Assembly (NCBI RefSeq): GCF_002286985.1
Contig: NZ_NSKC01000008.1
Span: 186,001 to 250,000, forward strand
DNA from: Halorubrum salipaludis
Lineage (GTDB): Archaea > Halobacteriota > Halobacteria > Halobacteriales > Haloferacaceae
Length of the DNA: 64,000 bases
Direction of reading: 5' to 3'
Shown: piece by piece, positions 1 to 64,000 of the stretch
How the letters are laid out: every line of letters begins with the position of its first letter
Position numbering within the stretch: the first letter of the stretch is position 1
Made by a program: the position numbers and the translations under genes
Notes under the pieces: generated by a model
Database searches by the model: none
What the model was told of the DNA's origin: nothing
What the model saw: only the letters and a program-made list of their open reading frames with translations

Positions 1-1659
1 CCCGTCGGGCGACGAGCGAATGATGTGGAGATCGAACCGGGTCCGCGTGACCTTGCGACGCCCCTCTCGCACCTCGGTCTCGCGGCGCTCGATCCAGATC
101 CGATCGAGGTTGTCGTACTCCAAGATGTCGAGGACCGTCTCCATGTGGTCGTTGAACTCCTCGACGGCGTCCTCCTCGATGCGGTCGACGCGCGTCCGCA
201 GCTCCGTCAGCCGGTCCGCGAGCTCCTCGCGTTCCGCCTGCAGGTCCTCGCGGCGCTCGATCGCGGCCTCGCGCTCGTCGATCTCGTCGTCGATCTCGTC
301 GATCTCGTCTTCGAGCCGCTCGATCCGCAGCTCGATCCCGTTGGCCTCGCGGTGGAGCTCTAACGCCTCGTCGTAGCCGTCGACGTCGATCGACTCGGCC
401 TCCTCCTCCAGCTCCTCGATCTCCGCTTCCTTCGACTCGATCCGATCCTCGAGGTCCGCGATCCGCGACTCGGTCGACTCGATCTCCGTCCCGACCGCGT
501 CGAGCCGCTCCTCGGCGCGCTCGATCTCGCGTCGGGCCTGTTTGATCGACGACTGCTTGTCGGTGAGCTCCTGGATCTCGGCGCGGATCTCGTTGCGCTC
601 GTCGAGCTTGTCCGACCGGAGCTCCCGGAGCCGGTCGAGGGTCGCCTCGATCTGGTCGGTCTCGACCTCGGACCCGCAGGTCCAACAGACCGTCTGGTCG
701 CCCGCGGTCAGCGCGTCGGTCGGGTCGTCGCCGGGCGTCCCCTCGTCGATGTCGATCCCCGAGCCGCTCACCATGTCCTCGTTGAAACCGATGACGCTCC
801 CGAGCTCGTTGACCTCGTCGTCGAGGGAGCGCTTCCGCCGGCGGAGCTCGTCGATCCGACCGGCGAGCCGGTCCGCGTTCTCGTCGGGCTCTTCTGCCTC
901 CTCGACGGTCTCTTGGAGCTCCTCGCGCTCCGCCTTCAGCTCCGCGAGCGTCGAGCGCTCGGTCTCGAGGTCGAACTCCAGGTCGTCGAGGGCGGACCGG
1001 GCGTCGCGCACCCGCTGGAACGCCTCCTCCATCTCCTCTTTGCGCGTGCGGCTCTCCTCGACGCCGGCGTCGAGCTCGTCGAGCTCCTCTCGGACCGACT
1101 CCAGCTCTTCTTGCGCTTCTTCCAGCTCCTCGAGCTTCTCGCGGCGGTCCGCCTCGAGGTCGGGGAGGTCGCGTTCGAGGCTGTCGAGCGTCTCGATCTC
1201 GGACTCCAGCTCGTCGCGTTCGCGCTTGCACTCGCGGATCTCCGCGTCGATCGCGTCGGTGTCGATCGGGCGCATGATGATCTCGCGGAGGTCGTCGCCG
1301 CGGGCCACCGCCCGCCGCGCCTCGTTGTCCTCAAGCAGGAACGCGAACAGGTCGGCAAGCTCCGGGTCGTCGAGGTACGGATCGCCGCCGAAGGCGACGG
1401 AGTCGCCGCGGCGCTGCAGCGTCCGCGTGTACGTCTCGTCGCCGAGTTCGAGCGTCACCTCCCCCTCCTCGGCGTCGCCCTTCAGGGAGCTCTGACGGCT
1501 GCCGAGCCCGGCCATCAGCGCCTGCAGGAAAGAGGTCCGATTCGTCGCGTTTCGCCCGGTCAAGATCGAGACGCCGTCGGGAAGCGTCACCGACGCCTCG
1601 TCGATACCGCCGATGTTTCGAACATCGACGCGGACGGCGGGTTTCGAGATCTGAGCCAT
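1..1659 (-). CDS. Archaea-specific SMC-related coiled-coil ATPase, C-terminus outside window
   Basis: At least 553 residues; the reading frame runs off the left edge without a stop, so the C-terminal ATPase lobe is missing here. The start ATG at 1659 gives MAQISKPAVRVDVRNIGG, an SMC/Rad50-type N-terminal lobe. The P-loop is degenerate: GRNATNRTS (residues 35-43) has Asn-Arg where Gly-Lys is usual. A long Glu/Arg-rich coiled coil follows, broken near residues 325-328 by C-W-T-C, which resembles the zinc hook of Rad50. A second coiled coil then leads back. Haloarchaea have a family of such SMC-related proteins (Sph), and in Haloferax one member is encoded beside the rod-shape factor gene rdfA. 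That partner would be off the left edge and cannot be checked. Likely role: DNA or cell-shape related SMC-like protein, by family only. Confidence 0.85.
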   Translation of the reverse strand, partial: MAQISKPAVRVDVRNIGGIDEASVTLPDGVSILTGRNATNRTSFLQALMAGLGSRQSSLKGDAEEGEVTLELGDETYTRTLQRRGDSVAFGGDPYLDDPELADLFAFLLEDNEARRAVARGDDLREIIMRPIDTDAIDAEIRECKRERDELESEIETLDSLERDLPDLEADRREKLEELEEAQEELESVREELDELDAGVEESRTRKEEMEEAFQRVRDARSALDDLEFDLETERSTLAELKAEREELQETVEEAEEPDENADRLAGRIDELRRRKRSLDDEVNELGSVIGFNEDMVSGSGIDIDEGTPGDDPTDALTAGDQTVCWTCGSEVETDQIEATLDRLRELRSDKLDERNEIRAEIQELTDKQSSIKQARREIERAEERLDAVGTEIESTESRIADLEDRIESKEAEIEELEEEAESIDVDGYDEALELHREANGIELRIERLEDEIDEIDDEIDEREAAIERREDLQAEREELADRLTELRTRVDRIEEDAVEEFNDHMETVLDILEYDNLDRIWIERRETEVREGRRKVTRTRFDLHIIRSSPDG

Positions 1660-2445
1660 CGATATGGTTCGAGAAGGGTGGTCAGAGTGTTAAGTGTATC
1701 CTTCCCTCACGAGTCGCGGTATTTCGAATCGAGCGCGTCTGCGTCGCTCCGCCGAACCGAAGTCGCTCCCGATCGAACGATACCGCCTCCGCGAATAGAT
1801 ACTATTTCTGATGTGTTAGAACTAACATAAGACCAGACAAATATTCTCCGACGGAGCCGATCCATCGGTCCGACGGGGTGTCGAAGCGATCTCTCGAAGC
1901 GCTCACGGGTCCCGTCAATCACGGCGGTGAAGGCGTTCGACGTTTCACTCGGGGCGTATTCGTCCTCTGTCGGCGGAGAGCGGATTCGGCCACTGGTCAC
2001 AACTCCCTCCGTGTGGGCGTCGGTACGAGGGTCGAAAACGTATCACATCCTCTCACGGAAGACGGGTTCCACGCCGTCCCGGTTTCCACGCTCGCCGCGA
2101 GCGTCGCCTTTCGTCCGCAGTAAACCGATTGGTGAGGACCGACGACGGGAGCTGCCGGCGTTGTTGAGCGCCGTCTTCGCCGACTCTCTCGCCGATCGCG
2201 GCGCCGTTCGGACTTCGATCGATCCCCTGCGGTCGATCCCGCTCCGGGACGAACTGCGAACTCTGTGTCAGGCCCATTATATATCAAAATAAGATATAAT
2301 ATTGGAAACAGAGAGGACGGAAAACGGATCGGGTTCACGAGCAACCGCAGCGGTTTCCCGATTTTCCCGGACTTCCGCGTCAACACGGGAGGACCGTCGG
2401 CGAGCGATCCGAACCGCTTCCTTCCCTCGCGTCTCACGTTCGGAC
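1660..2445. other. Long intergenic region without a convincing gene
   Basis: Holds the upstream region of the SMC-related gene and of the methyltransferase at 2446. Two AT-rich inverted repeats stand out: TGTTAG-AA-CTAACA at 1814-1827 and TATATC-7 nt-GATATA at 2280-2298. Short open frames exist on both strands, but none shows a recognisable domain. It could include a decayed gene; nothing firm can be called. Confidence 0.5.
1814..1827. promoter_or_regulatory. Perfect 14-bp palindrome, possible operator
   Basis: TGTTAG-AA-CTAACA is perfectly symmetric and lies in AT-rich DNA about 155 bp before the SMC-related start codon. Dyad sites of this size are typical of dimeric archaeal regulators. 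No factor is identified. Confidence 0.25.
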
Positions 2446-3039
2446 ATGGACCGTTTCCAGAACACGGGACAGCCGGACTGGGACTGGTGGGGTCGGGTGT
2501 GGCCGACGCCGGGCGCCACCCTCCGGCGGCTGGGGCTCTCGCCCGGGGACCGCGTCGTCGAGATCGGCAGCGGGAACGGCTACTTCGCGCTGCCCGCCGC
2601 GCGGATCGCCGACCCGGCGACGGCCTACGCCGTCGACGTCGACGGGTCGCTGCTCGCCGAGCTCGACGCGCTCGCGGCGGACCAAGGGATCGACAACGTC
2701 GCGACCGTCGAGGGGGACGCGCGGGTCCTCCCGGAGCTGCTCCCCGAGCCCGCGGAGTTCGCGCTGCTCGCGAACGCGTTCCACGGGATCGGGGACCGCG
2801 CCGCGTTCGTCGAGGGGGTCGCCGACGCGCTGGCTTCCGACGGCCGGTTCGTCGTGGTGAACTGGCGCGACCTACCGCGCGAGGAGACGACGATCGGCGG
2901 CGAGCCGCGGGGGCCGCCCACCGAGCTGCGGCTTCCGTCGGAGGCGACACGGCGAGCCGTGGAGGAGGCGAGCGACCTGCGTCTCGTCCGGGAGGTCGAC
3001 CTCCCGCCGTACCACTACGGGCTCGTCTTCGAGCGCTGA
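2446..3039 (+). CDS. Class I SAM-dependent methyltransferase
   Basis: 197 residues, starting at ATG 2446 (MDRFQNTGQPDWDWW). An in-frame upstream extension to 2302 is rejected because it is low-complexity and lies upstream of the conserved start. The SAM-binding motif I is EIGSGNGYFALP near residues 39-50. The acidic motif II end AVDVD and a later FVVVNWRD strand fit a Rossmann-fold methyltransferase. The N-terminal WDWWGRVWPTPG stretch is seen in small haloarchaeal methyltransferases of unknown substrate. It is convergent with the zinc-ribbon gene, only 22 bp away. The substrate cannot be predicted. Confidence 0.8.
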   Translation: MDRFQNTGQPDWDWWGRVWPTPGATLRRLGLSPGDRVVEIGSGNGYFALPAARIADPATAYAVDVDGSLLAELDALAADQGIDNVATVEGDARVLPELLPEPAEFALLANAFHGIGDRAAFVEGVADALASDGRFVVVNWRDLPREETTIGGEPRGPPTELRLPSEATRRAVEEASDLRLVREVDLPPYHYGLVFER

Positions 3040-3061
3040 GAGCGCGGAGAGAGGAGGAAAG

Positions 3062-3757
3062 TCAGTCCAGCGCCGCCAGCGCCTCCGCCGCCTCGCGCGC
3101 CGCCTGCAGGTGGTCGCGGGCGCGCCGAGGGTCGTCCGTCTCCTCGGCCGCGCGGGCGAACCGGGTCAGCGTCCGCGTCAGCGACGCGCGGGCGTCGGCG
3201 ACGGTTCCCGAGTCGGCAGGCTCGGCCGGCGGCGTCGCGCTCGCCCCGTCGCGCGGCGCCTCGGCGGTCGACGGGGACGAGGCCGCGTTCGAGGCGGCGG
3301 CGTTCCGATCCGTCGCGTTCCGACTCGCGTTCGGGGAGGTCGCCTGTCCCGCAGTCGGAGACCCCGACGCGTCTCGGTCTTCTCCCTGCGACGGGCGCTC
3401 GTCGCTGTCCCGGGTCTTCACGACCTTCCGCGGCGCGTTCCCCGCCCCTTCCAGGTCCGCGGCCTGGGCGCCCCCCGGGGAGTTGCCGCGCGCGCCTTTG
3501 CCCTGCACGCCCTTACCCTGCGTGTCCTTGCCCTGCGCACCCTCACCCGATCCGGTCGCCTGACACGTCGGGCAGAACTCCTGTCCGTCGTGGCGGAAGA
3601 TGGGGTCGCCGCAGTCGTCGCAGTGGCGGTTCGTCATCGTCGCGCCCTGCAACAGCAGCTCGGACATCCGCTGAGTGTGTTCGCGCTTCTGTTCGTCCTC
3701 CGCGAACTTCTCGCGGAGCTTCTCGCGTTCGGCCTCCTTGTCGAACCCGTCGCTCAT
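3062..3757 (-). CDS. Zinc-ribbon protein of the Sjogren syndrome/scleroderma autoantigen 1 (p27) family
   Basis: 231 residues from ATG 3757 (MSDGFDKEAERE). A charged N-terminal helix leads into RMSELLLQGATMTNRHCDDC, then a Cys4 zinc ribbon (CDDCGDPIFRHDGQEFCPTC, about residues 45-64). That is the Auto_anti-p27 signature. The middle is low complexity, with repeated QGKG and Ala/Ser/Thr stretches, and the C-terminus is a helical segment (RRARDHLQAAREAAEAL). The longer open frame starting at 3784 adds nine unsupported residues. Function in archaea is not established; zinc binding is inferred from the motif. Confidence 0.8.
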   Translation of the reverse strand: MSDGFDKEAEREKLREKFAEDEQKREHTQRMSELLLQGATMTNRHCDDCGDPIFRHDGQEFCPTCQATGSGEGAQGKDTQGKGVQGKGARGNSPGGAQAADLEGAGNAPRKVVKTRDSDERPSQGEDRDASGSPTAGQATSPNASRNATDRNAAASNAASSPSTAEAPRDGASATPPAEPADSGTVADARASLTRTLTRFARAAEETDDPRRARDHLQAAREAAEALAALD

Positions 3758-3842
3758 ATGCGGATGAACGTGGTTCACGAGCAAAAGTCCGGTGGGCTCG
3801 GGACGGGAGCGGAGCAGGGGTGTCGGGGCGTCTCGGACGACC

Positions 3843-4265
3843 CTACTCCTCGGTCTTCGTCCGGTCGTCGGGGTCGAGCTCGCCGCGGTGGATCTTCGAG
3901 CCGTCCTGCGCGACCTGTCGACCGAGCACCGCGCACTTCACGCGCATCGGGGAGATGTCGACGCCGAGCATCTCGGTGATGTCGTCGGTGTCGAGCTCCT
4001 CGAGCTCCTCGATCGACATCCCGTGGAGCCGCTCGGAGAGCATGCTCGCCGAGGCCATCGAGATGGCGCAGCCGTCGCCGGTGAACCGCACCGCCTCGAT
4101 CTCCTCTTCCGCGTCGTCGAGGGCGACCTGCATCCGGATCGTGTCGCCGCAGGAGGGATTCTCGCCGACGTGCGTGAAGTCGGGGTCCTCGAGCTCCCCG
4201 TAGTTGCGCGGATTCTTGTAGTGGTCGAGGATCTGCTGTCGGTACATGTCCGAGCCCAGTCCCAT
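3843..4265 (-). CDS. sufU: SUF-type Fe-S cluster assembly protein SufU (NifU-like)
   Basis: 140 residues from ATG 4265. Conserved cysteines are C39 (PSCGDT), C66 (GDGCAIS) and C111 (VKCAVLG), the three metal/sulfur ligands of SufU, with Asp41 beside the first. YRQQILDHYKNPRNYG at the N-terminus is the family signature. SufU accepts persulfide sulfur from SufS, which is encoded just upstream on the same strand (5220-6497), with the receiver-like gene 4346-4903 between them. A TATA-like CTTTTGACT at 4291-4299 sits 26-34 bp before the start, so it may have its own promoter. Confidence 0.92.
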   Translation of the reverse strand: MGLGSDMYRQQILDHYKNPRNYGELEDPDFTHVGENPSCGDTIRMQVALDDAEEEIEAVRFTGDGCAISMASASMLSERLHGMSIEELEELDTDDITEMLGVDISPMRVKCAVLGRQVAQDGSKIHRGELDPDDRTKTEE

Positions 4266-4345
4266 ATCGCTCTCAGGTAGGCCGGTGCGAGTCAAAAGGG
4301 TTCCGTCGCTCGCGACGCGTCGAGCCGGCGACGAGAGACCGGTGA

Positions 4346-4903
4346 CTACTCTTCCGATTGAGACGCTTTCACGGACGAGCTCGGCCTGTCCGGTGAGACC
4401 GTGGTCGCGGTGCGACTGGCCCGGGACCCGTCGCCGACGAGCCCGCCGAGCCGCTCGAGGATCCGGTCGTACTGGCCGCGCTCCGGCCGCTTCGGGAAGT
4501 AGGCGTCCGCACCGGCCGCGAGCGTTCGCGCCTCCGTCTCCCGCTCGCGGCACGTGGTGTGGAACACGACCGGAACGTCGATGCCCCGCCCCCGGATCCG
4601 GTCGACCAGATCGACGCCGGAGCCGTCCGGAAGCCGCTGTTCGGTTACGACGCAGTCGGCCGCGTCGACCGCGCCGAGCGCCGCTTCCATCCCGTCGACC
4701 GATCGAACCGCGAACCCGTCGGCGAAGCGCTCCGCGAACGTCGTCAGCAGCTCGGCGGAGCGCGCGTCGGGCTCGACGTGAAGGATAACGACGGGACCGC
4801 CGTCTTCCCCGGAGCCGCCGTCGGCGGCGACGGGGGTGTCCGTTTCGACGGGGGTGTCACTTTGGGCGTCCGACGCGGTGGAAGGACGTGTGGAATTCGT
4901 CAT
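4346..4903 (-). CDS. Receiver-like (CheY-fold) protein with Glu at the phosphoacceptor site
   Basis: 185 residues from ATG 4903. Residues 1-36 are a disordered acidic, Thr-rich tail; about 38-150 form a receiver domain. The usual acidic pair is E44 and D46 (HVEPD). The phosphoacceptor position is E88 in CVVTEQRLPDG, where related haloarchaeal receivers have Asp. The conserved Thr (FHTT) and Lys138 (FPKRP) are kept. Glu cannot be phosphorylated in the normal way and may mimic the active state. There is no output domain; the C-terminal tail is Ser-rich. It lies between sufS and sufU, but a 316-bp gap separates it from sufS, so linkage to Fe-S assembly is only positional. Confidence 0.7.
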   Translation of the reverse strand: MTNSTRPSTASDAQSDTPVETDTPVAADGGSGEDGGPVVILHVEPDARSAELLTTFAERFADGFAVRSVDGMEAALGAVDAADCVVTEQRLPDGSGVDLVDRIRGRGIDVPVVFHTTCRERETEARTLAAGADAYFPKRPERGQYDRILERLGGLVGDGSRASRTATTVSPDRPSSSVKASQSEE

Positions 4904-5219
4904 AGGCTGGTGATACCGGCGCAACGCCGTCGGAAACTATCGGAGGAGGTGCTCTGGGAACGGTCGTCACCGTTCGTCACCCGCGATCGGTTCGTTACCC
5001 GCGATCGGTTCGTCATGATGATTCGGCCATCGGGCCCCGTACACGTATAAGAAGAAGATACTCAGCCCGAATTTGGGCGGATTAAGCCGGTTTAACCGTC
5101 GAGTGTCGCCGTCGTGTAGAGTCGTCAGCAACCAGCCGCCGTCCGACGGTTTCGGCGCGCCCTCGCGGAGCCGAGAGACGGATCGCAGAGCGAGGCTCGG
5201 AGATCGCCGCGATGCGGCG
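4904..5219. other. Intergenic region with an 18-bp tandem repeat
   Basis: Gap between sufS and the receiver-like gene. ACCCGCGATCGGTTCGT occurs twice, at 4979-4995 and 4997-5013. A TATA-like element reading leftward (CTTATACG, 5043-5050) could start a transcript for 4903 with a leader that includes the repeats. No coding potential is seen. Confidence 0.5.
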
Positions 5220-6497
5220 TCAGGCGAACAGGTCGCGCGCCTCGCCGACGGCCTCGACCAGCGCGTCGACCTCCTCGACGGTGTTGTAGAGGTAGAAGGA
5301 GGCGCGCGCGGAGGCCGCGACGCCGAGCTCGTCGTGGAGCGGCTGGGTGCAGTGGTCGCCCGCGCGGATCGCCACCCCGTAGTCGTTGAGGATGCTGGAG
5401 AGGTCGTGGGCGTGGACGCCCTCGACGTTGAACGCGACGAGCCCGCCGCGGTCGTGGCCCGGCGGCCCGTAGATCTCCACGCCGCCGAGGTCGGTCAGCT
5501 CGTCGTAGGCGTACTCGGCAAGCAGGTCCTCGTGGGCCTGCACGTTCTCCATGCCGATCTCCTCGAGGTACTCGATCGCGGCGGCAAAGGCGATCCCCTG
5601 CGCGATCGACGGCGTGCCGGCCTCGAACTTCCACGGGAGGTCCTCCCACGTGGAGTCCTCGAAGGAGACGCGCCGGATCATGTCGCCGCCGTAGAGGTAC
5701 GGCTGCATCTCCGCCAAGATCTCCTCGCGGCCGTACAGCGCCCCGATGCCGGTCGGCCCGCACATCTTGTGCGCCGAGAAGGCGAGGAAGTCGACGCCGA
5801 GGTCCTCGACGTCGACCGGCCGGGTCGGCACCGACTGCGCGCCGTCGGCGAAGACGTACGCGTCGTGGTCGTGGGCCATCGCCGCGATCTCCGGGATCGG
5901 GTTGACGGTGCCCAGCGTGTTCGAGACGTGGACGACCGACACCATCCGCGTGTCGTCGTCGATGCACTCGGCGGCGTGCTCCATGTCGAGCCGCCCCTCG
6001 TCGGTCACCTCGATGAACCGCACGTCCGCCCCCGTCTTCTTGCCGATCTGCTGCCACGTGACCAGCGACGCGTGGTGTTCCATCTGCGTGAGGACGACGT
6101 TGTCCTCGGGGCCGAGCTCGTCGAGCCCCCACGCGTAGGCGACGAGGTTCATCGCCTCCGTGGTGTTCTTCGTGAAGACGATCTCCTCGCGGCCCGACGC
6201 GCCGACGAAGTCGGCGACGGTGTCGTGGGCCTGCTCGTAGGCGACGGACGCCTCCTGGCTCAGCTGGTGGATCCCGCGATGGACGTTGGCGTTGTAGCCG
6301 CGGTAGTAGTCCGCGATCGTGTCGACGACCGGGTCCGGCGTGTGCGAGGTCGCCGCGCTGTCGAGGTAGACGAGCGGGGTGTCGTCGCCCGGCCCCTCGC
6401 CCGGCGTCTCCGGATCGCCGCCGACCAACCGATCGAGGATCGGGAAGTCGGCGCGGACGGCCTCGACGTCGAACGGGTACTGTTCCTGAACTCCCAT
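5220..6497 (-). CDS. sufS: Cysteine desulfurase SufS
   Basis: 425 residues from ATG 6497 (MGVQEQYPFDVEAVRADF). Fold-type I PLP enzyme: YLDSAATSHTP near the N-terminus, the PLP lysine K244 in FSAHKMCGPTGIG, and the active-site cysteine C383 in RAGDHCTQP, the SufS-type loop. Length is normal for SufS. It removes sulfur from cysteine and passes it to SufU (3843-4265) for Fe-S cluster assembly. The open frame continues upstream to 6683, but that part has no similarity to the family and is left out. Confidence 0.95.
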   Translation of the reverse strand: MGVQEQYPFDVEAVRADFPILDRLVGGDPETPGEGPGDDTPLVYLDSAATSHTPDPVVDTIADYYRGYNANVHRGIHQLSQEASVAYEQAHDTVADFVGASGREEIVFTKNTTEAMNLVAYAWGLDELGPEDNVVLTQMEHHASLVTWQQIGKKTGADVRFIEVTDEGRLDMEHAAECIDDDTRMVSVVHVSNTLGTVNPIPEIAAMAHDHDAYVFADGAQSVPTRPVDVEDLGVDFLAFSAHKMCGPTGIGALYGREEILAEMQPYLYGGDMIRRVSFEDSTWEDLPWKFEAGTPSIAQGIAFAAAIEYLEEIGMENVQAHEDLLAEYAYDELTDLGGVEIYGPPGHDRGGLVAFNVEGVHAHDLSSILNDYGVAIRAGDHCTQPLHDELGVAASARASFYLYNTVEEVDALVEAVGEARDLFA

Positions 6498-6738
6498 TAC
6501 CCGGATCTGGGGCCCGAGCACTAACACACCTTCGGTCCGGTACGTGTTGCCAGTGTCTCGGAGGAGAGTCGGTGACCCCCGGCGCTGGTTCGAAGTTATA
6601 CCCTCTGTCACGATCTCTGGTACAAGAGAGTACGTTTCGTGCGTTCTGCGAAATACGAGGAACAGCGTTCCCGGTTGTGTCAAAATGTTATGCGGCAGAT
6701 ATCATCGTCTGAAACAGCCGATCGATGAGACCTGCTTC
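6498..6738. other. Intergenic segment between sufS and repeat element copy 1
   Basis: About 240 bp of lower-GC DNA with no gene. It should contain the sufS promoter; the nearest AT-rich box is AGTTATAC near 6593-6600, which is rather far from the start codon, so the promoter is not certain. Confidence 0.4.
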
Positions 6739-7189
6739 TTGATCGATAGCGGGAGTGAGTCCCGCAAATCGGTGGGGACGATACGGTATTTAAATAGCTG
6801 TGAGCGACAGGGATGATCGCTTATAAAGGACGCCGCGGTGGCGTGCGCCTCCGAGCGGGCCAAAGGTCCGCGAGGAGACCGCACGAGGGAGTCGGCGGCG
6901 ACCAACGGGAGCCGCCGACGAGGCTGGGGAGGCGTGAGGCTGCGGTTGCTGTGCGGGGTGGGGATCAAAGGGGCAGGCGTGAGGCGCCCAGAGGCGATGT
7001 AAGCACCGCAGGAACGAGTGGAACGAGTGACGAGGAGCGCAGCGAGTGTCTGGGCGCCTCACGCCTGGGGCTTTGCAGGTCTTCACCGCAACACCGTCGA
7101 TCACTTATAAACAGCCGACAGCAACACCACAACTCCACTTATAAACAACCGAACAGCCAATTTGCGAGACTCACTCCCGCAATCGCTCA
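6739..7189 (+). repeat. Structured multi-copy element, copy 1 (intact, terminal inverted repeats)
   Basis: Terminal inverted repeats: GCGGGAGTGAGTCCCGCAAA starting at 6749, and its near-exact reverse complement ending at 7180, with weaker similarity outward to about 6739 and 7189. Inside, in order: TTTAAA (6788-6793) and CTTATAAA (6820-6827); hairpin 1 (about 6848-6880); hairpin 2 (arms 6891-6899 and 6911-6919); a conserved box GAGGCTGGGGAGGCGTGAGG at 6920-6939; hairpin 3 (perfect 19-bp arms 6974-6992 and 7049-7067, closed by CAAAG-GGG and GGG-CTTTG); and two CTTATAAAC boxes near 7104 and 7138. It lies between the divergent sufS and the histidine kinase. Short open frames inside overlap the hairpins and are not conserved as proteins among copies. 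Confidence 0.85.
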
Positions 7190-7285
7190 CCACTGCGTCT
7201 GTGCTGAGCGCTTCATGAGTTCCCCGAAGATTGTGTTTATCGTGCACACAGATACTTAACGCTGAGTCGTTCATTTCGACCATCT

Positions 7286-10225
7286 ATGAGTACAGTCGGT
7301 ACAATTCGCGTCCTCCACGTCGATGATGATCCGTCATTTGCTGATCTGGTCGCGACGTTTCTTGAGCGCGAACATGACAGGATCAACGTCCATACGGAAT
7401 CCGATCCGAGCGACGGGTTAGATCGCCTCGCCGAGCAGGAGTTCGATTGTGTCGTCTCTGATTACGATATGCCGAGTCGAAACGGAATTGAATTTCTCGA
7501 GGCCGTCCGCGATCGAAACCCCGACCTTCCCTTTATCCTCTTCACTGGGAAGGGGTCTGAAGAGATCGCTAGCGACGCGATATCAGCGGGTGTGACGGAC
7601 TATCTGCAAAAGGGATCGGGCACCAGCCAGTACGTCGTTCTCGCAAACCGGATTAGCAATGCCGTCGAGCAACATCGTGCTCGCCAAGTGGTTCAGGAAA
7701 CTGAACAGAAGCTCTCAGAACTCGCCGACCGGACGGATGATCTTTTATTCATGTTCAACGGTGACTGGAGTGAGCTGCTGTTCATCAATTCCGCGTACGA
7801 AGAGATCTGGGGCAGGTCGATCGCGGATCTCGAGGACGCCCCGAGTTCATTCTTGGACCTGATCCACCCTGAAGATCGACAGAAGGTCCGGCAGTCAATG
7901 GAACAGCTGTCGAACGGCAACTCCTCACAGATCGAGTATCGCGTCGTCCGCCCGGAGGGAGACTACCGATGGGTCCGCGGTGACTCCAAACCGGTTCTCA
8001 ACGAGCAAGGGGACGTCGTACGAATCGTCGGTCATGTCCGAGACATCACGGACCAGCGGGAGCGGGAGCTCCATCTCAAAACGATCATCGACAACCTTCC
8101 CGGGTACGTGTATCGCCACGAGTATGAATCGGAGTACCCGTTACAGTTCGTCAAAGGTGATGCCGAGTCGATTACTGGATATACGACGACTGAGTTGGAA
8201 GAGAACATTCGCCTCGCTGAGGAGATCATTCACCCTGACGATCGGGAGGACATCTGGACCGAGCTTCTCGAAGGCATCGAAGCGAGGGGCCGCTTCGATT
8301 CGACGTATCGCATCATTGCCAAAGACGGCGACGTTCGCTGGATTCGCGATCAGGGGACGTTGATTGAGGACCCTGCGACCGGGAACGAGGTGATCGACGG
8401 GTTCATCACCGATATCTCGTCGCAGATCGAACGAGAGCGACGACTTGAGCGACAGCAGACGTTCATGGATGAGAGCCTCGACGCGCTTCAAGACGTCTAC
8501 TACGTCGTCTCCGAAGACGGGGAGCTCATTCGTTGGAACGAGCGTGTCTCGGAGATCTCCGGCTACGCTGATTCGGAGCTTGATAACATCGATATCTCGG
8601 CGCTGTTCGTTGAAGAGCATCGGGAACGGATCACCGACAGTATCGACGAGGCGATACAGACGGGTGCTTCGACGACGCGAGCCGACGCACTCACCGTCGA
8701 TGGCGAACGAATCCCGTTCGAGTTTCGCAAGACCCGTGTCCGAGATCCGGTCCACGGGGAAGCAGTGGCAGTCGGGGTTGGCCGAGATATCTCTGAGCAA
8801 GTACAGCGCGAACGGGAACTCGAACGGATCCGTGATTTCTTCACCGAAGCTGAACAGTTAGGTGAGTTGGGCGCGTGGGAGTTTTCGACCGACGGGACCG
8901 TTGTGTGGACGGACGGAACTCGCCGAATCCACGACGTCGATCCCGAGTTCACGCCGACGCTCGAGGAGGCGCTTGAATTCTTCCATCCCGAGGATCGAGA
9001 GACGATCGAGCAGGCCGTCACCACCGCGCTCGAACGTGGCGAGTCGTACGAGGCGGATCTCCGGATTAATACTGCTGAAGGTGACCAGCGCTGGATTCGG
9101 ACCCGTGCGAAGGTGCTCGACGGGGCAGACCCGCGAACTGTGCGGGGGTTCGTACAAAACATTACAGCGCAAAAAGAGCGCGAACAGGAGCTACAGACCG
9201 CTCACGCCCAATTGGAGAACGCGATCGAGGCGGGTGCACTCGGAACGTGGGAGTGGCACATCCAAGAGGATCGAGTTGTTGTCGACCGTGAATTCGCGAA
9301 CACGTTTGACGTGGACCCGGATCGTGCACAAGACGGCGTCGAACTCAACGAGTTCGTTTCGTCGATTCACACCGCCGACCGTGACCGGGTGGAAGCCGAG
9401 ATCGATGAGACTGTGGAAACGTGTGGTGACTTCGAATCCGAATACCGAGTGTTGGACGCCGATGGCGACGTCCGCTGGGTGCTCGCACGCGGAACCGTCA
9501 ACGGCGATGCAGACGGGACGCCGCTGAGCTTCCCCGGCGTACTTATCGACATTACCGAACGGAAGCGGATGGAACGGGAGTTACACCAACAGAACGAGCG
9601 CCTCAACGAATTCGCCGGCGTGGTTAGCCACGATCTCCGAAGCCCCCTCAGCGTGATCGAAGGTCGGGTCGAACTCGCCAGGGGGGACGGTGAAAACGAG
9701 CATCTCCCGGCGATCGAATCCGCCGTTGACCGAATGAATCGGATCATCGAGGATCTGCTCTGGTTAGCTCGTGAGGGACGGGATATTGGATCGTTAGAGC
9801 CCGTGTCGCTTCGAGATACTGTCGAGGATGCATGGGCGATCGTCGGTGATCCCGCTGCCGACGCCACGATGAACTACGGAGACGAAGACGGTGACCGGGG
9901 ACTGATCAAAGCGGACTCGGATCGCCTTACGCAACTCCTCGAGAATCTCTTCCGGAACGCGATCGAGCACGGGGGCGACGACGTGAGGGTGACCGTCGGC
10001 TTCGTCGATGACGGGTTCTACGTCGAAGACGACGGGCCGGGGATTCCGGACGATGACCGCGACACGGTCTTCGAAGCGGGGTACTCAACGGCTGAGTCCG
10101 GAACCGGGTTCGGATTGCGGATCGTCAAACAGATCGTTGAGGCCCACGGCTGGGAGATTCGCGTGACCAGAGGTCGCGACGGCGGTGCGCGCTTCGAGGT
10201 CACCGGCGTGGAGTTCGACGGGTGA
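7286..10225 (+). CDS. Hybrid sensor histidine kinase: receiver, multiple PAS domains, HisKA, HATPase
   Basis: 979 residues. Residues about 6-122 form a receiver with phosphoacceptor D59 (CVVSDYDMP). Then come about five PAS/PAC units (first near 143-260, then about 265-380, 390-505, 515-635 and 640-760), marked by HPEDR and repeated VRGFVQNIT/VGVGRDIS-like ends. The dimerisation/phosphotransfer helix has H782 in VVSHDLRSPLS. The ATPase shows N box LFRNAIEHG, G1 DDGPGIPDDD and G2 SGTGFGLRIVKQ. There are no membrane segments, so it is a cytoplasmic sensor. Codons use A/T at third positions far more than the neighbours, suggesting recent transfer. It directly follows repeat copy 1. The signal is unknown. 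Confidence 0.92.
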   Translation: MSTVGTIRVLHVDDDPSFADLVATFLEREHDRINVHTESDPSDGLDRLAEQEFDCVVSDYDMPSRNGIEFLEAVRDRNPDLPFILFTGKGSEEIASDAISAGVTDYLQKGSGTSQYVVLANRISNAVEQHRARQVVQETEQKLSELADRTDDLLFMFNGDWSELLFINSAYEEIWGRSIADLEDAPSSFLDLIHPEDRQKVRQSMEQLSNGNSSQIEYRVVRPEGDYRWVRGDSKPVLNEQGDVVRIVGHVRDITDQRERELHLKTIIDNLPGYVYRHEYESEYPLQFVKGDAESITGYTTTELEENIRLAEEIIHPDDREDIWTELLEGIEARGRFDSTYRIIAKDGDVRWIRDQGTLIEDPATGNEVIDGFITDISSQIERERRLERQQTFMDESLDALQDVYYVVSEDGELIRWNERVSEISGYADSELDNIDISALFVEEHRERITDSIDEAIQTGASTTRADALTVDGERIPFEFRKTRVRDPVHGEAVAVGVGRDISEQVQRERELERIRDFFTEAEQLGELGAWEFSTDGTVVWTDGTRRIHDVDPEFTPTLEEALEFFHPEDRETIEQAVTTALERGESYEADLRINTAEGDQRWIRTRAKVLDGADPRTVRGFVQNITAQKEREQELQTAHAQLENAIEAGALGTWEWHIQEDRVVVDREFANTFDVDPDRAQDGVELNEFVSSIHTADRDRVEAEIDETVETCGDFESEYRVLDADGDVRWVLARGTVNGDADGTPLSFPGVLIDITERKRMERELHQQNERLNEFAGVVSHDLRSPLSVIEGRVELARGDGENEHLPAIESAVDRMNRIIEDLLWLAREGRDIGSLEPVSLRDTVEDAWAIVGDPAADATMNYGDEDGDRGLIKADSDRLTQLLENLFRNAIEHGGDDVRVTVGFVDDGFYVEDDGPGIPDDDRDTVFEAGYSTAESGTGFGLRIVKQIVEAHGWEIRVTRGRDGGARFEVTGVEFDG

Positions 10226-10364
10226 CACGGCTCCGCGCGGACACCGAACGGCTGCCGCATGCGCTCGGGTTCCGCCGTCGGGTTCGAAGAACGCGCGAAA
10301 TGCACGCGCTCAGCGTCACGCCCGAACTAGTGCGCTTTTGAACGCGGGGGACCTCGGTGCGGGT

Positions 10365-11597
10365 ATGACCGATACGCTCAGGCTCGCCACGCGCGGGTCG
10401 GACCTGGCGCTCCGGCAGGCCGGGACCGTCCGCGACGCCCTGTCGAGCCGCCGCCGCGACGTGGAGCTCCGGCGCGTCGAGACCCGCGGCGACCAGATCC
10501 CGGACGAGATGATCCATCGCCTCGGCAAGACCGGCGCCTTCGTCCGCGCGCTCGACGAGGAGGTGCTCGACGGCGACGCCGACCTCGCCGTCCACTCCCT
10601 GAAGGACGTGCCCACCGAGGGGATGGACGATATGGTCGTCGCCGGCGTCCCCGAGCGCGCGCCCTCCGGCGACGTGCTCGTCCACCCCGACGGGCTCGGC
10701 ATCGAGGACCTCCCGTCGGGCTCCGTCGTCGGGACCGGGTCGCTCCGCCGGACCGCCCAGATCAAGGCCGCGCGGCCGGACCTCGTGGTGGAGCCCCTCC
10801 GGGGCAACGTCGACACCCGGATCGAGAAGCTCCTCGCGCCCGGCCTGCAGGCGGAACACGAGCGCCGCCTGATCGCCTCGGGCGAGGCGCGCGCGGCGAC
10901 GGCGGACGAGGGCGGTGAGGGCGGTGAGGACGGCGACGCCGACGAGCCGAACTGGGACGCGCTGAGCGACGGCGACGCCGACGGCGACGCAGAAGCGGGA
11001 GACGATGACGAGGAGTTCGACGAGAGCGTCGAGGAGTGGTTCGACTCGCTGTCGGATCTCGAACGCTCGGCGATGGAGCGGAAAGTGGAGACGGAGTACG
11101 ACGCCATCGTGCTCGCGGAGGCCGGGCTCCGGCGCTCGGAGCTGTTCTACGAGGTCCCCACGACCCGGCTCCCCCGCGAGGAGTTCGTCCCCGCGGCCGG
11201 GCAGGGCGCCATCGCCGTCACCGCGACCGACCCCGACGTGATCGAGGCGGTGCGCTCCGCGGTCGACCACCCGCGGACCCGGGTGGCGGTCACCGTCGAG
11301 CGCACGATCCTCGGCGAGCTCAACGGGGGCTGTGTCGCCCCGATCGGCGTCTCGGCGCTCGTGCAGGGCGAGCACGTCCACACGCGCGTCCGGGTGCTCT
11401 CGACCGACGGCACCGAGGAGGTGGCCGACACCCGCGACCTCCCGATCCGGTCGCACGCGAAGGCCGCGGAGGAGTTCGCGGCCGACCTCGCCGACCGGGG
11501 CGCCGCGGACCTGATCGCGGCCGCCCGCGAGGAGACCGAGGCGGAGGCCGACGAGGGCACACGGGAGGGGACGGAGGAGGAAGCGGACGATGAGTGA
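10365..11597 (+). CDS. hemC: Porphobilinogen deaminase (hydroxymethylbilane synthase)
   Basis: 410 residues from ATG 10365 (MTDTLRLATRGSDLALRQAG); a TATA-like CTTTTGAA lies about 24-30 bp before it. It condenses four porphobilinogen molecules into hydroxymethylbilane. Family motifs: GDQIPDEMIHRLGKTGAFVR, HSLKDVPT, GTGSLRR, RGNVDTRIEKL and the dipyrromethane-binding cysteine C323 in LNGGCVAPIG. It is longer than bacterial HemC because of a very acidic insertion at about residues 178-226 and an acidic C-terminal tail. It overlaps the next gene by 8 bp, and hemD follows, so the three form one operon. Confidence 0.95.
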   Translation: MTDTLRLATRGSDLALRQAGTVRDALSSRRRDVELRRVETRGDQIPDEMIHRLGKTGAFVRALDEEVLDGDADLAVHSLKDVPTEGMDDMVVAGVPERAPSGDVLVHPDGLGIEDLPSGSVVGTGSLRRTAQIKAARPDLVVEPLRGNVDTRIEKLLAPGLQAEHERRLIASGEARAATADEGGEGGEDGDADEPNWDALSDGDADGDAEAGDDDEEFDESVEEWFDSLSDLERSAMERKVETEYDAIVLAEAGLRRSELFYEVPTTRLPREEFVPAAGQGAIAVTATDPDVIEAVRSAVDHPRTRVAVTVERTILGELNGGCVAPIGVSALVQGEHVHTRVRVLSTDGTEEVADTRDLPIRSHAKAAEEFAADLADRGAADLIAAAREETEAEADEGTREGTEEEADDE

Positions 11598-12447
11598 GAG
11601 CGACGACGCGACGACGCCGGGCGAGGAGCGAGCCGCCGACGATGTCGGCACCGTCTACCTCGTCGGCTCCGGCCCGGGCGACCCGGACCTCCTGACGGTG
11701 AAGGCCGCCGACCTGATCGAGTCGGCCGACGTGGTGCTCCACGACAAGCTCCCCGGCCCGGAGATCCTCGGGCGGATTCCTGACGAGAAGCGCGAGGACG
11801 TGGGGAAACGCGCCGGCGGCGAGTGGACCCCGCAAGAGTACACGAACCGCCGGCTCGTCGAGCTGGCGCGGGAGGGGAAGTCGGTCGTCCGCCTGAAGGG
11901 CGGCGACCCGTTCGTCTTCGGGCGCGGCGGCGAAGAGGCCGAACATCTCGCCGAGGCGGGGATTCCCTTCGAGGTCGTCCCCGGCGTCACCTCCGCGATC
12001 GGGGGCCCTGCGGTCGCCGGGATCCCGGTGACGCACCGCGACCACGCCTCCTCCGTCTCCTTCGTCACGGGCCACGAGGACCCGACGAAGGAGGAGTCGG
12101 CGGTCGACTGGGACGCGCTCGCCGCGACCGGCGGCACCATCGTCGTGCTGATGGGCGTCGGCAAGCTCCCGGCGTACACCGCGGAGCTCCGCGACGCCGG
12201 GCTCGACGGCGACACCCCGGTCGCGCTGGTCGAGCGCGCGACGTGGCCCGACATGCGCGTCGCGACCGGCACCCTCGACACCATCGTCGAGGCCCGGGAC
12301 GAGGCCGGGATCGAGCCGCCCGCGGTCACCGTGATCGGCGACGTGGCCGCGACGCGCGACCGCGTGCTGGAGTTCCTCCGGAACGACCGCGAGGGGGGAA
12401 GCGACCGCGAGGGGGGAAGCAACCGCGAGCGGGGTGACGACGCGTGA
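11590..12447 (+). CDS. cobA: Uroporphyrinogen-III C-methyltransferase (SUMT)
   Basis: 285 residues; the ATG at 11590 lies inside the end of hemC. It methylates uroporphyrinogen III at C2 and C7 to precorrin-2, the branch to sirohaem and cobalamin. Motifs: YLVGSGPGDPDLLTVKA near residue 20, VRLKGGDPFVFGRGGEE, and the SAM-binding PGVTSAIGGPA. The C-terminal end carries a short direct repeat, DREGGSDREGGSNRERG, matching a duplicated 18-bp DNA unit near 12385-12420. It ends in a 4-bp GTGA overlap with hemD, showing translational coupling. Confidence 0.93.
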   Translation: MSESDDATTPGEERAADDVGTVYLVGSGPGDPDLLTVKAADLIESADVVLHDKLPGPEILGRIPDEKREDVGKRAGGEWTPQEYTNRRLVELAREGKSVVRLKGGDPFVFGRGGEEAEHLAEAGIPFEVVPGVTSAIGGPAVAGIPVTHRDHASSVSFVTGHEDPTKEESAVDWDALAATGGTIVVLMGVGKLPAYTAELRDAGLDGDTPVALVERATWPDMRVATGTLDTIVEARDEAGIEPPAVTVIGDVAATRDRVLEFLRNDREGGSDREGGSNRERGDDA

Positions 12448-13205
12448 GCGACGAGCCGGAGGCGGCCGGCGCCGCCACCCCCCCGAGCGTCGCGGTCTTC
12501 CGCCCGGCCGACGAGCGGATCGACGACGCGGCGGAACTGCTGAGGTCGCTCGGCGCCGCCCCCGTCGCCGACCCGATGCTCGCGGTCGAGCCGACCGGGG
12601 CGACCCCCGGCGACGCGCCGACCGTCGTCCTCACGAGCAAGACGGGCGTCGAGCTCGCCGCCGAGGCGGGCTGGGAACCCGGCGACGCAGTCCTCGTCGC
12701 CATCGGCCCCGCGACCGCGGACGCGGCCCGCGAGGCGGGGTGGACCGTCGATCTCGTGCCGGACGAGTACACCTCGGCGGGGTTGGTCGAAGCGCTCTCG
12801 GGGCGCGTCGACGGCGAGCGCGTCGAGGTGGCGCGCTCCGACCACGGGAGCGACGTGCTCTTGGACGGGCTCCGCGAGGCCGGCGCGACCGTGACCGAGA
12901 CGGTGCTGTACCGGCTGACGCGCCCGGAGGACGCCGGCGAGTCCGCGGCGCTGGCCGCCGCGGGCGACCTCGACGCCGCCGCGTTCACCTCGTCGCTCAC
13001 GGTGACCCACTTCCTCGACGCCGCCGAGGAGCGCGGGATCCGCGAGGCGGCGGTCGACGGACTGAACGACGCGGTCGTGGGCGCGATCGGGCCGCCGACC
13101 GCGGAGACGGCCGCCGAACACGGGATCGACGTCGACGTGGTCCCCGACGACGCCGACTTCGAGGCGCTCGCGCGGGCCGTCGCCGAGGCGGTCGGCAGGG
13201 ACTGA
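12444..13205 (+). CDS. hemD: Uroporphyrinogen-III synthase
   Basis: 253 residues from GTG 12444, chosen because it overlaps the preceding stop (GTGA). It cyclises hydroxymethylbilane to uroporphyrinogen III. HemD sequences are poorly conserved, but the pattern fits: PTVVLTSKTGVELAAEAGW, VAIGPATADAAREAGW, VARSDHGSDVLLDGLREAG, VTETVLYRLTRP, and AAFTSSLTVTHFLDA. Position directly after hemC and SUMT supports the call. HemC feeds it and SUMT uses its product. Confidence 0.9.
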   Translation: MSDEPEAAGAATPPSVAVFRPADERIDDAAELLRSLGAAPVADPMLAVEPTGATPGDAPTVVLTSKTGVELAAEAGWEPGDAVLVAIGPATADAAREAGWTVDLVPDEYTSAGLVEALSGRVDGERVEVARSDHGSDVLLDGLREAGATVTETVLYRLTRPEDAGESAALAAAGDLDAAAFTSSLTVTHFLDAAEERGIREAAVDGLNDAVVGAIGPPTAETAAEHGIDVDVVPDDADFEALARAVAEAVGRD

Positions 13206-13530
13206 CAGGGCGGACGCGACGGAGCCGCCGACCGCCTCGGCGACGCGAACGAGCGAGTGACGACGGACGGGAGGAGCGACGATCGATCGGACGACGGACC
13301 GGACGATTCCGGGACGGTCGACCCGGCGATGTTCCGGACGATTCTCGGGACGGCGAGAAGTCTCACGACCGATACTGAGACACAGATCGGTTATCGGATC
13401 GGGGAAACGGGGAGAAATTCGCGTGTAAGCCCTGTTCGAGCGCGATCTGAGTCTCCTCTATCACCCCATTATTATCAAATTTGATATCTAACCCCGCACA
13501 TTTATCAGCCAACAGGTGAGAACTGATAGC
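13206..13530. other. Intergenic region with palindrome and promoter-like DNA
   Basis: No gene is supported. The right half is AT-rich and includes a perfect 14-bp palindrome (13473-13486) and a TATA-like ATTTATCA (13499-13506) placed for the gene starting at 13531. Confidence 0.45.
13473..13486. promoter_or_regulatory. Perfect palindrome TATCAAATTTGATA, possible operator
   Basis: A 14-bp perfect dyad about 45 bp before the ATG at 13531 and just upstream of the TATA-like box at 13499. Its place at or before the BRE/TATA region would suit a transcriptional regulator site. The regulator is unknown. Confidence 0.35.
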
Positions 13531-13929
13531 ATGGAACCGAGCGAGCGATGGTCGATCCGGGTCGACGACGGGGTGCTCGTCGTCGAGCTCCCGCACGGGA
13601 CGGGCCTCTCACCGTCGGACGGCGAGTCGCTGCTCGACCGATGGCGGACGCTCGCCGGCGAGCGACGGGTGAACGCCGTCGTGCTCGTCGTGCGGACGAC
13701 GCGCCCCTGCTCGGATGCCGGCCGTCGGACGCTCCGGCTCGCGGCGCGGGCCGCGGCCGACCGCGGCGTGACGCGGTTCGCGGTGGTGGCGGAGCGCCCC
13801 AAACGACAGTACCTCGAACGGACGATGGACGTCGAGGGGGTCGACGCCGAGCCGTTCAACGACGCCGCCGCCGCGATGCGGTGGGCGAAGTGCCCGTCGG
13901 AGCCGGCGGTGTCCGTCGTCACCGACTGA
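13531..13929 (+). CDS. Small STAS-like hypothetical protein
   Basis: 132 residues from ATG 13531, chosen over the in-frame ATG at 13516 because TATA spacing (ATTTATCA, 13499) fits a leaderless start here. The chain alternates strands and helices: SIRVDDGVLVVELP, VNAVVLVVRTTRPC, GVTRFAVVAERPKRQYLERT, ending with FNDAAAAMRWAK. That ending resembles the last helix of SpoIIAA-like STAS domains, but overall similarity is weak. It has no signal peptide or membrane segment. It converges with glmM. Function unknown. Confidence 0.6.
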   Translation: MEPSERWSIRVDDGVLVVELPHGTGLSPSDGESLLDRWRTLAGERRVNAVVLVVRTTRPCSDAGRRTLRLAARAAADRGVTRFAVVAERPKRQYLERTMDVEGVDAEPFNDAAAAMRWAKCPSEPAVSVVTD

Positions 13930-13994
13930 GCGGTCGCCGTCGCTGGTCGCTGGGACTTCACGAGTAACGGACACGAACGACCGTAATCGACTCC

Positions 13995-15356
13995 TTACCG
14001 CCCGCTCTCGACCGCGACGTACATGTCCGTCGCGAGCCGCTCGGCCCGGTCGGCGTCGGCGGACTCGGCGTAGATCCGGATCTTCGGTTCGGTGCCGGAG
14101 GGGCGCACGAGCACCCAGGCGTCCCCGTAGTCGAGCCGGTAGCCGTCGGTGGTGTTGGGCTCCGCGTCCGCCGTCTCGACGTAGGCCCGGGCCGCCGACA
14201 GCATCTCGTCGCGCTCGTCGTCGTCCGCGTACTCGACGTTGCGCCGCACGAAGTGGTAGTCGGCGTAGGGAGCGACCGCCTCGCTGACGGGGCCGTCGGC
14301 GGCCGCGAGCAGTTCGAGGAAGCGCGCGCCGATGTACGCGCCGTCCCGCGAGAGCCGGTACGGCGGGAAGAACACCCCGCCGTTCCCCTCGCCGGCGATA
14401 GGAACGTTCGTCCCCTCCGCGTGGAGTTCGCGGGTCCGCGTGATGATGTTCGTCGCCCCGATGGGCGTGAGCTCGAGGTCGGCGTCGTTGGCGTCGCAGA
14501 CGTCGACGAGCCGCTGGGAGACGTTCACCGCGCTGACGACGGCGTCGCCGGGTTCGAGACAGGCGTCCGCCATCGCCGCGAACGAGGTGTCGCCGTCGAC
14601 GAACGCCCCGGTCTCGTCGACGAACACCGCCCGGTCCGCGTCGCCGTCGTGGGCGATCCCCACGTCGGCGTCGGTGGTCGCGACGAGCCGCTGCAGGTCC
14701 GCGAGGTTCGCCGGGACCGGCTCCGACTGGCGACCGGGGAAGTGGCCGTCGGGGGTCGCGTTCACGGTCAGCACCTCGCAGCCGAGCTCGCGGTAGATCC
14801 GGGGCGAGGCCAGCGACGCCGCGCCGTGGCCGGGATCGACCGCGACCGTGAGGTCCGCGTCGGCGATCGCCTCGGCGTCGACCGCGTCGATCAGCTGGTC
14901 CGCGTAGTCGTCGACGACGCCCTCGACGCGCGTCGTGGCGCCCGCGTTCCGCCAGTCGGCGTGGTCGTAGTCGTCGTCGAGGACCCGGCGCTCGACGCGT
15001 TCGAGCACGTCGACCGACAGCTCCACGCCGTCGTCGCCGACGAGCTTGATTCCGTTGAACTCGGGCGGGTTGTGCGAGGCGGTGACGAGCACGCAGGGGA
15101 CGCCGGCGGACTCGCAGTAGTTGCCGACCGCGGGCGTCGGGACGACGCCGAGCCGGTCGACGTCGCAGCCGACCGCGGCCAGCCCGCTCGCGGCGGCGTT
15201 GGCGAACAGCTCGCCGGTGGTGCGGGTGTCCCGAGCGACGGCGACCCGGTCGGCGTCCCAGGTCGTGCCGGCGGCTTTCGCGATGTCGAGGACGAGCTCC
15301 GGCGTGAGATACCGGAGCGCGACCCCGCGAATGCCGCTGGATCCGAACAGCTCCAT
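13995..15356 (-). CDS. glmM: Phosphoglucosamine mutase/phosphomannomutase family
   Basis: 453 residues from ATG 15356 (MELFGSSGIRG). All active-site loops of the alpha-D-phosphohexomutase family are present: catalytic serine S94 in VTASHNPPEFNG, the Mg-binding loop HDGDADRAVF, sugar-binding GEGNGGVFF, and phosphate-binding VRPSGTEPKIRIY. It moves phosphate between C6 and C1 of a hexose or hexosamine. GlmM (glucosamine) is the likeliest substrate class by similarity, but phosphomannomutase or phosphoglucomutase activity cannot be excluded. Single gene; converges with the STAS-like gene. Confidence 0.85.
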   Translation of the reverse strand: MELFGSSGIRGVALRYLTPELVLDIAKAAGTTWDADRVAVARDTRTTGELFANAAASGLAAVGCDVDRLGVVPTPAVGNYCESAGVPCVLVTASHNPPEFNGIKLVGDDGVELSVDVLERVERRVLDDDYDHADWRNAGATTRVEGVVDDYADQLIDAVDAEAIADADLTVAVDPGHGAASLASPRIYRELGCEVLTVNATPDGHFPGRQSEPVPANLADLQRLVATTDADVGIAHDGDADRAVFVDETGAFVDGDTSFAAMADACLEPGDAVVSAVNVSQRLVDVCDANDADLELTPIGATNIITRTRELHAEGTNVPIAGEGNGGVFFPPYRLSRDGAYIGARFLELLAAADGPVSEAVAPYADYHFVRRNVEYADDDERDEMLSAARAYVETADAEPNTTDGYRLDYGDAWVLVRPSGTEPKIRIYAESADADRAERLATDMYVAVESGR

Positions 15357-15468
15357 GGGCGCCCATGCGCCGGCCGACGGGAAAGCGGTTCCGAACCGGG
15401 GCAGCGGCGGGACCCGGTGACACGGTCGACGCGTGCGGTTCAAACCCGTCGCGCCCGAACCGATCCGC

Positions 15469-16071
15469 ATGGAACGCACGCGACGGGATCTGTTGGCGAC
15501 GAGCGTGGCGACCCTCACCGCGGTCGGGTCGGTCGGCGTCGCCGGATGCCTCGACTTCGCCGCCGGCGACGGGCCGCAGGGGCCCGAGGGAGTTCCGGAG
15601 ACGCTGACCTGCGAGGACGACGCGTTCGTCCGGCTGACCGCGCCCTTCGACGAGCCGGTCGAGGGCACCGTCGTCGACGCCGCCGGGACGCGGTTCGAGC
15701 TGGCGACGGAGGGGAACGCCGAGACGTACGGCCAGTCGATGCGGCTCGTGTTCCGCAACACCGGCGACGAGCCCGCGACCGTCCTCGGCAAGCACGCCTA
15801 CTCGCTCCAGCGCGAGACGGGCGAGGGGTGGCTCGACGTTCGGGGATCGAGCTCCGGCGAGGCGGTCGAGCTCCCGCGGTCCGAGGAGACGCTCGATCCG
15901 AGCGGCGCGTACATCTGGTCGATCGACTTAGAGGAGGCGGCGATCGCGTCGGCGGTCCCCGATCGGGACCTCGAGGTGTGCCCGCCGCTCGGCGCCGGGA
16001 CGTATCGGTTCGTCTACTGGGGGATCCCCGACGCCCCGGCGCTCGGCGCCGAGTTCGAGCTGGTGGGGTAA
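15469..16071 (+). CDS. Tat-exported lipoprotein of unknown function
   Basis: 200 residues from ATG 15469. The signal sequence MERTRRDLLATS has a twin-arginine pair and ends in a lipobox (VAGC), so the mature protein is probably a lipid-anchored surface protein. The remainder is a beta-rich, immunoglobulin-like chain. The last part (LEVCPPLGAGTYRFVYWG) resembles the end of the lipoprotein at 30020-31234 (LRVCPDLQPGRYRFVFFG), and both have a WxDVRG element. The two are distant paralogues, and each ends beside a copy of the repeat element. Confidence 0.75.
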   Translation: MERTRRDLLATSVATLTAVGSVGVAGCLDFAAGDGPQGPEGVPETLTCEDDAFVRLTAPFDEPVEGTVVDAAGTRFELATEGNAETYGQSMRLVFRNTGDEPATVLGKHAYSLQRETGEGWLDVRGSSSGEAVELPRSEETLDPSGAYIWSIDLEEAAIASAVPDRDLEVCPPLGAGTYRFVYWGIPDAPALGAEFELVG

Positions 16072-16157
16072 GCGCCGAACTGGAGGGACGCGGATTCGGT
16101 GAAGGCTTCTTCTTCAGAGACATTTCGCGCGAAACGGAGGGGGTTAAAGAGCGATTC

Positions 16158-16665
16158 TTGATCGACTGCGGGAGTGAGTGTCGCACGTTGGTGATCTGGT
16201 TGTTTATAAGTGGGATTGAGGTGTTGCTGTCGGCTGTTTATAAGTGATCGATGTGCCCGCGGTGAAGACCTGTAAAGTCCCAGCCGATCACTTATAAACG
16301 GTTAACTGGAGATCGGCGGCGAGGACCTGCAAAGCCCCAGGCGTGAGGCGCCCAGACACTCGCTGCGCTCCTCGTCACTCGTTCCACTCGTTCCTGCGGT
16401 GCTTACATCGTCTCTGGGCGCCTCACGCCTGCCCCTTTGAGCCCCACCCCGCACAGCAACCGCAGCCTCACGCCCCCCCAGCCTCGTCGGCGGCTCCCGT
16501 TGGTCGCCGCCGACTCCCTCGTGCGGTCTCCTCGCGGACCTTCGGCCCGCTCGGAGGCGCACGCCACCGCGGCGTCCTTTATAAGCGATCGTCGCCGCAG
16601 CTCACGTCTGTTTAAATACTCTATCACCACCGCCGATCTGCAACACTCACTCCCGCCATCACTCA
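16158..16665 (-). repeat. Structured multi-copy element, copy 2 (intact, extra tail unit)
   Basis: Same family as copy 1 in reverse orientation. Inverted repeats: GCGGGAGTGAGTGTCGCA from 16168, and its counterpart ending at 16656, with TTGATCGA-like outer extensions. Hairpin 3 arms (16338-16356 and 16413-16431) are the same sequence as copy 1; hairpin 2 arms are 16486-16494 and 16506-16514. Unlike copy 1, the segment with the CTGGGGCTTTG box and TTATAA is partly duplicated (around 16258-16335), which lengthens the element. It fills the gap between the convergent lipoprotein and ATPase genes. Confidence 0.85.
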
Positions 16666-16737
16666 CCACTACGCCTGTATCGATCACAATCGGGTCAGAA
16701 CGGATCGGTTTTGCGGGATGTCAACGAGGCCCAGATC

Positions 16738-17346
16738 CTAAAACGGGATCCAGTCGGAGGGCTGCCCGACCCGACCGCGGACGCGGAACTCCCGGTCGTC
16801 GCCCTCGACGCGGGTCTCGGCGATCACGTCGAACGGCTCGTGGAGGGTGTGGACCACCTGCTCGTCGTGGGCGGTCGAGTTGACCACGCCGACGAACGGC
16901 CACCCCTCGCCGGAGGTCTGGGAGGTCATCACGCGGGTGAATCGGTAGATCCGCTCGGGGTCCCAGTACATCAGCAGCTGGGACAGCGAGTAGACGCCCA
17001 CGGCGCGGTCGCGGCCGGCCGACGACTCGACCACGTCGGTGAACTTGATCCCGATGTCGGTGAGGTTGCCGGCGCTGGCGACGTACTTCGTCGTCGGCGT
17101 GTCGTCGCGTTTGTCGCCCTGCTCGTGGGTGACGCAGTCGATGACGACCACGTCGTCGCCGTCTTTTCCGGTGATCGACTCGTAGTCGCCGCGGACCTTC
17201 TCCGCGGTCCGGCCGGTGGAGATGACGACCGGTCCGTCGGACCACTCGGCGAGCAGTCGGTTGAAGAGGTCGTACTTCCCGCTCATCGGCGGCCCGGTGA
17301 CGAGCACGCTGTCGGCGTCGCGGACAGCGTCGGGAAGCACGGTCAT
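16738..17346 (-). CDS. RecA-superfamily ATPase-like protein (HTR-like/DUF7504 type)
   Basis: 202 residues. A Walker A-like GPPMSGKYDLFN lies near residues 18-29 and a Walker B-like strand DDVVVIDCV near 63-71. The rest is a single RecA/KaiC-like domain with YSLSQLLMYWDPERIYRF. Short ATPases of this kind are called HTR-like proteins in haloarchaea and often sit near signalling genes. It is the third gene of a minus-strand set with 17390-17782 and 17782-18498, next to cheW. No biochemical role is known; ATP binding is inferred from the motif. Confidence 0.7.
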   Translation of the reverse strand: MTVLPDAVRDADSVLVTGPPMSGKYDLFNRLLAEWSDGPVVISTGRTAEKVRGDYESITGKDGDDVVVIDCVTHEQGDKRDDTPTTKYVASAGNLTDIGIKFTDVVESSAGRDRAVGVYSLSQLLMYWDPERIYRFTRVMTSQTSGEGWPFVGVVNSTAHDEQVVHTLHEPFDVIAETRVEGDDREFRVRGRVGQPSDWIPF

Positions 17347-17389
17347 GTGTCTGGCTTGAGGGGGTGTCGGGTAAAACCCTTCCGAGGGA

Positions 17390-17782
17390 TCACTTCCGAA
17401 GCATCGACGGGAGGTCGAGCGACGACGGGGGCCCCTCGCGGGGAGCCCGCGTGAGTGTCAGTTCCGTTATCGCTCCGGGGAGCGCGGCCGACACCGGAGC
17501 GCCGCGCGGGGAGCCGGTGCCGTCGACGAGCCGATCCCAGACCGCCTCGGCATCGGGGTCGTCGGCCTCGGCGGCGATCTCCAGCGCCTTGGTCCGCCCC
17601 TCGTCGTACGAGAGCTCGATCAGACTCCGGTCGTACGCGTTCTCGAAGGCGTCCAGGACCCGGTCGAGCTCGGCGGGGCGCTCGTTGCCGACGCCGGCGG
17701 CGACGCCGAGCGCGAACGCGCGCTCGACGGCCTCCTCGCGGCCGAGCTCCTCCCACTCCGTGCCGAAGGTCCGGTCGTACAT
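17390..17782 (-). CDS. Conserved small haloarchaeal protein of unknown function
   Basis: 130 residues from ATG 17782, overlapping the stop of the KaiC-like gene by 1 bp (TGATG), so the two are translationally coupled. The first 90 residues are mostly helical: YDRTFGTEWEELGREEAVER, a small Ala/Gly segment, then AYDRSLIELSYDEGRTKALE. The tail is Pro/Ser-rich. No catalytic motif or membrane segment is seen. Its place between two RecA-fold ATPase genes suggests it works with them. Confidence 0.65.
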   Translation of the reverse strand: MYDRTFGTEWEELGREEAVERAFALGVAAGVGNERPAELDRVLDAFENAYDRSLIELSYDEGRTKALEIAAEADDPDAEAVWDRLVDGTGSPRGAPVSAALPGAITELTLTRAPREGPPSSLDLPSMLRK

Positions 17783-18498
17783 CAGCGGCTCACCGCCGCG
17801 GCCTCGCCGACCCGGAGCCCGCCGTCGGTGAACTCGACGCCCTGGATGTCGGTGTCGACGTCGGTGCCGCGCATCTTCAGCACCTGGATCCCGCGCTGCA
17901 TCCCGTCGTCTTCGAGGTAGTTGTGCATGAAGACGACGCCGTGCGCGAGGTAGTGCTCCTCGGAGTAGGCGCTCGGGTCGGTCATCTCGGAGATGAGCAG
18001 GGTCGTCGCGTCGGTCCGCTTCAGCGAGGAGAGCAGCTGGATCATCGTGTCCTCGTCGTCGTCGAGGAGGAACCGCAACAGCATGGTGGAGTCGAAGACG
18101 ACCCGGTCGATGTCGCGTGAGTTGATGAATCCGGTGAGCCGGTTCGTCACCCCCGAGTGGTCCCGCCGCTCGCCCGGGAGCCCGAAGAACCGCCGACCGT
18201 CCGAGGAGAACGAGTCGAGGAAGGTGATCCGGTCGGAGTCGAGGGCCCGGTCGAACCCGAAGTCGTACCCGCCCATGTCGCGGCGGATCCCCTCTTTCGT
18301 CTCGTGCATGCTGATGTACAGCACGTCTTCGCCGTTCCGAGCGCCCTGCGCAGCGAACTGCGAGCAGAACGTCGTTTTCCCGCTGCCGGGAGGGCCGCTG
18401 ACAACGTACAGGCGGTTCTCCGGGAATCCGCCGTCGACGAGGGCGTCGAACCCGGGAACGCCGCTTGAGGCGCGCATACGGATCGACTTGTCGGTCAT
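17782..18498 (-). CDS. KaiC-like/RAD55-family ATPase
   Basis: 238 residues with one complete KaiC domain: Walker A GPPGSGKTTF (about residues 35-44), Walker B RVVFDSTMLLRF, and the N-terminal GVPGFDALVDGGFPENR typical of KaiC/GvpD proteins. A single domain makes it shorter than cyanobacterial KaiC. First gene of a three-gene minus-strand unit beside cheW and the che operon. Possible roles are signal-dependent regulation or taxis, but no direct evidence exists here. CirA-type KaiC-like proteins are a related alternative. Confidence 0.8.
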   Translation of the reverse strand: MTDKSIRMRASSGVPGFDALVDGGFPENRLYVVSGPPGSGKTTFCSQFAAQGARNGEDVLYISMHETKEGIRRDMGGYDFGFDRALDSDRITFLDSFSSDGRRFFGLPGERRDHSGVTNRLTGFINSRDIDRVVFDSTMLLRFLLDDDEDTMIQLLSSLKRTDATTLLISEMTDPSAYSEEHYLAHGVVFMHNYLEDDGMQRGIQVLKMRGTDVDTDIQGVEFTDGGLRVGEAAAVSR

Positions 18499-18638
18499 CG
18501 GATAAGGGTTGGCACCCGGTTCTCACGGGTGAGAACGATCGCGGGCAGGCGCGGCTACCGATGTCCGGTCATTGGAAAGTGCGGCCGACGGTGTCGGTGC
18601 GAGCGGCCGACGATGTCCGTCCAGAGCGGAAACTCGCG

Positions 18639-19124
18639 CTACGCGTCGGCTTCCTCGCCGTCCGCGGCGAGCTCGGCGGCGTCGATGTTCTCGATGTCGT
18701 CGATGTCCGGCGAGACCCAGACCACGAAGCGGTCGTCGGACTTGACGATCCCGTTGACCCCCTCGTCGTCGACGGTCGTCGCCTGATCGACGTCCTCCGG
18801 AGCCACGTCACGGACCTGGAACACTTCGTCGACCATCCAGCCGACGGTGCCTCCCTCGTCGATCTCCGCGTCGTCGAACACGACGATCCGCTCGCGGGGT
18901 CCCTCCTCGTCGATCGAAAAGAGCGTCTTCGGGTCGACGATCGTGGTCGTGCGCCCCCGCAGGTCCATCACGCCCTCGACGTGGTCGGGGGAGTTGGGGA
19001 TCCGCGTGAGTTCGCCGGCGTCGACGATCTCGTCGATGACTCCGATGTCCAGACAGTACGTCCCGTCGCCCAGCCCGAACTCCAGCACTTTCGTGGGTTC
19101 GGCGTCCGTCTCGATGGCTGCCAT
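18639..19124 (-). CDS. cheW: Chemotaxis coupling protein CheW
   Basis: 161 residues from ATG 19124 (MAAIETDAEPTKVLEFGLGD). It is one CheW SH3-like domain: EFGLGDGTYCLDIGVIDEIV, NSPDHVEGVMDLRGRTTTIVD, and GWMVDEVFQVRDV. It links transducers to the kinase CheA. It is divergent from cheB (19227), with 102 bp between the start codons, so both promoters share that gap. A longer open frame to 19511 overlaps cheB and is not used. Confidence 0.92.
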   Translation of the reverse strand: MAAIETDAEPTKVLEFGLGDGTYCLDIGVIDEIVDAGELTRIPNSPDHVEGVMDLRGRTTTIVDPKTLFSIDEEGPRERIVVFDDAEIDEGGTVGWMVDEVFQVRDVAPEDVDQATTVDDEGVNGIVKSDDRFVVWVSPDIDDIENIDAAELAADGEEADA

Positions 19125-19226
19125 GGACGTGTCTGCGGCGAAGGGGCCAATAACCGTGTCCCCTGAATTATCAGGCGTGATTACCGGGTCCGTGCATTTA
19201 TGCTGATTCTGGGCCCGCTTCCGTAC

Positions 19227-20333
19227 ATGAGTAGGACGACGGATCGGCGAGGCGGTCGCGACGACTCTCTGCGGGTGGTTGTCGTCGACGACTCGCCGTT
19301 CATGCGAGGGTTGATCTCCGACCTCTTGACCGACGCGGGGGTCGCGGTCGTCGGCGAGGCGGGCGACGGCGCCGAGGCGCTGTCGGTGGTCGCCGAGACG
19401 CGTCCGGACGTCGTGACGATGGACGTCGAGATGCCGGGGATGGGGGGACTCGAAGCCGTCGAGCGACTGATGGACGAGACGCCGACGCCCGTGCTGATGC
19501 TGTCGGCGCACACCGCCGAGGGCGCCGAAGTGACGTTCGAGGCGCTCGAACGGGGCGCGGTCGACTTCTTCTCGAAGCCGGGCGGCGAGGTCTCGACCGG
19601 TGTCTCCCGCGAGTCCGACCGGCTCGTCGAGGCGGTCAGGTCGGTCGCGGGCGCCGACCTCGCCGCGGCGACGCGCGACCGCCGCGAGCGCGAGGCCGCC
19701 GAGCGCGGCCCGGACGCGACGGCCTCGACCGCTTCAACCCCGCCGACCGCGACCGCCGATGTCGACGACCCGCTGACGGTCGTGATCGGCGCGTCGACCG
19801 GCGGACCGAACGCGGTCGAACGTGTCATGTCGGCGCTGCCGATGGCCGACTGCCGGGTTGTCATCGTCCAGCACATGCCCGAGGCGTTCACGTCGCGGTT
19901 CGCCGACCGGCTCGACGAGGCCTCCGCGTACGACGTGCGCGAGGCGAGCGACGGCGCCCGGATCGGGAAGGGCGAGGCGCTCGTCGCCCGCGGCGGGAGC
20001 CACACCCGGATCGACAGCTACCGGTCCGGTCGGCTCCGCGTCAAGCTCGACGAGGACGACTCGCAGTCGGTCACGCCCGCCGCGGACGTGACGATGCGCT
20101 CGGCGGCTGAGGTCGTCGACGGCCCCCTCGTGGGCGTCGTGTTGACCGGGATGGGCTCGGACGCCTCCGAGGGGATCCGGGCGATGGCCGACGCGGGCGC
20201 GCGGACCATCGCGCAGAGCGAGGACACCTGCGTCATCTACGGGATGCCGAAGCGCGCGGTGGAGACGGGCGGCGTCGACGAGGTGCACGACCTCGACGAC
20301 GTGGCCGGCGCGATCGTGGGGGGTGAGGCCTGA
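19227..20333 (+). CDS. cheB: Chemotaxis response regulator protein-glutamate methylesterase CheB
   Basis: 368 residues from ATG 19227. Receiver domain about 15-130 with phosphoacceptor D66 (VVTMDVEMPG), an Ala/Arg-rich linker, and a methylesterase domain about 178-365 with catalytic S190 (VIGASTGGPN), H216 (IVQHMPEAF) and D312 (GMGSDASEG). It removes methyl groups from transducers (and deamidates) when phosphorylated by CheA. First gene of cheB-cheA-cheR-HEAT-cheF; the stop overlaps the cheA start by 1 bp. Confidence 0.96.
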   Translation: MSRTTDRRGGRDDSLRVVVVDDSPFMRGLISDLLTDAGVAVVGEAGDGAEALSVVAETRPDVVTMDVEMPGMGGLEAVERLMDETPTPVLMLSAHTAEGAEVTFEALERGAVDFFSKPGGEVSTGVSRESDRLVEAVRSVAGADLAAATRDRREREAAERGPDATASTASTPPTATADVDDPLTVVIGASTGGPNAVERVMSALPMADCRVVIVQHMPEAFTSRFADRLDEASAYDVREASDGARIGKGEALVARGGSHTRIDSYRSGRLRVKLDEDDSQSVTPAADVTMRSAAEVVDGPLVGVVLTGMGSDASEGIRAMADAGARTIAQSEDTCVIYGMPKRAVETGGVDEVHDLDDVAGAIVGGEA

Positions 20334-22636
20334 TGGACTCCCACCGCGCCGCGTTCGTCGCCGAGGCGGAAGACGGGATCACGGACCTGAACAACGCCCT
20401 CCTCGCCTTGGAGGCCGACCCCGAGGACGCCGAGGCGATGGACGACGTGTTCCGCGTCGCCCACACGCTGAAGGGCAACGCCGCGGCGATGGGGTACGAG
20501 GACGTCTCCGACTTCGGACACGCCCTCGAGGACCTCCTCGACGCGGTCCGACAGGGCGACCGCGAGGTGACGCCCGAGCTGATGGACCTCCTCTTCGAGG
20601 GGGTCGACACCGTCGAGGCGATGGTCTCCGAGATCGCCGACACGGGCGACGTATCGACCGATCCCTCCGATCTGGAGGGCCGCCTCCGCGAGATGGAGGA
20701 GCACGGGACCGTCGGCGGCGGAGACGAGGACGGCGATACCGCCGAGGGCGACTCCGGAACCGACGCCGGCGACGCCGACGCGAGCGCGGACGACGAAGGC
20801 GCGGACGATGGCGACGCCGGCGCGGACGCCGGCGAACCTGAGGAGGATTCGGGCGACGCCGACGACGTGTCCGTTCCCGACCTCCCCGACGCGGCCGCCG
20901 CCCTCGACGACCCGGTCGCGTACGCGGACGTGACGATCGGCGAGACCGCGATGGCGGGCGTCGACGCCGCGCTCGTGGTGCAGGCGCTCGGCAACCAGTT
21001 CGGCGAGTACGTCACGGTTCCCGACGCCGAGGCGCTGGAGGACGGCGAGTACGACGAGCGGTTCGACGCCTTCGTCGGCGACGCCGACCCCGACGTGGTC
21101 GCCGAGGGGATCGGCGCGCTCACCCAGGTTGAGTCGATCGCGACGGCAGGCGTCGAAAACGGGGAAGACGGCGAAGCGGGCGACGAAGACGGCGAGTCGA
21201 CCGAAGCGGGCGACGCAGCCGAGACCGACGACGCCGAAGCGACCGCGGACGACGACGACCCGGACACCGCCAGCGACACGGACGATACCGACGACACGGC
21301 GGATGGGGCGGACGCCGAAGAGGAAGATACCACCGAGGCCGAAGACGACGCGTCGGACTCCGGCTCCTCTTCCGACTCCAAGTCCGGCGACGAGATCAAG
21401 TCCATCCGCGTCGACGTCGACCAGGTCGACGAGCTGTACGGGCTCGTCGAGCAGCTGGTGACGAGCCGGATCAAGCTCCGCCGGGAGTTAGAGGAGCTGA
21501 ACGCGCAGTCGGACGCGTTAGACGAACTGGACAAGCTCGCGTCCAGCCTGCAGGACACGGCGATGGACATGCGGCTCATCCCGTTCTCGCAGGTGTCCGA
21601 CTCGTTCCCGCGGCTCGTCCGCGACATCTCGCGGGACCTCGACAAGCGGATCGACTTCGAGATCGAGGGCGACGACGTGGAGCTCGACCGCACCATCCTC
21701 ACGGAGATGCGCGACCCGCTCGTCCACGTCCTGCGGAACGCGGTCGACCACGGGATCGAGACCCCCGAGGAGCGCGAGGCGGCCGGGAAGGACCCGACCG
21801 GGCACGTCAGGCTCACGGCCGAGCGCGAGCGCGACCACGTCATCATCGAGGTGGCCGACGACGGCGGCGGACTCGACCCCGACCAGCTCCGCGAGAAGGC
21901 GGTCGACGAAGGGGTCAAGAGCCGCGAGGCGGTCGATGCGATGGAAGACGACGAGGTGTACGACCTCGTGTTCCACCCCGGCTTCTCCACCGCGGAGGAG
22001 GTCACGGACGTCTCCGGGCGCGGCGTCGGGATGGACGTGGTCCGGACGACCGCCCGCGACCTCGACGGCTCCGTCTCGGTCGAGAGCGAACCGGGCGAGG
22101 GGACCACGGTCCGGTTCCGGCTCCCCGTCACCGTCGCCATCGTGAAGGTGATGTTCGTCGACGTGGGCGGCACGGAGTACGGGATCCCGATCAAGTCGAT
22201 CGCCGAGGTCGCCCGCGCGGACGACGTGGAGGAGGTCCACGGCGACGAGATCGTCCGCCACGAGGACGACCTGTACCCCGTGATCCGGCTGAACGAGCGG
22301 CTCGCGAACAGCGGCGCCGCGGCGGCCGGGTCCGGCGTCGGCGCCGGCGGTCCCGGTCAGTCGGAGGCGGCGGCCGGCGACGAGGCCGGAGCCGCGACGA
22401 CGGACGACGACACAGCCTCCGCGACGACCGACGGCGGCGTGACCGACGAGGGGATGCTCGTGCGGATCCGCGAGGAGACCCGGCAGGTCGCGCTCCACTG
22501 CGACGCCGTGCTCGATCAGGAGGAAGTGGTCGTGAAACCGCTCGACGGGCCGCTGTCGGGGACGCCGGGCCTCAGCGGCACGGCGGTCCTCGGCGACGGC
22601 GACGTCGTGGCCGTCCTCGACGTGGTGAGCCTATGA
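20333..22636 (+). CDS. cheA: Chemotaxis histidine kinase CheA
   Basis: 767 residues. P1 Hpt domain with H44 in RVAHTLKGNAAAMGY. A long acidic linker follows, with a possible P2-like segment about 180-260. Dimerisation helices start near IKSIRVDVDQVDELYGLVEQ (about 360). The ATPase has N box LRNAVDHGIE, G1 VADDGGGLD and G2 GRGVGMDVV, and a CheW-like P5 domain follows. P5 contains a Gly/Ala/acidic insertion (about 660-700) not usual in bacteria. It phosphorylates CheY and CheB. Coupled to cheB (TGATG) and cheR (ATGA). Confidence 0.96.
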   Translation: MDSHRAAFVAEAEDGITDLNNALLALEADPEDAEAMDDVFRVAHTLKGNAAAMGYEDVSDFGHALEDLLDAVRQGDREVTPELMDLLFEGVDTVEAMVSEIADTGDVSTDPSDLEGRLREMEEHGTVGGGDEDGDTAEGDSGTDAGDADASADDEGADDGDAGADAGEPEEDSGDADDVSVPDLPDAAAALDDPVAYADVTIGETAMAGVDAALVVQALGNQFGEYVTVPDAEALEDGEYDERFDAFVGDADPDVVAEGIGALTQVESIATAGVENGEDGEAGDEDGESTEAGDAAETDDAEATADDDDPDTASDTDDTDDTADGADAEEEDTTEAEDDASDSGSSSDSKSGDEIKSIRVDVDQVDELYGLVEQLVTSRIKLRRELEELNAQSDALDELDKLASSLQDTAMDMRLIPFSQVSDSFPRLVRDISRDLDKRIDFEIEGDDVELDRTILTEMRDPLVHVLRNAVDHGIETPEEREAAGKDPTGHVRLTAERERDHVIIEVADDGGGLDPDQLREKAVDEGVKSREAVDAMEDDEVYDLVFHPGFSTAEEVTDVSGRGVGMDVVRTTARDLDGSVSVESEPGEGTTVRFRLPVTVAIVKVMFVDVGGTEYGIPIKSIAEVARADDVEEVHGDEIVRHEDDLYPVIRLNERLANSGAAAAGSGVGAGGPGQSEAAAGDEAGAATTDDDTASATTDGGVTDEGMLVRIREETRQVALHCDAVLDQEEVVVKPLDGPLSGTPGLSGTAVLGDGDVVAVLDVVSL

Positions 22637-23442
22637 GCGGCGAGACCGAGACGGCCTTCGAGGGCGTCCTCAGGCAGATCGACGACACGGTGCCGTTCGA
22701 GCCCGGCTACTACAACGAGTCGTACCTCGACCGCCGGATCACCGCTCGGATGCGTCGACGCGACACCGAGTCCCACGAGGAGTACGAGCGGCTGCTCCGG
22801 GAGGACGACGACGAGCGCGAGGCGCTGATGGACGCGCTCACCATCAACGTGACGGAGTTCTTCCGCAACCCGGAGATGTGGGAGGTGCTCCGCGGCGTGC
22901 TGCGTGAGCGGACGAGCGAGCAGCGGCGGGTCCGGGTCTGGTCGGCCCCCTCAGCGGACGGCCGGGAGCCGTACTCCGTCGCGATGCTGGCCTGCGACGA
23001 CCCGGAGATCGACGAGTCCCGCGTCAAGGTGCTCGGCTCGGACATCAGCGAGGAGGCGCTCGACAACGCCCGCGAGGGCGTGTACCACACCACCCGCACG
23101 ACCGACATCGCGGCGGAGCTCGAGCCCCTCTCGGACCCCGACCGCTACGTCGAGCGCGACGGCGACACGTTTCAGGTGCGCTCGGACGTCCAGCGGCTCG
23201 TCGACTTCGAGACGCACGATCTGATCCGTGACGGCGCGCGCGATCCCTTCGACGTGGTGCTGTGCCGCAACCTGCTGATCTACATCGACGTGGACCACAA
23301 GGGGGCGCTGTTCGACACGCTCGAGGCGTCGCTCGCCGACGACGGCGTGCTCGTGCTCGGCATGACCGAGAGCGTCCCGCCGGACCGCTCGGACAGGTAC
23401 GACCCGATCGACAAGCGTCGGCGGGTGTTCCGGAGGGTCTGA
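22633..23442 (+). CDS. cheR: Chemotaxis methyltransferase CheR
   Basis: 269 residues from ATG 22633, overlapping the cheA stop by 4 bp. The N-terminal helical domain contains NESYLDRRITARMRRR and the TEFFRNPEMW signature; the SAM-binding domain has VWSAPSADGREPYSVAML, and DVVLCRNLLIYID is the conserved late motif. It methylates glutamates on Htr transducers, opposing CheB. The stop overlaps the next start by 1 bp. Confidence 0.95.
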   Translation: MSGETETAFEGVLRQIDDTVPFEPGYYNESYLDRRITARMRRRDTESHEEYERLLREDDDEREALMDALTINVTEFFRNPEMWEVLRGVLRERTSEQRRVRVWSAPSADGREPYSVAMLACDDPEIDESRVKVLGSDISEEALDNAREGVYHTTRTTDIAAELEPLSDPDRYVERDGDTFQVRSDVQRLVDFETHDLIRDGARDPFDVVLCRNLLIYIDVDHKGALFDTLEASLADDGVLVLGMTESVPPDRSDRYDPIDKRRRVFRRV

Positions 23443-24650
23443 TGTCGCTGTACCAGCACGCGAGAGACGGGAACGCCGAGCGCCTCAGGGACGCGATGGG
23501 CAGCGACAGCGCCGCGGTCCGGAAGCGCGCGGCCGAGTTCCTCGGCGAGGTCGCCGATCCGGACGACCAGCCGTCCATCGACGTGCTCTTGCGCGCCGCG
23601 ACCGGCGACGAGGGCGCGCAGGTCCGCGGGGCCGCGGTCGACGCGCTCGACGAGATCGGCGAGGCCGCGCTCGAACAGCTCCTCTCGGAGCTCACGGGTA
23701 CCAAGGGGTCCGAGGCTGAGTGGGTCACCGCCCGGAAGTTCGCCCGCGCGCTACAGGCCGACCGCCCGGAGCTCCGGATGGCCGCCGCCAACGCGCTCGG
23801 TCGGCTTGACGACGCGAGCGGGCTCCAGCACCTCGTCGAGGCGCTCGACGACGAGGACCCCCGCGTCAGGCTGCGGGCGTGTCAGGCCTGCGGGACGTTC
23901 GCCGACCCGCGTGCGGTCCCCGGACTGACGGAGCGGCTCGACGACGAGCCGCGGGTCCGGCGGGCGGCCGCGAACGCGCTCGGCAACATCGGGACGGACC
24001 AGGCGCTCGCCCCCCTCCTGGACCTCCTCGACGACTCCGACGAGTCGCTCCGGCGCATCGCCGCCGGCGCCCTCGGAAAGGCGAACAACTCGGAGCCGAT
24101 CGAACCGCTGGCGCGCGCGCTCGGCGACGAGAGCGCGGTGGTGCGCAACGCCGCGGTGTACTCGGTCATCGAACTCCTCTCGAACGTCCCGACCGAGCAG
24201 AGCCACGCCGTCCGGGATCAGGTCGTCTCGGAGCTGAAGCAGGCCGACGACGCGACCGTCGTGGAGCCGCTCGTCGAGATCCTCACTGACGGTCAGCAGA
24301 GCCGCCAGCGGCGGAACGCGGCGTGGATCCTCGGCCGGGTCGCGGAGCCGGAGTCGGCGGCCGCGGTCGAGGCCCTCGCGGACGCGCTCGCCGACGAGGA
24401 CGCGCAGACCGCGCAGTTCGCGGCCACCAGCCTCAAGAGCCTCGGCGGGCCGATCGTCGAGGACCGGCTCCTCGACCGGCTCGGCACCGAACACCCCGAG
24501 GACGCCCGCGCGAAGGCGGTGTTCGTGCTCGGGCAGGTGGGCGGCCAGGAGACGCTCAACAAGCTCGAAGAGTTCACCGACGACGAGAGCCCCGCGGTCC
24601 GGAAGCGGGTGTTTTCGGCCGTCTCGAAGCTCCGGGCGGGGGGATCCTAA
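23442..24650 (+). CDS. HEAT-repeat (PBS-lyase type) protein of the che operon
   Basis: 402 residues from ATG 23442, translationally coupled to cheR (TGATG). Nearly the whole chain is HEAT/PBS-type helical repeats of about 30 residues, e.g. RMAAANALGRLDD, RLRACQACGTFADPRA, RRAAANALGNIG, RRIAAGALGKANN, RNAAVYSVIELLS and RRNAAWILGRVAEPESA. In Halobacterium a HEAT-type protein (OE2401F) is encoded next to the CheF proteins and belongs to the archaeal taxis interaction network; this gene has the same place, just before cheF. Likely a scaffold; precise partner unknown. Confidence 0.85.
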   Translation: MSLYQHARDGNAERLRDAMGSDSAAVRKRAAEFLGEVADPDDQPSIDVLLRAATGDEGAQVRGAAVDALDEIGEAALEQLLSELTGTKGSEAEWVTARKFARALQADRPELRMAAANALGRLDDASGLQHLVEALDDEDPRVRLRACQACGTFADPRAVPGLTERLDDEPRVRRAAANALGNIGTDQALAPLLDLLDDSDESLRRIAAGALGKANNSEPIEPLARALGDESAVVRNAAVYSVIELLSNVPTEQSHAVRDQVVSELKQADDATVVEPLVEILTDGQQSRQRRNAAWILGRVAEPESAAAVEALADALADEDAQTAQFAATSLKSLGGPIVEDRLLDRLGTEHPEDARAKAVFVLGQVGGQETLNKLEEFTDDESPAVRKRVFSAVSKLRAGGS

Positions 24651-25523
24651 ATGTCGGGGGAGAGCGGCGAGTACAAGGTCGCCGACACGCAGGCCCGGTT
24701 CGCGGTCGCCGTCCGCGACGGGCGGAAGGTGAGCGACGTCTCGTGGACGCCGGGGCGCGTACTCCTATCGAACCGGCGGCTCATCCTCGCCGGCAACGAC
24801 GGGAAGCGCACGGTCCCGCTCTCCGAGCTCGAGGGGCTCGGCGGACGCCACGACGCCAACCAGTCGGTCGCGCGAGTCTCCAACTACGTCAGCTTCGATC
24901 TGGGCGATCAGGTGTTGCTCGTCGCCGCCTCCGAGCACGAGTCGTTCGAGCGCGACGTGTACCGGGCGCTGCTCGACCAGCGGACGGTGACCGCGAAACA
25001 CCCCGCGATCGAGGGGGGCGTCGTGCAGGAGACCGAGTGGGAGCAGGCCCGGGTGAAGATCGACGAGAACGGGCTCAACGCGGCCTTAGAAAGCGGCGCG
25101 TTCGTGAAGTTCGACCTCGACGACATCAGCGGTCTGGACGCCGCGAAACGCACCGTCAACGGCGAGAAGAAGCCCGTGATCGAAGTGTCGCACACCGACG
25201 ACGAGGGGACCAGCATCGAGACCCACATCGCCGGCGACCCCAGCCGGATGCGGTTCGTCGAGGCGTGGCTCCGGAAGGGCGAGCAGCGCTCGTCGACGAA
25301 CGTCGACCTCTCCAGCCGCGACCGGGAGGTGCTGATGGCGCTGTACTCCGGCGTCTCGCCGTTCGAGATCCCGTCGTTCCTCGGGATGGACGTCGACGCC
25401 GTCGAGGAGACGTTCGAGCGGCTGATCGACCTCGAAGTGGTCGAGGAGGTGCGGATACGCCGCGAGGTGGCGCTGAACTCCCGCGGACGCAACATCGCCA
25501 GCGAGGCGATGAACGAGCAGTAG
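24651..25523 (+). CDS. cheF: Archaeal chemotaxis adaptor CheF
   Basis: 290 residues; starts immediately after the HEAT gene stop. CheF (DUF439) is found only in archaea with both archaella and a che system, and connects CheY to the archaellum motor. Seen here: N-terminal beta-rich region (VADTQARFAVAVRDGRKVSD, RVLLSNRRLILAG), a middle DLDDISGLDAAKRTVNGEK, and a C-terminal winged-helix-like part (SSRDREVLMALYSGVSPFEI, LEVVEEVRIRREV). The length is normal for the family. Last gene of the operon. Confidence 0.92.
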   Translation: MSGESGEYKVADTQARFAVAVRDGRKVSDVSWTPGRVLLSNRRLILAGNDGKRTVPLSELEGLGGRHDANQSVARVSNYVSFDLGDQVLLVAASEHESFERDVYRALLDQRTVTAKHPAIEGGVVQETEWEQARVKIDENGLNAALESGAFVKFDLDDISGLDAAKRTVNGEKKPVIEVSHTDDEGTSIETHIAGDPSRMRFVEAWLRKGEQRSSTNVDLSSRDREVLMALYSGVSPFEIPSFLGMDVDAVEETFERLIDLEVVEEVRIRREVALNSRGRNIASEAMNEQ

Positions 25524-25730
25524 CAGGCGGGCGACTTCGGGAGCGTCGGTGGCGAGCGCTGTCGGGGAGTAGCGAACAGCCGGCGCGACCGGTCTACCGC
25601 GGCGGTGCGCCGGGCTCCCGCCTCGGCCGCCGCGGACGGCGACTCAGTTCACGGGCGGGGTGGTCGCGGTATCAGTGATAAACTGCGGGGTCGCTCGGAA
25701 GGCGCACCCCGTCGTCGACGTCGAATTACT

Positions 25731-25738
25731 CTTAAGTC
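25731..25738 (+). promoter_or_regulatory. TATA-like box before the HAD phosphatase gene
   Basis: CTTAAGTC in an AT-rich patch, 22-29 bp before the ATG at 25760. It is the likely promoter of the phosphatase-aldolase pair with a near-leaderless transcript. Confidence 0.45.
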
Positions 25739-25759
25739 ACAGCCCGACCGAAGGGGGAC

Positions 25760-26473
25760 ATGAGCTACGAGGCGGTGTTCTTCGACCTCGACAACACCCT
25801 GTACCCGTACGCCCCCTGCAACGAGGCGGGCAAGCGGGCCGCCCTCGCGGCGTTTCGCGACCGGGGGTACGAGATGGACCGCGAGACGTTCGACGAGCTG
25901 TACGCGGCCGGGCGCCGCGAGACGAAGCGGGAGACCCGCGGCACCGCAGCCTCCCACGACCGGCACATCTACTTCAAACGCGCACTGCGGCGCCACGCCG
26001 GGGAGCACGACGCCGCCGACGCGCTGGCGCTCGGCGACGCGTACTGGGAGGGATACGCGAGCGAGATGGAGCTGTGCGACGGGGTCGAGCGCGTCTTCGA
26101 CGCCCTCGCCGAAGCGGGAACGGAGATCGCGGTCGTGACCAACCTCACCACGCGCGTCCAGCTGCAGAAGCTCTCTCGGCTCGCGATCGACGACCGGATC
26201 GACCGGCTCGTCGCCTCCGAGGAGGTCGGCCGCGAGAAGCCGAGCGCGATCCCCTTCACGACCGCGCTCGCGGCGTTCGACCGACGGCCGAGCGAGGCGC
26301 TCATGGTCGGCGACAACGTCGACGCCGACGTGGTCGGCGCGAACGCGGTCGGGATGGACACGGCGCTGTTCGTCGCCGACGGCGACGCGCCCCCCGTCGA
26401 ATCGCTCGACGGCGACCGGCGTCCGGACCACCGGCTCGACGCGTTCGCCGACCTGACGGAGGTGGCGGCGTGA
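25760..26473 (+). CDS. HAD-family phosphatase, probable ribulose-1,5-bisphosphate phosphatase
   Basis: 237 residues. HAD motifs: D9/D11 in [11 protein letters not shown] (motif I), the Thr of VVTNLTTR (II), Lys in [10 protein letters not shown] (III), [14 protein letters not shown] (IV). Cap helices lie between I and II. It overlaps the class II aldolase gene by GTGA, and an isomerase and a PfkB kinase follow. This set matches the haloarchaeal non-carboxylating pentose bisphosphate pathway, in which a phosphatase converts ribulose-1,5-bisphosphate to ribulose-1-phosphate before aldol cleavage. Substrate assignment rests on context. Confidence 0.8.
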
Positions 26474-27159
26474 GCCGAGACGACGCCGGCGGAGATTCCG
26501 AGGCCAACCCCGACCTCCTGCGCGACGCGCGCGAGGCGGTCGTGGAGTACGCGCCGGCGCTGGCCGACCTCACTCCGGGTCGGACCGGGAACCTGAGCGT
26601 CCGCGACGGCGATCGGGTCGCGGTGACGCCCACCGGCGTCCCGTACGACTCCTTCGACGCGGTCGACGTGCCGGTGGTCTCGTTGGACGGCGACCGGCTG
26701 GCGGGCCGGATGGCGCCGTCGAGCGAGGTGCCGATGCACACGGGGATCTACAAGCACGACCGGCCGGGCGCGATCGTCCACACCCACTCGCCGTGGGCGA
26801 CGACGATGGCGACGCTCCACCGGAAGCTCCCCCCCGTCCACTACATGATCGCCGCCGTCGGGCGGGAGGTGCCGCTGGCCGACTACGCGCCGTACGGCAC
26901 CGCAGAGCTGGCCGCGAACGTGGTGGCCGCGATGGCCGAGGCGAATTCCGACGCCGCGATCCTCGCGAACCACGGGCTCGTCGTCACCGGTCCCGACGTC
27001 GAGACGGCGGTCGAGAACACCCACCACGTCGAGGACCTCTGCCGGCTCTACCTCCGGGCGTCGGCGGTGGGCGAGCCGCACGTCCTCTCCGACGAGCAGA
27101 TGGCGACCGTCGAGGAGCGGTTCGAGAGCTACGGCCAACAGCCGGACGACGGCTCGTAG
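26470..27159 (+). CDS. Class II aldolase, probable ribulose-1-phosphate aldolase
   Basis: 229 residues from GTG 26470 in a GTGA overlap. Class II aldolase/adducin fold: catalytic E86 (PSSEVPMH), zinc ligands H104 and H106 (VHTHSPW) and H168 (ANHGLVV). [19 protein letters not shown] is the phosphate-binding N-terminus of the FucA-like group. In context it would split ribulose-1-phosphate into dihydroxyacetone phosphate and glycolaldehyde. L-fuculose-phosphate aldolase is the alternative by sequence alone. The DNA carrying its stop codon is duplicated downstream (34-bp tandem repeat, 27155-27222). Confidence 0.85.
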
Positions 27160-27222
27160 CGGGGGACGGCGGTCGAACGCCGCCGACCCGTAGCGGGGGA
27201 CGGCGACCGGACGCCGGCGACT
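27155..27222. repeat. 34-bp tandem duplication spanning the aldolase stop codon
   Basis: Two units (27155-27188, 27189-27222) both start CGTAGCGGGGGACGGCG and are nearly identical. The first contains the TAG stop of the aldolase gene. It contains an inverted CGGCG/CGCCG pair and might form a hairpin after the stop. Confidence 0.6.
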
Positions 27223-27248
27223 CTCGACCCGACCGCCTCCCGCCCGGT

Positions 27249-27256
27249 TTTATAAA
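27249..27256 (+). promoter_or_regulatory. TATA box for the ribose-1,5-bisphosphate isomerase gene
   Basis: TTTATAAA, 25-32 bp before the ATG at 27281, gives a leaderless transcript. It splits the pathway cluster into two transcription units (phosphatase-aldolase and isomerase-kinase). Confidence 0.75.
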
Positions 27257-27280
27257 TACCGCGGCGGCTACTGGATCGGT

Positions 27281-28252
27281 ATGACCGACACAGAGCCGGC
27301 GGCCCCGGTCCGGGAGACCGCCGAATCGATCGCGACGATGGAGATCCGCGGCGCGGCGACCATCGCCTCCGCGGCCGCGGAGGCGCTCGCCGAGCAGGCC
27401 GAGGCCGCGGCCGCGTCGGGAGAGACCGCGAGCGACCCCGCCGCCTTCCGGGCGTCGCTGCGCGCCGCGGGGCGGACCCTCCGCGAGACCCGGCCGACCG
27501 CCGTGTCCCTGCCGAACGCCCTCCGCTACGTCCTCCAGCGCATGGAGGGGGAGACGGTCGACGAGCTGCGCCGCAGCGTCGTCGGCGCCAGCGACGCGTT
27601 CGTCCGCCAGCTCGACCGCGCGCAGGAGGACCTCGGGCGGGTCGGCGCGAACCGCCTCGCCGACGGCGACACCGTGATGACCCACTGCCACTCGACCGAC
27701 GCGCTCGCCTGCATCGAGGCCGCCGTCGAGCAGGGGAAGTCGATCTCGGCGGTCGTCAAGGAGACCCGCCCGCGCCAGCAGGGCCACATCACCGCCGAGC
27801 AGCTCCGCGACGCCGGCGTCCCCGTCACGCTGATCGTCGACTCGGCGGCGCGGCGCTACCTCGACGAGGTCGATCACGTCGTCGTCGGCGCCGACTCGAT
27901 CGCGGCGGACGGCGGCGTCATCAACAAGATCGGCACCTCGGGGCTCGCCGTCAACGCCCGCGAGCGCGGCGTCCCGATCATGACCGCCGCCCAGACGATC
28001 AAGCTCCACCCGGAGACGCTGACGGGCCACACCGTCGAGATCGAGATGCGGGACGAGAGCGAGGTGATCGACCCCGAGACCCGCGACGAGATCGGGGAGA
28101 TCGACGTGCGGAACCCGGCGTTCGACGTGACGCCGCCGCGGTACATGGACGCGATCGTCACCGAGCAGGGCCAGTTCCCGCCCGAGAGCATCGTGACGCT
28201 GATGCGGGAGCTGTTCGGCGAGGGCGCCGCCGAGCCGTGGGCCGAGCCATGA
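27281..28252 (+). CDS. Ribose-1,5-bisphosphate isomerase (eIF2B-fold)
   Basis: 323 residues. It converts ribose-1,5-bisphosphate to ribulose-1,5-bisphosphate. The fold is shared with eIF2B-alpha; the isomerase group is recognised by a catalytic Cys and Asp, here C136 (MTHCHSTDALACIEAA) and D205 (VVVGADSIAADGG). The phosphate-binding RPRQQG and NKIGTSGLAV are also present. Followed by PfkB with an ATGA overlap. This activity links the kinase product to the phosphatase and aldolase upstream. The paralogue at 37074 lacks both catalytic residues. Confidence 0.93.
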   Translation: MTDTEPAAPVRETAESIATMEIRGAATIASAAAEALAEQAEAAAASGETASDPAAFRASLRAAGRTLRETRPTAVSLPNALRYVLQRMEGETVDELRRSVVGASDAFVRQLDRAQEDLGRVGANRLADGDTVMTHCHSTDALACIEAAVEQGKSISAVVKETRPRQQGHITAEQLRDAGVPVTLIVDSAARRYLDEVDHVVVGADSIAADGGVINKIGTSGLAVNARERGVPIMTAAQTIKLHPETLTGHTVEIEMRDESEVIDPETRDEIGEIDVRNPAFDVTPPRYMDAIVTEQGQFPPESIVTLMRELFGEGAAEPWAEP

Positions 28253-29403
28253 GCGATGACGGCCCGGGGCGCGACGGGACCGACGACTGGGAGGAGGAGC
28301 TCGCGGAGTGGGACGAGGAGGTCTCCGAGTGGGAGGCCGGAGACGGCGGCTCCGACGGCGACGGAGACGGCACCGCGGCCGGGGACGACCCCGGACCCGA
28401 CCGCGACCCCGTCGACGACGATCCCGACTTAGAGCCGGAGTCCTCGGGCCGCGTCCCGAAGGTGGTCTCGGCCGGTCACATCAACTGGGACGTGACGATC
28501 CACGTCGAGCGGCTGCCGGAGCCGGACGGCGAGACCCGGATCGACTTACTCGAGCAGTCCGGCGGCGGCAGCGCCGCGAACGTCGCGGTCGGGCTCGTGG
28601 GGCTCGGCGGCCAGTCGGTTGTCTTCGGGAGCGTCGGCGGCGACGAGTCGGGGGCGCTGGCGCTCCGCGAGCTGGCGAGCGCCGGCGTCGACCCCGGACA
28701 GGTCCTCGTCGACGCGGACGCGCCGACCTCGGTGAAGTACGCGATCGTCGACGGGAGCGGCGAGCTGCTCATGTTGGCCAACGACGGCGCCAACGAGTCG
28801 TTCACCGCGGCCGAGCTCGACCGGAACACGCTCGCGGCGGCCGACCACCTCCACCTCACGGGCCAGCAGCCGGAGACCGCGGCCGCGCTCGCGACCGCGG
28901 CCGGCGAGGCCGGGACGACTCGGAGCTTCGACCCGGGACGCCGCGTGGGCGACCGCGAGTTCGAGGCCGCGCTCCACGCCGCGGACGTGCTCTTCCTGAA
29001 CGCCCCGGAGGCCGACGCGATCGCCGACGCGACCGACATCGACCCGTGGGAGCCCGACGACCGCGTCGTCGCGATCAAGCTCGGCGAGGAGGGGGCGACG
29101 GTCCGGACACCCCACGGCGACGTGTCGCATCCCGGGTTCGACGTCGACGCCGTCGACACCGTCGGCGCCGGCGACGCGTTCGCGGCCGGCTTCCTCGGCG
29201 CCGCGCTCAGGGACCCCGAGATCACCGGCGGCGGGTTCTCGCACGACCCCCGTGACTACCAGGTGCCGCTGCTCGTCGCCAACGCCTGCGGCGGGATCGC
29301 GGCCGAGACGGTGACCGCCCGCGCCGACCTCTCGTGGGAGCGCGTCCGGTCGGTGATGGGGGAGTCGCCCGAGTCGGACCTGCTGATCGAGATCCGGGTG
29401 TGA
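28249..29403 (+). CDS. PfkB-family kinase, probable ribose-1-phosphate kinase
   Basis: 384 residues from ATG 28249 (4-bp overlap). About 70 N-terminal residues are an acidic, Gly/Asp-rich extension not found in typical PfkB proteins; the kinase domain starts near KVVSAGHINWDVT. Features: GGGSAANVAVGLVGLGG (substrate loop) and catalytic D309 in DTVGAGDAFAAGF with the anion hole. In the haloarchaeal pathway an ATP-dependent PfkB kinase phosphorylates ribose-1-phosphate to ribose-1,5-bisphosphate, the substrate of the adjacent isomerase. Other sugar or nucleoside specificity cannot be ruled out from sequence. Confidence 0.85.
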   Translation: MSDDGPGRDGTDDWEEELAEWDEEVSEWEAGDGGSDGDGDGTAAGDDPGPDRDPVDDDPDLEPESSGRVPKVVSAGHINWDVTIHVERLPEPDGETRIDLLEQSGGGSAANVAVGLVGLGGQSVVFGSVGGDESGALALRELASAGVDPGQVLVDADAPTSVKYAIVDGSGELLMLANDGANESFTAAELDRNTLAAADHLHLTGQQPETAAALATAAGEAGTTRSFDPGRRVGDREFEAALHAADVLFLNAPEADAIADATDIDPWEPDDRVVAIKLGEEGATVRTPHGDVSHPGFDVDAVDTVGAGDAFAAGFLGAALRDPEITGGGFSHDPRDYQVPLLVANACGGIAAETVTARADLSWERVRSVMGESPESDLLIEIRV

Positions 29404-29472
29404 GACGGCGCCGTGAATCTGGTTCTCCGGACGCGTTGTCGCACGATCGAGCCGATCGTTGAAGCGGGCCTT

Positions 29473-29927
29473 TTGATCGAGTTCGGGAGTGGGTATTGCA
29501 GATCGGTAGCGGCGAGACGGTATTTAAACAGCCAAGAGCGACGACGATCGCTTATAAATGACGACGCGGTGGCGCGCGCCTCCGAACGGCCGCCACCGGT
29601 GGCCGTGAGGAGCGCGTGCGAGGGAGTCGCTGGCGCCTTATAAGGCGCCAGCGACGAGGCTGGGGAGGCGTGAGGCTGCGGTTGCGGTGTGGGTGGGACT
29701 CAAAGGGGCAGCCGCGAGGGGAGCTTAGGCGACGCTAAGCACCGCAGAGAGCGAGTGAAACGAGCGACCGAGGAGCGCAGCGAGCGTAAGCTCCCCTCGC
29801 GGCTGGGGCTTTGGAGGCCTTCACCGCGGGCACATCGATCACTTATAAACACCTGTCAGCAACACCCAAATCCAACTTATAAACAACCGAACAGCCAATT
29901 TGCGAGACTCACTCCCGAAGTCGATCA
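29473..29927 (+). repeat. Structured multi-copy element, copy 3 (intact)
   Basis: Inverted repeats TTGATCGAGTTCGGGAGTG (from 29473) and the matching end to 29927. TTTAAA (29523-29528) and CTTATAAA near 29551 precede hairpin 1 (about 29577-29612). Hairpin 2 is a perfect 30-nt palindrome (29626-29655) with TTATAA at its centre. Hairpin 3 arms are 29709-29727 and 29787-29805, perfect, and different in sequence from copies 1 and 2. The right end (29879-29917) is identical to copy 1 over about 40 bp. It occupies the convergent gap between the PfkB and lipoprotein genes. Confidence 0.85.
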
Positions 29928-30019
29928 CGCTGCTGGGTCTGTACAGATCGGATTCGGGTCCGAACAAGTCACCTGGCGAGGAATCGATAGTATTTCGACG
30001 ACCCCCGAACGCGACCGCG

Positions 30020-31234
30020 CTACCCGACGTAGTCGAACGCCGCCGCGACGTCGGCGGCGCCGAAGAAGACGAACCGGTAGCGACCCGGCTGCAGGTCGGG
30101 ACAGACCCGGAGCCCGCCCGGCTGGTTCTCGTCGGCGACGAGCCCGGACTCGGTCAGCTCGAACTCCCACGCGACAGTCTCGCCCGGCCGGTGAGCGATC
30201 GCCTCGTCCGTGTAGCCGAACCGGTCGTCGTCGCCGCCGCGCACGTCCATCCACCCGTCCTCGGTGAGCACCTCGACGTTGTACTTCCCGTGGTTGCCGA
30301 CGTATTCCTCGCGGGCGGAGACGTTGGTCAGCTCGATCCGCACGTCGTCGCCGCGCTCGAACGTCAGCGCCGCCGCGCGGTCGTCGCCGTCGTACGCGGG
30401 GTTCACGACGCGGAGCTCGAGGGGGCCGCTCCCGTCGCCGTCTTCCCCGGTACCGCCGCCCGATCCCCACGAGACGCCGTCGGAGTAGAAGCCCGGGTGG
30501 CGCTCGAAGGCGCCGTCCTCGCAGTCGAGCGGCGCTGGCACGGTTTGGGGATCCCCGTCGGGTCTGACGAATCCGTCGAGCCCGGCGGGATCCAGAATTC
30601 CCCCGTCGCCGGTCAGCTCCGCGGTCTCGTCCCAGCCGTTCGTCACCGAGAGCCGGAGCGCGTCCGGCAGCGGGTCGGCGGTGACCCGGAGCAGCGCGCC
30701 GGAGAAGGTGACCGCCTCGCCGCAGGCCTCGTCCTCCGCGGCGGTGTTCTCGACGGTCACGCTCGCGACGAGCGTCCCGTCCTCGACGGCGACGTCGTCG
30801 AACGCGATCCGGTCGTGGCAGGTGGTGGGTCCGACCGACTCGACGTACGCGAGCACGGACGACGAGAAGTCGGTCGCCTCGACGAACTCCCCCACCGCCG
30901 CGGGCGCGTCGTCGAACAGCCAGCGCGCCTCGTCCTCGTCGGTGAACAGGGTACAGAAGCCGCGTCGTGACTCGCGGTCCCACGCCGGCCCGGAGAGCGC
31001 GCCGCCGGCCTGCTGGACCGCCGTGTCGGTGAGTCCGTCGCCGCCGTCCTCGCCGTCTTCCCCGTCCCTGCCGTCCTCGCCGTCCTCGCCGTCGGCTCCG
31101 TCGCCGGTTCCGCCGTCGCTCCCGTCGTCGCCGTCCCCCGCGCCGGGCTCGACCTCGTCGGTACAGCCGGCGAGCGCGGCGACGCTTCCCGCCCCGATGC
31201 CGTATATCGCCGTTCGACGCGTGAGTTCGGTCAT
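30020..31234 (-). CDS. Haloarchaeal lipoprotein with Gly-Asp-Glu repeat linker
   Basis: 404 residues from ATG 31234. The signal MTELTRRTAIYGIG carries twin arginines and a lipobox (LAGC) at about residue 24. A low-complexity linker follows with repeated GEDGED/GRDGED units (about residues 30-68), then a globular part with several Cys residues (GFCTLF, TTCHDR, DEACGE, LDCEDG). The C-terminus (LRVCPDLQPGRYRFVFFG) resembles the lipoprotein at 15469. A leftward TATA-like CTTATGTG lies near 31262. Probably anchored outside the cell; function unknown. Its 3' end faces repeat copy 3. Confidence 0.75.
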   Translation of the reverse strand: MTELTRRTAIYGIGAGSVAALAGCTDEVEPGAGDGDDGSDGGTGDGADGEDGEDGRDGEDGEDGGDGLTDTAVQQAGGALSGPAWDRESRRGFCTLFTDEDEARWLFDDAPAAVGEFVEATDFSSSVLAYVESVGPTTCHDRIAFDDVAVEDGTLVASVTVENTAAEDEACGEAVTFSGALLRVTADPLPDALRLSVTNGWDETAELTGDGGILDPAGLDGFVRPDGDPQTVPAPLDCEDGAFERHPGFYSDGVSWGSGGGTGEDGDGSGPLELRVVNPAYDGDDRAAALTFERGDDVRIELTNVSAREEYVGNHGKYNVEVLTEDGWMDVRGGDDDRFGYTDEAIAHRPGETVAWEFELTESGLVADENQPGGLRVCPDLQPGRYRFVFFGAADVAAAFDYVG

Positions 31235-31556
31235 GACGGGCGTGGCTACGACGCCCCCACATAAGGGCTTCCTGTAGGCGCAAAGACCTCTCTGTGTAAC
31301 GCCGGCGTCGGCTGCGGTCGAGCGCCCGCTCCGTCGAGGGTGGGAATCACCGCTCCGAGAACGACTCTCTGCGGCCGATCGAACCACCGTCTCGACGATC
31401 GTCGTCGATCCGTGAAAAACCGTGAGAGGACTCGATAAAGAATTAGGGCCGATATGAGGCCGTTTTAAAACGTCGGCGAGGGGGCGAGAAACGTGGTGAA
31501 ATCGTCCGAACCCTCTGCGGGCTATATGTGGTCTCCAGTCGTAGGGAGAGGTGTCC
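31235..31556. other. Divergent intergenic region with promoters
   Basis: Separates the lipoprotein (leftward) and the small membrane protein (rightward). It contains the palindrome CGTTTTAAAACG at 31461-31472 and a TATA-like CTATATG at about 31522-31528 for the gene at 31557. No gene is seen. Confidence 0.45.
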
Positions 31557-31778
31557 ATGTCAACCCCCGCTTCCACGCGCCTCGCGTCCGGCCGGCAGGT
31601 CGCCGGACTGATGACCGGCACGGTGAAGGCCGCCGCCTTCTGGGCGGCCATCGCCATCCCGACCGCCTACCCCGTGCTCCTCTACATGGGGCTCGAAGGC
31701 ACCCCCGGTCTGCTGTTCGTCGGCCTGCTGTTCGCGAACGCCCTCGCGCTCGCGCTCGGCCACGACTACAAGCGCTGA
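31557..31778 (+). CDS. Small two-helix membrane protein
   Basis: 73 residues from ATG 31557; a GTG two codons earlier is possible. Two hydrophobic segments, about 24-43 (AAAFWAAIAIPTAYPVLLYM) and 48-67 (TPGLLFVGLLFANALALALG), with a positively charged end HDYKR. No known family is recognised. It is followed by the DUF255 gene 128 bp downstream, on the same strand. Confidence 0.65.
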   Translation: MSTPASTRLASGRQVAGLMTGTVKAAAFWAAIAIPTAYPVLLYMGLEGTPGLLFVGLLFANALALALGHDYKR

Positions 31779-31906
31779 GGCCGTCACGCTCCCCGAGTCC
31801 GCACGTATCGCAGCCGAGGCAATCGTCGCCCTCCTCTCTCCCGGATCTACCCGCCCCCACGGGCCGGTCTCGAAGCGCTTACCCACCGGCCGGTCCGACT
31901 GTGGGT

Positions 31907-33565
31907 ATGACCGACGAGACGCACGTCGAGTGGCGCGACTGGGGCGCCGAGGCCTTCGCCGAGGCCGACGACCGGGACTGCCCGGTTCTGCTCTCGCTGT
32001 CCGCCACGTGGTGCGAGGGCTGTCACGAGATGGACGCGATCACCTACGCCGAGCCGCGGATCGCCGCCAACGTCAACGAGGGGTTCGTCCCGGTCCGCGT
32101 CGACGTCGACCGCCGCCCGCGGGTGCGCGAGCGATACAACATGGGCGGGTTCCCGACGACCGCCTTCCTCACCCCCGAGGGCGAGCTGCTCACCGGCGCG
32201 GGCTACCTCGACGTGGACGGGATGCGGCAGGTGCTCGAGTCCGTCCGCCAGATGTGGGCCGACAAGGGACGAGAGGCGGGTCGGATCCCGCGCGCGCTCG
32301 ACGCCGACCTCCCGCCGAGCGGGGAGCTGACGGACGCGATCGAGAGCCACCTCGCCGGCCAGATCGAGGTGAAGTACGACGAGGAGTACGCGGGCTGGGG
32401 CTCCGACGCGAAGTTCCCGCTTCCCCGCACCGTCGAGTTCGCGCTGAAGCGCGACCGCGACCGCGCCCTCCGGACGCTCGACGCGGTGCGCGACCACCTC
32501 GCCGACGACGTGGCCGGCGGGTTCTTCCGGTTCGCGGGGACCCGCGACTGGGGCGACGTGGCCTATGAGAAGCCGATCGACACGAACGCGGCCGTCACCC
32601 GCGCGTTCGCGAACGCCTACCTCTACACGGGCGACGAGGCCTACCTGGAGCCCGCGACCGACGCGGTCGGCTTCCTGACCGACGACCTCTGGACCGGCTA
32701 CGGCGTCGGCGGGAGCCTCGGGCCCGGGCTCGGCCGCGCCTACTACGCCGCGTCGGCCGCGGACCGCGCGGACCTCGACTCGCCCCGCCGCGACCTGACC
32801 GTCTTCGCGGGCGGGAACGCGCTCGCCGCCGACGCGCTGCTCGCGGTCGCCGCCTACACCGACCACGAGCGCACGCGGGAGTACGCCGAGCGGATCCTCG
32901 ACGGGCTCGAGCGCGACCTGATCGACGCCGACACCGGCGAAGTGACGCACTACCGCGGGAGCGACGAGGTCGGCGAGTCGGACCTGCTCGCCGACGCCGC
33001 CCGCGTCGTGAGCGCGTACACCCGCGCCGCCGGCGTGCTCGGCGAGGGCGCGGAAATCGCCCGCGCCGTCGCGGACCGAGCCATCGATCGCCTCCGCGTC
33101 GACGGCTCCTTCGTCGACGGGCCGCGGTCGGGCGCGGGGCTGCTCGACCGTCCCTTCCGCCCGCTCGACGGCAACGTCGAGATGGCGGACGCACTGCTCG
33201 ACCTGGCGGCGCTGACGGGCGAGGAGCGCTACGAGACGGTCGCCCGCGAGACGGCCGAGGCGTTCGCCGGCGCCACCGAGCGCCTGAGCGTGCAGGTCGC
33301 CGGGTACGGGAGCCTCGCGGGGCGGCTGCTCCGCGGCACCACCGTCGTCGCCGTCGGCGACGAGCCCGGCAGCGACCTCCACCGCGCCGCGTGGCGCGTC
33401 GCCGACCACGAGAAGGTCGTCGTCCCGAACGCACACCGGGAGGACGCGCCCGCCCCGCGGTCGGTGCCGGCGGGGTCGGCGGTCGTCCTCGCCGGGGACG
33501 CCGCCTCGGAGCCGGCGGAAACACCGGACGAGTTGATGACGCGCGTCGCCGAGACCGCCGAGTGA
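31907..33565 (+). CDS. Thioredoxin-domain protein of the DUF255 (YyaL/SSP411-like) family
   Basis: 552 residues from ATG 31907. The N-terminal thioredoxin-like domain has the redox pair in SATWCEGCHEMD (about residues 33-44), preceded by VEWRDWGAEAFAEA, the DUF255 signature, with GGFPTTAFLTPEG after it. The C-terminal two-thirds is an alpha/alpha-barrel-like region (YEKPIDTNAAVTRAFANAYL, GGNALAADALLAVAAYT, DGNVEMADALLDLAAL). It is somewhat shorter than bacterial members (about 650-700 residues). Role unclear; a thiol-linked or sugar-binding function is suggested by the fold only. Confidence 0.85.
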   Translation: MTDETHVEWRDWGAEAFAEADDRDCPVLLSLSATWCEGCHEMDAITYAEPRIAANVNEGFVPVRVDVDRRPRVRERYNMGGFPTTAFLTPEGELLTGAGYLDVDGMRQVLESVRQMWADKGREAGRIPRALDADLPPSGELTDAIESHLAGQIEVKYDEEYAGWGSDAKFPLPRTVEFALKRDRDRALRTLDAVRDHLADDVAGGFFRFAGTRDWGDVAYEKPIDTNAAVTRAFANAYLYTGDEAYLEPATDAVGFLTDDLWTGYGVGGSLGPGLGRAYYAASAADRADLDSPRRDLTVFAGGNALAADALLAVAAYTDHERTREYAERILDGLERDLIDADTGEVTHYRGSDEVGESDLLADAARVVSAYTRAAGVLGEGAEIARAVADRAIDRLRVDGSFVDGPRSGAGLLDRPFRPLDGNVEMADALLDLAALTGEERYETVARETAEAFAGATERLSVQVAGYGSLAGRLLRGTTVVAVGDEPGSDLHRAAWRVADHEKVVVPNAHREDAPAPRSVPAGSAVVLAGDAASEPAETPDELMTRVAETAE

Positions 33566-33680
33566 CGAAGCGGATCCCGGAATCACCCGCGACGGCGGCG
33601 GCTCGGTTCGGCGCCGACACGATCCCGGCGACGCGAACGCGTTCGCCGACCACCGCCGGTTCGTGTAAACCTGCGACGCG

Positions 33681-33688
33681 TTTATACT
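33681..33688 (+). promoter_or_regulatory. TATA box of the TrmB-like regulator gene
   Basis: TTTATACT, 22-29 bp before the ATG at 33710, in a GC-rich surround. It predicts a leaderless transcript. Confidence 0.7.
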
Positions 33689-33709
33689 GATCCCGCCGGA
33701 TCGGTGGGT

Positions 33710-34516
33710 ATGGCATCTCTCCGCGACCTCGGGCTGTCGGAGTACGAGGCCCGCGCGTACCGCGCGCTCTTACGCACCGGGCCGACGACGGCGAAGGACC
33801 TCTCGCGGGCCAGCGAGGTCCCGATGGGGCGGGTGTACGACGTGCTCAACAGCTTGGAACAGCACAACCTGGTCCGGAGTCAGGCGGCCAGCCGACCGAA
33901 GAAGTACGCGGCGGTGGAGCCCGACGCCGCGCTCGACCGGCTGTTAGAGGAGAAGAAGCGGGAGCTGGAGACGCAGGCGGAGCAGTACGAGGAGGTGGTC
34001 GATGACCTCTCGACGGAGCTCGACGCGGGCGAGCCCGTCGACGGGCAGTTCTGGACCGCGGCCGTCGGCGCGGAGGACGCGACCGACCTCCTCTTGGAGC
34101 GGATCGCGGCCGCCGAGCGCCGGATGGTCGTCGTCGCCGGCGCGCCCGCGACCGGCTTCGACCTCGGGACGGTCGGCGAACAGGTGACCGACGAGCTTGA
34201 GGCGGCGCTCGACCGAGGCGTCGAGATCCGCGTGTTGCTGTCGCCGGAGACCGTGGACGCGCTCCCGCGGAGCGTCGGCCGGCGGTACACCGCCGACCTC
34301 TCGGACATGGACGGGTTCGAGGTGCGCACGACGCCCGGGGTCGACGGGACCTTCTCCGTCTTCGACGGGATCGAGGTGTGCATCGAGGTGCCGCACCCGC
34401 TCTCCGGCGACGAGCCGTTCGCGATGATCGACGTGAAGGACGCGGAGTTCGCGGCGAGCGTGAGCGAGGAGTTCGAACCGCAGTGGGGGGAGGCGGAGCC
34501 GCTGACGTTCGGGTGA
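33710..34516 (+). CDS. TrmB-like transcriptional regulator
   Basis: 268 residues from ATG 33710 (MASLRDLGLSEYEARAYRAL). The N-terminal winged helix-turn-helix (about 5-70; GPTTAKDLSRASEVPMGRVY) is the TrmB signature. A coiled coil follows (about 75-110), then a sensor domain of the TrmB/phospholipase-D-like type (LLLERIAAAERRMVVVAG, EIRVLLSPETVDAL). Family members sense sugars or other small metabolites and control metabolic genes. No obvious target is adjacent: DUF255 lies upstream and repeat copy 4 downstream. Ligand unknown. Confidence 0.87.
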   Translation: MASLRDLGLSEYEARAYRALLRTGPTTAKDLSRASEVPMGRVYDVLNSLEQHNLVRSQAASRPKKYAAVEPDAALDRLLEEKKRELETQAEQYEEVVDDLSTELDAGEPVDGQFWTAAVGAEDATDLLLERIAAAERRMVVVAGAPATGFDLGTVGEQVTDELEAALDRGVEIRVLLSPETVDALPRSVGRRYTADLSDMDGFEVRTTPGVDGTFSVFDGIEVCIEVPHPLSGDEPFAMIDVKDAEFAASVSEEFEPQWGEAEPLTFG

Positions 34517-34583
34517 GGAAGAAGCGCTCGTGACCTCACCAAGAGGGGATAGCGATCACAGCCCGGTTAGTACAGGGACAGCG

Positions 34584-35049
34584 GCGATCGATCTCGGGAG
34601 TGGGTGTTGCAGATCGGTGGTGGTGATAGGGTATTTAAACAGCCGTGAGCGACGGTCATGATATCTTATAAATAGCGGTGCAGTGGCGCGTGCCTCCGAG
34701 GCCGTTTCGCGGCCGAGGAGCACGCGCGAGGGAGTCGCTGGCGGCCGAGCGAAGCGAAGGCCGCCAGCGACGAGGCTGGGGAGGTGTGAGGCTGCGGTGC
34801 TGTAGCGGGCGGGTGGGACTCAAAGGGGCAGTCGCTGTGGGCGGCGCAGGCGACGCGAGCACCGCAGCGAAGGAGCGAAGCGACTGAGCGAGGAGCGCGG
34901 CGAGCGTGCGCCGCCCACAGCGGCTGGGGCTTTGCAGACCCTCATCGTAGCGTCGTCGATCGCTTATAAACATCCGCTAGCGACACGCCAATCCGGCTTA
35001 TAAACAATCTCTCCACCAACATGCGAGATTCACTCCCGAAACCGATCAA
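34584..35049 (+). repeat. Structured multi-copy element, copy 4 (intact)
   Basis: Ends: GATCGATCTCGGGAGTGGGT (34585-34604) and the inverted counterpart to 35049 (CACTCCCGAAACCGATCAA). TTTAAA near 34634 and CTTATAAA near 34666 precede hairpin 1 (GGCCG-TTTCG-CGGCC inside CTCC/GGAG). Hairpin 2 arms 34734-34746 and 34759-34771 are perfect 13-bp arms; hairpin 3 arms 34829-34848 and 34907-34926 pair throughout with one G-U. All three stems differ from copies 1-3. It lies between the convergent TrmB-like and mptA genes. Confidence 0.85.
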
Positions 35050-35158
35050 GAGCCGGTCTTCGGCGACGAACCGCTTCAGACGAGCGTCTGTCTGAACCGG
35101 AGGAATTCGACGGGGATAGCGACTCAGGACCGGTCAATCAGTGACGGCCGGACCGCGC

Positions 35159-36088
35159 CTACTTCGCGTTCAGTTCGTCCTGCAGGTCGGCCATCGTAAC
35201 CTCTCGCTCGGCGTGGGCGTTGTGCTGGTGGATCGACTCGTCGTTCGACTGTTTCATGTAGATCACGGCGTCGTCCGGGAGGTGGTCGAACTCCTCGACG
35301 GCGCCCTCGGCGAGCGCGCGGACGCAGTCCTCGACGAACTTCGCGTCGGCGTGGGCCTCGTAGGTCATATGGTCCTCGTCGGGTCGCTTCGCCATGTTGT
35401 AGATCCGGGCGCTCATCGAGTCGCGGGCGACATCGATCAGGTCGCGGAGGTCGATGTCGGGGTGGCCGTCGGTGGTGACGGTGAGCGTCGCGTGGCCGCG
35501 CTGAGAGTGGCCCGGCTGGGGGACGGCGTCTAAGAACTCCTCGGTGGTCTCCTCGTCGACGCCCAGCTCGGCGAGCTTCTCGCGGGCGCGGGACTCGCTC
35601 ATCCCCTGCGAGCAGGGACAGACGGTCATCCCCGTCACCTCGGCGCCGATCTCCTCGCGGGTCCCCTCCTCGGTCGCGGTCGCGCTGGCGACGATCGTCG
35701 CCGTGCTCTGCGTCTCGATGCCCGACGCGGGCGTGTCCTCGCGGGTGACCAGCTCCGCCGACATCGACACCTCGGCGGTGGTGGTGTAGTCGTGCTTCTC
35801 CAAGAGCCGCTCGGCGGCGTCGCCGCAGACCTCCTCGACGCGGTACGCCTCCTCGCGGGTGATCTCCTCTAAGATCTCGTCGATCGTCGCGAGGTTCCGC
35901 GACATGTCGATCCCCTTGCGACCGCTGGGAAGGTCGACGAACACCTCGAACTCCGCCATGAGGACGATGGGGCGCTTGTCCCCTCGGGCGATCTTGACGA
36001 GCTTCTCGACGCCGGTGACGCCGACCTGCGAGAGCCCGACTGAGACGTCGGGCGCCGACGCCTGGACGTCCGGCAGCTGGTGACTCAT
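35159..36088 (-). CDS. mptA: GTP cyclohydrolase MptA (FolE2/GCH-IV family)
   Basis: 309 residues from ATG 36088 ([14 protein letters not shown]); an ATG three codons earlier is less likely. It opens GTP to the 7,8-dihydroneopterin 2',3'-cyclic phosphate on the way to methanopterin or folate-type pterins. Family markers: [21 protein letters not shown], the metal-binding [12 protein letters not shown] with its Cys, [13 protein letters not shown], and [11 protein letters not shown] at the end. Transcribed alone, toward repeat copy 4. Confidence 0.93.
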
Positions 36089-36267
36089 TACGAACATGGT
36101 AGGCAGTCAAAGGATTAGCCCTTTCGAAAGGGGGAGTCGCGTCGGGTTGTCTCCGCTTCGGCGACCGTTCCGCCGCGAGCGTGGGACCAGTTCACGTCCG
36201 AGGACGTGTGACTGGCTCCCCCTCGACGGCGTGGTACCGGCTCCCGTCCGAGAGCCGTAACGCACCA

Positions 36268-36275
36268 TTTATAAC
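36268..36275 (+). promoter_or_regulatory. TATA box of the rpl21e-rpo4 unit
   Basis: TTTATAAC, 28-35 bp before the ATG at 36303. It is the only promoter-like signal before both genes. Confidence 0.7.
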
Positions 36276-36302
36276 CGCGGCAGCGGAAGAACGCCCAAGA
36301 CC

Positions 36303-36596
36303 ATGCCGAGTTCCAATGGGCCCCAGAAGGCGACCCGCGACAAGCTCTCGAACAAACCCCGCGACCGCGGCACGTCGCCGCCGCAGCGAGCGATCCAGGA
36401 GTTCGACGAGGGGTCGCAGGTCCACCTCAAGATCGACCCGAGCGTCCAGAAGGGTCGCTTCCACCCCCGCTTCGACGGTCGCACGGGTACGGTGGTCGGC
36501 AAGCAGGGGTCCGCGTTCAAAGTCGAGATCCCGGACGGCGGCAAGACGAAGACGCTCATCGTCGCCGCCGCCCACATGAGCGCACAGCAGAACTGA
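36303..36596 (+). CDS. rpl21e: 50S ribosomal protein L21e
   Basis: 97 residues, the full family length. Motifs: [53 protein letters not shown]. It is part of the large ribosomal subunit. It is followed after 6 bp by the gene for RNA polymerase subunit Rpo4, the usual archaeal order. Confidence 0.97.
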
Positions 36597-36602
36597 CACG
36601 CA

Positions 36603-36959
36603 ATGACGATATTCAAAGAGAAGCTCGACGAGGAGTACGTCACCACCTCCGAGGCGAAGGAGATCCTCGTGGACATCGAAGCGGAGCGCGCGGAGGACGA
36701 GGACCGCGACCTGCGCTACGAGCTCGCCCGCGCGATCGAGCACGTCAACCGCTTCGCCCACCTCGACGCCGAGGAGTCGCGGGAGCTGGTCGAGGAGCTC
36801 ACCGAGCTCGACCAGATCGACGTGCCCACCGCGGTGAAGATCGCGGACCTCCTGCCCGAGGACCGCACCGAGCTGCGCTCGGTGTTCGCGCAGGAGCGCT
36901 ACTCGCTCGACGGCGACGAGCTCGACGACGTGCTCAACGTCGTCGCGAAGTACGCCTGA
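36603..36959 (+). CDS. rpo4: DNA-directed RNA polymerase subunit Rpo4 (RpoF)
   Basis: 118 residues. It forms the stalk of archaeal RNA polymerase with Rpo7. Signature EEYVTTSEAKEILVDIEAER at the N-terminus and the HRDC-like C-terminal part TAVKIADLLPEDRTELRSVF. In many haloarchaea a DUF655 gene and ksgA come next; here an eIF2B-like gene does instead. Confidence 0.96.
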   Translation: MTIFKEKLDEEYVTTSEAKEILVDIEAERAEDEDRDLRYELARAIEHVNRFAHLDAEESRELVEELTELDQIDVPTAVKIADLLPEDRTELRSVFAQERYSLDGDELDDVLNVVAKYA

Positions 36960-37073
36960 CGCGTCGCCGACCGCTTTTCCGTCCGTTTCGTTCGCCGCCC
37001 GGAGCGACCGGACTCTCAGTCCCGCCGACGGGACCCCGGAACCCCTTTGACTCGGGACGACGACCCTACGGGT

Positions 37074-37916
37074 ATGATCGACGAGACGGTCGCCGAGATC
37101 CGGGCGATGCGGACCCACAGCACGTCGGCGGTGGCCGTGAAGGCGACGCGGTCGCTCGCGGAGCTGCTCGACCGCGAGTACGTGACGGTCGACGAGTTCG
37201 AGCGCGACCTCGAACACAACGCGGGCGTGTTGCGGCGGTCGAACCCCTCTCACGCCGCGCTCCACAACGCGATGCGCGAGGTCGAGCGCTCGGTCGTCGG
37301 CGAGGCGACGAGCGTCGAGGACGGCAAACAGCGGCTCGAGGAGACCATCGACCGCGTCGCCGACGACATCGAGACGGCGAAGGGAGAGGCCGCCGCCAAC
37401 GCGGCCGAGCGCATCGAGGACGGCGACACCCTGCTGGTCCACGACTACTCGACGACGGTGCTGGAGTCGATCGAGAACGCGGCCCGCGACGGCGCCCACC
37501 TCACGGTGTACGTCACGGAGGCGCGCCCCCGTACCCTCGGCCGGAAGACGGCCCGTGTGCTCGCCGGGATGGCGCGGGTCGACACCCGGATGGTGGTCGA
37601 CAGCGCGATGGGGTACGCCCTCCGCGACTGCGACCGCGTCCTCCTCGGGATCACCTGCATGACCGGCGGCACGTACTACAACCGGGTCGGGACGTTCCCG
37701 CTGGTCGTCACGGCGCGCGAGCTCGGCGTACCGGTGACCGCGGTCGGCTCGGGCGCGAAGCAGATCGAGGAGTTCCGGTTCGAAAACGAGTTCCGCGACG
37801 CGGTCGAGGTGATGCGCGAGCCCGTCGAGGACGTGACGATCGAGAACCCGAGCTACGACGCGACCCCGATCGGCATGATCGACACCGTGATCACCGACGA
37901 CGGGGTCGCGGAGTAG
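37074..37916 (+). CDS. eIF2B-alpha-like protein, not the isomerase type
   Basis: 280 residues from ATG 37074. Same fold as the isomerase at 27281, but catalytic positions differ: THCHST is LVHDYSTTVLESIENA here (no Cys), and VVVGADSIA is VLLGITCMTGGTYYNRVGT (no Asp). It keeps EARPRTLGRKTARVLAG, VVDSAMGYAL and TARELGVPVTAVG. It may be a true translation-initiation-factor-2B-like protein or another sugar-phosphate binder. Located where DUF655/ksgA often follow rpo4, which may reflect a rearrangement. Confidence 0.8.
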   Translation: MIDETVAEIRAMRTHSTSAVAVKATRSLAELLDREYVTVDEFERDLEHNAGVLRRSNPSHAALHNAMREVERSVVGEATSVEDGKQRLEETIDRVADDIETAKGEAAANAAERIEDGDTLLVHDYSTTVLESIENAARDGAHLTVYVTEARPRTLGRKTARVLAGMARVDTRMVVDSAMGYALRDCDRVLLGITCMTGGTYYNRVGTFPLVVTARELGVPVTAVGSGAKQIEEFRFENEFRDAVEVMREPVEDVTIENPSYDATPIGMIDTVITDDGVAE

Positions 37917-38040
37917 TCGGGGCGGCGGCGACCCCGCCGCCGTCGTCGAGACCGAGTAACCCGGCGGATCCGGGAACCGTCGTTTCAGCGATTGAGATCC
38001 GCCACAAGCGCTTTGTACGTGTGACGTGTTAGCGTACATA

Positions 38041-39012
38041 ATGAGCGCGAGGCAGGGAACAGCGGGGGTGTTCCGGATTCAGGAGGCCGAGCCGACGGCG
38101 ACGGCGGAGTGTACCACTCTCCCCTGTGACCTCGCCGCGATCGCGACCGAGCCCGGCGTCGTCACCGCGCTGGTCATCGCGGGTGTCGTCGCGTTCGTCG
38201 CGCTGGCGTACGTCCGCGACGCCAAGGCGGAGTGCCGAGGCGAGCGGCGGCGGGTCCTCGACGAGCGCGCCGCCTTCGAGGAGTTCGCGGACCGCGTCTC
38301 CGGGCTCGACCCCGCGCCCGCCTCGTCGACCGCGTCGTCGTTCGACGGGCCGACGGCCGCGGTCCGGACGGTCTCCCCGGTCGACGGCGGAGGCGGGGCC
38401 GGCGACGACGTCAGGCTCCGGCGCGTGCTCGCGGCGTACCGAGACACGGTGATGTCGCTGCCACACTACAGGGAGGAGTACGACGAGACGATCCCCGAGA
38501 GCCTCGCCGCCGAGCTGGGCCCCGACACGGCCACCGCGCTGGCCTCCAACGGCACCCTCTCGTCCGGGGCGCAGTCGGCGCTGGTGCGGCGGAGCCGGCG
38601 GGCGGCCGACGCCCGGTCGTCGCTGGCGGACGCGATCGACGCCGAGATCGACGCGCTCTCGGAGTACGAGTCGGACCTGTCCCGCGTCGACCGGCGCCGC
38701 CGGCGGCTCCTCGAACACCTCGACGGCGTGGAAGGAGACGGGACGGACGCCGCGATCGACGTCTGGCACCGCCTCGGCGAGCTCGAGTCCGAGTGCGACG
38801 AGGCGGCCGGCGAGCGCCAGCGCGCGCTCGACGACCCGCCGATGACCGTCGACGCCCCCGGGGACGACGCGGGTCGCCGGTCGTTCCACGAGTACCTGTA
38901 CGGGCCGACAGAGGGGCCGCGCTATCCCGTGTTGGCCCAGATCGCGGAGATCGCCGGGCAGATCCGGACGGACCGCGACCGAGTCGCGAGCCGTGTCGCC
39001 GGCGGCGAGTGA
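38041..39012 (+). CDS. Haloarchaeal single-span membrane protein, unknown function
   Basis: 323 residues from ATG 38041. One membrane segment at about residues 42-62 (ALVIAGVVAFVALAY), then a cytoplasmic charged region. The long C-terminal part is helical and Arg/Glu-rich (VRLRRVLAAYRDTVMSLPHY, DARSSLADAIDAEIDALSEY, RRRRRLLEHLDG) with likely coiled coils, ending FHEYLYGPTEGPRYPVLAQI. I recall this architecture from haloarchaeal families of unknown function (DUF7260-like) but cannot confirm it. It precedes the LLM oxidoreductase by about 20 bp. Confidence 0.7.
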   Translation: MSARQGTAGVFRIQEAEPTATAECTTLPCDLAAIATEPGVVTALVIAGVVAFVALAYVRDAKAECRGERRRVLDERAAFEEFADRVSGLDPAPASSTASSFDGPTAAVRTVSPVDGGGGAGDDVRLRRVLAAYRDTVMSLPHYREEYDETIPESLAAELGPDTATALASNGTLSSGAQSALVRRSRRAADARSSLADAIDAEIDALSEYESDLSRVDRRRRRLLEHLDGVEGDGTDAAIDVWHRLGELESECDEAAGERQRALDDPPMTVDAPGDDAGRRSFHEYLYGPTEGPRYPVLAQIAEIAGQIRTDRDRVASRVAGGE

Positions 39013-39032
39013 CCCGCGGAGCGACCCCCCCG

Positions 39033-40001
39033 ATGCCTGACGACGGCGGGGGTGGGGACGCGGCCCACGCCAACGCCGGCTTCCGCCGGCTGTTCGGCGA
39101 CGACGGGCTCACGTTCGGGCTCGGGTTCCCCCTGACCGGCGAGCGGCGCGGCACGCCGGACCCCGCCGAGGAGATCCGGCTTGCGGAGCGCGCCGAGGCG
39201 CTCGGGTTCGACGGGCTCTGGGCGCGGGACGTGCCGACCTACTGGCCGAAGTTCGGCGACGCCGGCGGCGCGTTCGACCCGTGGGCGCTGCTCTCGCACG
39301 CGGCCGCACGCACCGACGAGGTCGCGCTCGGCACGGCGAGCGTCGTCCTCCCGCTCCGCCACCCGATCCACCTCGCGAAGTCCGCCGCGACCGTCGACCG
39401 GCTCTCCGACGGCCGGGTCGTACTGGGGGTCGCCTCCGGCGACCGCGACCCCGAGTACCCGGCGTTCGGCGTCGACCCCGAGCGGCGCGGGGAGATGGTC
39501 CGGAACCGGATCGCGGCGATGCGCGCGTGCTGGCGCGAGTCGTTTCCCGAGGTCGACGGCGAGTGGGGCGAGCTCGACGGGGAGCTCGACGTGCTCCCGA
39601 AGCCGACGACGGAGACGCTCCCGGTGCTGCCGACGGGCAACGCGCGGCAGTCGACCGAGTGGATCGCGGAGCACGGCGACGGCTGGCTGTTCTACCACCT
39701 CCCGGACGAGACCCTCCGGAGCTACGTCGCCGAGTGGCGCGAGCTGGCGGGCGCGAAGCCGTTCGCCATCGCCGTCGGCGTCGAGTTCGCCGACGACCCG
39801 ACCGCCGAGCCAGAACACCTCCACCTCGGCTACCGCGCCGGCGCCGAGTGGTTCCGCGAGTACTTCCGTCGGCTCGACGAGTTCGGCGTCGACCACGTCG
39901 TCGTCGGCCTGCGCGGCGACGACCCGGAGGGGGCGATGGAGACGTTCGCGGATGAGGTGATGGGAGCGGTCAGCGGCGGAGACGGCGGAGGCGGCGGGTA
40001 G
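39033..40001 (+). CDS. Luciferase-like (LLM-class) flavin-dependent oxidoreductase
   Basis: 322 residues from ATG 39033; a GTG at 39009 overlapping the previous stop is a possible alternative. TIM-barrel LLM domain: FGLGFPLTGERRGTPD, LWARDVPTYWPKFGDAGGAF, VVLPLRHPIHLAKSAATVDR, GRVVLGVASGDRDPEYPAFG, and LPVLPTGNARQSTEWIAEHG. The pattern matches the luciferase-type BA3436 group. Cofactor could be FMN or F420; F420 is common in haloarchaea. Substrate unknown. It converges with the NAD-binding gene. Confidence 0.87.
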   Translation: MPDDGGGGDAAHANAGFRRLFGDDGLTFGLGFPLTGERRGTPDPAEEIRLAERAEALGFDGLWARDVPTYWPKFGDAGGAFDPWALLSHAAARTDEVALGTASVVLPLRHPIHLAKSAATVDRLSDGRVVLGVASGDRDPEYPAFGVDPERRGEMVRNRIAAMRACWRESFPEVDGEWGELDGELDVLPKPTTETLPVLPTGNARQSTEWIAEHGDGWLFYHLPDETLRSYVAEWRELAGAKPFAIAVGVEFADDPTAEPEHLHLGYRAGAEWFREYFRRLDEFGVDHVVVGLRGDDPEGAMETFADEVMGAVSGGDGGGGG

Positions 40002-40028
40002 GCGCCGCGACGGGGGACGCGGCGTCGT

Positions 40029-40667
40029 TCAGTAACCGGTTCCGAGGTAGGTGTGGACGGCGTCGCCCGACTCGAGCTCGTCGACGAAGGCGATCGCGAA
40101 GTCCTCCATCGAGATGTAGCTGTCGCCGTCCTCGTCGGCGACGAGCTCCCCCTCGGCGGTCCGGTACTCGCCGGTCCGCTCGCCAGGTTCGATGAGCGCG
40201 GCGGGCGCGACGTAGGACCACCGGATGTCGTCCGCCTCCCGGAACACCTCGAAGGCGTCGATGGCGGCTCGGGCGACCGGCTCCCACTCGTCCGGGAACT
40301 CCTCGGTGTCGACGAGCCGCGTGCCCGGAGCGACCTCCAGCCCGCCGGCGCCGCCGGTCCAGACGAGGCGGTCGACGCCCGCCTCGCGCATGCCGCCGAC
40401 GACCGCCTCCGCCATCGACACGAGGGCGTCGACGGTCTCGTCCTCGCTGGGGCCGAGCGCGGACGCGACCGCGTCACGGCCCGCGGCGAGGTCCGCGATC
40501 CGGTCGGCGTCGGTCGCGTCGCCGGCGACCGCCTCGAAGTCGGGGTCGTCGACGCCGTCGACCTCGCCGCTCCGGGAGACGCCGGTGACCGCGTGGCCGC
40601 GGTCGAGGAGCTCGTTCGCGATCCGGTGACCGATTCGTCCGCTCGCACCGAGTAGGAGTACGTCCAT
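40029..40667 (-). CDS. NAD(P)-binding atypical SDR-family protein
   Basis: 212 residues from ATG 40667 (MDVLLLGASGRIGHRIANEL). GASGRIG near residues 7-13 is the glycine-rich dinucleotide site. The chain follows the NmrA/atypical SDR pattern of flavin reductase/biliverdin reductase B-like proteins: VVGGMREAGVDRLVWTGGAG, IRWSYVAPAALIEPGERTGE, SYISMEDFAIAFVDELE. No Tyr-x-x-x-Lys pair is seen, as usual for this group. Role unknown, probably redox or stress related. Confidence 0.85.
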   Translation of the reverse strand: MDVLLLGASGRIGHRIANELLDRGHAVTGVSRSGEVDGVDDPDFEAVAGDATDADRIADLAAGRDAVASALGPSEDETVDALVSMAEAVVGGMREAGVDRLVWTGGAGGLEVAPGTRLVDTEEFPDEWEPVARAAIDAFEVFREADDIRWSYVAPAALIEPGERTGEYRTAEGELVADEDGDSYISMEDFAIAFVDELESGDAVHTYLGTGY

Positions 40668-40929
40668 TGTTGGAGTGGTGTGGTGGGTCGCCTGTCGACG
40701 CGAAACGAGAGACCGTAACTCGATCGCGCGTTCGCGTCGGTCTTGGCCCGTGAGCCACATATACGTTAGCGGACGGCGACCCGATCAGGTCACACCGATG
40801 TCACCGGGCGGTCACGTGATCCCCGTCAGTCGTATCCAGACCCCGAGCCCGACACCGAAGACGAGGTGGTACGCGTGCGAAGGTGTACCGAACCGCAATA
40901 GCTAGTTCCGTGGGAGCGCATCGCCCCGT

Positions 40930-41475
40930 ATGAGAACGGAACGACGGACGGTGATCGCCGTCTCGGTCGGCCTGCTCACGGCGGGGTGTACCGGACTGAA
41001 CGACGGCGGCTCGGACGGCGACGCGCCTCCGACGGGTCCCGGACCGGACACGCCGCAGTGCGACCCCGACGACGTCGCTCGCCCGCCCGTGGCGACGGGG
41101 ACGAACATCGAGGGGCGCGAGTACCCGCGCAAACCGGAGACGCTGACGGAGCAGTCGATCATGGAGTACTTGGACGACTTCGAGACGTCGTTCGCCTGGA
41201 ACCGGATCCTGCAGTCGGCGGAGGGCGTGACGAGCGTCAACGTCGACAACCTGAACGGGTTCACCCCGGACGAGACGGGCGACGGCTTCCTCGCCTCCAG
41301 CGGGATCCGCGCCTCCTACAGCACGGAAGCCGGGGCGACCGACGAACGGGAGTACATCGCGAACTACTTCGTCGCTCCCGGGGCGGTGTACCGGCACGAG
41401 TCGACCGGCGACCCGACGGCGCCGGAACCGCGAGACGAGGAGACGGCGCTCGTGCAGTGCGGGACCGACGACTGA
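40930..41475 (+). CDS. Small haloarchaeal lipoprotein
   Basis: 181 residues. The signal MRTERRTVIAVSVGLLTAGC has an Arg pair and a lipobox cysteine at residue 20, then a Gly/Asp/Pro linker. The mature part contains EYLDDFETSFAWNRILQSAE, an NVDNLNGFTPDETGDGFLAS stretch and EREYIANYFVAPGAVYRHES, with Cys at both ends. It is unlike the lipoproteins at 15469 and 30020. Anchored on the outer face of the membrane by inference. Function unknown. Confidence 0.7.
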   Translation: MRTERRTVIAVSVGLLTAGCTGLNDGGSDGDAPPTGPGPDTPQCDPDDVARPPVATGTNIEGREYPRKPETLTEQSIMEYLDDFETSFAWNRILQSAEGVTSVNVDNLNGFTPDETGDGFLASSGIRASYSTEAGATDEREYIANYFVAPGAVYRHESTGDPTAPEPRDEETALVQCGTDD

Positions 41476-41775
41476 GCGAATCACGGTCAGTTTATGGTCG
41501 TCGCCGAGTTACTCCCCCTGTGGTGGCCATGACGATCCGTTACCCCCTCTGAGCCCCTTGTGACGATCAGTTCCCACCGAGCCACCACGTTCACGCCGCC
41601 GAGCGGCGGCGCTCTCGGTTTCCTCTCACGCAGTTTCGTCACCCTCAGCCTCCTCGTTCGCAGTCCCGTCGCTCGCGTCCTCGTCAGTGATCCACAACCG
41701 CGGTGAAAGTGGTTCGAACACTGATATTCCCGTCGCTGTCTTGCGGTTTCGACGAGAAACGAGCGGGTCGGGCGT
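41476..41775. other. Convergent intergenic region without repeat element
   Basis: 300 bp between the convergent lipoprotein and aldo/keto reductase genes. It contains an inverted GCCGCCG/CGGCGGC pair near 41597-41610 that could act as a terminator. No gene or recognisable copy of the structured element is found, unlike the other long convergent gaps. Confidence 0.4.
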
Positions 41776-42849
41776 TCAGTACGACGCGGCGCGCTTGTCG
41801 AGGCCGGCGGCCTCGATGTCCTCGCCGCCGACGGAGGTCCGGAGGGAGTCCATCCCGTCGTCGCGGTCGATGTCGAAGTTGCGCGCGTACAGCTCCTCGA
41901 CGCGGTCGTACTCGGCGTCCGAGAGCGGCGGCACGTCGCTCGCGGCGCTCCACGCCGCGATGTCGTCGCCGTCGCGGAACGTCGGCGTCACGGAGGCGAC
42001 CTCGTCGTGCGCGAGCAGCCAGCGGATCGCCGCCTGCGCCATCGTGCGAGTCCCCTCCGCGTGGTCGGGTTCTTCGAGGAAGCGGATCGCCTCGACCTTC
42101 TCCCAGCCGGTCTCGTACCACTCCTTGGGGCGGTGCGAGCGGTGGTCGCCGTCTTCGAGGACGGTGTCGGGCGTCACCTGCTCGTTGAGCAGGCCGGAGG
42201 AGTGCGGGACGCGGGCGATCACGGAGGTGTCCGAGTCGCTCTCGCGGATCGCGTCGACGAAGTGGCGCCCCGGCTGCTGCTCGAACAGGTTGAAGACGGT
42301 CTGGACCGCATCGAACTCCTCGTACTCGATGGCGGCGTCGCCCTCGGCGAGCCAGCCGATCGAGGGGCCGAGCGCCCAGCCGAGCGCGCGGACGCGCCCC
42401 GACTCCTTCCACTCGCGGAGGAGGTCCCGGACCTCGGGCGTCACGTCGTCGACGTTGGCGTTGTGGAGCTGGAGCAGGTCGACGTAGTCGGTGTCGAGCC
42501 GGTCGAGCGAGCGCTCGAACGCGGTCTCGAGGTACTCGCGGTCGAGCTCCTTCGGGAGCTCGCCGTGGCCGGCCTGCGGGTTGTTGTAGAAGTCGTAACC
42601 GATCTTCGTGGCGAGCGTCACCTCGTCGCGGCGGCCTTCGATCGCCTTCCCGATTATCTCCTCGCTGTCGCCGTGGCCGTACACGTCGCCGGTGTCGACG
42701 TAGGTGACGCCCGAATCGAGCGCGTCTTCGACCATTCCGACCGCCTGTTCGTCCGAGCGGTCGCCCCACCAGTCGGTGCCGACGACCCACGCGCCGAAGC
42801 CGATCTCCGAGACCTCGACGCCGGAGTTCCCGAGTTCGCGGTGCTGCAT
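41776..42849 (-). CDS. Aldo/keto reductase
   Basis: 357 residues from ATG 42849 (MQHRELGNSGVEVSEIGFG). NADPH-dependent (alpha/beta)8-barrel: catalytic Asp in TYVDTGDVYGHG, Tyr in the same element, Lys in LATKIGYDFY, and DYVDLLQLHN for the His. It is of the YdhF/Tas-like (AKR11/12) type by length. Substrate unknown. Glycolaldehyde reductase is needed by the pentose pathway, but nothing ties this gene to it beyond being a reductase in the same window. Confidence 0.9.
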   Translation of the reverse strand: MQHRELGNSGVEVSEIGFGAWVVGTDWWGDRSDEQAVGMVEDALDSGVTYVDTGDVYGHGDSEEIIGKAIEGRRDEVTLATKIGYDFYNNPQAGHGELPKELDREYLETAFERSLDRLDTDYVDLLQLHNANVDDVTPEVRDLLREWKESGRVRALGWALGPSIGWLAEGDAAIEYEEFDAVQTVFNLFEQQPGRHFVDAIRESDSDTSVIARVPHSSGLLNEQVTPDTVLEDGDHRSHRPKEWYETGWEKVEAIRFLEEPDHAEGTRTMAQAAIRWLLAHDEVASVTPTFRDGDDIAAWSAASDVPPLSDAEYDRVEELYARNFDIDRDDGMDSLRTSVGGEDIEAAGLDKRAASY

Positions 42850-42924
42850 ACCCCTCTTTCGGGATCGGGACACTTAGCGGGTGCGGTCTCCCTCACCGGG
42901 CGGGAGCGCGGAGCGGGTTTATAC

Positions 42925-42980
42925 GACCGACCGCTCCCGGCCCGGCCGGCGACGACCGACCGCTCCCGGCCCGGTCGGCG
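42925..42980. repeat. 27-bp tandem repeat in the gap before the acyltransferase gene
   Basis: GACCGACCGCTCCCGGCCCG starts at 42925 and again at 42954. The units are 27 nt with one mismatch and a 29-bp period. Confidence 0.6.
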
Positions 42981-43036
42981 TGGCGCGAACGTCGCACAAC
43001 CGAATCCCTTTGGGGCACGGCGACGAACGGGCGGTG

Positions 43037-43948
43037 ATGACAAAGCGACACGTGTCCCTGCCCGACGCCGCGGAGGCCGGGGTCCGAGGCTTCATCGACG
43101 AGGTGGACGAACGCCTTTCCTCGGACGAGGACACCTGTGAGGTCGTCCGAGACACGCTGATCGACCTCCACGGCGACCGCGAGCGCTGGGAGGCGTGGCA
43201 GGACGGCGAGTCGGTGTCGAAGGCGGAGCGCGTGCGCCTGCAGGGGTACGACCCGTGCAACGCCACGCTGGAGTCGGAGTACTACGCCGAGAAGGACGAG
43301 GACCGGTTCCAACGCTCCAAGCACCTCCAGTGGCTCTGGCGCCAGTTCGACGCCACGCCGATGGCCGACAACGTCGAGTTCGCGCTCCGGTTCCGCCAGA
43401 TGCTCGGGAACCACCTGTTCGCCGAGTGCGGGGAGAACTGCCGATTTTTCAAGGGGATCTCCGTCACCTACGGCCACAACATCGAGGTCGGCGACAACGT
43501 CGTGATCCACGACGACGTGCACCTCGACGACCGCGGGAAGCTGACGATCGGCGACCGCGCGTCGATCTCCGACGGCGTCCACCTCTACAGCCACGACCAC
43601 GACCTCGTCGACCAGACCGAGGTCCGGAACTTCCACACGGTCGTCGAGGACGACGCCCGCGTCACCTACGACGCCATGGTCCGGGCCGGCTGCCGGATCG
43701 GCGAGAACAGCGTCGTCGGCGCCCGGTCGGTCGTGCAGGGCGACGTGCCGGATCACCACGTCGTCGTCGGCTCGCCCGCCCGGAGCGTCCGCGTGAAACC
43801 GGGCTGGGAGGAGGTCGCCGACGAGCTGGAGGACGGCCGGCTCCCCGACCGACAGGACGAACGCGAGATCGAGTACGAGCTCCCCGAGGACCTCGATCGG
43901 TTCGACGAGTTCCAGCGCGACCTGCGGCCGCCGAACCCGCCGCAGTGA
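43037..43948 (+). CDS. Left-handed beta-helix (hexapeptide repeat) acyltransferase
   Basis: 303 residues from ATG 43037. The N-terminal helical part includes ERWEAWQDGESVSKAERVRL; the LbetaH repeats occupy about residues 130-260 (CRFFKGISVTYGHNIEVGD, VVIHDDVHLDDRGKLTIGD, RASISDGVHLYSHDHD) with the catalytic-type His in HLYSHDHDL. The closing VVVGSPARSVRVKPGW is typical of maltose/galactoside-type O-acetyltransferases. It probably acetylates a sugar; the acceptor is unknown. Pgi follows 47 bp later. Confidence 0.87.
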   Translation: MTKRHVSLPDAAEAGVRGFIDEVDERLSSDEDTCEVVRDTLIDLHGDRERWEAWQDGESVSKAERVRLQGYDPCNATLESEYYAEKDEDRFQRSKHLQWLWRQFDATPMADNVEFALRFRQMLGNHLFAECGENCRFFKGISVTYGHNIEVGDNVVIHDDVHLDDRGKLTIGDRASISDGVHLYSHDHDLVDQTEVRNFHTVVEDDARVTYDAMVRAGCRIGENSVVGARSVVQGDVPDHHVVVGSPARSVRVKPGWEEVADELEDGRLPDRQDEREIEYELPEDLDRFDEFQRDLRPPNPPQ

Positions 43949-43995
43949 GTCCGTCGGAGACCCATGCTTAAGTCCCGGTCGCGCCCACGTCCGGT

Positions 43996-45288
43996 ATGCA
44001 CGTCGACCTCGGCAACGCCCTCGACACGACGCCGGGACTCACGGCGGAGACCTTAGAGCGCCTCGACGACCGAGTCGCGGACGCGCACGACCGGATCGCC
44101 GCCGGCATGGCGGACGACGAGTTCGGCTACGCCGCCCTGACCCTCCCGGAGACCGCCGATCCGGACGCGATCCGCGAAGCGACCGACCGGTTCGACCGCC
44201 CCGAGGCGGTCCTGACGGTCGGCATCGGCGGGAGCGCGCTCGGCGCGGCGACGCTCGCGAACGCCCTCGAGAGCGACGTGGACGCGTACTTCCTCGACAA
44301 CGTCGACCCGGACGCGGTCCGATCGCTGCTCGACGACCTCCCGCTCGCGGAGACCGTCGTCAACGTCGTCTCGAAGTCGGGGACGACCGCGGAGACGCTC
44401 GCGAACTTCCTCGTCGTCCGCGAGACGATGGAGCGGGCGGGCGTCGACTGGACCGAGCGCACCCTCGTCACGACCGGGGAGGCGGGGAACCTCCGCGCGC
44501 TCGCCGACGCCCACGACCTGCCCGCGCTCGACGTGCCGGACGGGGTGCCGGGGCGCTTCTCCGCGCTCTCGACGGTCGGGCTCGCGGTGCCGGCGCTGCA
44601 GGGACACGACATCGAGGCGGTCCTCGCGGGCGGCCGCGACGGGATGGCGGACTTGTCGGGCTCGCTGTTCGAGACGCCCGCGTACGCCTACGGCGCGGCG
44701 ACGTACGCGCTCGCGGAGCGCGGCGCGCTCACGAACGCCGTGATGCCGTACGCGGAGTCGCTGGAGACGTTCGCGGAGTGGTTCGCCCAGCTGTGGGCCG
44801 AGAGCCTCGGGAAGGACGGGCTCGGCCAGACCCCGGCGCGCGCGCTCGGCGCGACCGACCAGCACTCACAGCTCCAGCTGTACCGCGCCGGGCCGCCGGA
44901 CAAGCTGGTCTCGCTGATCCGGCCGACCGAGCGCGCAGAGACGGCGATCCCGGAGACCGACCTCGATGGGCTGGCGTACCTCGGCGGCTCGTCGCTCGGC
45001 GACCTGCTCGACGCCGAGTTCGAGGCGACCGAGGCGAGCCTCGCGGCCGCCGACGTGCCGAACCTCCGCGTCGAAATCGACCGCGTCGACGAGCGCAGTC
45101 TCGGCGAGCTGCTGTACGGGATGGAGGCCGCCTGCGTGCTGTACGGCGAGCTCGCGAGCGTCTCGACGTTCACCCAGCCCGCGGTCGAGTGGGGGAAGAA
45201 GGCGGCCCGCGGGCTGCTCGGCGGCGGCGACTTCCCGGAGGCCGACGCGGTGGCGGACAAACGCGAGCTGCGGATCGACGGGTCCTGA
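43996..45288 (+). CDS. pgi: Glucose-6-phosphate isomerase
   Basis: 430 residues, typical of the shorter archaeal and bacterial Pgi. Sugar-phosphate binding motifs: TVGIGGSALGAATLAN, NVVSKSGTTAETLANFLVV, AESLGKDGLGQTPARALGAT, and DQHSQLQLYRAGPPDKL. It interconverts glucose-6-phosphate and fructose-6-phosphate (gluconeogenesis and glucose degradation). A TATA-like GCTTAAGT (43967-43974) lies 22-29 bp before the start. Confidence 0.95.
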   Translation: MHVDLGNALDTTPGLTAETLERLDDRVADAHDRIAAGMADDEFGYAALTLPETADPDAIREATDRFDRPEAVLTVGIGGSALGAATLANALESDVDAYFLDNVDPDAVRSLLDDLPLAETVVNVVSKSGTTAETLANFLVVRETMERAGVDWTERTLVTTGEAGNLRALADAHDLPALDVPDGVPGRFSALSTVGLAVPALQGHDIEAVLAGGRDGMADLSGSLFETPAYAYGAATYALAERGALTNAVMPYAESLETFAEWFAQLWAESLGKDGLGQTPARALGATDQHSQLQLYRAGPPDKLVSLIRPTERAETAIPETDLDGLAYLGGSSLGDLLDAEFEATEASLAAADVPNLRVEIDRVDERSLGELLYGMEAACVLYGELASVSTFTQPAVEWGKKAARGLLGGGDFPEADAVADKRELRIDGS

Positions 45289-45376
45289 GGCGGGTCCGGG
45301 TCCGGGTCCGGGGCCGGAGCGGTCGAGCCGTTCCCCTTCCGGTGCCGATAAACCGCAGCGAGCCGTATCGCCGTCG

Positions 45377-46105
45377 ATGAGCGAGTCGCCCCCCGAGCCG
45401 GTGAACCGGGTCCTCCGCGTCGCCAGCGCCGCGTTCGCGGTCGTCTTCGCCCTCCTCGTCGCCAGCGCGGTGACCGAACCGGCGGCGCAGGCCGCCGTCT
45501 CGCTGGGGCTCGTCGGCGCGGAGACGACCGGACAGCAGGTGGTACGCACCCTGGTGCAGTTCGCCGGGTTCCTCGCCGCGGTCGTCGGCTACCTCGCGAT
45601 CACCGACCAGTGGGGGCTCGTCAGGCTCTCGCGGCCGACGCTACGCGACGCCGGGCTCGTCGTCGGCGGGGGGATCGCCCTGTTCGCGTTCCAGTACGGC
45701 GCGCTGTTCGCGCTCGGACAGGTCGGGCTCACCACCGGCCAGAACCAGGCGGTCGTCCCCGCGGGCGACCCGGTGACGTACTACCTCGCCATGATCGCCG
45801 TGTCGCTGTTCGTGGTCGGACCGGTCGAGGAGGCGCTGTTCCGCGGCGCCGTGCAGGGCGGGCTCCGGCGCGCGTTCGACGCCGCCCCGGCGATCATGCT
45901 CGCGAGCCTCATGTTCGGGCTGGTCCACTACCCCTCCGTCTCCGGCACGCCGGGCCAGCGGTGGGCCTACGTCGCCGTCGTCGTCGTGCTCGGCGCGGTG
46001 CTCGGCGTCCTCTACGAGCGCACGGGGAACGTGTTGGTCCCCGGATTCGCTCACGGCGTGTACAACGCCGTCATCTACGTCGTGTTGCTCGCGCAGTCGC
46101 TTTAA
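45377..46105 (+). CDS. CPBP-family intramembrane metalloprotease (CAAX-protease-like)
   Basis: 242 residues from ATG 45377. About six to seven membrane segments. Active-site motifs of the Rce1/CPBP family: E151-E152 in VGPVEEALFRG, H184 in MFGLVHYPS and H226/N230 in GFAHGVYNAV. Located in the cytoplasmic membrane. Substrate unknown; roles in immunity or protein processing are known for relatives. Its stop codon lies only 1 bp before the start of repeat copy 5. Confidence 0.9.
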   Translation: MSESPPEPVNRVLRVASAAFAVVFALLVASAVTEPAAQAAVSLGLVGAETTGQQVVRTLVQFAGFLAAVVGYLAITDQWGLVRLSRPTLRDAGLVVGGGIALFAFQYGALFALGQVGLTTGQNQAVVPAGDPVTYYLAMIAVSLFVVGPVEEALFRGAVQGGLRRAFDAAPAIMLASLMFGLVHYPSVSGTPGQRWAYVAVVVVLGAVLGVLYERTGNVLVPGFAHGVYNAVIYVVLLAQSL

Positions 46106-46106
46106 A

Positions 46107-46475
46107 ACGGAGTGAGAGACCCGAATAGCTCCGAAATCCTGGCCGCTCGGTTATAAATCGCTGACTGTGGACCGGCAGTGAACACCTCCAAAGCCCCAGT
46201 CGCGACGACTCGCGTGACTCGCTGCGGTCCTCACTCACTCGCTGCGCTCGTTCCTTGCGTCGTCAAGCGTGTCCTCGCGACTGCCCCTTTGAGTCCCACC
46301 CCCGCAACCGCACAGCACCTCACGCCTCCCCAACCTCGCGGCTCCCTTCGGTCGCCGCGTCCCTCGCGCGTGCTCTCGCCGGCGGCGTCGCCGCCGGCTG
46401 TCAGAGAGACCGAAGGTCTCTCCCTACTCGCGGCCGCCTTCGGCGGCACGCTCACAGGCACGCGCCACCGCGTCG
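46107..46475 (-). repeat. Structured multi-copy element, copy 5 (degraded, truncated)
   Basis: Reverse orientation. The plus-strand left end (ACGGAGTGAGAGAC, from 46107) is a decayed terminal repeat; the other terminal repeat is missing, and the element stops about 12 bp before the nurA stop codon. Hairpin 3 is reduced to 9-bp arms (46197-46205 and 46275-46283) but keeps CAAAG/CTTTG (46189-46193, 46287-46291) and the GGG/GGG loop, shown as CCC on this strand. Hairpin 2 has 6-bp arms (46337-46342, 46354-46359). Lies in the convergent gap between CPBP and nurA. Confidence 0.75.
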
Positions 46476-46486
46476 GGACATTGGCG

Positions 46487-47770
46487 TTAATACGGCGCTT
46501 TTCCCCACCGCTGATCGTCGTACGTCGCCTGCTGGTCGCTGTCGAACCGCTCCTCGAACTTCCGTCTGAGCGCCGCCTTCTCAGTCGCCGAGATCCGCGC
46601 CAGCTCGTCGGCCTTCCCGACCGCCTCCGGCGGGCCGCGGGTGGTCGCCACGTCGGCGAGGACCTGCCGGGTGAGCCGGTCGCGGACCGCGTCGTCGCGG
46701 GCGAACGCGTAGGGCGTCTCCAGCTTGTACGTCACGTCGGTCCGGGGGTCGTACACGACCATGAACGTCGGCTCGTACAGCTCCGGGTCGAGCTCCCGGT
46801 CGATCCCGAGCGCGTCGCCGTCGGCGGCCATCGTCGCGTCGGCGCCGCCCCGGCTCCGGAACCACGTGGTGAAAGTGAGCTCGTCGTCGACGCGCTCGGT
46901 CCGACCGCTCCCCTCGCTCCGGCCGCCGCCCGCAGAGCCCTCGGCCTCGCGCCGCTCCAGGAGCCGGGTGAAAAGCGCCGTGTCGTCGGGCCACGGCGGC
47001 TCGATCCCCTTCCGGGCGAGCGCGCGGACGATCGTCCCGCTGGAGGGGTTCTTCACGAAGCCGGCCAGCGGCACGTCGCGCTCGACGAAGCGCTCGACGA
47101 GGCGGACGTACTTCTCGACCACCGCGCGCGGCTTCGCCTCGCGGGCGAGCGCGCCGAGTTCGGGGTTGCGGTCGTCCCACGTGAACAGCTCCTTCGGGTA
47201 GATCGGGCCGTCGAGGACGAGCAGGTCGTCGACCGCGTCGGCGTGGTCGAGGGCGTGCGTCCCCTCGGCGAGGTATAAGGCGAGCGCGTGGACGACGCCC
47301 TCGGCGTACCGGTTCACCCGCGGCGCGTGGAGCACGCGCTGGCGGGTGTGGCCGTCGTCGCGCTCGCGCCACTCGCCGTCGAAGCTCGCGGTCGAGTCGC
47401 CGGCGTGGACGGTCGCGACGATGGTCCGGTCGCGGTGGAGGTCCAGATCGCTCGGCGCGCTCGCCATCGCGGCGTGGGCCACGTCGACGACGAGGCCGTT
47501 CTTGAACGTGGTCGGGTTGATCGTGCCGGAGTCGAGCCCGTGGACCGTCTCGAACGGCCGGTCGGTGAGGGCCACGTCGTCGATGGGGGCCCGCCGGCGC
47601 TCGTGCTCGTCGACGGGCTCGATCACGACCCGCCCGTCGCGGCGGAGCTCGGGGAGCCAGTCGCGCCACACCCGCCCCGCGAGATCGTCGTGATCGGTCG
47701 TGTCCACGTCGCCAGCGATGCCGTACGCGAGCTGCGCGATGTTCTCGACGTGGATCGGATCGAGCGTCAC
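46487..47770 (-). CDS. nurA: DNA repair nuclease NurA
   Basis: 427 residues from GTG 47770, 22-31 bp after the leftward TATA box (47792-47801). NurA nuclease domain: the Asp in HGLDSGTINPTTFKNG, LDGPIYPKELFTWDD with its Asp, then GFVKNPSSGTIVRALARKG, and YKLETPYAFARDDAV at the end. NurA works with the HerA helicase in end resection of double-strand breaks. HerA is not encoded next to it here. The C-terminus faces repeat copy 5. Confidence 0.88.
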   Translation of the reverse strand: MTLDPIHVENIAQLAYGIAGDVDTTDHDDLAGRVWRDWLPELRRDGRVVIEPVDEHERRRAPIDDVALTDRPFETVHGLDSGTINPTTFKNGLVVDVAHAAMASAPSDLDLHRDRTIVATVHAGDSTASFDGEWRERDDGHTRQRVLHAPRVNRYAEGVVHALALYLAEGTHALDHADAVDDLLVLDGPIYPKELFTWDDRNPELGALAREAKPRAVVEKYVRLVERFVERDVPLAGFVKNPSSGTIVRALARKGIEPPWPDDTALFTRLLERREAEGSAGGGRSEGSGRTERVDDELTFTTWFRSRGGADATMAADGDALGIDRELDPELYEPTFMVVYDPRTDVTYKLETPYAFARDDAVRDRLTRQVLADVATTRGPPEAVGKADELARISATEKAALRRKFEERFDSDQQATYDDQRWGKAPY

Positions 47771-47791
47771 GGGCGTACCGCGGCGCGGACC

Positions 47792-47801
47792 GATATAAAA
47801 G
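47792..47801 (-). promoter_or_regulatory. TATA box of nurA
   Basis: Reading leftward: CTTTTATATC, 22-31 bp before the GTG start at 47770, supporting that GTG as the start of a leaderless mRNA. Confidence 0.65.
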
Positions 47802-48106
47802 TCGTCGGCTCGGGAACCGGTTCGGGCCTCACTGATCCGACAATCGACCGGGAGCCGCCGGCTCCCGAGCCGAGGGCGACCCGACGAAAAACCGACCATG
47901 AACTCACGACAAACCGACGACGAGGGCCGGGCTCCGAGCGTCGGGCGAACATGTTCGACTCGCGTCGTACAACCAGCAAGGTAGCCAGGGTTTCTCCGGC
48001 GGATCGACGGCCGCACCGATCAGCGGGCGGAACCCGGCAACAGCAAATCAGATGTCGGTTTATGCGAGGTTCGCAGTATCAACGGTAATAGTTGGAGGCG
48101 ACGTTC

Positions 48107-48114
48107 TTTTTACC
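48107..48114 (+). promoter_or_regulatory. TATA-like box of the transducer gene
   Basis: TTTTTACC, 20-27 bp before the ATG at 48134. Confidence 0.5.
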
Positions 48115-48133
48115 GATACGACGTTCGACGTGT

Positions 48134-50089
48134 ATGGCAGAGCCAGCGATTGGCGCGGAGACGGGGGAGACAGCACGCGGGGGTGCGGCCGGCTCGCGAG
48201 ACGACACGGAGGGCGGCGGGATCGGGGCGACGGTTCGAGACGTGATCCGGTACATCCCGGACGGCACGTCGATGCCGGAGGAGATGTGGCACGGCCGCCA
48301 CCGGAACATCCTCCTCATCGTCGTCGCGCAGGTCCCGTTCCTGATCGCGTTAGGGCTGTACGAGGGGACGGAGTCGCTCCTCACGGGCGCGGAGATCCCC
48401 GCGACGCCGACGTGGATGCTCGTCGCGTTCGTGACGATCATCCTCGCCACCGCGGCGCTGGCGATGTGGGCACCGATCGACCGCCGAAAGCGGACCGTCC
48501 TCGCCGCGTTCAGCGTGATGACGGTCTCGATGGCGCTCGTCAAGCTCTCCGGCGGCTACATCGAGGCGCACTTCCACTTCTTCGTGTTCGCCGGCGTGCT
48601 GGCGCTGTACGAGGACTGGCTCCCGTTCGGCGTCGGGGTCGCGTACGTGGCGGTCGGCCACGGGGCGTTCAGCCAGATCGACTCCAGTCTCGTGTACAAC
48701 CACGCGGCGGCCATCGAGAACCCCGTCGTGTGGGGCGGTATCCACGCCGCCTTCGTCCTCGGGCTCGTGGGCGCGCTGATGGTCAACTGGTACTCCATCG
48801 AGAAGTCCCGCGAGGAGGCGCAGCGCCAGCTCGACCTCGTCGCCGAGCAGAAGGCGGAGATCCAGGACGTCGAGGCGGCGAAGGCCGAGGTCGAGGAGCG
48901 CCGCGAGGAGGTCGAACGGCTGAACGACCACCTCGAACGGAAGGCCGACGACTACAGCGCGACGATGGCCCTCGCGGCCGACGGCGACCTCACGGTCCGG
49001 CTGGACGCCGACAGCGAGAGCGAGGCCATGGAGCAGATCGGGAGCGCGTTCAACGAGATGATGGACGACATCGAGGCGACGATGCAGGACGTGCAGTCGT
49101 TCGCGGGCGAGGTGTCCGCGGCCAGCGAGAAGACGGTCGAGGGCGTCGACGCCGCCGAGGCGCGCAGCGAGGACGTCCGCGGGTCGATCGGGGAGATCGC
49201 CGAGGGCGCCGACGACCAGCGCGAGATGCTCGAACAGGTCTCCGGCGAGATGAACAACCTCTCGGCGACGATCGAGGAGGTCGCCTCCTCGACGGAGACG
49301 GTCGCCGACGCGGCCCAGCAGACCGCCGCCATCGCCGACGAGGGGCAGGAGACCGCCGACGAGGCGATCGACAGCGTCCGGGAGTCGCAGGACGCGATCG
49401 GCGAGACGGCCGAAAAGGTCCGGGTGCTCGACGAGCGGATGGAGGACATCGGCGAGATCGTCGACCTCATCGGCGACATCGCCGAGCAGACGAACCTGCT
49501 CGCGCTGAACGCGAACATCGAGGCGGCGCGGGCGGGCGGGAGCGGCGGCGGGAGCGACGGCTTCGCGGTCGTCGCCGACGAGGTAAAACAGCTGGCGGAG
49601 GAGACCCAGGAGGCGGCCCAGGAGATCGAGGAGCTCATCGCCGGCACGCAGGCGCAGACGCAGGCGACCGTCGAGGAGGTCCGGACCGCCGAATCGCACA
49701 TGGAGGACGGTGCCGAGGCGGTCGAGGACGCCGGCGACGCGTTCGCCGAGGTGGCGGACAACGCCGGGGAGACCGACGACGGCATCCGCGAGATCAGCAA
49801 GGCGACCGACGATCAGGCCGCGAGCACGGAGGAGACGGTGTCGATGGTCGAGGAGGTCGCGGGGATCAGCCGGTCGACCGCCGACGAGGCCGACGCGGTC
49901 GGCGCCGCGGCCGACGAACAGCTCGCCGCGATGTCGCAGGCGACCGCCGAGGCCGGCTCGGTCGCCGAACAGGCCGAGCGGCTCCGCGCGCTGCTCCGGA
50001 AGTTCGACGTCGGCGGGGAGTCGGTCGACGATCCCTCCGCGTCGGGATCGCGCAACGTCGCGATGGGCGACGGCGGACAGGCGAACTGA
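48134..50089 (+). CDS. Membrane methyl-accepting chemotaxis transducer (Htr)
   Basis: 651 residues from ATG 48134. The N-terminal region (about 55-235) has some five or six membrane helices with little extracellular loop: NILLIVVAQVPFLIAL, TWMLVAFVTIILATAALAMW, GGYIEAHFHFFVFAGVLALY, IHAAFVLGLVGALMVNWY. EAHFHFFVF is a conserved motif of such sensors, and HtrVIII, an aerotaxis transducer of Halobacterium, also has several membrane helices. A HAMP-like coiled region follows, then the signalling domain with the hairpin IAEQTNLLALNANIEAARAG and FAVVADEVKQLAEET. It probably feeds the CheW-CheA system encoded at 18639-25523. Confidence 0.9.
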   Translation: MAEPAIGAETGETARGGAAGSRDDTEGGGIGATVRDVIRYIPDGTSMPEEMWHGRHRNILLIVVAQVPFLIALGLYEGTESLLTGAEIPATPTWMLVAFVTIILATAALAMWAPIDRRKRTVLAAFSVMTVSMALVKLSGGYIEAHFHFFVFAGVLALYEDWLPFGVGVAYVAVGHGAFSQIDSSLVYNHAAAIENPVVWGGIHAAFVLGLVGALMVNWYSIEKSREEAQRQLDLVAEQKAEIQDVEAAKAEVEERREEVERLNDHLERKADDYSATMALAADGDLTVRLDADSESEAMEQIGSAFNEMMDDIEATMQDVQSFAGEVSAASEKTVEGVDAAEARSEDVRGSIGEIAEGADDQREMLEQVSGEMNNLSATIEEVASSTETVADAAQQTAAIADEGQETADEAIDSVRESQDAIGETAEKVRVLDERMEDIGEIVDLIGDIAEQTNLLALNANIEAARAGGSGGGSDGFAVVADEVKQLAEETQEAAQEIEELIAGTQAQTQATVEEVRTAESHMEDGAEAVEDAGDAFAEVADNAGETDDGIREISKATDDQAASTEETVSMVEEVAGISRSTADEADAVGAAADEQLAAMSQATAEAGSVAEQAERLRALLRKFDVGGESVDDPSASGSRNVAMGDGGQAN

Positions 50090-50185
50090 GGCGAGACGGT
50101 CAACTGAGGCAGAAGACCAACTGAGGCGCAGGCGGACGAACGAGACGACTGCCCGCGGCGCTGCTCTCCCTTTTGCCCCGCGGCG

Positions 50186-50659
50186 CTACTCCCCGTTTCC
50201 GGTCGCGTCGAGTGCGGGTTCGACGACCGCTTCGAACACCGGGAGCGCCCGCTTCACCTGCGCGCCGTCCTCGACGAACACCAGCGTCCGCGGCGGGCGG
50301 ACCGCCTTCGGTCTCACGCGGAGGCCGACCTCGTCGGCCGCGTCGGCGGCGGCTTCCGGGCGGACAGGCTGTTCGACCGCGTTCCCCTCTCCGCCGGCAC
50401 CCGCGACGAACTCGATCCGAACGCGGTCGGGCTGGACGTACACCTCTGCGACGGTGAGGGCGTCGGCCTCCGCGTCGTCCCCCGCACCGCCCTCCCCGGC
50501 GCGAACGATCCGGTACGCGAGCGCGCCGTCCGGGGTCGGCTCGACGTCGGGGTCGGCGTCGGCCAGCGCGAGGTCCCGCAGGCGCCCCTCGTTGCCGGAG
50601 ATCTCCGACGCGAGCAGCTGACCGATCCGGACCCCGTCCGTCAGGCGGTCCGCGACCAT
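50186..50659 (-). CDS. Hypothetical protein paired with the DUF2240 gene
   Basis: 157 residues from ATG 50659 (MVADRLTDGVRIGQLLASEI); a GTG one codon earlier is equally possible. Either start overlaps the stop of the preceding DUF2240 gene, so the two are coupled. N-terminal helix, then two beta-rich sections (ALAYRIVRAGE, TVAEVYVQPDRVRIEFVAG) and VGLRVRPKAVRPPRTLVFVE. No family is recognised and there is no membrane segment. Confidence 0.65.
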   Translation of the reverse strand: MVADRLTDGVRIGQLLASEISGNEGRLRDLALADADPDVEPTPDGALAYRIVRAGEGGAGDDAEADALTVAEVYVQPDRVRIEFVAGAGGEGNAVEQPVRPEAAADAADEVGLRVRPKAVRPPRTLVFVEDGAQVKRALPVFEAVVEPALDATGNGE

Positions 50660-51117
50660 CACTCCGCCCCCGCGGCGGCCAGTTCCTTCCGAACGTCGGC
50701 CGCGAGCTGGTCAACCGCGGCGCCGTGCTCCTTCGCGAACAGGACCGCGGCGGCCTCGATGCTGATCGCGAGGGCGCGCTGCCGCTCGTTGATGCCGGCG
50801 ACCGCGCGCTGTTTCTCCACCCCGGCGGCGACGATCGCGTCGAGCGCCGTCTCGAAGGTGGACTGCTCGCGGAGGATCGACTCGTCGGGCGTGAATCCCT
50901 CCGGCACGGTCACGTCGGCGGGGTCGAAGCGCGCGCGGAGGTCGCCGTCCTCCTCGGCGACCAGCCCGCGCCCGACCGCGACGTCGACGAGCCGCTTTGC
51001 CTGGTCCGGAGAGAACCACTCCCGATCGAGCGACAGCGCGACGACGAACTCGCCCTCGCCCAACCGCTCCGTCGCTCGCTGCTTGAAGGGCACGGCGACG
51101 GCGACCTCGAGACTCAT
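50659..51117 (-). CDS. DUF2240-family protein
   Basis: 152 residues from ATG 51117 (MSLEVAVAVPFKQRATERLG). Helical protein with a winged-helix-like beginning (LVDVAVGRGLVAEEDGDLRA) and VPEGFTPDESILREQSTFET, then AGVEKQRAVAGINERQRALA. This is the pattern of the archaeal DUF2240 family, whose function is unknown. It overlaps the following gene by 1-4 bp. Upstream lies a 20-bp tandem repeat (51161-51200). Confidence 0.75.
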   Translation of the reverse strand: MSLEVAVAVPFKQRATERLGEGEFVVALSLDREWFSPDQAKRLVDVAVGRGLVAEEDGDLRARFDPADVTVPEGFTPDESILREQSTFETALDAIVAAGVEKQRAVAGINERQRALAISIEAAAVLFAKEHGAAVDQLAADVRKELAAAGAE

Positions 51118-51160
51118 GTACGGGGGAGGGCGCGGCGGGCGCGTAAACGTGTCGGACGGG

Positions 51161-51200
51161 GGCGGAGAACGGTGGGTAGGGGCGGAGAACGGTGGGTAGG
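51161..51200. repeat. 20-bp tandem repeat
   Basis: GGCGGAGAACGGTGGGTAGG occurs exactly twice (51161-51180, 51181-51200), with a decayed third unit starting at 51201. It lies between the DUF2240 and MFS genes, so it may affect the DUF2240 promoter. Confidence 0.7.
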
Positions 51201-51248
51201 GGCGGAGATAGTGGTAGGTTGCGGCGGAGACCGGTCGGACGGGGCGCG

Positions 51249-52562
51249 TCACCCCGCCGCTCGCGGGGCGTCGCCGTCGACGCGCCGACCGACCGCGAGC
51301 CCGACCGCCGCGCCGGCGAGCACGAGCGCGCCGGCGACGGCGAACGCGAGCCCGTAGCTGTCCGCCGCGAGCCACCCGCCGACGACGCTGCCGATCCCGC
51401 CAGCGAACGCGCCGAGCGCGGCGTACACGCCGAGGGCCTCGCCGCGGATCGCCGGCGGCGAGAGCCGCGTGACGACGGTGCCGGCGGTGACGGCGATCAC
51501 CGCCCACGTGAGCCCGACCGCGGCGAACGCGGCCCCGACGGCGGCGAACCCGAGCGCGCTCGCCCCGAGCGCGGCGCCGACCACGGCGACGACCGGGAGG
51601 AGGACCCCGCGAGCGACCAGCCCACCGACCTGGAGGCGCACGACGTTCCGGTCGGCCGAGAGCCGTCCGACGGTCCCGAACGCGACCGCGGCGGCCGCGC
51701 TGTTCGTGAGGTACAGCGCGAACGTGCCGCCGGACCCGAATCCGACCTCGGTGAGGAACGCCGGGAGCGGCGCGAAGAAGGCCGCGGAGCCGGAGAGAAA
51801 CAGCAGCGCGGCCGCGAAGTACGCCGCGAGCGCGGGGGTGAACCGCGCGGCGAACCGCCGGGGATGCAGTCCGCGGAAGTCGGTCCGCGTGAGGGCTCCG
51901 GGGAGCGTCGCGCCGCGGACCGCGAATCGGTCCGCCCGGCGGATGGCGCGCCGAACGCGGCTGCCGGAGGGGATCGCCGCGGCGCCGTCCGCCCCGACCG
52001 GATCCGCCGGGAGCGCCCGGACGACGACGACGCAGGAGCCGGCGGCGGCGAGCGCGAGCGGGACGAACAGCGTGCGCGTCGCGGTCGCGGGCGGAACGAG
52101 TCGCGTGCCGCCGACGGTCCAGACGGTCCCGAGCAGCAGCCCCAGCGCCCAGCCGATCCCCTGGAACCGGTTGAGGTCCGCGATCCGCTCGCTCCACGCG
52201 GACTCCGGGACGCCGGCGACCGCGAGCAGCGTCAGCACGGGCGTCGCGGCCGCGAAGGCGAACCAGACGACCGCGTTGGCCGCGATCACCGCGCCCACGC
52301 CGTCGGTGAGCGGGATGGCGGCGATCGCGGCGGCGGACGCGGCCAACGCGGCGAGTACGAGGTCTCGTCGGCGGCCGGTCCGGTCCGCGACGCGACCGAA
52401 CCACAGCGCGCCGGGGACGCCGACGGCGGCGGCGACCGCCGCGAGCACGCCGAGCACGAACGGACCGCCTCCGAGGTCGACGACGTACAGGGGAACGACG
52501 AGCGAGGCGCCGCCGAACGCGACCGAGCCGAGTCCCCAGCCGTAGAGCCAGCCGTCGGTCAT
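51249..52562 (-). CDS. Major facilitator superfamily transporter
   Basis: 437 residues with about 12 hydrophobic segments. The loop between helices 2 and 3 carries the MFS signature WFGRVADRTGRRRDLV, and a long charged central loop (AIPSGSRVRRAIRRADRF) separates the two six-helix halves. The second half has a weaker equivalent (GRLSADRNVVRLQVGG). Resembles drug/proton antiporters, but substrate cannot be told. Downstream of nhaC on the same strand (64 bp gap). Confidence 0.9.
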   Translation of the reverse strand: MTDGWLYGWGLGSVAFGGASLVVPLYVVDLGGGPFVLGVLAAVAAAVGVPGALWFGRVADRTGRRRDLVLAALAASAAAIAAIPLTDGVGAVIAANAVVWFAFAAATPVLTLLAVAGVPESAWSERIADLNRFQGIGWALGLLLGTVWTVGGTRLVPPATATRTLFVPLALAAAGSCVVVVRALPADPVGADGAAAIPSGSRVRRAIRRADRFAVRGATLPGALTRTDFRGLHPRRFAARFTPALAAYFAAALLFLSGSAAFFAPLPAFLTEVGFGSGGTFALYLTNSAAAAVAFGTVGRLSADRNVVRLQVGGLVARGVLLPVVAVVGAALGASALGFAAVGAAFAAVGLTWAVIAVTAGTVVTRLSPPAIRGEALGVYAALGAFAGGIGSVVGGWLAADSYGLAFAVAGALVLAGAAVGLAVGRRVDGDAPRAAG

Positions 52563-52626
52563 ACGCTGATCCGTGAACGCGAGAAGAAAACCGCACCGGT
52601 CGATGCCGTCGGCGGCGTCCGACCGC

Positions 52627-54102
52627 TCAGTCGTCGTCGGTTCCGGCGGCCGCGCCGGCGGGATCGACGGCCTCGGAGGACGCCGCGGCCGCCGCGGGCG
52701 TCGCGTTTAACGAGTAGCCGGTCGCCGCCATCGCGAATAACACGAGGGGCGAGAGGAACGCGAACAGGTAGTACGGCGCGTACTCAAGCGTCGGGACGCC
52801 GGTGACGCCCGCCATGTAGACGGCGCCCGCGTGCCACGGGAACAGCGCGCCCGTCGGCGTCCCCGCGGCCTCGACGGCGCGGGAGAGCTGGTCGGTGTCC
52901 ATGCCGAACTCGTCGTAGGTGTTCCGGAGCGTGACGCTCGGGAGGACGATGCTCATGTACTGCTGCGCGGTGAGCGCGTTGATGACGATCGCGGAGACGC
53001 CGGTGCCGGCGACGAGCGACCCCGGACTCTTCACCGCCGAGGTGAACGCGTGGGCGATGACCGCGAGCACGCCCGTGCGCTCCAAGATACCGCCGAGCGC
53101 GAGCGCGGCGACGACGACCGTGATCGTCCACGCGGAGCCGACGAGCCCGTCCGTGTCGAGCAGCTCGTTCACCAGGCTGGAGCCTGACTCCGGCGCGGTG
53201 CCGTACATGAACGTCTCCCAGGCGGCGACGAAGCCGGACCCCTGCACGAGGAGCGTCGTGAGCACGCCGGCGAACACGCCGGCGACGAGGGTCGGGAGCG
53301 CGGCGTACCCGCGCAGCGCCAGTCCGAACGTGACGACGAGCGGGATGAACGCGAGCAGCGTGATCGCGTACGTCTCGCCGAGCGCGCCCTGGATCTCCGC
53401 GATCCGGCCCGCCGGGATCTCGCCGCTGGCGCGGAGGCCGAGCGCGAGGAAGCCGAGCACGGCGAGCCCGAAGGCGACGGCGGTGCCGGTCCGCATCCGG
53501 CGGATGTGCGCGTACAGGTCGGTGTTCGTGACCCCCGCGGCGAGGTTGGTGGTGTCTGAGAGCGGCGACTGCTTGTCGCCGGCGTAGGCGCCCGAGAGCA
53601 CCGCCCCGACCGTCATCGGGGCGGGAACGCCGAGCCCCGCGCCGATGCCGACGAAGGCGACGCCGAGGGTCCCCACCGTGGTCCACGAGGAGCCGATGGC
53701 GAACGCGACGACCGCGGCGACGACCGCGGCCGCCGGGAGGAACGTCGTCGGCGAGAGGATCTCCAGCCCGTAGTACATCAGGCCCGGGATCGTGCCGGCG
53801 CTGACCCACGTCGCGATCAGGCCGTAGATGGTGAAGATGATGAGCAGCGCCTGCAACCCCATCACGAGGCCGTTCGCGATCCCGTCGAACAGCTCCTCCC
53901 AGTCGTAGCCGAGCCACAGCCCGAACCCGCCGACGAAGGCGATGCTCCAGAGGAGCGGCGGGTGCGGGTCCAAGCCGAGGACGGCCGAGCCGATACCGAG
54001 GAACGCCACGACGGCGAGGACCGGGATCAGCGCCAGCGCCAGACTCGGGCGGCGGTCCGGGTCGAGGTCCTCGTAGGTCGTGGGCGTGAACGATCGTGCC
54101 AT
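52627..54102 (-). CDS. nhaC: Na+/H+ antiporter, NhaC family
   Basis: 491 residues from ATG 54102. About 11-12 membrane helices; NhaC markers include AFAIGSSWTTVGTLGVAFVG, VGAVLSGAYAGDKQSPLSDT and ALTAQQYMSIVLPS. It exports Na+ in exchange for H+, expected in a salt-in halophile. A leftward TATA-like TATATTTATG (54125-54134) precedes the start. The C-terminal tail is Ala/acidic. An upstream in-frame extension to 54171 is not used because it covers this promoter. Confidence 0.92.
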   Translation of the reverse strand: MARSFTPTTYEDLDPDRRPSLALALIPVLAVVAFLGIGSAVLGLDPHPPLLWSIAFVGGFGLWLGYDWEELFDGIANGLVMGLQALLIIFTIYGLIATWVSAGTIPGLMYYGLEILSPTTFLPAAAVVAAVVAFAIGSSWTTVGTLGVAFVGIGAGLGVPAPMTVGAVLSGAYAGDKQSPLSDTTNLAAGVTNTDLYAHIRRMRTGTAVAFGLAVLGFLALGLRASGEIPAGRIAEIQGALGETYAITLLAFIPLVVTFGLALRGYAALPTLVAGVFAGVLTTLLVQGSGFVAAWETFMYGTAPESGSSLVNELLDTDGLVGSAWTITVVVAALALGGILERTGVLAVIAHAFTSAVKSPGSLVAGTGVSAIVINALTAQQYMSIVLPSVTLRNTYDEFGMDTDQLSRAVEAAGTPTGALFPWHAGAVYMAGVTGVPTLEYAPYYLFAFLSPLVLFAMAATGYSLNATPAAAAASSEAVDPAGAAAGTDDD

Positions 54103-54124
54103 GTCCCCGTTTATTCCTTTGAAG

Positions 54125-54134
54125 CATAAATATA
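54125..54134 (-). promoter_or_regulatory. TATA box of nhaC
   Basis: Leftward TATATTTATG, 23-32 bp before the ATG at 54102, in the most AT-rich stretch of the area. Confidence 0.65.
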
Positions 54135-54282
54135 TCTCGGAATATGCATGAGGAAGATAACGATCGTTCATCCTCTTTGCGGTCGGCGGAAGCAGCGGCG
54201 GAGTTCATCGGTGGCGTTCACCGGCGACCCTGGCGCGTCCGACCGTGTGCCGCCGTGTCGCGGGGGTCGCCGAACGGACGGT

Positions 54283-54290
54283 CTTATACG
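54283..54290 (+). promoter_or_regulatory. TATA box of the Nog1-like GTPase gene
   Basis: CTTATACG, 25-32 bp before the ATG at 54315. It rules out the longer open frame that begins at 54144. Confidence 0.65.
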
Positions 54291-54314
54291 CGTCGGCGGT
54301 CAAGTCGGGGCAAC

Positions 54315-55301
54315 ATGATATTTGAGGGCCTCCCGACGACCCCCCGCTCGGAGGAACTCGTCGACAAGGCGTTCTCGCGGGCGGCGCGCGCGGGACGCGC
54401 CAAGCGCGGACACGAGGCGCAGGAGTCGATGCTGCGGACCGCCGGCAACGTGCTCTCGGACAACTTAGAGAACGTCGTCGTCTCGTGGCCCGACTTCGGC
54501 TTCGACGTCGACCCGTTCTACTACGAGCTCGCCGACGCCATCGTCGACGTCGACCGCCTCCGGCAGGCCCTCTCGCAGGTGATGTGGGCCAGCCGCCAGA
54601 TCGAGGACCTCCGCGACGAGTACACGACGAAGATCCGCAGCTCGGACGTGGACACCGCGCGGAAACACCGGAAGCAGGCGTTCGCGCGCATGGCCGACGT
54701 GATGGACCAGATCGAGGACGACCTGCGGTACATCGGCGACTCGCGGGACCAGCTGAAGGTGCTGCCGGACGTGAAACCCGACGAGCCCGCCATCGTGATC
54801 GCGGGCTACCCCAACGTCGGGAAGTCCTCGTTCGTCAACCGGGTCACCCGCGCCTCGAACCAGATCGCGGAGTACCCGTTCACCACGAAGGGCGTCCAGA
54901 TCGGCCACTTCGAACGCGACCACATCCGGTACCAGATCGTCGACACGCCCGGGCTGCTCGACCGACCGGCCGACGAGCGCAACGACATCGAGCGGCAGGC
55001 GGTCAGCGCCCTCGAGCACCTCGCGGACGTGGTCGTGTTCGTGCTCGACCCCTCCGGCGACTGCGGCTACCCCCTCGACGTGCAGCTCGAACTCCGCGAG
55101 GAGGTCCGGGCGCTGTTCGGCGAAGACGTGCCGTTCCTCACGGTGGCGAACAAACACGACCGCTTCGACGCGGTGCAGGCGGAGTCGGTGGACGCGACGA
55201 TGAGCGTCACCGACGACGAGAACGTCGAGCGCGTGCTCGACATGGCCGTCGAGGCGGCCGCGTTCGAGCCCGACCTCCCGACGCGCGACGGCGAGGAGTG
55301 A
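54315..55301 (+). CDS. NOG1-family GTP-binding protein
   Basis: 328 residues from ATG 54315 (MIFEGLPTTPRSEELVDKAF). The N-terminal helical bundle (about 1-150) is the Nog1 domain. The GTPase domain has G1 GYPNVGKSS (164-172), G3 DTPGLLDRP, and G4 NKHD; FTTKGVQIGHF supplies the G2 region. Nog1 proteins act in large ribosomal subunit assembly in eukaryotes; archaeal members are assumed to have a similar role. Length fits archaeal homologues, lacking the eukaryotic C-terminal extension. Confidence 0.93.
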   Translation: MIFEGLPTTPRSEELVDKAFSRAARAGRAKRGHEAQESMLRTAGNVLSDNLENVVVSWPDFGFDVDPFYYELADAIVDVDRLRQALSQVMWASRQIEDLRDEYTTKIRSSDVDTARKHRKQAFARMADVMDQIEDDLRYIGDSRDQLKVLPDVKPDEPAIVIAGYPNVGKSSFVNRVTRASNQIAEYPFTTKGVQIGHFERDHIRYQIVDTPGLLDRPADERNDIERQAVSALEHLADVVVFVLDPSGDCGYPLDVQLELREEVRALFGEDVPFLTVANKHDRFDAVQAESVDATMSVTDDENVERVLDMAVEAAAFEPDLPTRDGEE

Positions 55302-55382
55302 GGGGAAACCAATAGCGACGCGGCGCCGCGGCTCGGCGGTTCGTCCTTTGCTCTCCGAAAAAGTCTCCGAGCGACCGCCGCG

Positions 55383-56144
55383 TCAGGCCTGCTCGGCGGC
55401 GTAGACGACGTTGACGCTGACCCGCACGCTCACGTCGCCGGTCTCGACGCCCGTCGAGGCGCCGGCGTCCGCGCCGTCGCTCTCGGCGGCCATGGCCGCG
55501 TCGGACACGCGGTACGGCGTCACCCCCGCGTCGGCGGTGGAGACGCTGTAGGCGCCGGCCAGTTCCAGCCCGCTGGAGTCCGCGAGGGTGGTGGCGTCGT
55601 CCTCGGCGTTCGCCATCGCGTTCTCGATGGCGGCCTCGCGGACCTCGCGCTCGCGCTCCTCGCTCAGCCCGAACTCGATCCGCTGGACCTCGTCGGCGCC
55701 GGCGCCGACGGCGACGTCGATGACCTCGCCGACCGCGTCCACGTCGTCGAGCCTGATGGCGTAGCGGTGGGTCCCCTGGTACCGGGTTCGGTCGGGGTTC
55801 TCGCGCGTCTCGTACGACTCCCGCACGTCGTACCGGTCGGTCCGGATGTCGTCCTCGTCGAGCCCCCAGTCGGTCAGGGCGGCGCGGAGCGCGTCGTCGC
55901 TGGCCGCGAGCTCGTCCCGGACCGCCCCGGAGTCGTTTCCGGTGGCGGTCACCGCGACGCGGATCGTCGCGCGGTCCGGCTCGGCCGTGGCCTCGCCGTC
56001 CGCGGTCACTTCGACGTTCCGTTCGAGGGTCGATTCGTCTCCCGCGTCGACGCCGGCGTTGCCGGTCGAGCCGACGAGCCCCGAACAGCCCGCGAGCGCG
56101 ACGAGCAGCGCGACGCCGACGGCGGTCACCAGTTTCCTGTTCAT
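55383..56144 (-). CDS. SIMPL-domain (DUF541) lipoprotein
   Basis: 253 residues from ATG 56144 (MNRKLVTAVGVALLVALAGC); lipobox cysteine at residue 20, with a Sec-type signal. The SIMPL domain spans about 45-250: VEVTADGEATAEPDRATIRV at the start, IRTDRYDVRESYETRENPDR in the middle, and VSVRVSVNVVY as the last strand. Surface-anchored by inference. SIMPL proteins are periplasmic or extracytoplasmic in bacteria, with stress-related roles suggested. Confidence 0.87.
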   Translation of the reverse strand: MNRKLVTAVGVALLVALAGCSGLVGSTGNAGVDAGDESTLERNVEVTADGEATAEPDRATIRVAVTATGNDSGAVRDELAASDDALRAALTDWGLDEDDIRTDRYDVRESYETRENPDRTRYQGTHRYAIRLDDVDAVGEVIDVAVGAGADEVQRIEFGLSEEREREVREAAIENAMANAEDDATTLADSSGLELAGAYSVSTADAGVTPYRVSDAAMAAESDGADAGASTGVETGDVSVRVSVNVVYAAEQA

Positions 56145-56230
56145 ACGCGACCCGTCGTCGGGAACCGTCAAATAAGCCGCCGTAAGGACAAAGAGCCGCT
56201 TTCGTTATCGGACGGGCGACGCCGGCGCGG

Positions 56231-58435
56231 TCACGGCGCGCCGGTCGAGTCGTCGTCGGAGCCGTCGTCCGTCGCGTCGTCGGAGCCGTCGTCCGCCTCG
56301 TCGGGGTCGTCGTCCGGGTCGTCGTGATCCGTCACGACCGACTGCTCCGGGGGAAGCCCCTCACCGTCGAGCGCCTCGTCGTCCGGGCCGCCGTGGTCCG
56401 GATCCTCCTCGTCCGGGTCCTCGTGGTCGGTTATCACCGCCGGCTCCGCCGGTCCGTCCGCCGTGTCCTCCTCGTCTGTCCCCTCCGCGTCGCCGTCGTC
56501 CGAGCCCGTGAACGTCGGAATGGGGCCCGAGTCGTCGGGGCCGGAGAGCTCGGCGCCCCGGGACGCGTCGGGATCGCGCTCGACGCCGCCGTCCGGCGGT
56601 CCGGACACCCGCCGTCCCGAGCCGAACAGCCGCTCGCGGATCGAGCGCGTACTGGGACGCTCGGCGAGCAGCAGCGAGCAGTCCACCTCGTTGACCACGT
56701 CGAGGTGGAGAGAGCCCGAGACGAGCCGCGAGAGCAGTCCCTTCTCCGTCGCGCCGATGATGACGAGGGAGTTGTCCGCGGCCTCCCGGGCGATCGCCCC
56801 CTCGACGTCGCCGGTGTCGTCGACGATCAGCTCGGCATCCGAGAGCCCGTGCTCCGCGGCCCACCCGGCGAGGAACCCCTCGCCGTCGGCCCGGTCCTCG
56901 GGGCCGTCGACGACGTGGAGCAGGGTCACCTCGGCGCCCGCGGTCCGGGAGAGGACGCTCGCGACCTCCGCGCCCAGCGTCGAGTCCGGACCGCCGGAGG
57001 TCGGCAGCAGGACCCGCGAGGTGTCGAGGTCGCTCTCGCTCAGGATGAGGAAGTCGCAGGGGAGCTGGTTCGTCAGCTCGTCGATGGGGCGCTCCGCGCG
57101 GGCCGCGCCCCAGAGCTGGTCTTCGCCCCACCCCATCAACACGGCGTCGGGGCGGGTCCGCCGGGCCATGTTGAACACCTCCTCGAAGGACCGGTGCGAG
57201 ACGACCGTGGAGGTGGAGACGTCGATGTCGTACTCCTCGGCGGTCTCGCGGAGCCCGGCCATCCCCTCCTCGGAGACGTCGGCGATCCGGCCCGCGCCGG
57301 CCGACAGCGACATCCGCTCGGGCGCCTGCACGACGTGGACGATGTGGACGAGGCCGTCCTCGTGGTCGCTGGCGATCCGGCTCGCGAGCTCGACGATGGG
57401 GCCGTCGGTCCGCGGGTTCGTGATCGGGACCATGATCCGGTGGCCCTCGTTGGCGAACAGCGTCGCCTCCGTGGCGTCCAAGATCGGGACGTACGAGCGC
57501 CCCGCGGCGCGGCCGAGCACCCACTCGGGCACCGTGAGCCGGCGGGTCATCCCCTCGAAGCGCGCCTCCTCCAAGCGCTCCTCGCTGGTCTGGAAGTAGT
57601 TGACGAGGGTGACCAACACGACACCGCCGATGGTGTTGCCGAGCAGCACGGGGATCACGAAGCCGACGATCCCGGAGTAGAGGCTGATCTCCGCGCCGTA
57701 CAGCGGAATGCTGTACTCGAAGAAGAGGTAGAGGACCTCGGTGAAGGAGACGACGACGTGAAACAGGTCGCCGAGCGGGATCGCGAGGAACGCGAGGTAG
57801 ACGACGAGCATCCGGCTCACCGAGTCGGTGGAGGCGAAGCCGACCCAGACGACGCCGGCGACGATCAGCCCCGCCATCGCGGCCTTGAAGAACAGCGGGA
57901 CGGCGCCGACGCCGAACCCGCCCTCGGAGATGTACCGCGCCGCGTCGACCGTGTCGCCGGTGAAGACATCGCCGTACGACAGCACGAGCGCCCCGATCCC
58001 GCCGCCGACGAAGTTGCCCGCGAGCACGATTGACCAGTGGCGGAGGAGCGTGGGGAGGCTCGCGAGCCGCTCTAAGGTCAGCGCCACCGGCGGCAGCGTG
58101 TTCTCGGTGTACAGCTGATAGCCGCCGATGATGATGTAGATGAACCCGAGCGGGTACAGCATGACGCTTAAGATCGGGTGGGAGTCGGTCGCGGCCGTCA
58201 GGGAGGCGTACAGCATGAAGGTGATCGTGATCGCCAGCCCCGCCGCGAGCCCGCTGAAGAAGAGCTCGCGGCTCCCGGAGGTCACCTCCTCGTCCGCGGC
58301 CGCGATGATCCGCTGGAACACCTCGTCGGACGAGAAGCGGTCCCGGACGGCCTCGCCGACTGCCGGGGCGCCGCTCTGGGAGCGCTCGACGACCTCGCGT
58401 ATCGAATCGTCGTCGGGTCGCTGTGAGTCGGTCAC
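56231..58435 (-). CDS. Formate/nitrite transporter-like protein fused to two UspA domains
   Basis: 734 residues from GTG 58435; CTTTTTACC (58456-58464, leftward) is a fitting TATA box. The N-terminal cytoplasmic part is followed by an FNT-type membrane domain (about 50-285; six helices, GNFVGGGIGALVLSYGD and LLGNTIGGVVLVTLVNYF). Then come two universal stress protein domains (about 330-470 and 475-600), the second with VLLPTSGGPDSTLGAEVASV. The C-terminal ~130 residues are very acidic, with repeated TDHEDPDEE/TDHDDPDDD units. A channel-like transporter with nucleotide-binding sensor domains is inferred; the transported anion is unknown. Confidence 0.88.
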   Translation of the reverse strand: MTDSQRPDDDSIREVVERSQSGAPAVGEAVRDRFSSDEVFQRIIAAADEEVTSGSRELFFSGLAAGLAITITFMLYASLTAATDSHPILSVMLYPLGFIYIIIGGYQLYTENTLPPVALTLERLASLPTLLRHWSIVLAGNFVGGGIGALVLSYGDVFTGDTVDAARYISEGGFGVGAVPLFFKAAMAGLIVAGVVWVGFASTDSVSRMLVVYLAFLAIPLGDLFHVVVSFTEVLYLFFEYSIPLYGAEISLYSGIVGFVIPVLLGNTIGGVVLVTLVNYFQTSEERLEEARFEGMTRRLTVPEWVLGRAAGRSYVPILDATEATLFANEGHRIMVPITNPRTDGPIVELASRIASDHEDGLVHIVHVVQAPERMSLSAGAGRIADVSEEGMAGLRETAEEYDIDVSTSTVVSHRSFEEVFNMARRTRPDAVLMGWGEDQLWGAARAERPIDELTNQLPCDFLILSESDLDTSRVLLPTSGGPDSTLGAEVASVLSRTAGAEVTLLHVVDGPEDRADGEGFLAGWAAEHGLSDAELIVDDTGDVEGAIAREAADNSLVIIGATEKGLLSRLVSGSLHLDVVNEVDCSLLLAERPSTRSIRERLFGSGRRVSGPPDGGVERDPDASRGAELSGPDDSGPIPTFTGSDDGDAEGTDEEDTADGPAEPAVITDHEDPDEEDPDHGGPDDEALDGEGLPPEQSVVTDHDDPDDDPDEADDGSDDATDDGSDDDSTGAP

Positions 58436-58619
58436 TGCCGGATCACTCTCGGCGCGGTAAAAAGTAGTTCCTCTTTCGGCATGTGGCACAAAAGATCCGA
58501 CACGGACTGTGTTTCCTGATGAACTGAATGGGCGTTTAACTATTCGATCCAGATCGGGCGGTTCGTCAGATCGGGGAGCGGCGGTTCGTCTCTCGGAGCC
58601 GGTCGCCGCCGACGCCGCG

Positions 58620-59912
58620 TCAGGCCCGGTCGATCGTCACGAGGCGGACCTCGACGCGCACGTCGGCGCCGATCGTCGCCTCGATCCGGCGGTCGAGCGC
58701 GTCGGCTACCCCCTCCACGCCGCCGCCGGGCGGTGCCCCCACGGTGACGATCACGCGCTCGGTGTCGAGCGGCGGGACCGTCCCGCCGCGCTCGACCTCC
58801 AGCTCCAGCAGTTCGAGCCCGGGGTCGAGCGCGGCGAGCTCGTCGCCCGCGGCGGACCGGATGTCGGCCTCGGTGGTCGAGGCGACGTACGACTCGTAGG
58901 TGACGCCGCCGAGGAACACCGAGAGCACCGCGATCGCGGCCGCAAGCACGGCCGCCCGCTTGAGAAACGCCGCGCGCGCGTCGTCCTCGCGGAACCAGCT
59001 CTGCGGCCGGTACCCCTCGTACCAGAGCACGACCAGCGCGGAGAGGTTGATCGAGAGGACGTTCACCGCGACGATCACGCCCGCGCCGATCACGAGCCGC
59101 GGGATCCGGAAGGCGATCCCGATCCCGACGGCGGCCGCGGGAGGGATGAGCGCCACCGCGATCATCACGCCGACCAGCGTCGCCGAGACGCCCGCCATCA
59201 GCGAGACGATCCCGGCAACTCCGGCGCCGATCGCCACGACGAGCACCAGGACGTTCGGCGCGAGCCGCTCCGAGACCTCCGCGAGCTCCAGCGGATCGAG
59301 CCCCGGGGGGACGAGCGCGAACCACCGCAGCGCGAGCGCGAACAGCGTCGCGGCCGCGACCGCGACCGCGACGCCGAGGACCTGCATCCGGACGCCGCGC
59401 CGGAACATCTCCTCGTCGTCGACGACCGTGCCGATCGCGGCCGACATCGCCGGGCCGATCAGGGGGGCGATCACCATCGAGCCGACCACCGTCGCCGGCG
59501 AGTCGAGCAGGAGCCCGGCGGTGGCGATCACGGCGGAGATGACCGTCATCAGCACGTACGTCCGGAGCCCGGAGGCGAGGTCGTCCGCCTTCGTCTGCAG
59601 CTCTTCCCGCGAGATCCGGTCGCCACCGCGTTCGGCGTCCTCGGCGTACCGGTCTTCGAGCGCCTCGAACCGGCGGGAGATGACCGTCTCGGCCGCGACG
59701 ATGACCGTGTAGGTGCTCTCGTCGATCCCCGCCTCCCGGAGCCGTTCGAGCACGGGTTCGACGGCGGCGGTCGGGAGCGGGAACGTCGCGACCGCGGTGT
59801 ACTCGCGGCCGCTCGTCTCGTCGGTGACGACGTAGTCGACGCCCTCGTCGTCGAGCGCGCGGACCACGGCCGCGCGCTTCCCCGCGGGGATCATGACCTG
59901 AACGAGTCGCAC
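58620..59912 (-). CDS. DUF389/TIGR00341-family membrane protein
   Basis: 430 residues. An N-terminal soluble alpha/beta domain (MRLVQVMIPAGKRAAVVRAL, ESTYTVIVAAETVISRRFEA) precedes five to six membrane segments with the family motif TVVGSMVIAPLIGPAMSAAI, and a soluble C-terminal domain with VIVTVGAPPG. The family is widespread in haloarchaea and bacteria and its role is unknown. It is transcribed in the same direction as the FNT-UspA gene, 184 bp upstream of it. Confidence 0.88.
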   Translation of the reverse strand: MRLVQVMIPAGKRAAVVRALDDEGVDYVVTDETSGREYTAVATFPLPTAAVEPVLERLREAGIDESTYTVIVAAETVISRRFEALEDRYAEDAERGGDRISREELQTKADDLASGLRTYVLMTVISAVIATAGLLLDSPATVVGSMVIAPLIGPAMSAAIGTVVDDEEMFRRGVRMQVLGVAVAVAAATLFALALRWFALVPPGLDPLELAEVSERLAPNVLVLVVAIGAGVAGIVSLMAGVSATLVGVMIAVALIPPAAAVGIGIAFRIPRLVIGAGVIVAVNVLSINLSALVVLWYEGYRPQSWFREDDARAAFLKRAAVLAAAIAVLSVFLGGVTYESYVASTTEADIRSAAGDELAALDPGLELLELEVERGGTVPPLDTERVIVTVGAPPGGGVEGVADALDRRIEATIGADVRVEVRLVTIDRA

Positions 59913-60111
59913 GGTGGGTCGTCTCGCCGGCGCGACTTATAAGGGACGGTGGCCGAGAACGGAAACCGCGGACGGCGGTCGGCGGGGGGATCCTGAGCCC
60001 GGTTCGGTCGACCCGGCGGCTGACCGCACCGCGGATCCGGAGGCCGAATCCGCGCCCGCCCCGCACGAAACGGAACTTTAATGCGCGAATCCCTCGCACG
60101 TTCAGGCAAGA

Positions 60112-60363
60112 ATGCTCTCGCCGCTGTTCATCGACACGTTCCTGCTCGATTACCACCTCGGGCACGTCATACTGCTCGGGTTCGTCGTCTCCCTTCTGGC
60201 GGCCGCGCCCCTGAAGTCCCAGAAGGTGATCGCGTCCGTCTTCGCCGGCTTCGGGACGATCTTCCTTGTCGCCCCGTACACGACGATGCCGCAGGTGTAC
60301 ATCCTCGCGGGCATTCCGATGATCCTGATCGGCGCGCTGCTGTGGACGATGGCCGGGAGCTAA
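60112..60363 (+). CDS. Small membrane protein, unknown function
   Basis: 83 residues from ATG 60112, about 30-37 bp after a TATA-like ACTTTAAT (60075-60082). Three short hydrophobic stretches: GHVILLGFVVSLLAAAPL, VIASVFAGFGTIFLVAPY and VYILAGIPMILIGALLWTMA. There is no signal peptide cleavage site and no known family. It lies between the divergent DUF389 gene and thrB. Confidence 0.7.
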   Translation: MLSPLFIDTFLLDYHLGHVILLGFVVSLLAAAPLKSQKVIASVFAGFGTIFLVAPYTTMPQVYILAGIPMILIGALLWTMAGS

Positions 60364-60547
60364 TTCCGGCCGCCACCGAACCGCGCCCCCGAATCGCCGA
60401 CTGCCGCCGTCACCGTTCCACCCTCGTTCTCCGAACCGTTCCGATCTCGTCGGGAGCGCCGCTTCCCGCCTCGCCGCGCCGCCTTCTCCCCCGCCGCGCC
60501 GTTGCTCGATCCCGCCTCTTTTTGCACCCCGAGCGACACTCCCCGCC

Positions 60548-61429
60548 ATGGTCACGGTACGGGCACCCGCCACGAGCGCGAACCTCGGCAGCGGGTTCGA
60601 CGTGTTCGGCGCGGCCCTCACGCGTCCGGCGGACGTCGTCACCGTCGAGAAGGCGGCAGAGACGACGATCGAGGTCACCGGGGTCGGGGCCCAGTACATC
60701 CCCGAGGACCCCGAGAAGAACACGGTCGGCGCCGTCGTCGAGGCGCTCGACGCGCCCGCGCGGATCCACATCGACAAGGGCGTCCGCCCGGCGTCCGGCC
60801 TCGGCTCCTCGGCGGCCAGCGCCGCCGGCGCCGCCGTCGCGCTCAACCGGCTGTACGACCGCGGGCTCTCCCGCTCGGAGCTGGTCCCGATCGCCGCCGA
60901 GGGCGAGGCGGTCGTCTCCGGCGTCGCCCACTCCGACAACGTCGCCCCCTCGATCCTCGGCGGGTTCACGGTGACGACGAGCGAGGGGACCCACGCGGTC
61001 GACGCCTCGATCCCCCTGGTGGTCTGTCTCCCCGACGTGGCGGTCTCCACCCGCGACGCGCGCCGGGTCGTCCCCGAGACCGCCTCGATGGAGGAGCTGG
61101 TCGAGACGGTCGGCAACGCCGCCACCCTCGCGGTCGGGATGTGCCGCTCCGATCCCGACCTCGTGGGCGCCGGCATGAGCGACCCCGTCGTCACCCCCGA
61201 ACGCGCGCGGCTGATCACGGGGTACGACGACGTGCGCGCGGCGGCCTTCGACGCCGGCGCGGCCGGGGTCACCGTCAGCGGCGCCGGCCCCGCGATCCTC
61301 GCCGTCTGCCGCGACGAGCGCCGGCGGGGGGTCGCCGCCGCGATGCTCGACGCCTTCTCCGACGCCGGCATCGACGCCCGCGCCTACCAGACGCGGATCG
61401 GACGGGGGTCGACGGTGTTAGAGGAGTGA
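60548..61429 (+). CDS. thrB: Homoserine kinase
   Basis: 293 residues from ATG 60548. GHMP kinase: TVRAPATSANLGSGFDVFGA at the N-terminus, the ATP loop PASGLGSSAASAAGAAVAL, HSDNVAPSILGGF, and GVTVSGAGPAILAVC near the end. It phosphorylates homoserine in threonine synthesis. The other threonine genes are not in the window. A T-rich CTTTTTGC box lies about 25-30 bp before the start. Its 3' end faces repeat copy 6. Confidence 0.94.
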   Translation: MVTVRAPATSANLGSGFDVFGAALTRPADVVTVEKAAETTIEVTGVGAQYIPEDPEKNTVGAVVEALDAPARIHIDKGVRPASGLGSSAASAAGAAVALNRLYDRGLSRSELVPIAAEGEAVVSGVAHSDNVAPSILGGFTVTTSEGTHAVDASIPLVVCLPDVAVSTRDARRVVPETASMEELVETVGNAATLAVGMCRSDPDLVGAGMSDPVVTPERARLITGYDDVRAAAFDAGAAGVTVSGAGPAILAVCRDERRRGVAAAMLDAFSDAGIDARAYQTRIGRGSTVLEE

Positions 61430-61460
61430 AACGGGACGAACGGGGAATTCGGGTCGGTGA

Positions 61461-62020
61461 CGGCGTTTATAAATAGGCGATCGATTCGCGGTGACGATTT
61501 TCAAAGCCCGGGCACTCGCTTATAAATAGTAACCAGCAGATCGCCAGCGAACACTGTCAAAGCCCCAGCCGCTCACTTATAAGGAGTTGCCAACAGATCG
61601 CCAGCGAACACTGTCAAAGCCCCAGCCGCGAGGGCGGCGTACGCTCGCTGCGCTCCTCGTCACTCGCGTTGCTCGTTCCTGCGGTGCTAGCGTCACCTAA
61701 GCCGCCCTCGCGGCTGCCCCTTTGAGTCCCACCCAACCGCAGACCGCCGGAAGACGGTCCTGCTCGCTCACTGCTCGCGGCTTCGCCGCTCGCCAGTCGA
61801 GGTGCCCGCTTCGCTCGCACCTCGCACCGTTCGCTGCGCGGGCTGCGACTTCCGTGCTCCCGCTCGCTCCCGTCGGTCGCTCGCGGGACCGCAGCCTCAC
61901 GCCTCCCCAGCTTCGTCGGTGGTCCTCCGCGTTGCTCCGGACCACCGACTCCCTCACGCGTGCTTCTCGGCCGCGGGGCGGCCTCGAAGGCACGCGCCAC
62001 CGCAGTTCATTTATAAACAA
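61461..62020 (-). repeat. Structured multi-copy element, copy 6 (expanded, terminal repeats lost)
   Basis: Reverse orientation. Hairpin 3 arms (61623-61638, 61701-61716) are perfect for 16 bp with CAAAG/CTTTG outside and GGG/GGG loops (CCC on this strand). Hairpin 2 arms are 61915-61925 and 61939-61949. The CTTTG-end module is amplified: a 36-bp segment is identical at 61537-61572 and 61594-61629, with a degenerate third unit around 61480-61515, each followed or preceded by TTATAA. Between hairpins 3 and 2 an additional 150 bp or so (about 61741-61890) has further short inverted repeats. No clear terminal inverted repeat remains. Confidence 0.75.
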
Positions 62021-62061
62021 ATTCGACGGTATTCCTTCTTCCGACGGGGCTCCGCCCCCAC

Positions 62062-62634
62062 CTACGACACGCGGGCAATCACGGCGAACGTCTCGGTGCG
62101 CTCGGAGGCGGAGATCACCTCGAACCCGGCCGCTTCCAGCGCCGCGACCGCGTCGCTCGCGTCGAAGCGCTCGTCGGCCGGCGGACCGTGTTCGCCGTCG
62201 CCCGCGGCCGACCAGTCGAAGAGCGCGAGCCGGCCATCGGTACGGATCGCGCGGGCCAGCTCCGCGAGGGCGTCGTCGCTCGCGAACTCGTGGTACGTCA
62301 TCGTCGAGAAGGCGGCGTCGAGCTCGCCGTCCTCGAAGGGAAGCGACGCCACGTCGCTCTCGACGAGTTCGACGTTCTCGGGAACGCCCTTCTCGCGGTA
62401 GAACGCGTGCATCTCGGCCTGCACGTCGACGCCGTAGACGGCCTCGACGTGAGGCGCGACCGCGTCGGTGTAGAAGCCGGTGCCGCTCCCGAGGTCGGCG
62501 ACGGTCGCCGCCGCGCGGTCGGCGCCGGCGGCCGTCAGCGATCCGACGACCTCCTCGGCGGAGACCCAGCGGTACCGGACCGCGGGGCGCTCCAGTCGGT
62601 CGGCCTGCTCGGCGTCGAACGTGTGAAATCCCAT
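62062..62634 (-). CDS. Class I SAM-dependent methyltransferase
   Basis: 190 residues from ATG 62634 (MGFHTFDAEQADRLERPAVR). Motif I VADLGSGTGFYTDAVAP, acidic end VYGVDVQ, then VESDVASLPFEDGELDAAFS and ALFDWSAAGDGEHGP. It resembles the UbiE/COQ5-type (Methyltransf_11) group. Substrate unknown. It is not closely similar to the methyltransferase at 2446. The stop codon faces repeat copy 6. Confidence 0.85.
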   Translation of the reverse strand: MGFHTFDAEQADRLERPAVRYRWVSAEEVVGSLTAAGADRAAATVADLGSGTGFYTDAVAPHVEAVYGVDVQAEMHAFYREKGVPENVELVESDVASLPFEDGELDAAFSTMTYHEFASDDALAELARAIRTDGRLALFDWSAAGDGEHGPPADERFDASDAVAALEAAGFEVISASERTETFAVIARVS

Positions 62635-62679
62635 ACGCGGTCTTGTGCGTGAACCACTAAAACGCGTCCGGTCGCGGGC

Positions 62680-63828
62680 TCACCACTCGGCGGCGAGCGC
62701 GTCGACCAAGCGGTCGATCTCGGCCTCGGTGGAGACGGCGTGGACCGACGCCCGGACCGCGTCCGGGTGCGGCAGCGAGCGGACCACGATCCCCTCGTCG
62801 GCGAGTCGCTCGACCGTCGCCTCGGGGTCGTCGACCTCAACCGTGACGAGCCCGGTCTCGTACTCGCGCGGGCTCAGCAGCCGGTCGTCGGGAACGCCGT
62901 CCTTGAGCCGGTCGGTGAGCGACGCGATCCGGTCTTCGATCGTCGAGATCCCGACCGCGTCGATCGCGTCGAGGGCCGCGACCAGCCCGGCGTGGGCCGC
63001 CGGGGTCGTCGTCCCGACCTCGAAGCGCTTCGCGCCCTGCTTAAACGCGATCTCGTCGGCGTCGGGGTCCTCGACGCTCCGGTAGCCGACCGCGCGCGGC
63101 GCCAGCTCGGCCGCGGCCTCGCGGTCGACGTAGAGGAAGCCGGACCCCCACGGGCCGAGCAGCCACTTGTGGCCCGCCGCCGCCACCGCGTCGGCGCCCC
63201 ATTCCGAGACGTCCATCGCGACCTGGCCGGGGGACTGGACCGCGTCGACGAGCGTGAACGCGCCCGCCTCGTCAGCGATCTCGACGAGGTCCGCGACCGG
63301 GAGCCGCGTCCCGTGGGTCCACGTGATCGCGCTGAAGCAGACGAGCCGCGCGTCCGTCACGGCCTCGGCGTACGCCTCGCGGTCGATCCGCCCGCTCTCC
63401 GTCTCGACGACCCGCACCTCGACGCCCTCGCGTTCGAGCCGCTGCCACGGGAGGACGCCGGCGGGGTGTTCCAGGTCCGTCCGGACGACGACGTCGCCGG
63501 GCTCCCAGTCGATCGCGCCCGCGATCCGGGTGATCCCGTCGGTCGTGCTCTCGGTCAGGGCGACCTCGTCGGGCTCGGCGCCGACGAAGTCGGCGACGCG
63601 CTCGCGCACCGTCTCGTACGTTCCGAAGGCGCGCTCGTACGGGTCGGTCGTCCCGGATCCGAACTCGTGGTCCGCGACGTAGTCGGACGCGGCCTCGACG
63701 ACGCGCTCGGGGCTCGGCCCGTGCGCGCCGAAGTTGAAGTACGCGGCCTCGCCGAGCGCCGGCACGTCCGCGCGCAGCTCGCGGAGCTCCCGCGAGGTCA
63801 TCCCGGTATCGGCCTCGAAATCGGCCAT
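62680..63828 (-). CDS. Aminotransferase class V-fold PLP enzyme
   Basis: 382 residues from ATG 63828. Fold-type I: AYFNFGAHGPSP, LTESTTDGITRIAGAI, D195 in TLVDAVQSPG, and PLP lysine K221 in AAAGHKWLLGPWGSG. The SufS/IscS cysteine loop (RxGxxC) is absent at the C-terminus, which instead reads VVRSLPHPDAVRASVHAVST. It is therefore probably an isopenicillin-N-epimerase-like or related PLP enzyme rather than a desulfurase. It begins directly after the thioredoxin stop codon, so they are likely one transcript. Confidence 0.87.
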   Translation of the reverse strand: MADFEADTGMTSRELRELRADVPALGEAAYFNFGAHGPSPERVVEAASDYVADHEFGSGTTDPYERAFGTYETVRERVADFVGAEPDEVALTESTTDGITRIAGAIDWEPGDVVVRTDLEHPAGVLPWQRLEREGVEVRVVETESGRIDREAYAEAVTDARLVCFSAITWTHGTRLPVADLVEIADEAGAFTLVDAVQSPGQVAMDVSEWGADAVAAAGHKWLLGPWGSGFLYVDREAAAELAPRAVGYRSVEDPDADEIAFKQGAKRFEVGTTTPAAHAGLVAALDAIDAVGISTIEDRIASLTDRLKDGVPDDRLLSPREYETGLVTVEVDDPEATVERLADEGIVVRSLPHPDAVRASVHAVSTEAEIDRLVDALAAEW

Positions 63829-64000
63829 TCAGGCGGTGTGCTCCGCGATCGAGTCGGCGAGCGCGTCCTCCGTCTGCGCGCCGACCATCCGCTCCGCGAG
63901 CTCGCCGCCGGCAAACACGAGCAGCGTCGGGATGCTCTGGACGCCGTACTCGCCGGCCAGCCCCTGGTGTTCGTCGACGTCGATCTTCAGGACGGTCGCA
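63829..64000 (-). CDS. trxA: Thioredoxin, C-terminal part (N-terminus beyond window)
   Basis: The last 56 residues of a thioredoxin: ATVLKIDVDEHQGLAGEYGV, then QSIPTLLVFAGGELAERMVG with the cis-proline of the fold (SIPTL), ending in EHTA. The N-terminal half with the CxxC active site lies beyond position 64000. The TGA stop abuts the ATG of the class V aminotransferase gene. Confidence 0.88.
   Translation of the reverse strand, partial: ATVLKIDVDEHQGLAGEYGVQSIPTLLVFAGGELAERMVGAQTEDALADSIAEHTA

Follow-up and report, generated by a model that had tools for sequence, protein, structure and literature searches.

A dispersed intergenic hairpin repeat of the Halobacteria keeps a GGG/GGG internal loop at the base of a variable stem

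What holds two facing GGG triplets in place at the base of a hairpin whose stem is free to change? The question is raised by a 64,000-nucleotide stretch of the Halorubrum salipaludis genome (the window), in which the initial annotation had described six copies of a long hairpin resting on a common frame, CAAAG-GGG-CAG on one side and CTG-GGG-CTTTG on the other. The frame was recovered in six hairpins out of six, each with CAAAG/CTTTG, GGG/GGG and CAG/CTG and each with a paired upper stem whose sequence varies from copy to copy. The core of copy 1 spans 6956..7075 on the + strand and consists of GGGTGGGGAT followed by the CAAAG-GGG-CAG hairpin CTG-GGG-CTTTG, the latter being the part at 6966-7075 that had been noted earlier. 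Pattern matches and reading of the stems placed the other five cores at 16330..16449 (copy 2, - strand), 29691..29813 (copy 3, +), 34811..34934 (copy 4, +), 46189..46301 (copy 5, -) and 61615..61734 (copy 6, -), each between convergent called genes. The sequence CAAAGGGGCAG was matched six times in the window without a mismatch, against a shuffle mean of 0.23 at up to one mismatch, and CTGGGGCTTTG seven times (shuffle mean 0.30), the seventh match being an extra tandem 3' arm 57 nt past the arm of copy 6 (61558..61568, - strand). The claim that the frame is invariant thus stands for the window; beyond it, CAG/CTG is near-fixed in the Halorubrum lineage only, and elsewhere this position is occupied by, for example, CCG/CGG, CAC/GTG or CGG/CCG.

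Across the whole genome the exact two-sided pattern is present in 34 copies and the reversed pattern in none. Scoring of the loop against the stem genome-wide, as the initial annotation had proposed, was carried out with independent anchors. Anchor (a), the upstream GGGNGGGNNTSAAAG with both loops left free, identified 100 sites, of which 95 were read and 92 had a stem with at least 9 of 12 positions paired. Among these 92 stemmed sites the 5' triplet was GGG in 91 and GGA in one, and the 3' triplet was GGG in 90, GAG in one and CTC in one, the last in a poor hairpin. Anchor (b), the 5' arm without runs or loop, gave 66 matches; once eight opposite-strand 3' arms had been set aside, the 5' triplet was GGG at 57 of the remaining 58 sites. 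With anchor (c), the 3' arm plus downstream GGAGG, the 3' triplet was GGG at 63 of 66 sites, some of them tandem arms, AGG at two and GGC at one. Free variation of the loop triplets, which would have spoken against the constraint, was not observed with these anchors.

A structure-only scan of 955 kb, specifying outer SAAAG/CTTTS, any 3x3 loop and a ten-pair stem, returned 124 GGG/GGG hairpins (CCC/CCC on the other strand) versus one copy with GGG/CCC, 112 of the GGG/GGG loci having been fetched by a loop-containing pattern, so that the scan is of value mainly as a control. Ten control outer 5-mers, made by rearranging the same letters, gave 0-3 hairpins each in the 955 kb. The sole GGG/CCC copy, L140, is fully paired and was counted on both strands; its mismatch has turned into GGG/CCC, as palindrome repair would yield. 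Together with the stem survey and the ortholog comparison given below, the anchors provide good support for a loop that is constrained beside a stem that is free, and from this constraint we infer that the loop may act as a recognition site.

The conserved portion extends further than the hairpin base. Three bases upstream of SAAAG lies GGG-Y-GGG, which adds two invariant runs to those described in the initial annotation. When the hairpin alone served as anchor, G made up 96.0-98.4% at each of the six upstream positions in 126 hairpins, with exact spacing of the runs in 117; the base between the triplets varies freely (T 58%, C 35%, G 5%, A 2%). The class-wide core can accordingly be written GGGYGGG-AnT-SAAAG-GGG-C[hairpin]G-GGG-CTTTS, a sequence carrying four G-runs of three bases each. 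Outside Halorubrum S is G, giving GAAAG/CTTTC, such that the outer pair flips between C-G and G-C from lineage to lineage; the collected copies comprise 197 of the C-type and 117 of the G-type.

The run-plus-arm core was matched 127 times in the H. salipaludis genome at up to three mismatches (reversed control, 1). At up to two mismatches it is present in 262 of 391 Halobacteria genomes, a figure in which low per-genome counts include chance matches, reversed controls reaching up to 2. Genomes of the same genus hold from 0 to 193 copies, most of them tens. In a named collection of 113 loci, 110 are labelled Halorubrum and the rest are an uncultured archaeon, Halobellus and one chance match; L168, labelled Rhodobacteraceae, is a chance match that has no stem. 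Viral spread was considered and dropped, as the two matches in viral_contigs show no such hairpin, and a search of phage sequences for the core gave no match. An orientation bias had seemed apparent in the distant lineage G176 and in G383; it was withdrawn for G176, where the full list is 36 forward and 33 reverse, and the strand counts in G383 are 20 and 19.

Arms and cores also occur in multiples. A second 3' arm lies 54-72 nt downstream in 27 of 72 copies of the H. salipaludis genome; in G176, 11 of 24 copies have one at a distance of 53-57 nt. The reversed control was 0 in both cases. Four 3' arms follow one another at G000:C1:437452-437673. Head-to-head pairs of cores about 37-45 nt apart, which resemble REPIN doublets, were seen in G050, G384, G336, G332 and G294, genomes of other families; in G050 there are seven such pairs among 19 copies, about 40 nt apart.

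The freedom of the stem was examined in 173 distinct 12-bp stems, where most pair positions show two to four Watson-Crick types. Ortholog pairs numbered 29 (24 Halorubrum and five G-type; mean flank identity 88.8%), a set that is partly conditioned because many named loci were fetched by a loop-containing pattern and five of the six upstream G were required. Among the 24 Halorubrum pairs, 159 of 576 stem bases are different, and the stem pairs show 72 compensatory changes against 6 that are one-sided and 7 that break the pair. In the same 24, 1 of 144 upstream-run positions and 3 of 144 loop positions differ, a single copy accounting for all three loop differences, and the free base between the upstream triplets differs in 13. 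The five G-type pairs gave 8 compensatory, 1 one-sided and 0 broken changes. For an identity profile, 18 ortholog pairs were entered and 16 passed the flank filter; identity fell from 0.92 in the flanks to 0.78 in the hairpin and 0.67 immediately past it, the values for unrelated copies being 0.77 within the hairpin and 0.65 past it. The hairpins keep almost no memory of their locus. An exception is the pair L047/L052, Haloarcula-type plasmid copies in which the hairpin, at an identity of 0.96, matches its flanks in conservation. This turnover fits gene conversion between copies or palindrome repair. Either process would tend to remove the mismatch at the hairpin base, so that its survival, in a set partly conditioned on intact loops, would argue for selection.

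The strand on which the structure forms is indicated by the imperfect pairs. Interior non-Watson-Crick pairs in the 173 stems comprise 50 G.T, 11 A.C and 29 others, the excess of G.T over A.C having p = 4.6e-7 if sites are independent, which these counts are not. The excess has the same direction in both lineages (p 1e-5 and 0.015 at face value). This indicates that the G-rich strand is the folded and selected form, as RNA or single-stranded DNA, because a cruciform in duplex DNA would give no bias between G.T and A.C. The asymmetry names the strand and not RNA as such, since G.T is more stable than A.C in single-stranded DNA too. Compensatory changes and a G.U strand signature, which are the marks of a structured non-coding RNA, are both present. 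In RNA folding against shuffles the core gave z values of -0.58, -1.71 and -2.32 for three plasmid copies, unremarkable for some of them, and of -4.22, -5.87 and -3.98 for one other copy and two window copies. Judged from these sequence patterns, the active form would be the G-rich strand when single-stranded, most likely as RNA, or else as single-stranded DNA.

A non-canonical G-rich structure, one of two possibilities raised in the initial annotation, gains weight from the two further invariant runs and from the G.T excess, and is plausibly a G-quadruplex. The core has the tract pattern of SLQS sequences: a single strand carries four tracts of 3-6 G, and a long loop between tracts holds a stem-loop. 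A protein site on duplex DNA leaves the strand bias unexplained, and a plain hairpin the four invariant G-runs; a quadruplex clamped between two helices would be the most economical reading. Haloarchaeal cells have molar intracellular K+. We tentatively suggest, with the odds still against it, that this class-wide motif could be a natural three-tetrad G-quadruplex built into a duplex and kept in more than 100 copies per genome. Two of its strands would come from the GGG/GGG internal loop and two from the upstream GGGYGGG; molar K+ would favour the fold, and selection would block repair of the mismatch while the arms are overwritten. In the portions of PMC4477648 drawn on here, GGGNGGG is described as readily adopting a parallel arrangement through its one-base loop, and a stem-loop as able to join remote G-tracts; Haloferax volcanii (H. 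volcanii) is reported to form G-quadruplexes in the portion used of PMC12873603. Pairing of GGGYGGG with a downstream TTCRCCG was considered as well, with an odds ratio of 4.1 (p 6e-5) in Halorubrum. It was rejected, since the mutual information did not exceed that obtained with neighbouring upstream bases, and other families do not conserve the downstream motif.

Copy 1 lies within a larger unit. It is flanked by a 33-nt inverted repeat, 88% complementary, whose left arm is at 6740..6772 and right arm at 7157..7189 (both + strand). Twenty-four copies of the genome share a similar right end, and most of these a similar left end too; the flanking repeats were seen in Halorubrum only, whereas the core is class-wide. 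Two more hairpins 5' of the core, GCGTGCGCCTCC..GAGGAGACCGCAC and GTCGGCGGC..GCCGCCGAC (6838..6925, +), were read from the sequence and from other copies, among which their shape is alike and their sequence variable. Between stem 2 and the G-runs of copy 1, at 6920-6939, lies GAGGCTGGGGAGGCGTGAGG, a segment near-invariant in Halorubrum copies, a relative of which is present in other families (L031, L040, L051). Many copies at the G176 loci L296-L325 are immediately preceded, on the 5' side of the core, by tandem repeats about 26-29 nt long (CCACCGAGAATCGCCCGGTGACACA, for example). TATA-like boxes are situated 5' of copy 1 at 6789..6794 (TTTAAA, +) and 6820..6827 (CTTATAAA, +), and 3' of it at 7104..7111 (CTTATAAA again, +) and 7138-7145. 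Around Halorubrum copies such boxes fall at about -210 to -120 and +0 to +90, and around copies in other families they are nearly absent; being limited to Halorubrum, they indicate that a promoter of its own is no class feature of the element.

With genes called by a custom codon model, overlap with a called gene was seen for 0 of 83 copies in the H. salipaludis genome and for 1 of 287 over all sets examined. Convergent genes bracket five of the six window copies and 44 of the 76 classified copies of the genome. The picture is different in G176, where convergent genes bracket just 4 of 29 classified copies and 22 of the 29 are followed by a co-oriented gene. Since the arrangement of neighbouring genes varies between lineages, no one cis role would suit them all. 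At orthologous places the element is present in one species and absent from another in six comparisons (591-1133 bp versus 25-107 bp); copy 2 has no counterpart at the corresponding locus of Halorubrum sp. Atlit-26R (L070). The junctions at empty sites are not clean and no target duplication is readable. Among 30 loci of the Y1 transposase (PF01797) from 17 genomes none is flanked by copies, and a lone copy lies close to the far end of L327. The proposal of a CRISPR, omega-RNA or IS200/605 right end was rejected, none of these 30 Y1 transposase loci being flanked by copies; GTGGGAYTGAA may resemble a haloarchaeal CRISPR repeat.

On plasmids the element has a recurrent neighbour. At 11 of 16 annotated plasmid loci (L386-L394, L396, L397) it starts some 450-555 bp 5' of a divergently oriented gene for an OB-fold DNA-binding protein, an arrangement absent from the other five (L395, L398, L399, L400, L401). 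The OB assignment comes from weak Pfam OB matches in the six proteins scanned. When 30 OB-gene loci were chosen by protein, the motif was upstream in 12 and the full run pattern in 10. At the 11 linked loci a conserved region of several hundred bp separates gene and element and has strong inverted repeats of its own; it may represent an independent structured RNA of haloarchaeal plasmids, or a single-strand signal of theirs. MOB-suite assigned MPF_T to nine of the 11 OB-linked plasmids and to none of the other five, and rated all 16 non-mobilizable. The OB-fold protein was rejected as driver of the chromosomal copies, as its presence does not track copy number: G153, with 193 copies, has only a weak OB-family match of a size found in every genome. 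Beside chromosomal copies an OB match was weak at 1 of 90 loci of the H. salipaludis genome, and was seen at 0 of 113 named loci and 1 of 30 loci from lower-copy genomes.

Several explanations bear on these data. A transcribed non-coding RNA or UTR element, for example an insulator between convergent genes or a trans-acting RNP, has a reasonable but less than even chance of being right. The compensatory changes and G.T excess, the TATA-like boxes at -210 to -120 in Halorubrum, the preponderance of convergent spacers in the window and its genome, and the long conserved stretch between plasmid OB gene and hairpin are all as it would have them; the boxes do not cluster in other families, however, few G176 copies lie between convergent genes and most have a co-oriented gene downstream, no Rfam family matches, and convergent spacers may merely tolerate insertions. 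The element might alternatively be a non-autonomous, MITE-like transposable element, whose conserved ends and hairpin base would be transposase sites and whose structure would serve mobility only. We regard this as possible but doubtful: inverted repeats, similar right ends, presence and absence between species and the 127 copies accord with it, but the empty sites lack clean junctions and a readable target duplication, the repeats were seen in Halorubrum only and the core is class-wide, none of the 30 Y1 loci is flanked (the search covered the Y1 family), and a transposase acting on duplex DNA leaves the G.T/A.C asymmetry unexplained.

That the element is a plasmid single-strand signal (a transfer origin, single-strand promoter or priming site) which spread to chromosomes is unlikely. 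Linkage to the OB gene and the MPF_T typing speak for it; against it are the non-mobilizable rating of every plasmid, the independence of OB family and chromosomal copy number, and the near absence of the gene beside chromosomal copies. It is very unlikely that the element has no function and arises as a mutational side effect of palindrome repair and of gene conversion between repeats. Orthologous stems do look overwritten, and palindrome repair automatically makes paired changes, yet the same repair should erase the mismatch, and L140 is one GGG/CCC copy set against 124 with GGG/GGG. The loop-free anchors, moreover, agree on GGG at either end.

The explanation that we favour, by a modest measure of confidence, is a dispersed intergenic structured repeat, strand-specific and distributed across Halobacteria, which would work like REP elements. 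It builds on the observed anatomy, invariance, pair-wise compensation, strand asymmetry, and gain and loss between species. The G-rich strand would fold into a long hairpin when single-stranded. Its upper helix would need only helicity, so that both arms can turn over fast together, and the hairpin base would form a fixed knot composed of the SAAAG/CTTTS lower helix, the symmetric GGG/GGG loop and the GGGYGGG three bases upstream. Within this knot the four G-runs may stack as a three-tetrad quadruplex between the two helices, and the knot may be recognised by a protein or by the machinery of propagation. Copies would overwrite one another's hairpins by gene conversion or palindrome repair, with selection keeping GGG/GGG unrepaired.

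If the four G-runs fold together, the repeats would amount to a natural family of quadruplexes, conserved and represented by hundreds of aligned variants. They would bring a built-in genetic test (free stem, fixed runs) to genetically tractable archaea, and quadruplexes as specific signals in K+-rich cells would become testable. Even without a quadruplex, a class-wide, high-copy structured repeat marks a clear gap in haloarchaeal annotation, one that includes the plasmid link to an OB-fold gene and hairpins turning over faster than their flanks.

No description of the motif was found in the literature searched, most subscription journals lying outside its coverage. The element shares conserved helices with compensatory changes with the structured RNA classes of Rfam; in Rfam 15 no family reaches its gathering score, the best matches being E 2.5 (20.5 bits, threshold 100) and E 0.059 (22.7 bits, threshold 78, off the element). 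Like the PATEs, MITEs and SMRs of Haloquadratum (PMC3119063), it is a high-copy, non-coding haloarchaeal element with palindromic or inverted-repeat character; the portions of that source used here define those elements by termini, transposase relatives or insertion differences and mention no GGG/GGG core. With the SLQS quadruplex-duplex hybrids, as presented in part of PMC4477648, it has in common four three-G tracts, a one-base GGGNGGG loop and a stem-loop between two tracts. It differs from them in a stem-loop far above the 20-nt limit of that search, in a second helix clamping the other side, and in being a conserved repeat family with a predicted fold.

The closest likeness is to bacterial REP/BIME sequences, which in the sections of PMC2817692 drawn on here are likewise intergenic, exceed 100 copies per genome, and consist of an imperfect palindrome with a short conserved head, sometimes in inverted pairs. 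By the same partial account, the hairpin here is longer, at about 70 to more than 200 nt, with arms that are hypervariable yet paired, and its mismatch is at the stem base whereas that of REP is mid-stem. In place of the GT(A/G)G head that stands beside the palindrome in REP/RAYT systems there is GGGYGGGAnT, with a free base inside, and no Y1 transposase gene flanked by two inverted copies was seen at the 30 loci. Because the head differs and the Y1 transposase linkage was not found, the family falls outside the REP definition; by analogy, it nevertheless appears to work like REP elements, being a high-copy, intergenic, imperfect palindrome (127 copies, 0 of 83 overlapping a gene).

Follow-up and report, generated by a model that had tools for sequence, protein, structure and literature searches.

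A MITE-like intergenic repeat of Halorubrum carrying a three-hairpin core, with stem arms that look mostly copied from each other

The long hairpin studied here, hairpin 3 of a Halorubrum salipaludis intergenic gap, forms part of an element of about 590 bp that is probably a MITE-like non-autonomous mobile repeat, with its stems kept by template switching and the loops and flanks of its core under purifying selection. The initial annotation of the window (the whole 64,000-nucleotide stretch of DNA that was analysed) had taken the compensatory changes in this hairpin as selection on pairing rather than on sequence, the hallmark of a functional RNA or of a DNA hairpin bound by a protein. The covariation and the conserved loops behind that reading were recovered. 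The matching of the arms, however, fits template switching on DNA, and covariation alone is here no hallmark of RNA-level selection.

The repeat family is apparently very abundant and intergenic in Halorubrum and its relatives, and it is absent from Rfam and the open-access papers searched. Its hundreds of near-parallel copies offer a natural experiment that sets selection on pairing against the maintenance of hairpins by template switching. This distinction bears on every covariation-based claim of a functional RNA.

Results

The element in the window

The gap that hosts the element is flanked by a PfkB-type kinase gene (28237-29403, + strand; Pfam PF00294) and a convergent gene (30020-31657, - strand). 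The element and its parts were located as follows:

29405..29995, + strand: whole mobile element of about 590 bp, ends approximate, delimited from occupied versus empty orthologous gaps (differing in length by about 590-620 bp) and end profiles
29474..29506, + strand: left inner inverted repeat, motif TGATCGANNNCGGGAGTGRGTNNYGCA
29521..29529, + strand: TATTTAAAC, TATA-box-like; most full copies have one (direct reading and end profiles)
29549..29557, + strand: CTTATAAA, putative TATA-box-like motif (consensus)
29566..29826, + strand: conserved three-hairpin core, closed by GCGGTG...CACCGC
29568..29619, + strand: hairpin 1 (RNA fold)
29626..29655, + strand: hairpin 2, a 30-bp perfect palindrome in this copy
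29701..29813, + strand: hairpin 3, the feature of the initial annotation
29709..29730, + strand: 5' arm of the 22-pair stem of hairpin 3; begins CAG, pair 19 usually a G-G mismatch
29741..29784, + strand: apical part of hairpin 3 with conserved GCACCGCAG and GAGGAGCGCAGCGAG and three nested covarying pairs; motifs kept in other genera
29784..29805, + strand: 3' arm of this stem, with CTG at its end
29895..29927, - strand: right inner inverted repeat, pairing with 29474-29506

The two inner inverted repeats are complementary at 82%, and the TGATCGANNNCGGGAGTGRGTNNYGCA motif matched 69 times in the own genome versus 3 times in the control. Copies related to the CTTATAAA box were seen at 29841-29851 and 29875-29885. 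The outer 70-90 bp or so on each side are decayed versions of two end types, both of which begin with GGCTCTGTTGAAATCC in younger copies, as judged from end profiles. The part common to most relatives within the genus is the three-hairpin core, most of them matching positions 7-267 of the query. The arms of hairpin 3 (29701-29730 and 29784-29813) are 87% complementary, and the stems of hairpin 2, like those of hairpin 3, vary among copies yet remain paired. The core (29560-29860) folded much more stably than its dinucleotide shuffles on either strand, with z values of -6.9 on the + strand and -7.3 on the - strand.

Copies in the window, the genome and the family

The hairpin anchor GGGACTCAAAGGGGCA was found in six copies in the window:

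6960, 29695 and 34815, + strand: GGGACTCAAAGGGGCA anchors
16430-16445, 46282-46297 and 61715-61730, - strand: GGGACTCAAAGGGGCA anchors
6740..7189, + strand: further repeat copy
16159..16665, - strand: further repeat copy, its site empty in most relatives
34585..35048, + strand: further repeat copy; at least 13 of the examined species have a copy at this site
46189..46297, - strand: hairpin 3 of a further copy, 13-pair class
61615..61730, - strand: hairpin 3 of a further copy

BLAST against the own genome gave 40 scored copies from 164 candidates, and the anchor GGGACTCAAAGGGGCRG, with up to two mismatches allowed, matched 127 times versus twice for its reversed control. The count of this anchor ranged from 0 to 193 per genome across 53 genomes of the genus. 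Among GTDB genomes, the named loci with the exact anchor all came from Halorubrum except for one uncultured archaeon. Within the family, relatives of the repeat turned up in 21 of 28 genera (115 of 171 genomes). The element was nearly absent from plasmids (three partial matches). Annotated phages contained no match to it, and a phage or viral origin was set aside on that ground; viral contigs gave 15 matches to a 15-mer. Rfam yielded 0 matches at the gathering score, with weak matches only and none close to that score. No paper describing the repeat was found in the open-access literature, and an earlier description elsewhere is possible.

Several variants of the repeat were noted. A second class of hairpin 3 (e.g., loci L015 and L022, and 46189-46297 in the window) pairs over about 13 bases and then opens into a recurrent internal loop of the GAAGCACGG / CCGCGCGA type. 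In loci L035, L037, L038 and L042, the loops of hairpins 1 and 3 carry at their tips additional perfect small hairpins resembling expansion segments. Locus L044 (about 1200-1520) holds a short derivative with inner inverted repeats and TATAAA repeats and without the three-hairpin core. In the own genome, the first or last 320 bases or so of contigs C23, C26 and C27 lie within repeat copies; with several contigs ending in this way, the repeat evidently leads to assembly breaks.

Genes were called by a codon model that had Pfam-confirmed genes as its training set, and none of 166 copies overlapped one. Of these copies, 91 (55%) lay between convergent genes, compared with 101 of the 681 other gaps of these loci (15%); divergent gaps were under-represented. 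Promoter avoidance would account for this preference, and so would a role at 3' ends.

Mobility and ends

Of the 30 relatives examined, most have a gap of 20-60 bp at the window site; three carry a copy there, one of them reversed. Two further sites showed the same pattern of occupied and empty gaps between species. One of the two, occupied in at least 13 species, included a clade whose copies had lost the terminal repeats. Occupied and empty gaps differed by about 590-620 bp whatever the orientation of the copy. The 454-bp unit alone is shorter than this, as the element extends another 70-90 bp beyond it to either side. Target duplications were searched for at the inner inverted repeat and none were found, since the true ends lie that much further out. 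In 12 copies, two of them near-duplicates, target duplications of 8 bp showed 61.5% identity versus 27% expected (z = 6.8), at this length only. The element of about 590 bp is too short for a transposase gene or lacks one, the flanking genes lying outside it, and it has terminal inverted repeats (the inner repeats and, in younger copies, inverted GGCTCTGTTGAAA tips) and a target duplication of fixed length, as MITEs do.

The GGCTCTGTTGAAA tips gave 37 matches versus 1 in the control. The tip and about 30 bp next to it are common to the element and to remnants of IS5-family transposase units, and a tip was located 52 bp upstream of one such remnant (NF033579, E = 8e-27, below the family cut-off). 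The search for an intact autonomous partner with both end types recovered transposase remnants only. An IS6-family origin, suggested by GGCTCTGTTGAAA, was rejected: the IS6 (PF13610) elements read end in GTGTTCAGATAAGG..., unlike the tips of the element. The other-genus loci that were read contained the core largely without GGCTCTGTTGAAA tips around it, so the core is not tied to the tips.

Two gene-carrying cassettes in the own genome, L369:554-1513 (DUF2321/Hypoth_Ymh; contig C5) and L358:266-1513 (SBF-type transporter; contig C3), have GGCTCTGTTGAAA tips and perfect 8-bp target duplications and no transposase inside. They may be passenger cassettes on the same IS5-type ends. In locus L231 (genome G036), a tandem AAGTCCGCGTGTAGGTCG array lies at the stop codon of the PfkB orthologue, at its 3' end, in an otherwise empty gap.

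Covariation of hairpin 3

The variant stem sequences reported by the initial annotation were present in the six copies of the window, and in each copy the 3' arm matched the changed 5' arm with small exceptions: a T-G at stem pair 3 (counted from 0) in copy 4, mismatches from the 10th pair inward in copy 5 and one T-C mismatch in copy 6. Watson-Crick pairing across 99 copies of the 22-bp class reached 98.4% in register, as against 20-26% after sliding the 3' arm by one base and 20-40% after sliding it by 1-3 bases. The outer 13 pairs of 156 copies had on average 0.71 mismatches versus 3.36 when the arms were re-dealt among copies. Nearly all stem positions showed several Watson-Crick types in this set, and stem pair 19 was a G-G mismatch in 81 of the 156.

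Covariation was tested with the G-test/APC statistic in our own R-scape-like implementation, not R-scape itself, on an alignment anchored on both arms; an unstructured MAFFT run over the 156 hairpins placed the stem wrongly. The null consisted of 60 alignments with the inferred substitutions redistributed over a FastTree tree. Ten pairs reached E<0.05 against this null, which places paralogous copies on a tree despite probable gene conversion among them: seven of the 24 in the stem and three nested apical ones. Significantly covarying stem pairs, as anticipated by the initial annotation, were therefore present above the phylogenetic background, and the apical loop motifs described there as conserved proved to be so. 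Other genera retained the loops GACGCAAGCACCGCAG and GAGGAGCGCAGCGAG together with the flanks GGGACTGAAAGGGG / GGGGCTTTC; their stems were unrelated but still paired.

How the stems change

Selection on an RNA predicts one-sided intermediates and an excess of G-U over A-C on the transcribed strand. Closely related copies differed by 238 two-sided versus 48 one-sided stem changes, a ratio that gene conversion between copies can mimic. With stem pair 3 excluded, 136 inferred events led from one Watson-Crick pair to another and 31 to any mismatch, in a parsimony on paralogous copies that, on long branches, counts two quick single steps and one double step alike. The inferred events included 13 to G-T versus 7 to A-C. 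Among about 2965 pairs in Halorubrum, 40 were G-T (about 1%) and 14 A-C; without stem pair 3, which holds about half of the G-T, the numbers were 21 and 11. Other genera had 8 G-T versus 9 A-C. Pairing was independent of loop decay (rho 0.12, p 0.13), and the whole apical part was inverted between otherwise intact arms in 2 of 158 copies (L160:4917 and L186:5105).

Homogenisation of the arms together with inversion of the spacer is a published signature of template switching by DNA polymerase (PMC8604942), and RNA hairpins have been suggested to arise and persist through such switching (PMC8794818). We attribute the arm matching mostly to this process because of the two-sided changes, the rarity of G-T and its lack of a clear excess over A-C, the independence from loop decay and the inverted loops: most of it looks like one arm being copied from the other during DNA replication. 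Constraint on the parts outside the stem remains, because the mean divergence of the outer flanks was only 4% versus 37% for stem pairs 3-18 (21% for the apical loop) and a specific mismatch persists. Neither this G-G mismatch nor the class-specific internal loop has been erased, and template switching alone would predict neither. Some function of the core, as an RNA, a DNA hairpin or a 3'-end boundary, is likely, judging from the conserved loop and flank sequences and the conserved G-G mismatch; the loops and the mismatch, together with the retention across the family, allow for a functional RNA or DNA hairpin.

Discussion

The probable explanation given at the outset would work in the following way. 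In Halorubrum, the conserved three-hairpin core would be carried between IS5-type transposon ends, with an IS5-family transposase probably mobilising it in trans and each insertion generating the 8-bp target duplication that was detected. Copies would then be retained mostly in gaps between convergent genes, where they were observed. During replication, template switching would copy arm from arm and at times invert the loop, as the pattern of changes suggests. Purifying selection would hold the loops, internal loops and flanks, and the core may function as a structured transcript or a DNA hairpin at the 3' ends of genes. In a possible reading, to which we give less credence, the core itself is a module of structured RNA (or of DNA hairpin) that occurs throughout the family, has not been described before and serves a conserved function at the 3' ends of genes; it would be older than and independent of the Halorubrum transposon ends, with template-switched stems and selected loops.

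The view of the initial annotation, namely a functional RNA transcribed from the TATA-like boxes with pairing kept by selection, draws on covariation beyond phylogeny, including the nested apical pairs, and on 13 genera in which loops and internal loops are conserved and stems are free. Orthologous copies with different stems still pair, and TATA-like boxes precede the core in Halorubrum; in the other-genus copies read, however, no obvious TATA-like box lay directly upstream of it. The scarcity of G-U, which exceeds A-C weakly at best in Halorubrum and not at all in other genera, makes this view doubtful, as do the equally unusual stability of the fold on both strands, the loop inversions, the undiminished pairing of copies with decayed loops and the lack of an Rfam match. 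Haloarchaeal ncRNAs packaged in EVs were considered and set aside; the study at hand covers other species and reports no motif common to its ncRNAs (PMC10927574). We regard as rather unlikely a bidirectional transcription boundary, in which both convergent genes rely on the hairpins for ending or stabilising their 3' ends. The excess of convergent and deficit of divergent gaps argue for it, and so does long retention at one convergent site without terminal repeats, but selection against insertions near promoters yields the same bias, the same sites are empty in many species and about 45% of the copies are not convergent.

Perfect pairing could instead be selected in DNA, in a hairpin or cruciform bound by a nucleoid, recombination or replication protein. 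Near-perfect Watson-Crick stems with no clear G-U preference, the palindromic hairpin 2 and the conserved loop sequences are in keeping with this; yet no candidate protein was found, the tolerated loop inversions are not predicted and pairing is kept in decayed-loop copies too, and we hold this explanation to be improbable. A single-strand transposition substrate, with the hairpins as transposase sites as in REPINs or IS605-derived PATEs, recalls the compensatory changes in the REPIN hairpin spacer (PMC3116915). It is very improbable given the 8-bp duplications and the inverted IS5-type tips, the occurrence of the core without tips in other genera and the lack of terminal inverted repeats and duplications in haloarchaeal PATEs (PMC3119063).

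Comparison with known systems

The IS-mobilised MITEs of Haloquadratum (PMC3119063) resemble the element in being non-coding, about 0.6 kb long and present in many intergenic copies, with IS-family inverted ends and target duplications. The present repeat differs from them in reaching up to about 190 anchor matches per genome and being nearly absent from plasmids, in having an interior, but not ends, conserved across 21 genera, and in its three hairpins with covarying arms. ERIC and NEMIS of bacteria are palindromic, structured repeats and, like the element, abundant, mobile and intergenic. They are thought to be MITEs (PMC3116915). The element differs in being archaeal and larger, and its modular core of three hairpins combines conserved loops with variable stems.

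REPINs (PMC3116915) are likewise extragenic and of high copy number, with a hairpin in which compensatory changes are common. They go with RAYT tyrosine transposases, and the REPIN/RAYT group is recognised by REP doublets, an associated RAYT and no fixed target duplication; the element, with its 8-bp duplications and IS5-type tips, falls outside it. The SMRs and PATEs of Haloquadratum are also haloarchaeal repeats without a transposase, but neither gives target duplications, PATEs lack terminal inverted repeats, and SMR-A is about 110 bp long and targets IS605-type elements (PMC3119063). A parallel in the behaviour of the stems is offered by template-switch mutations at inverted repeats, in which arms are made identical, compensatory changes span several bases and the spacer or loop is inverted (PMC8604942, PMC8794818). 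Compared with those published cases, hundreds of copies of one archaeal repeat here provide parallel natural replicates of the process.
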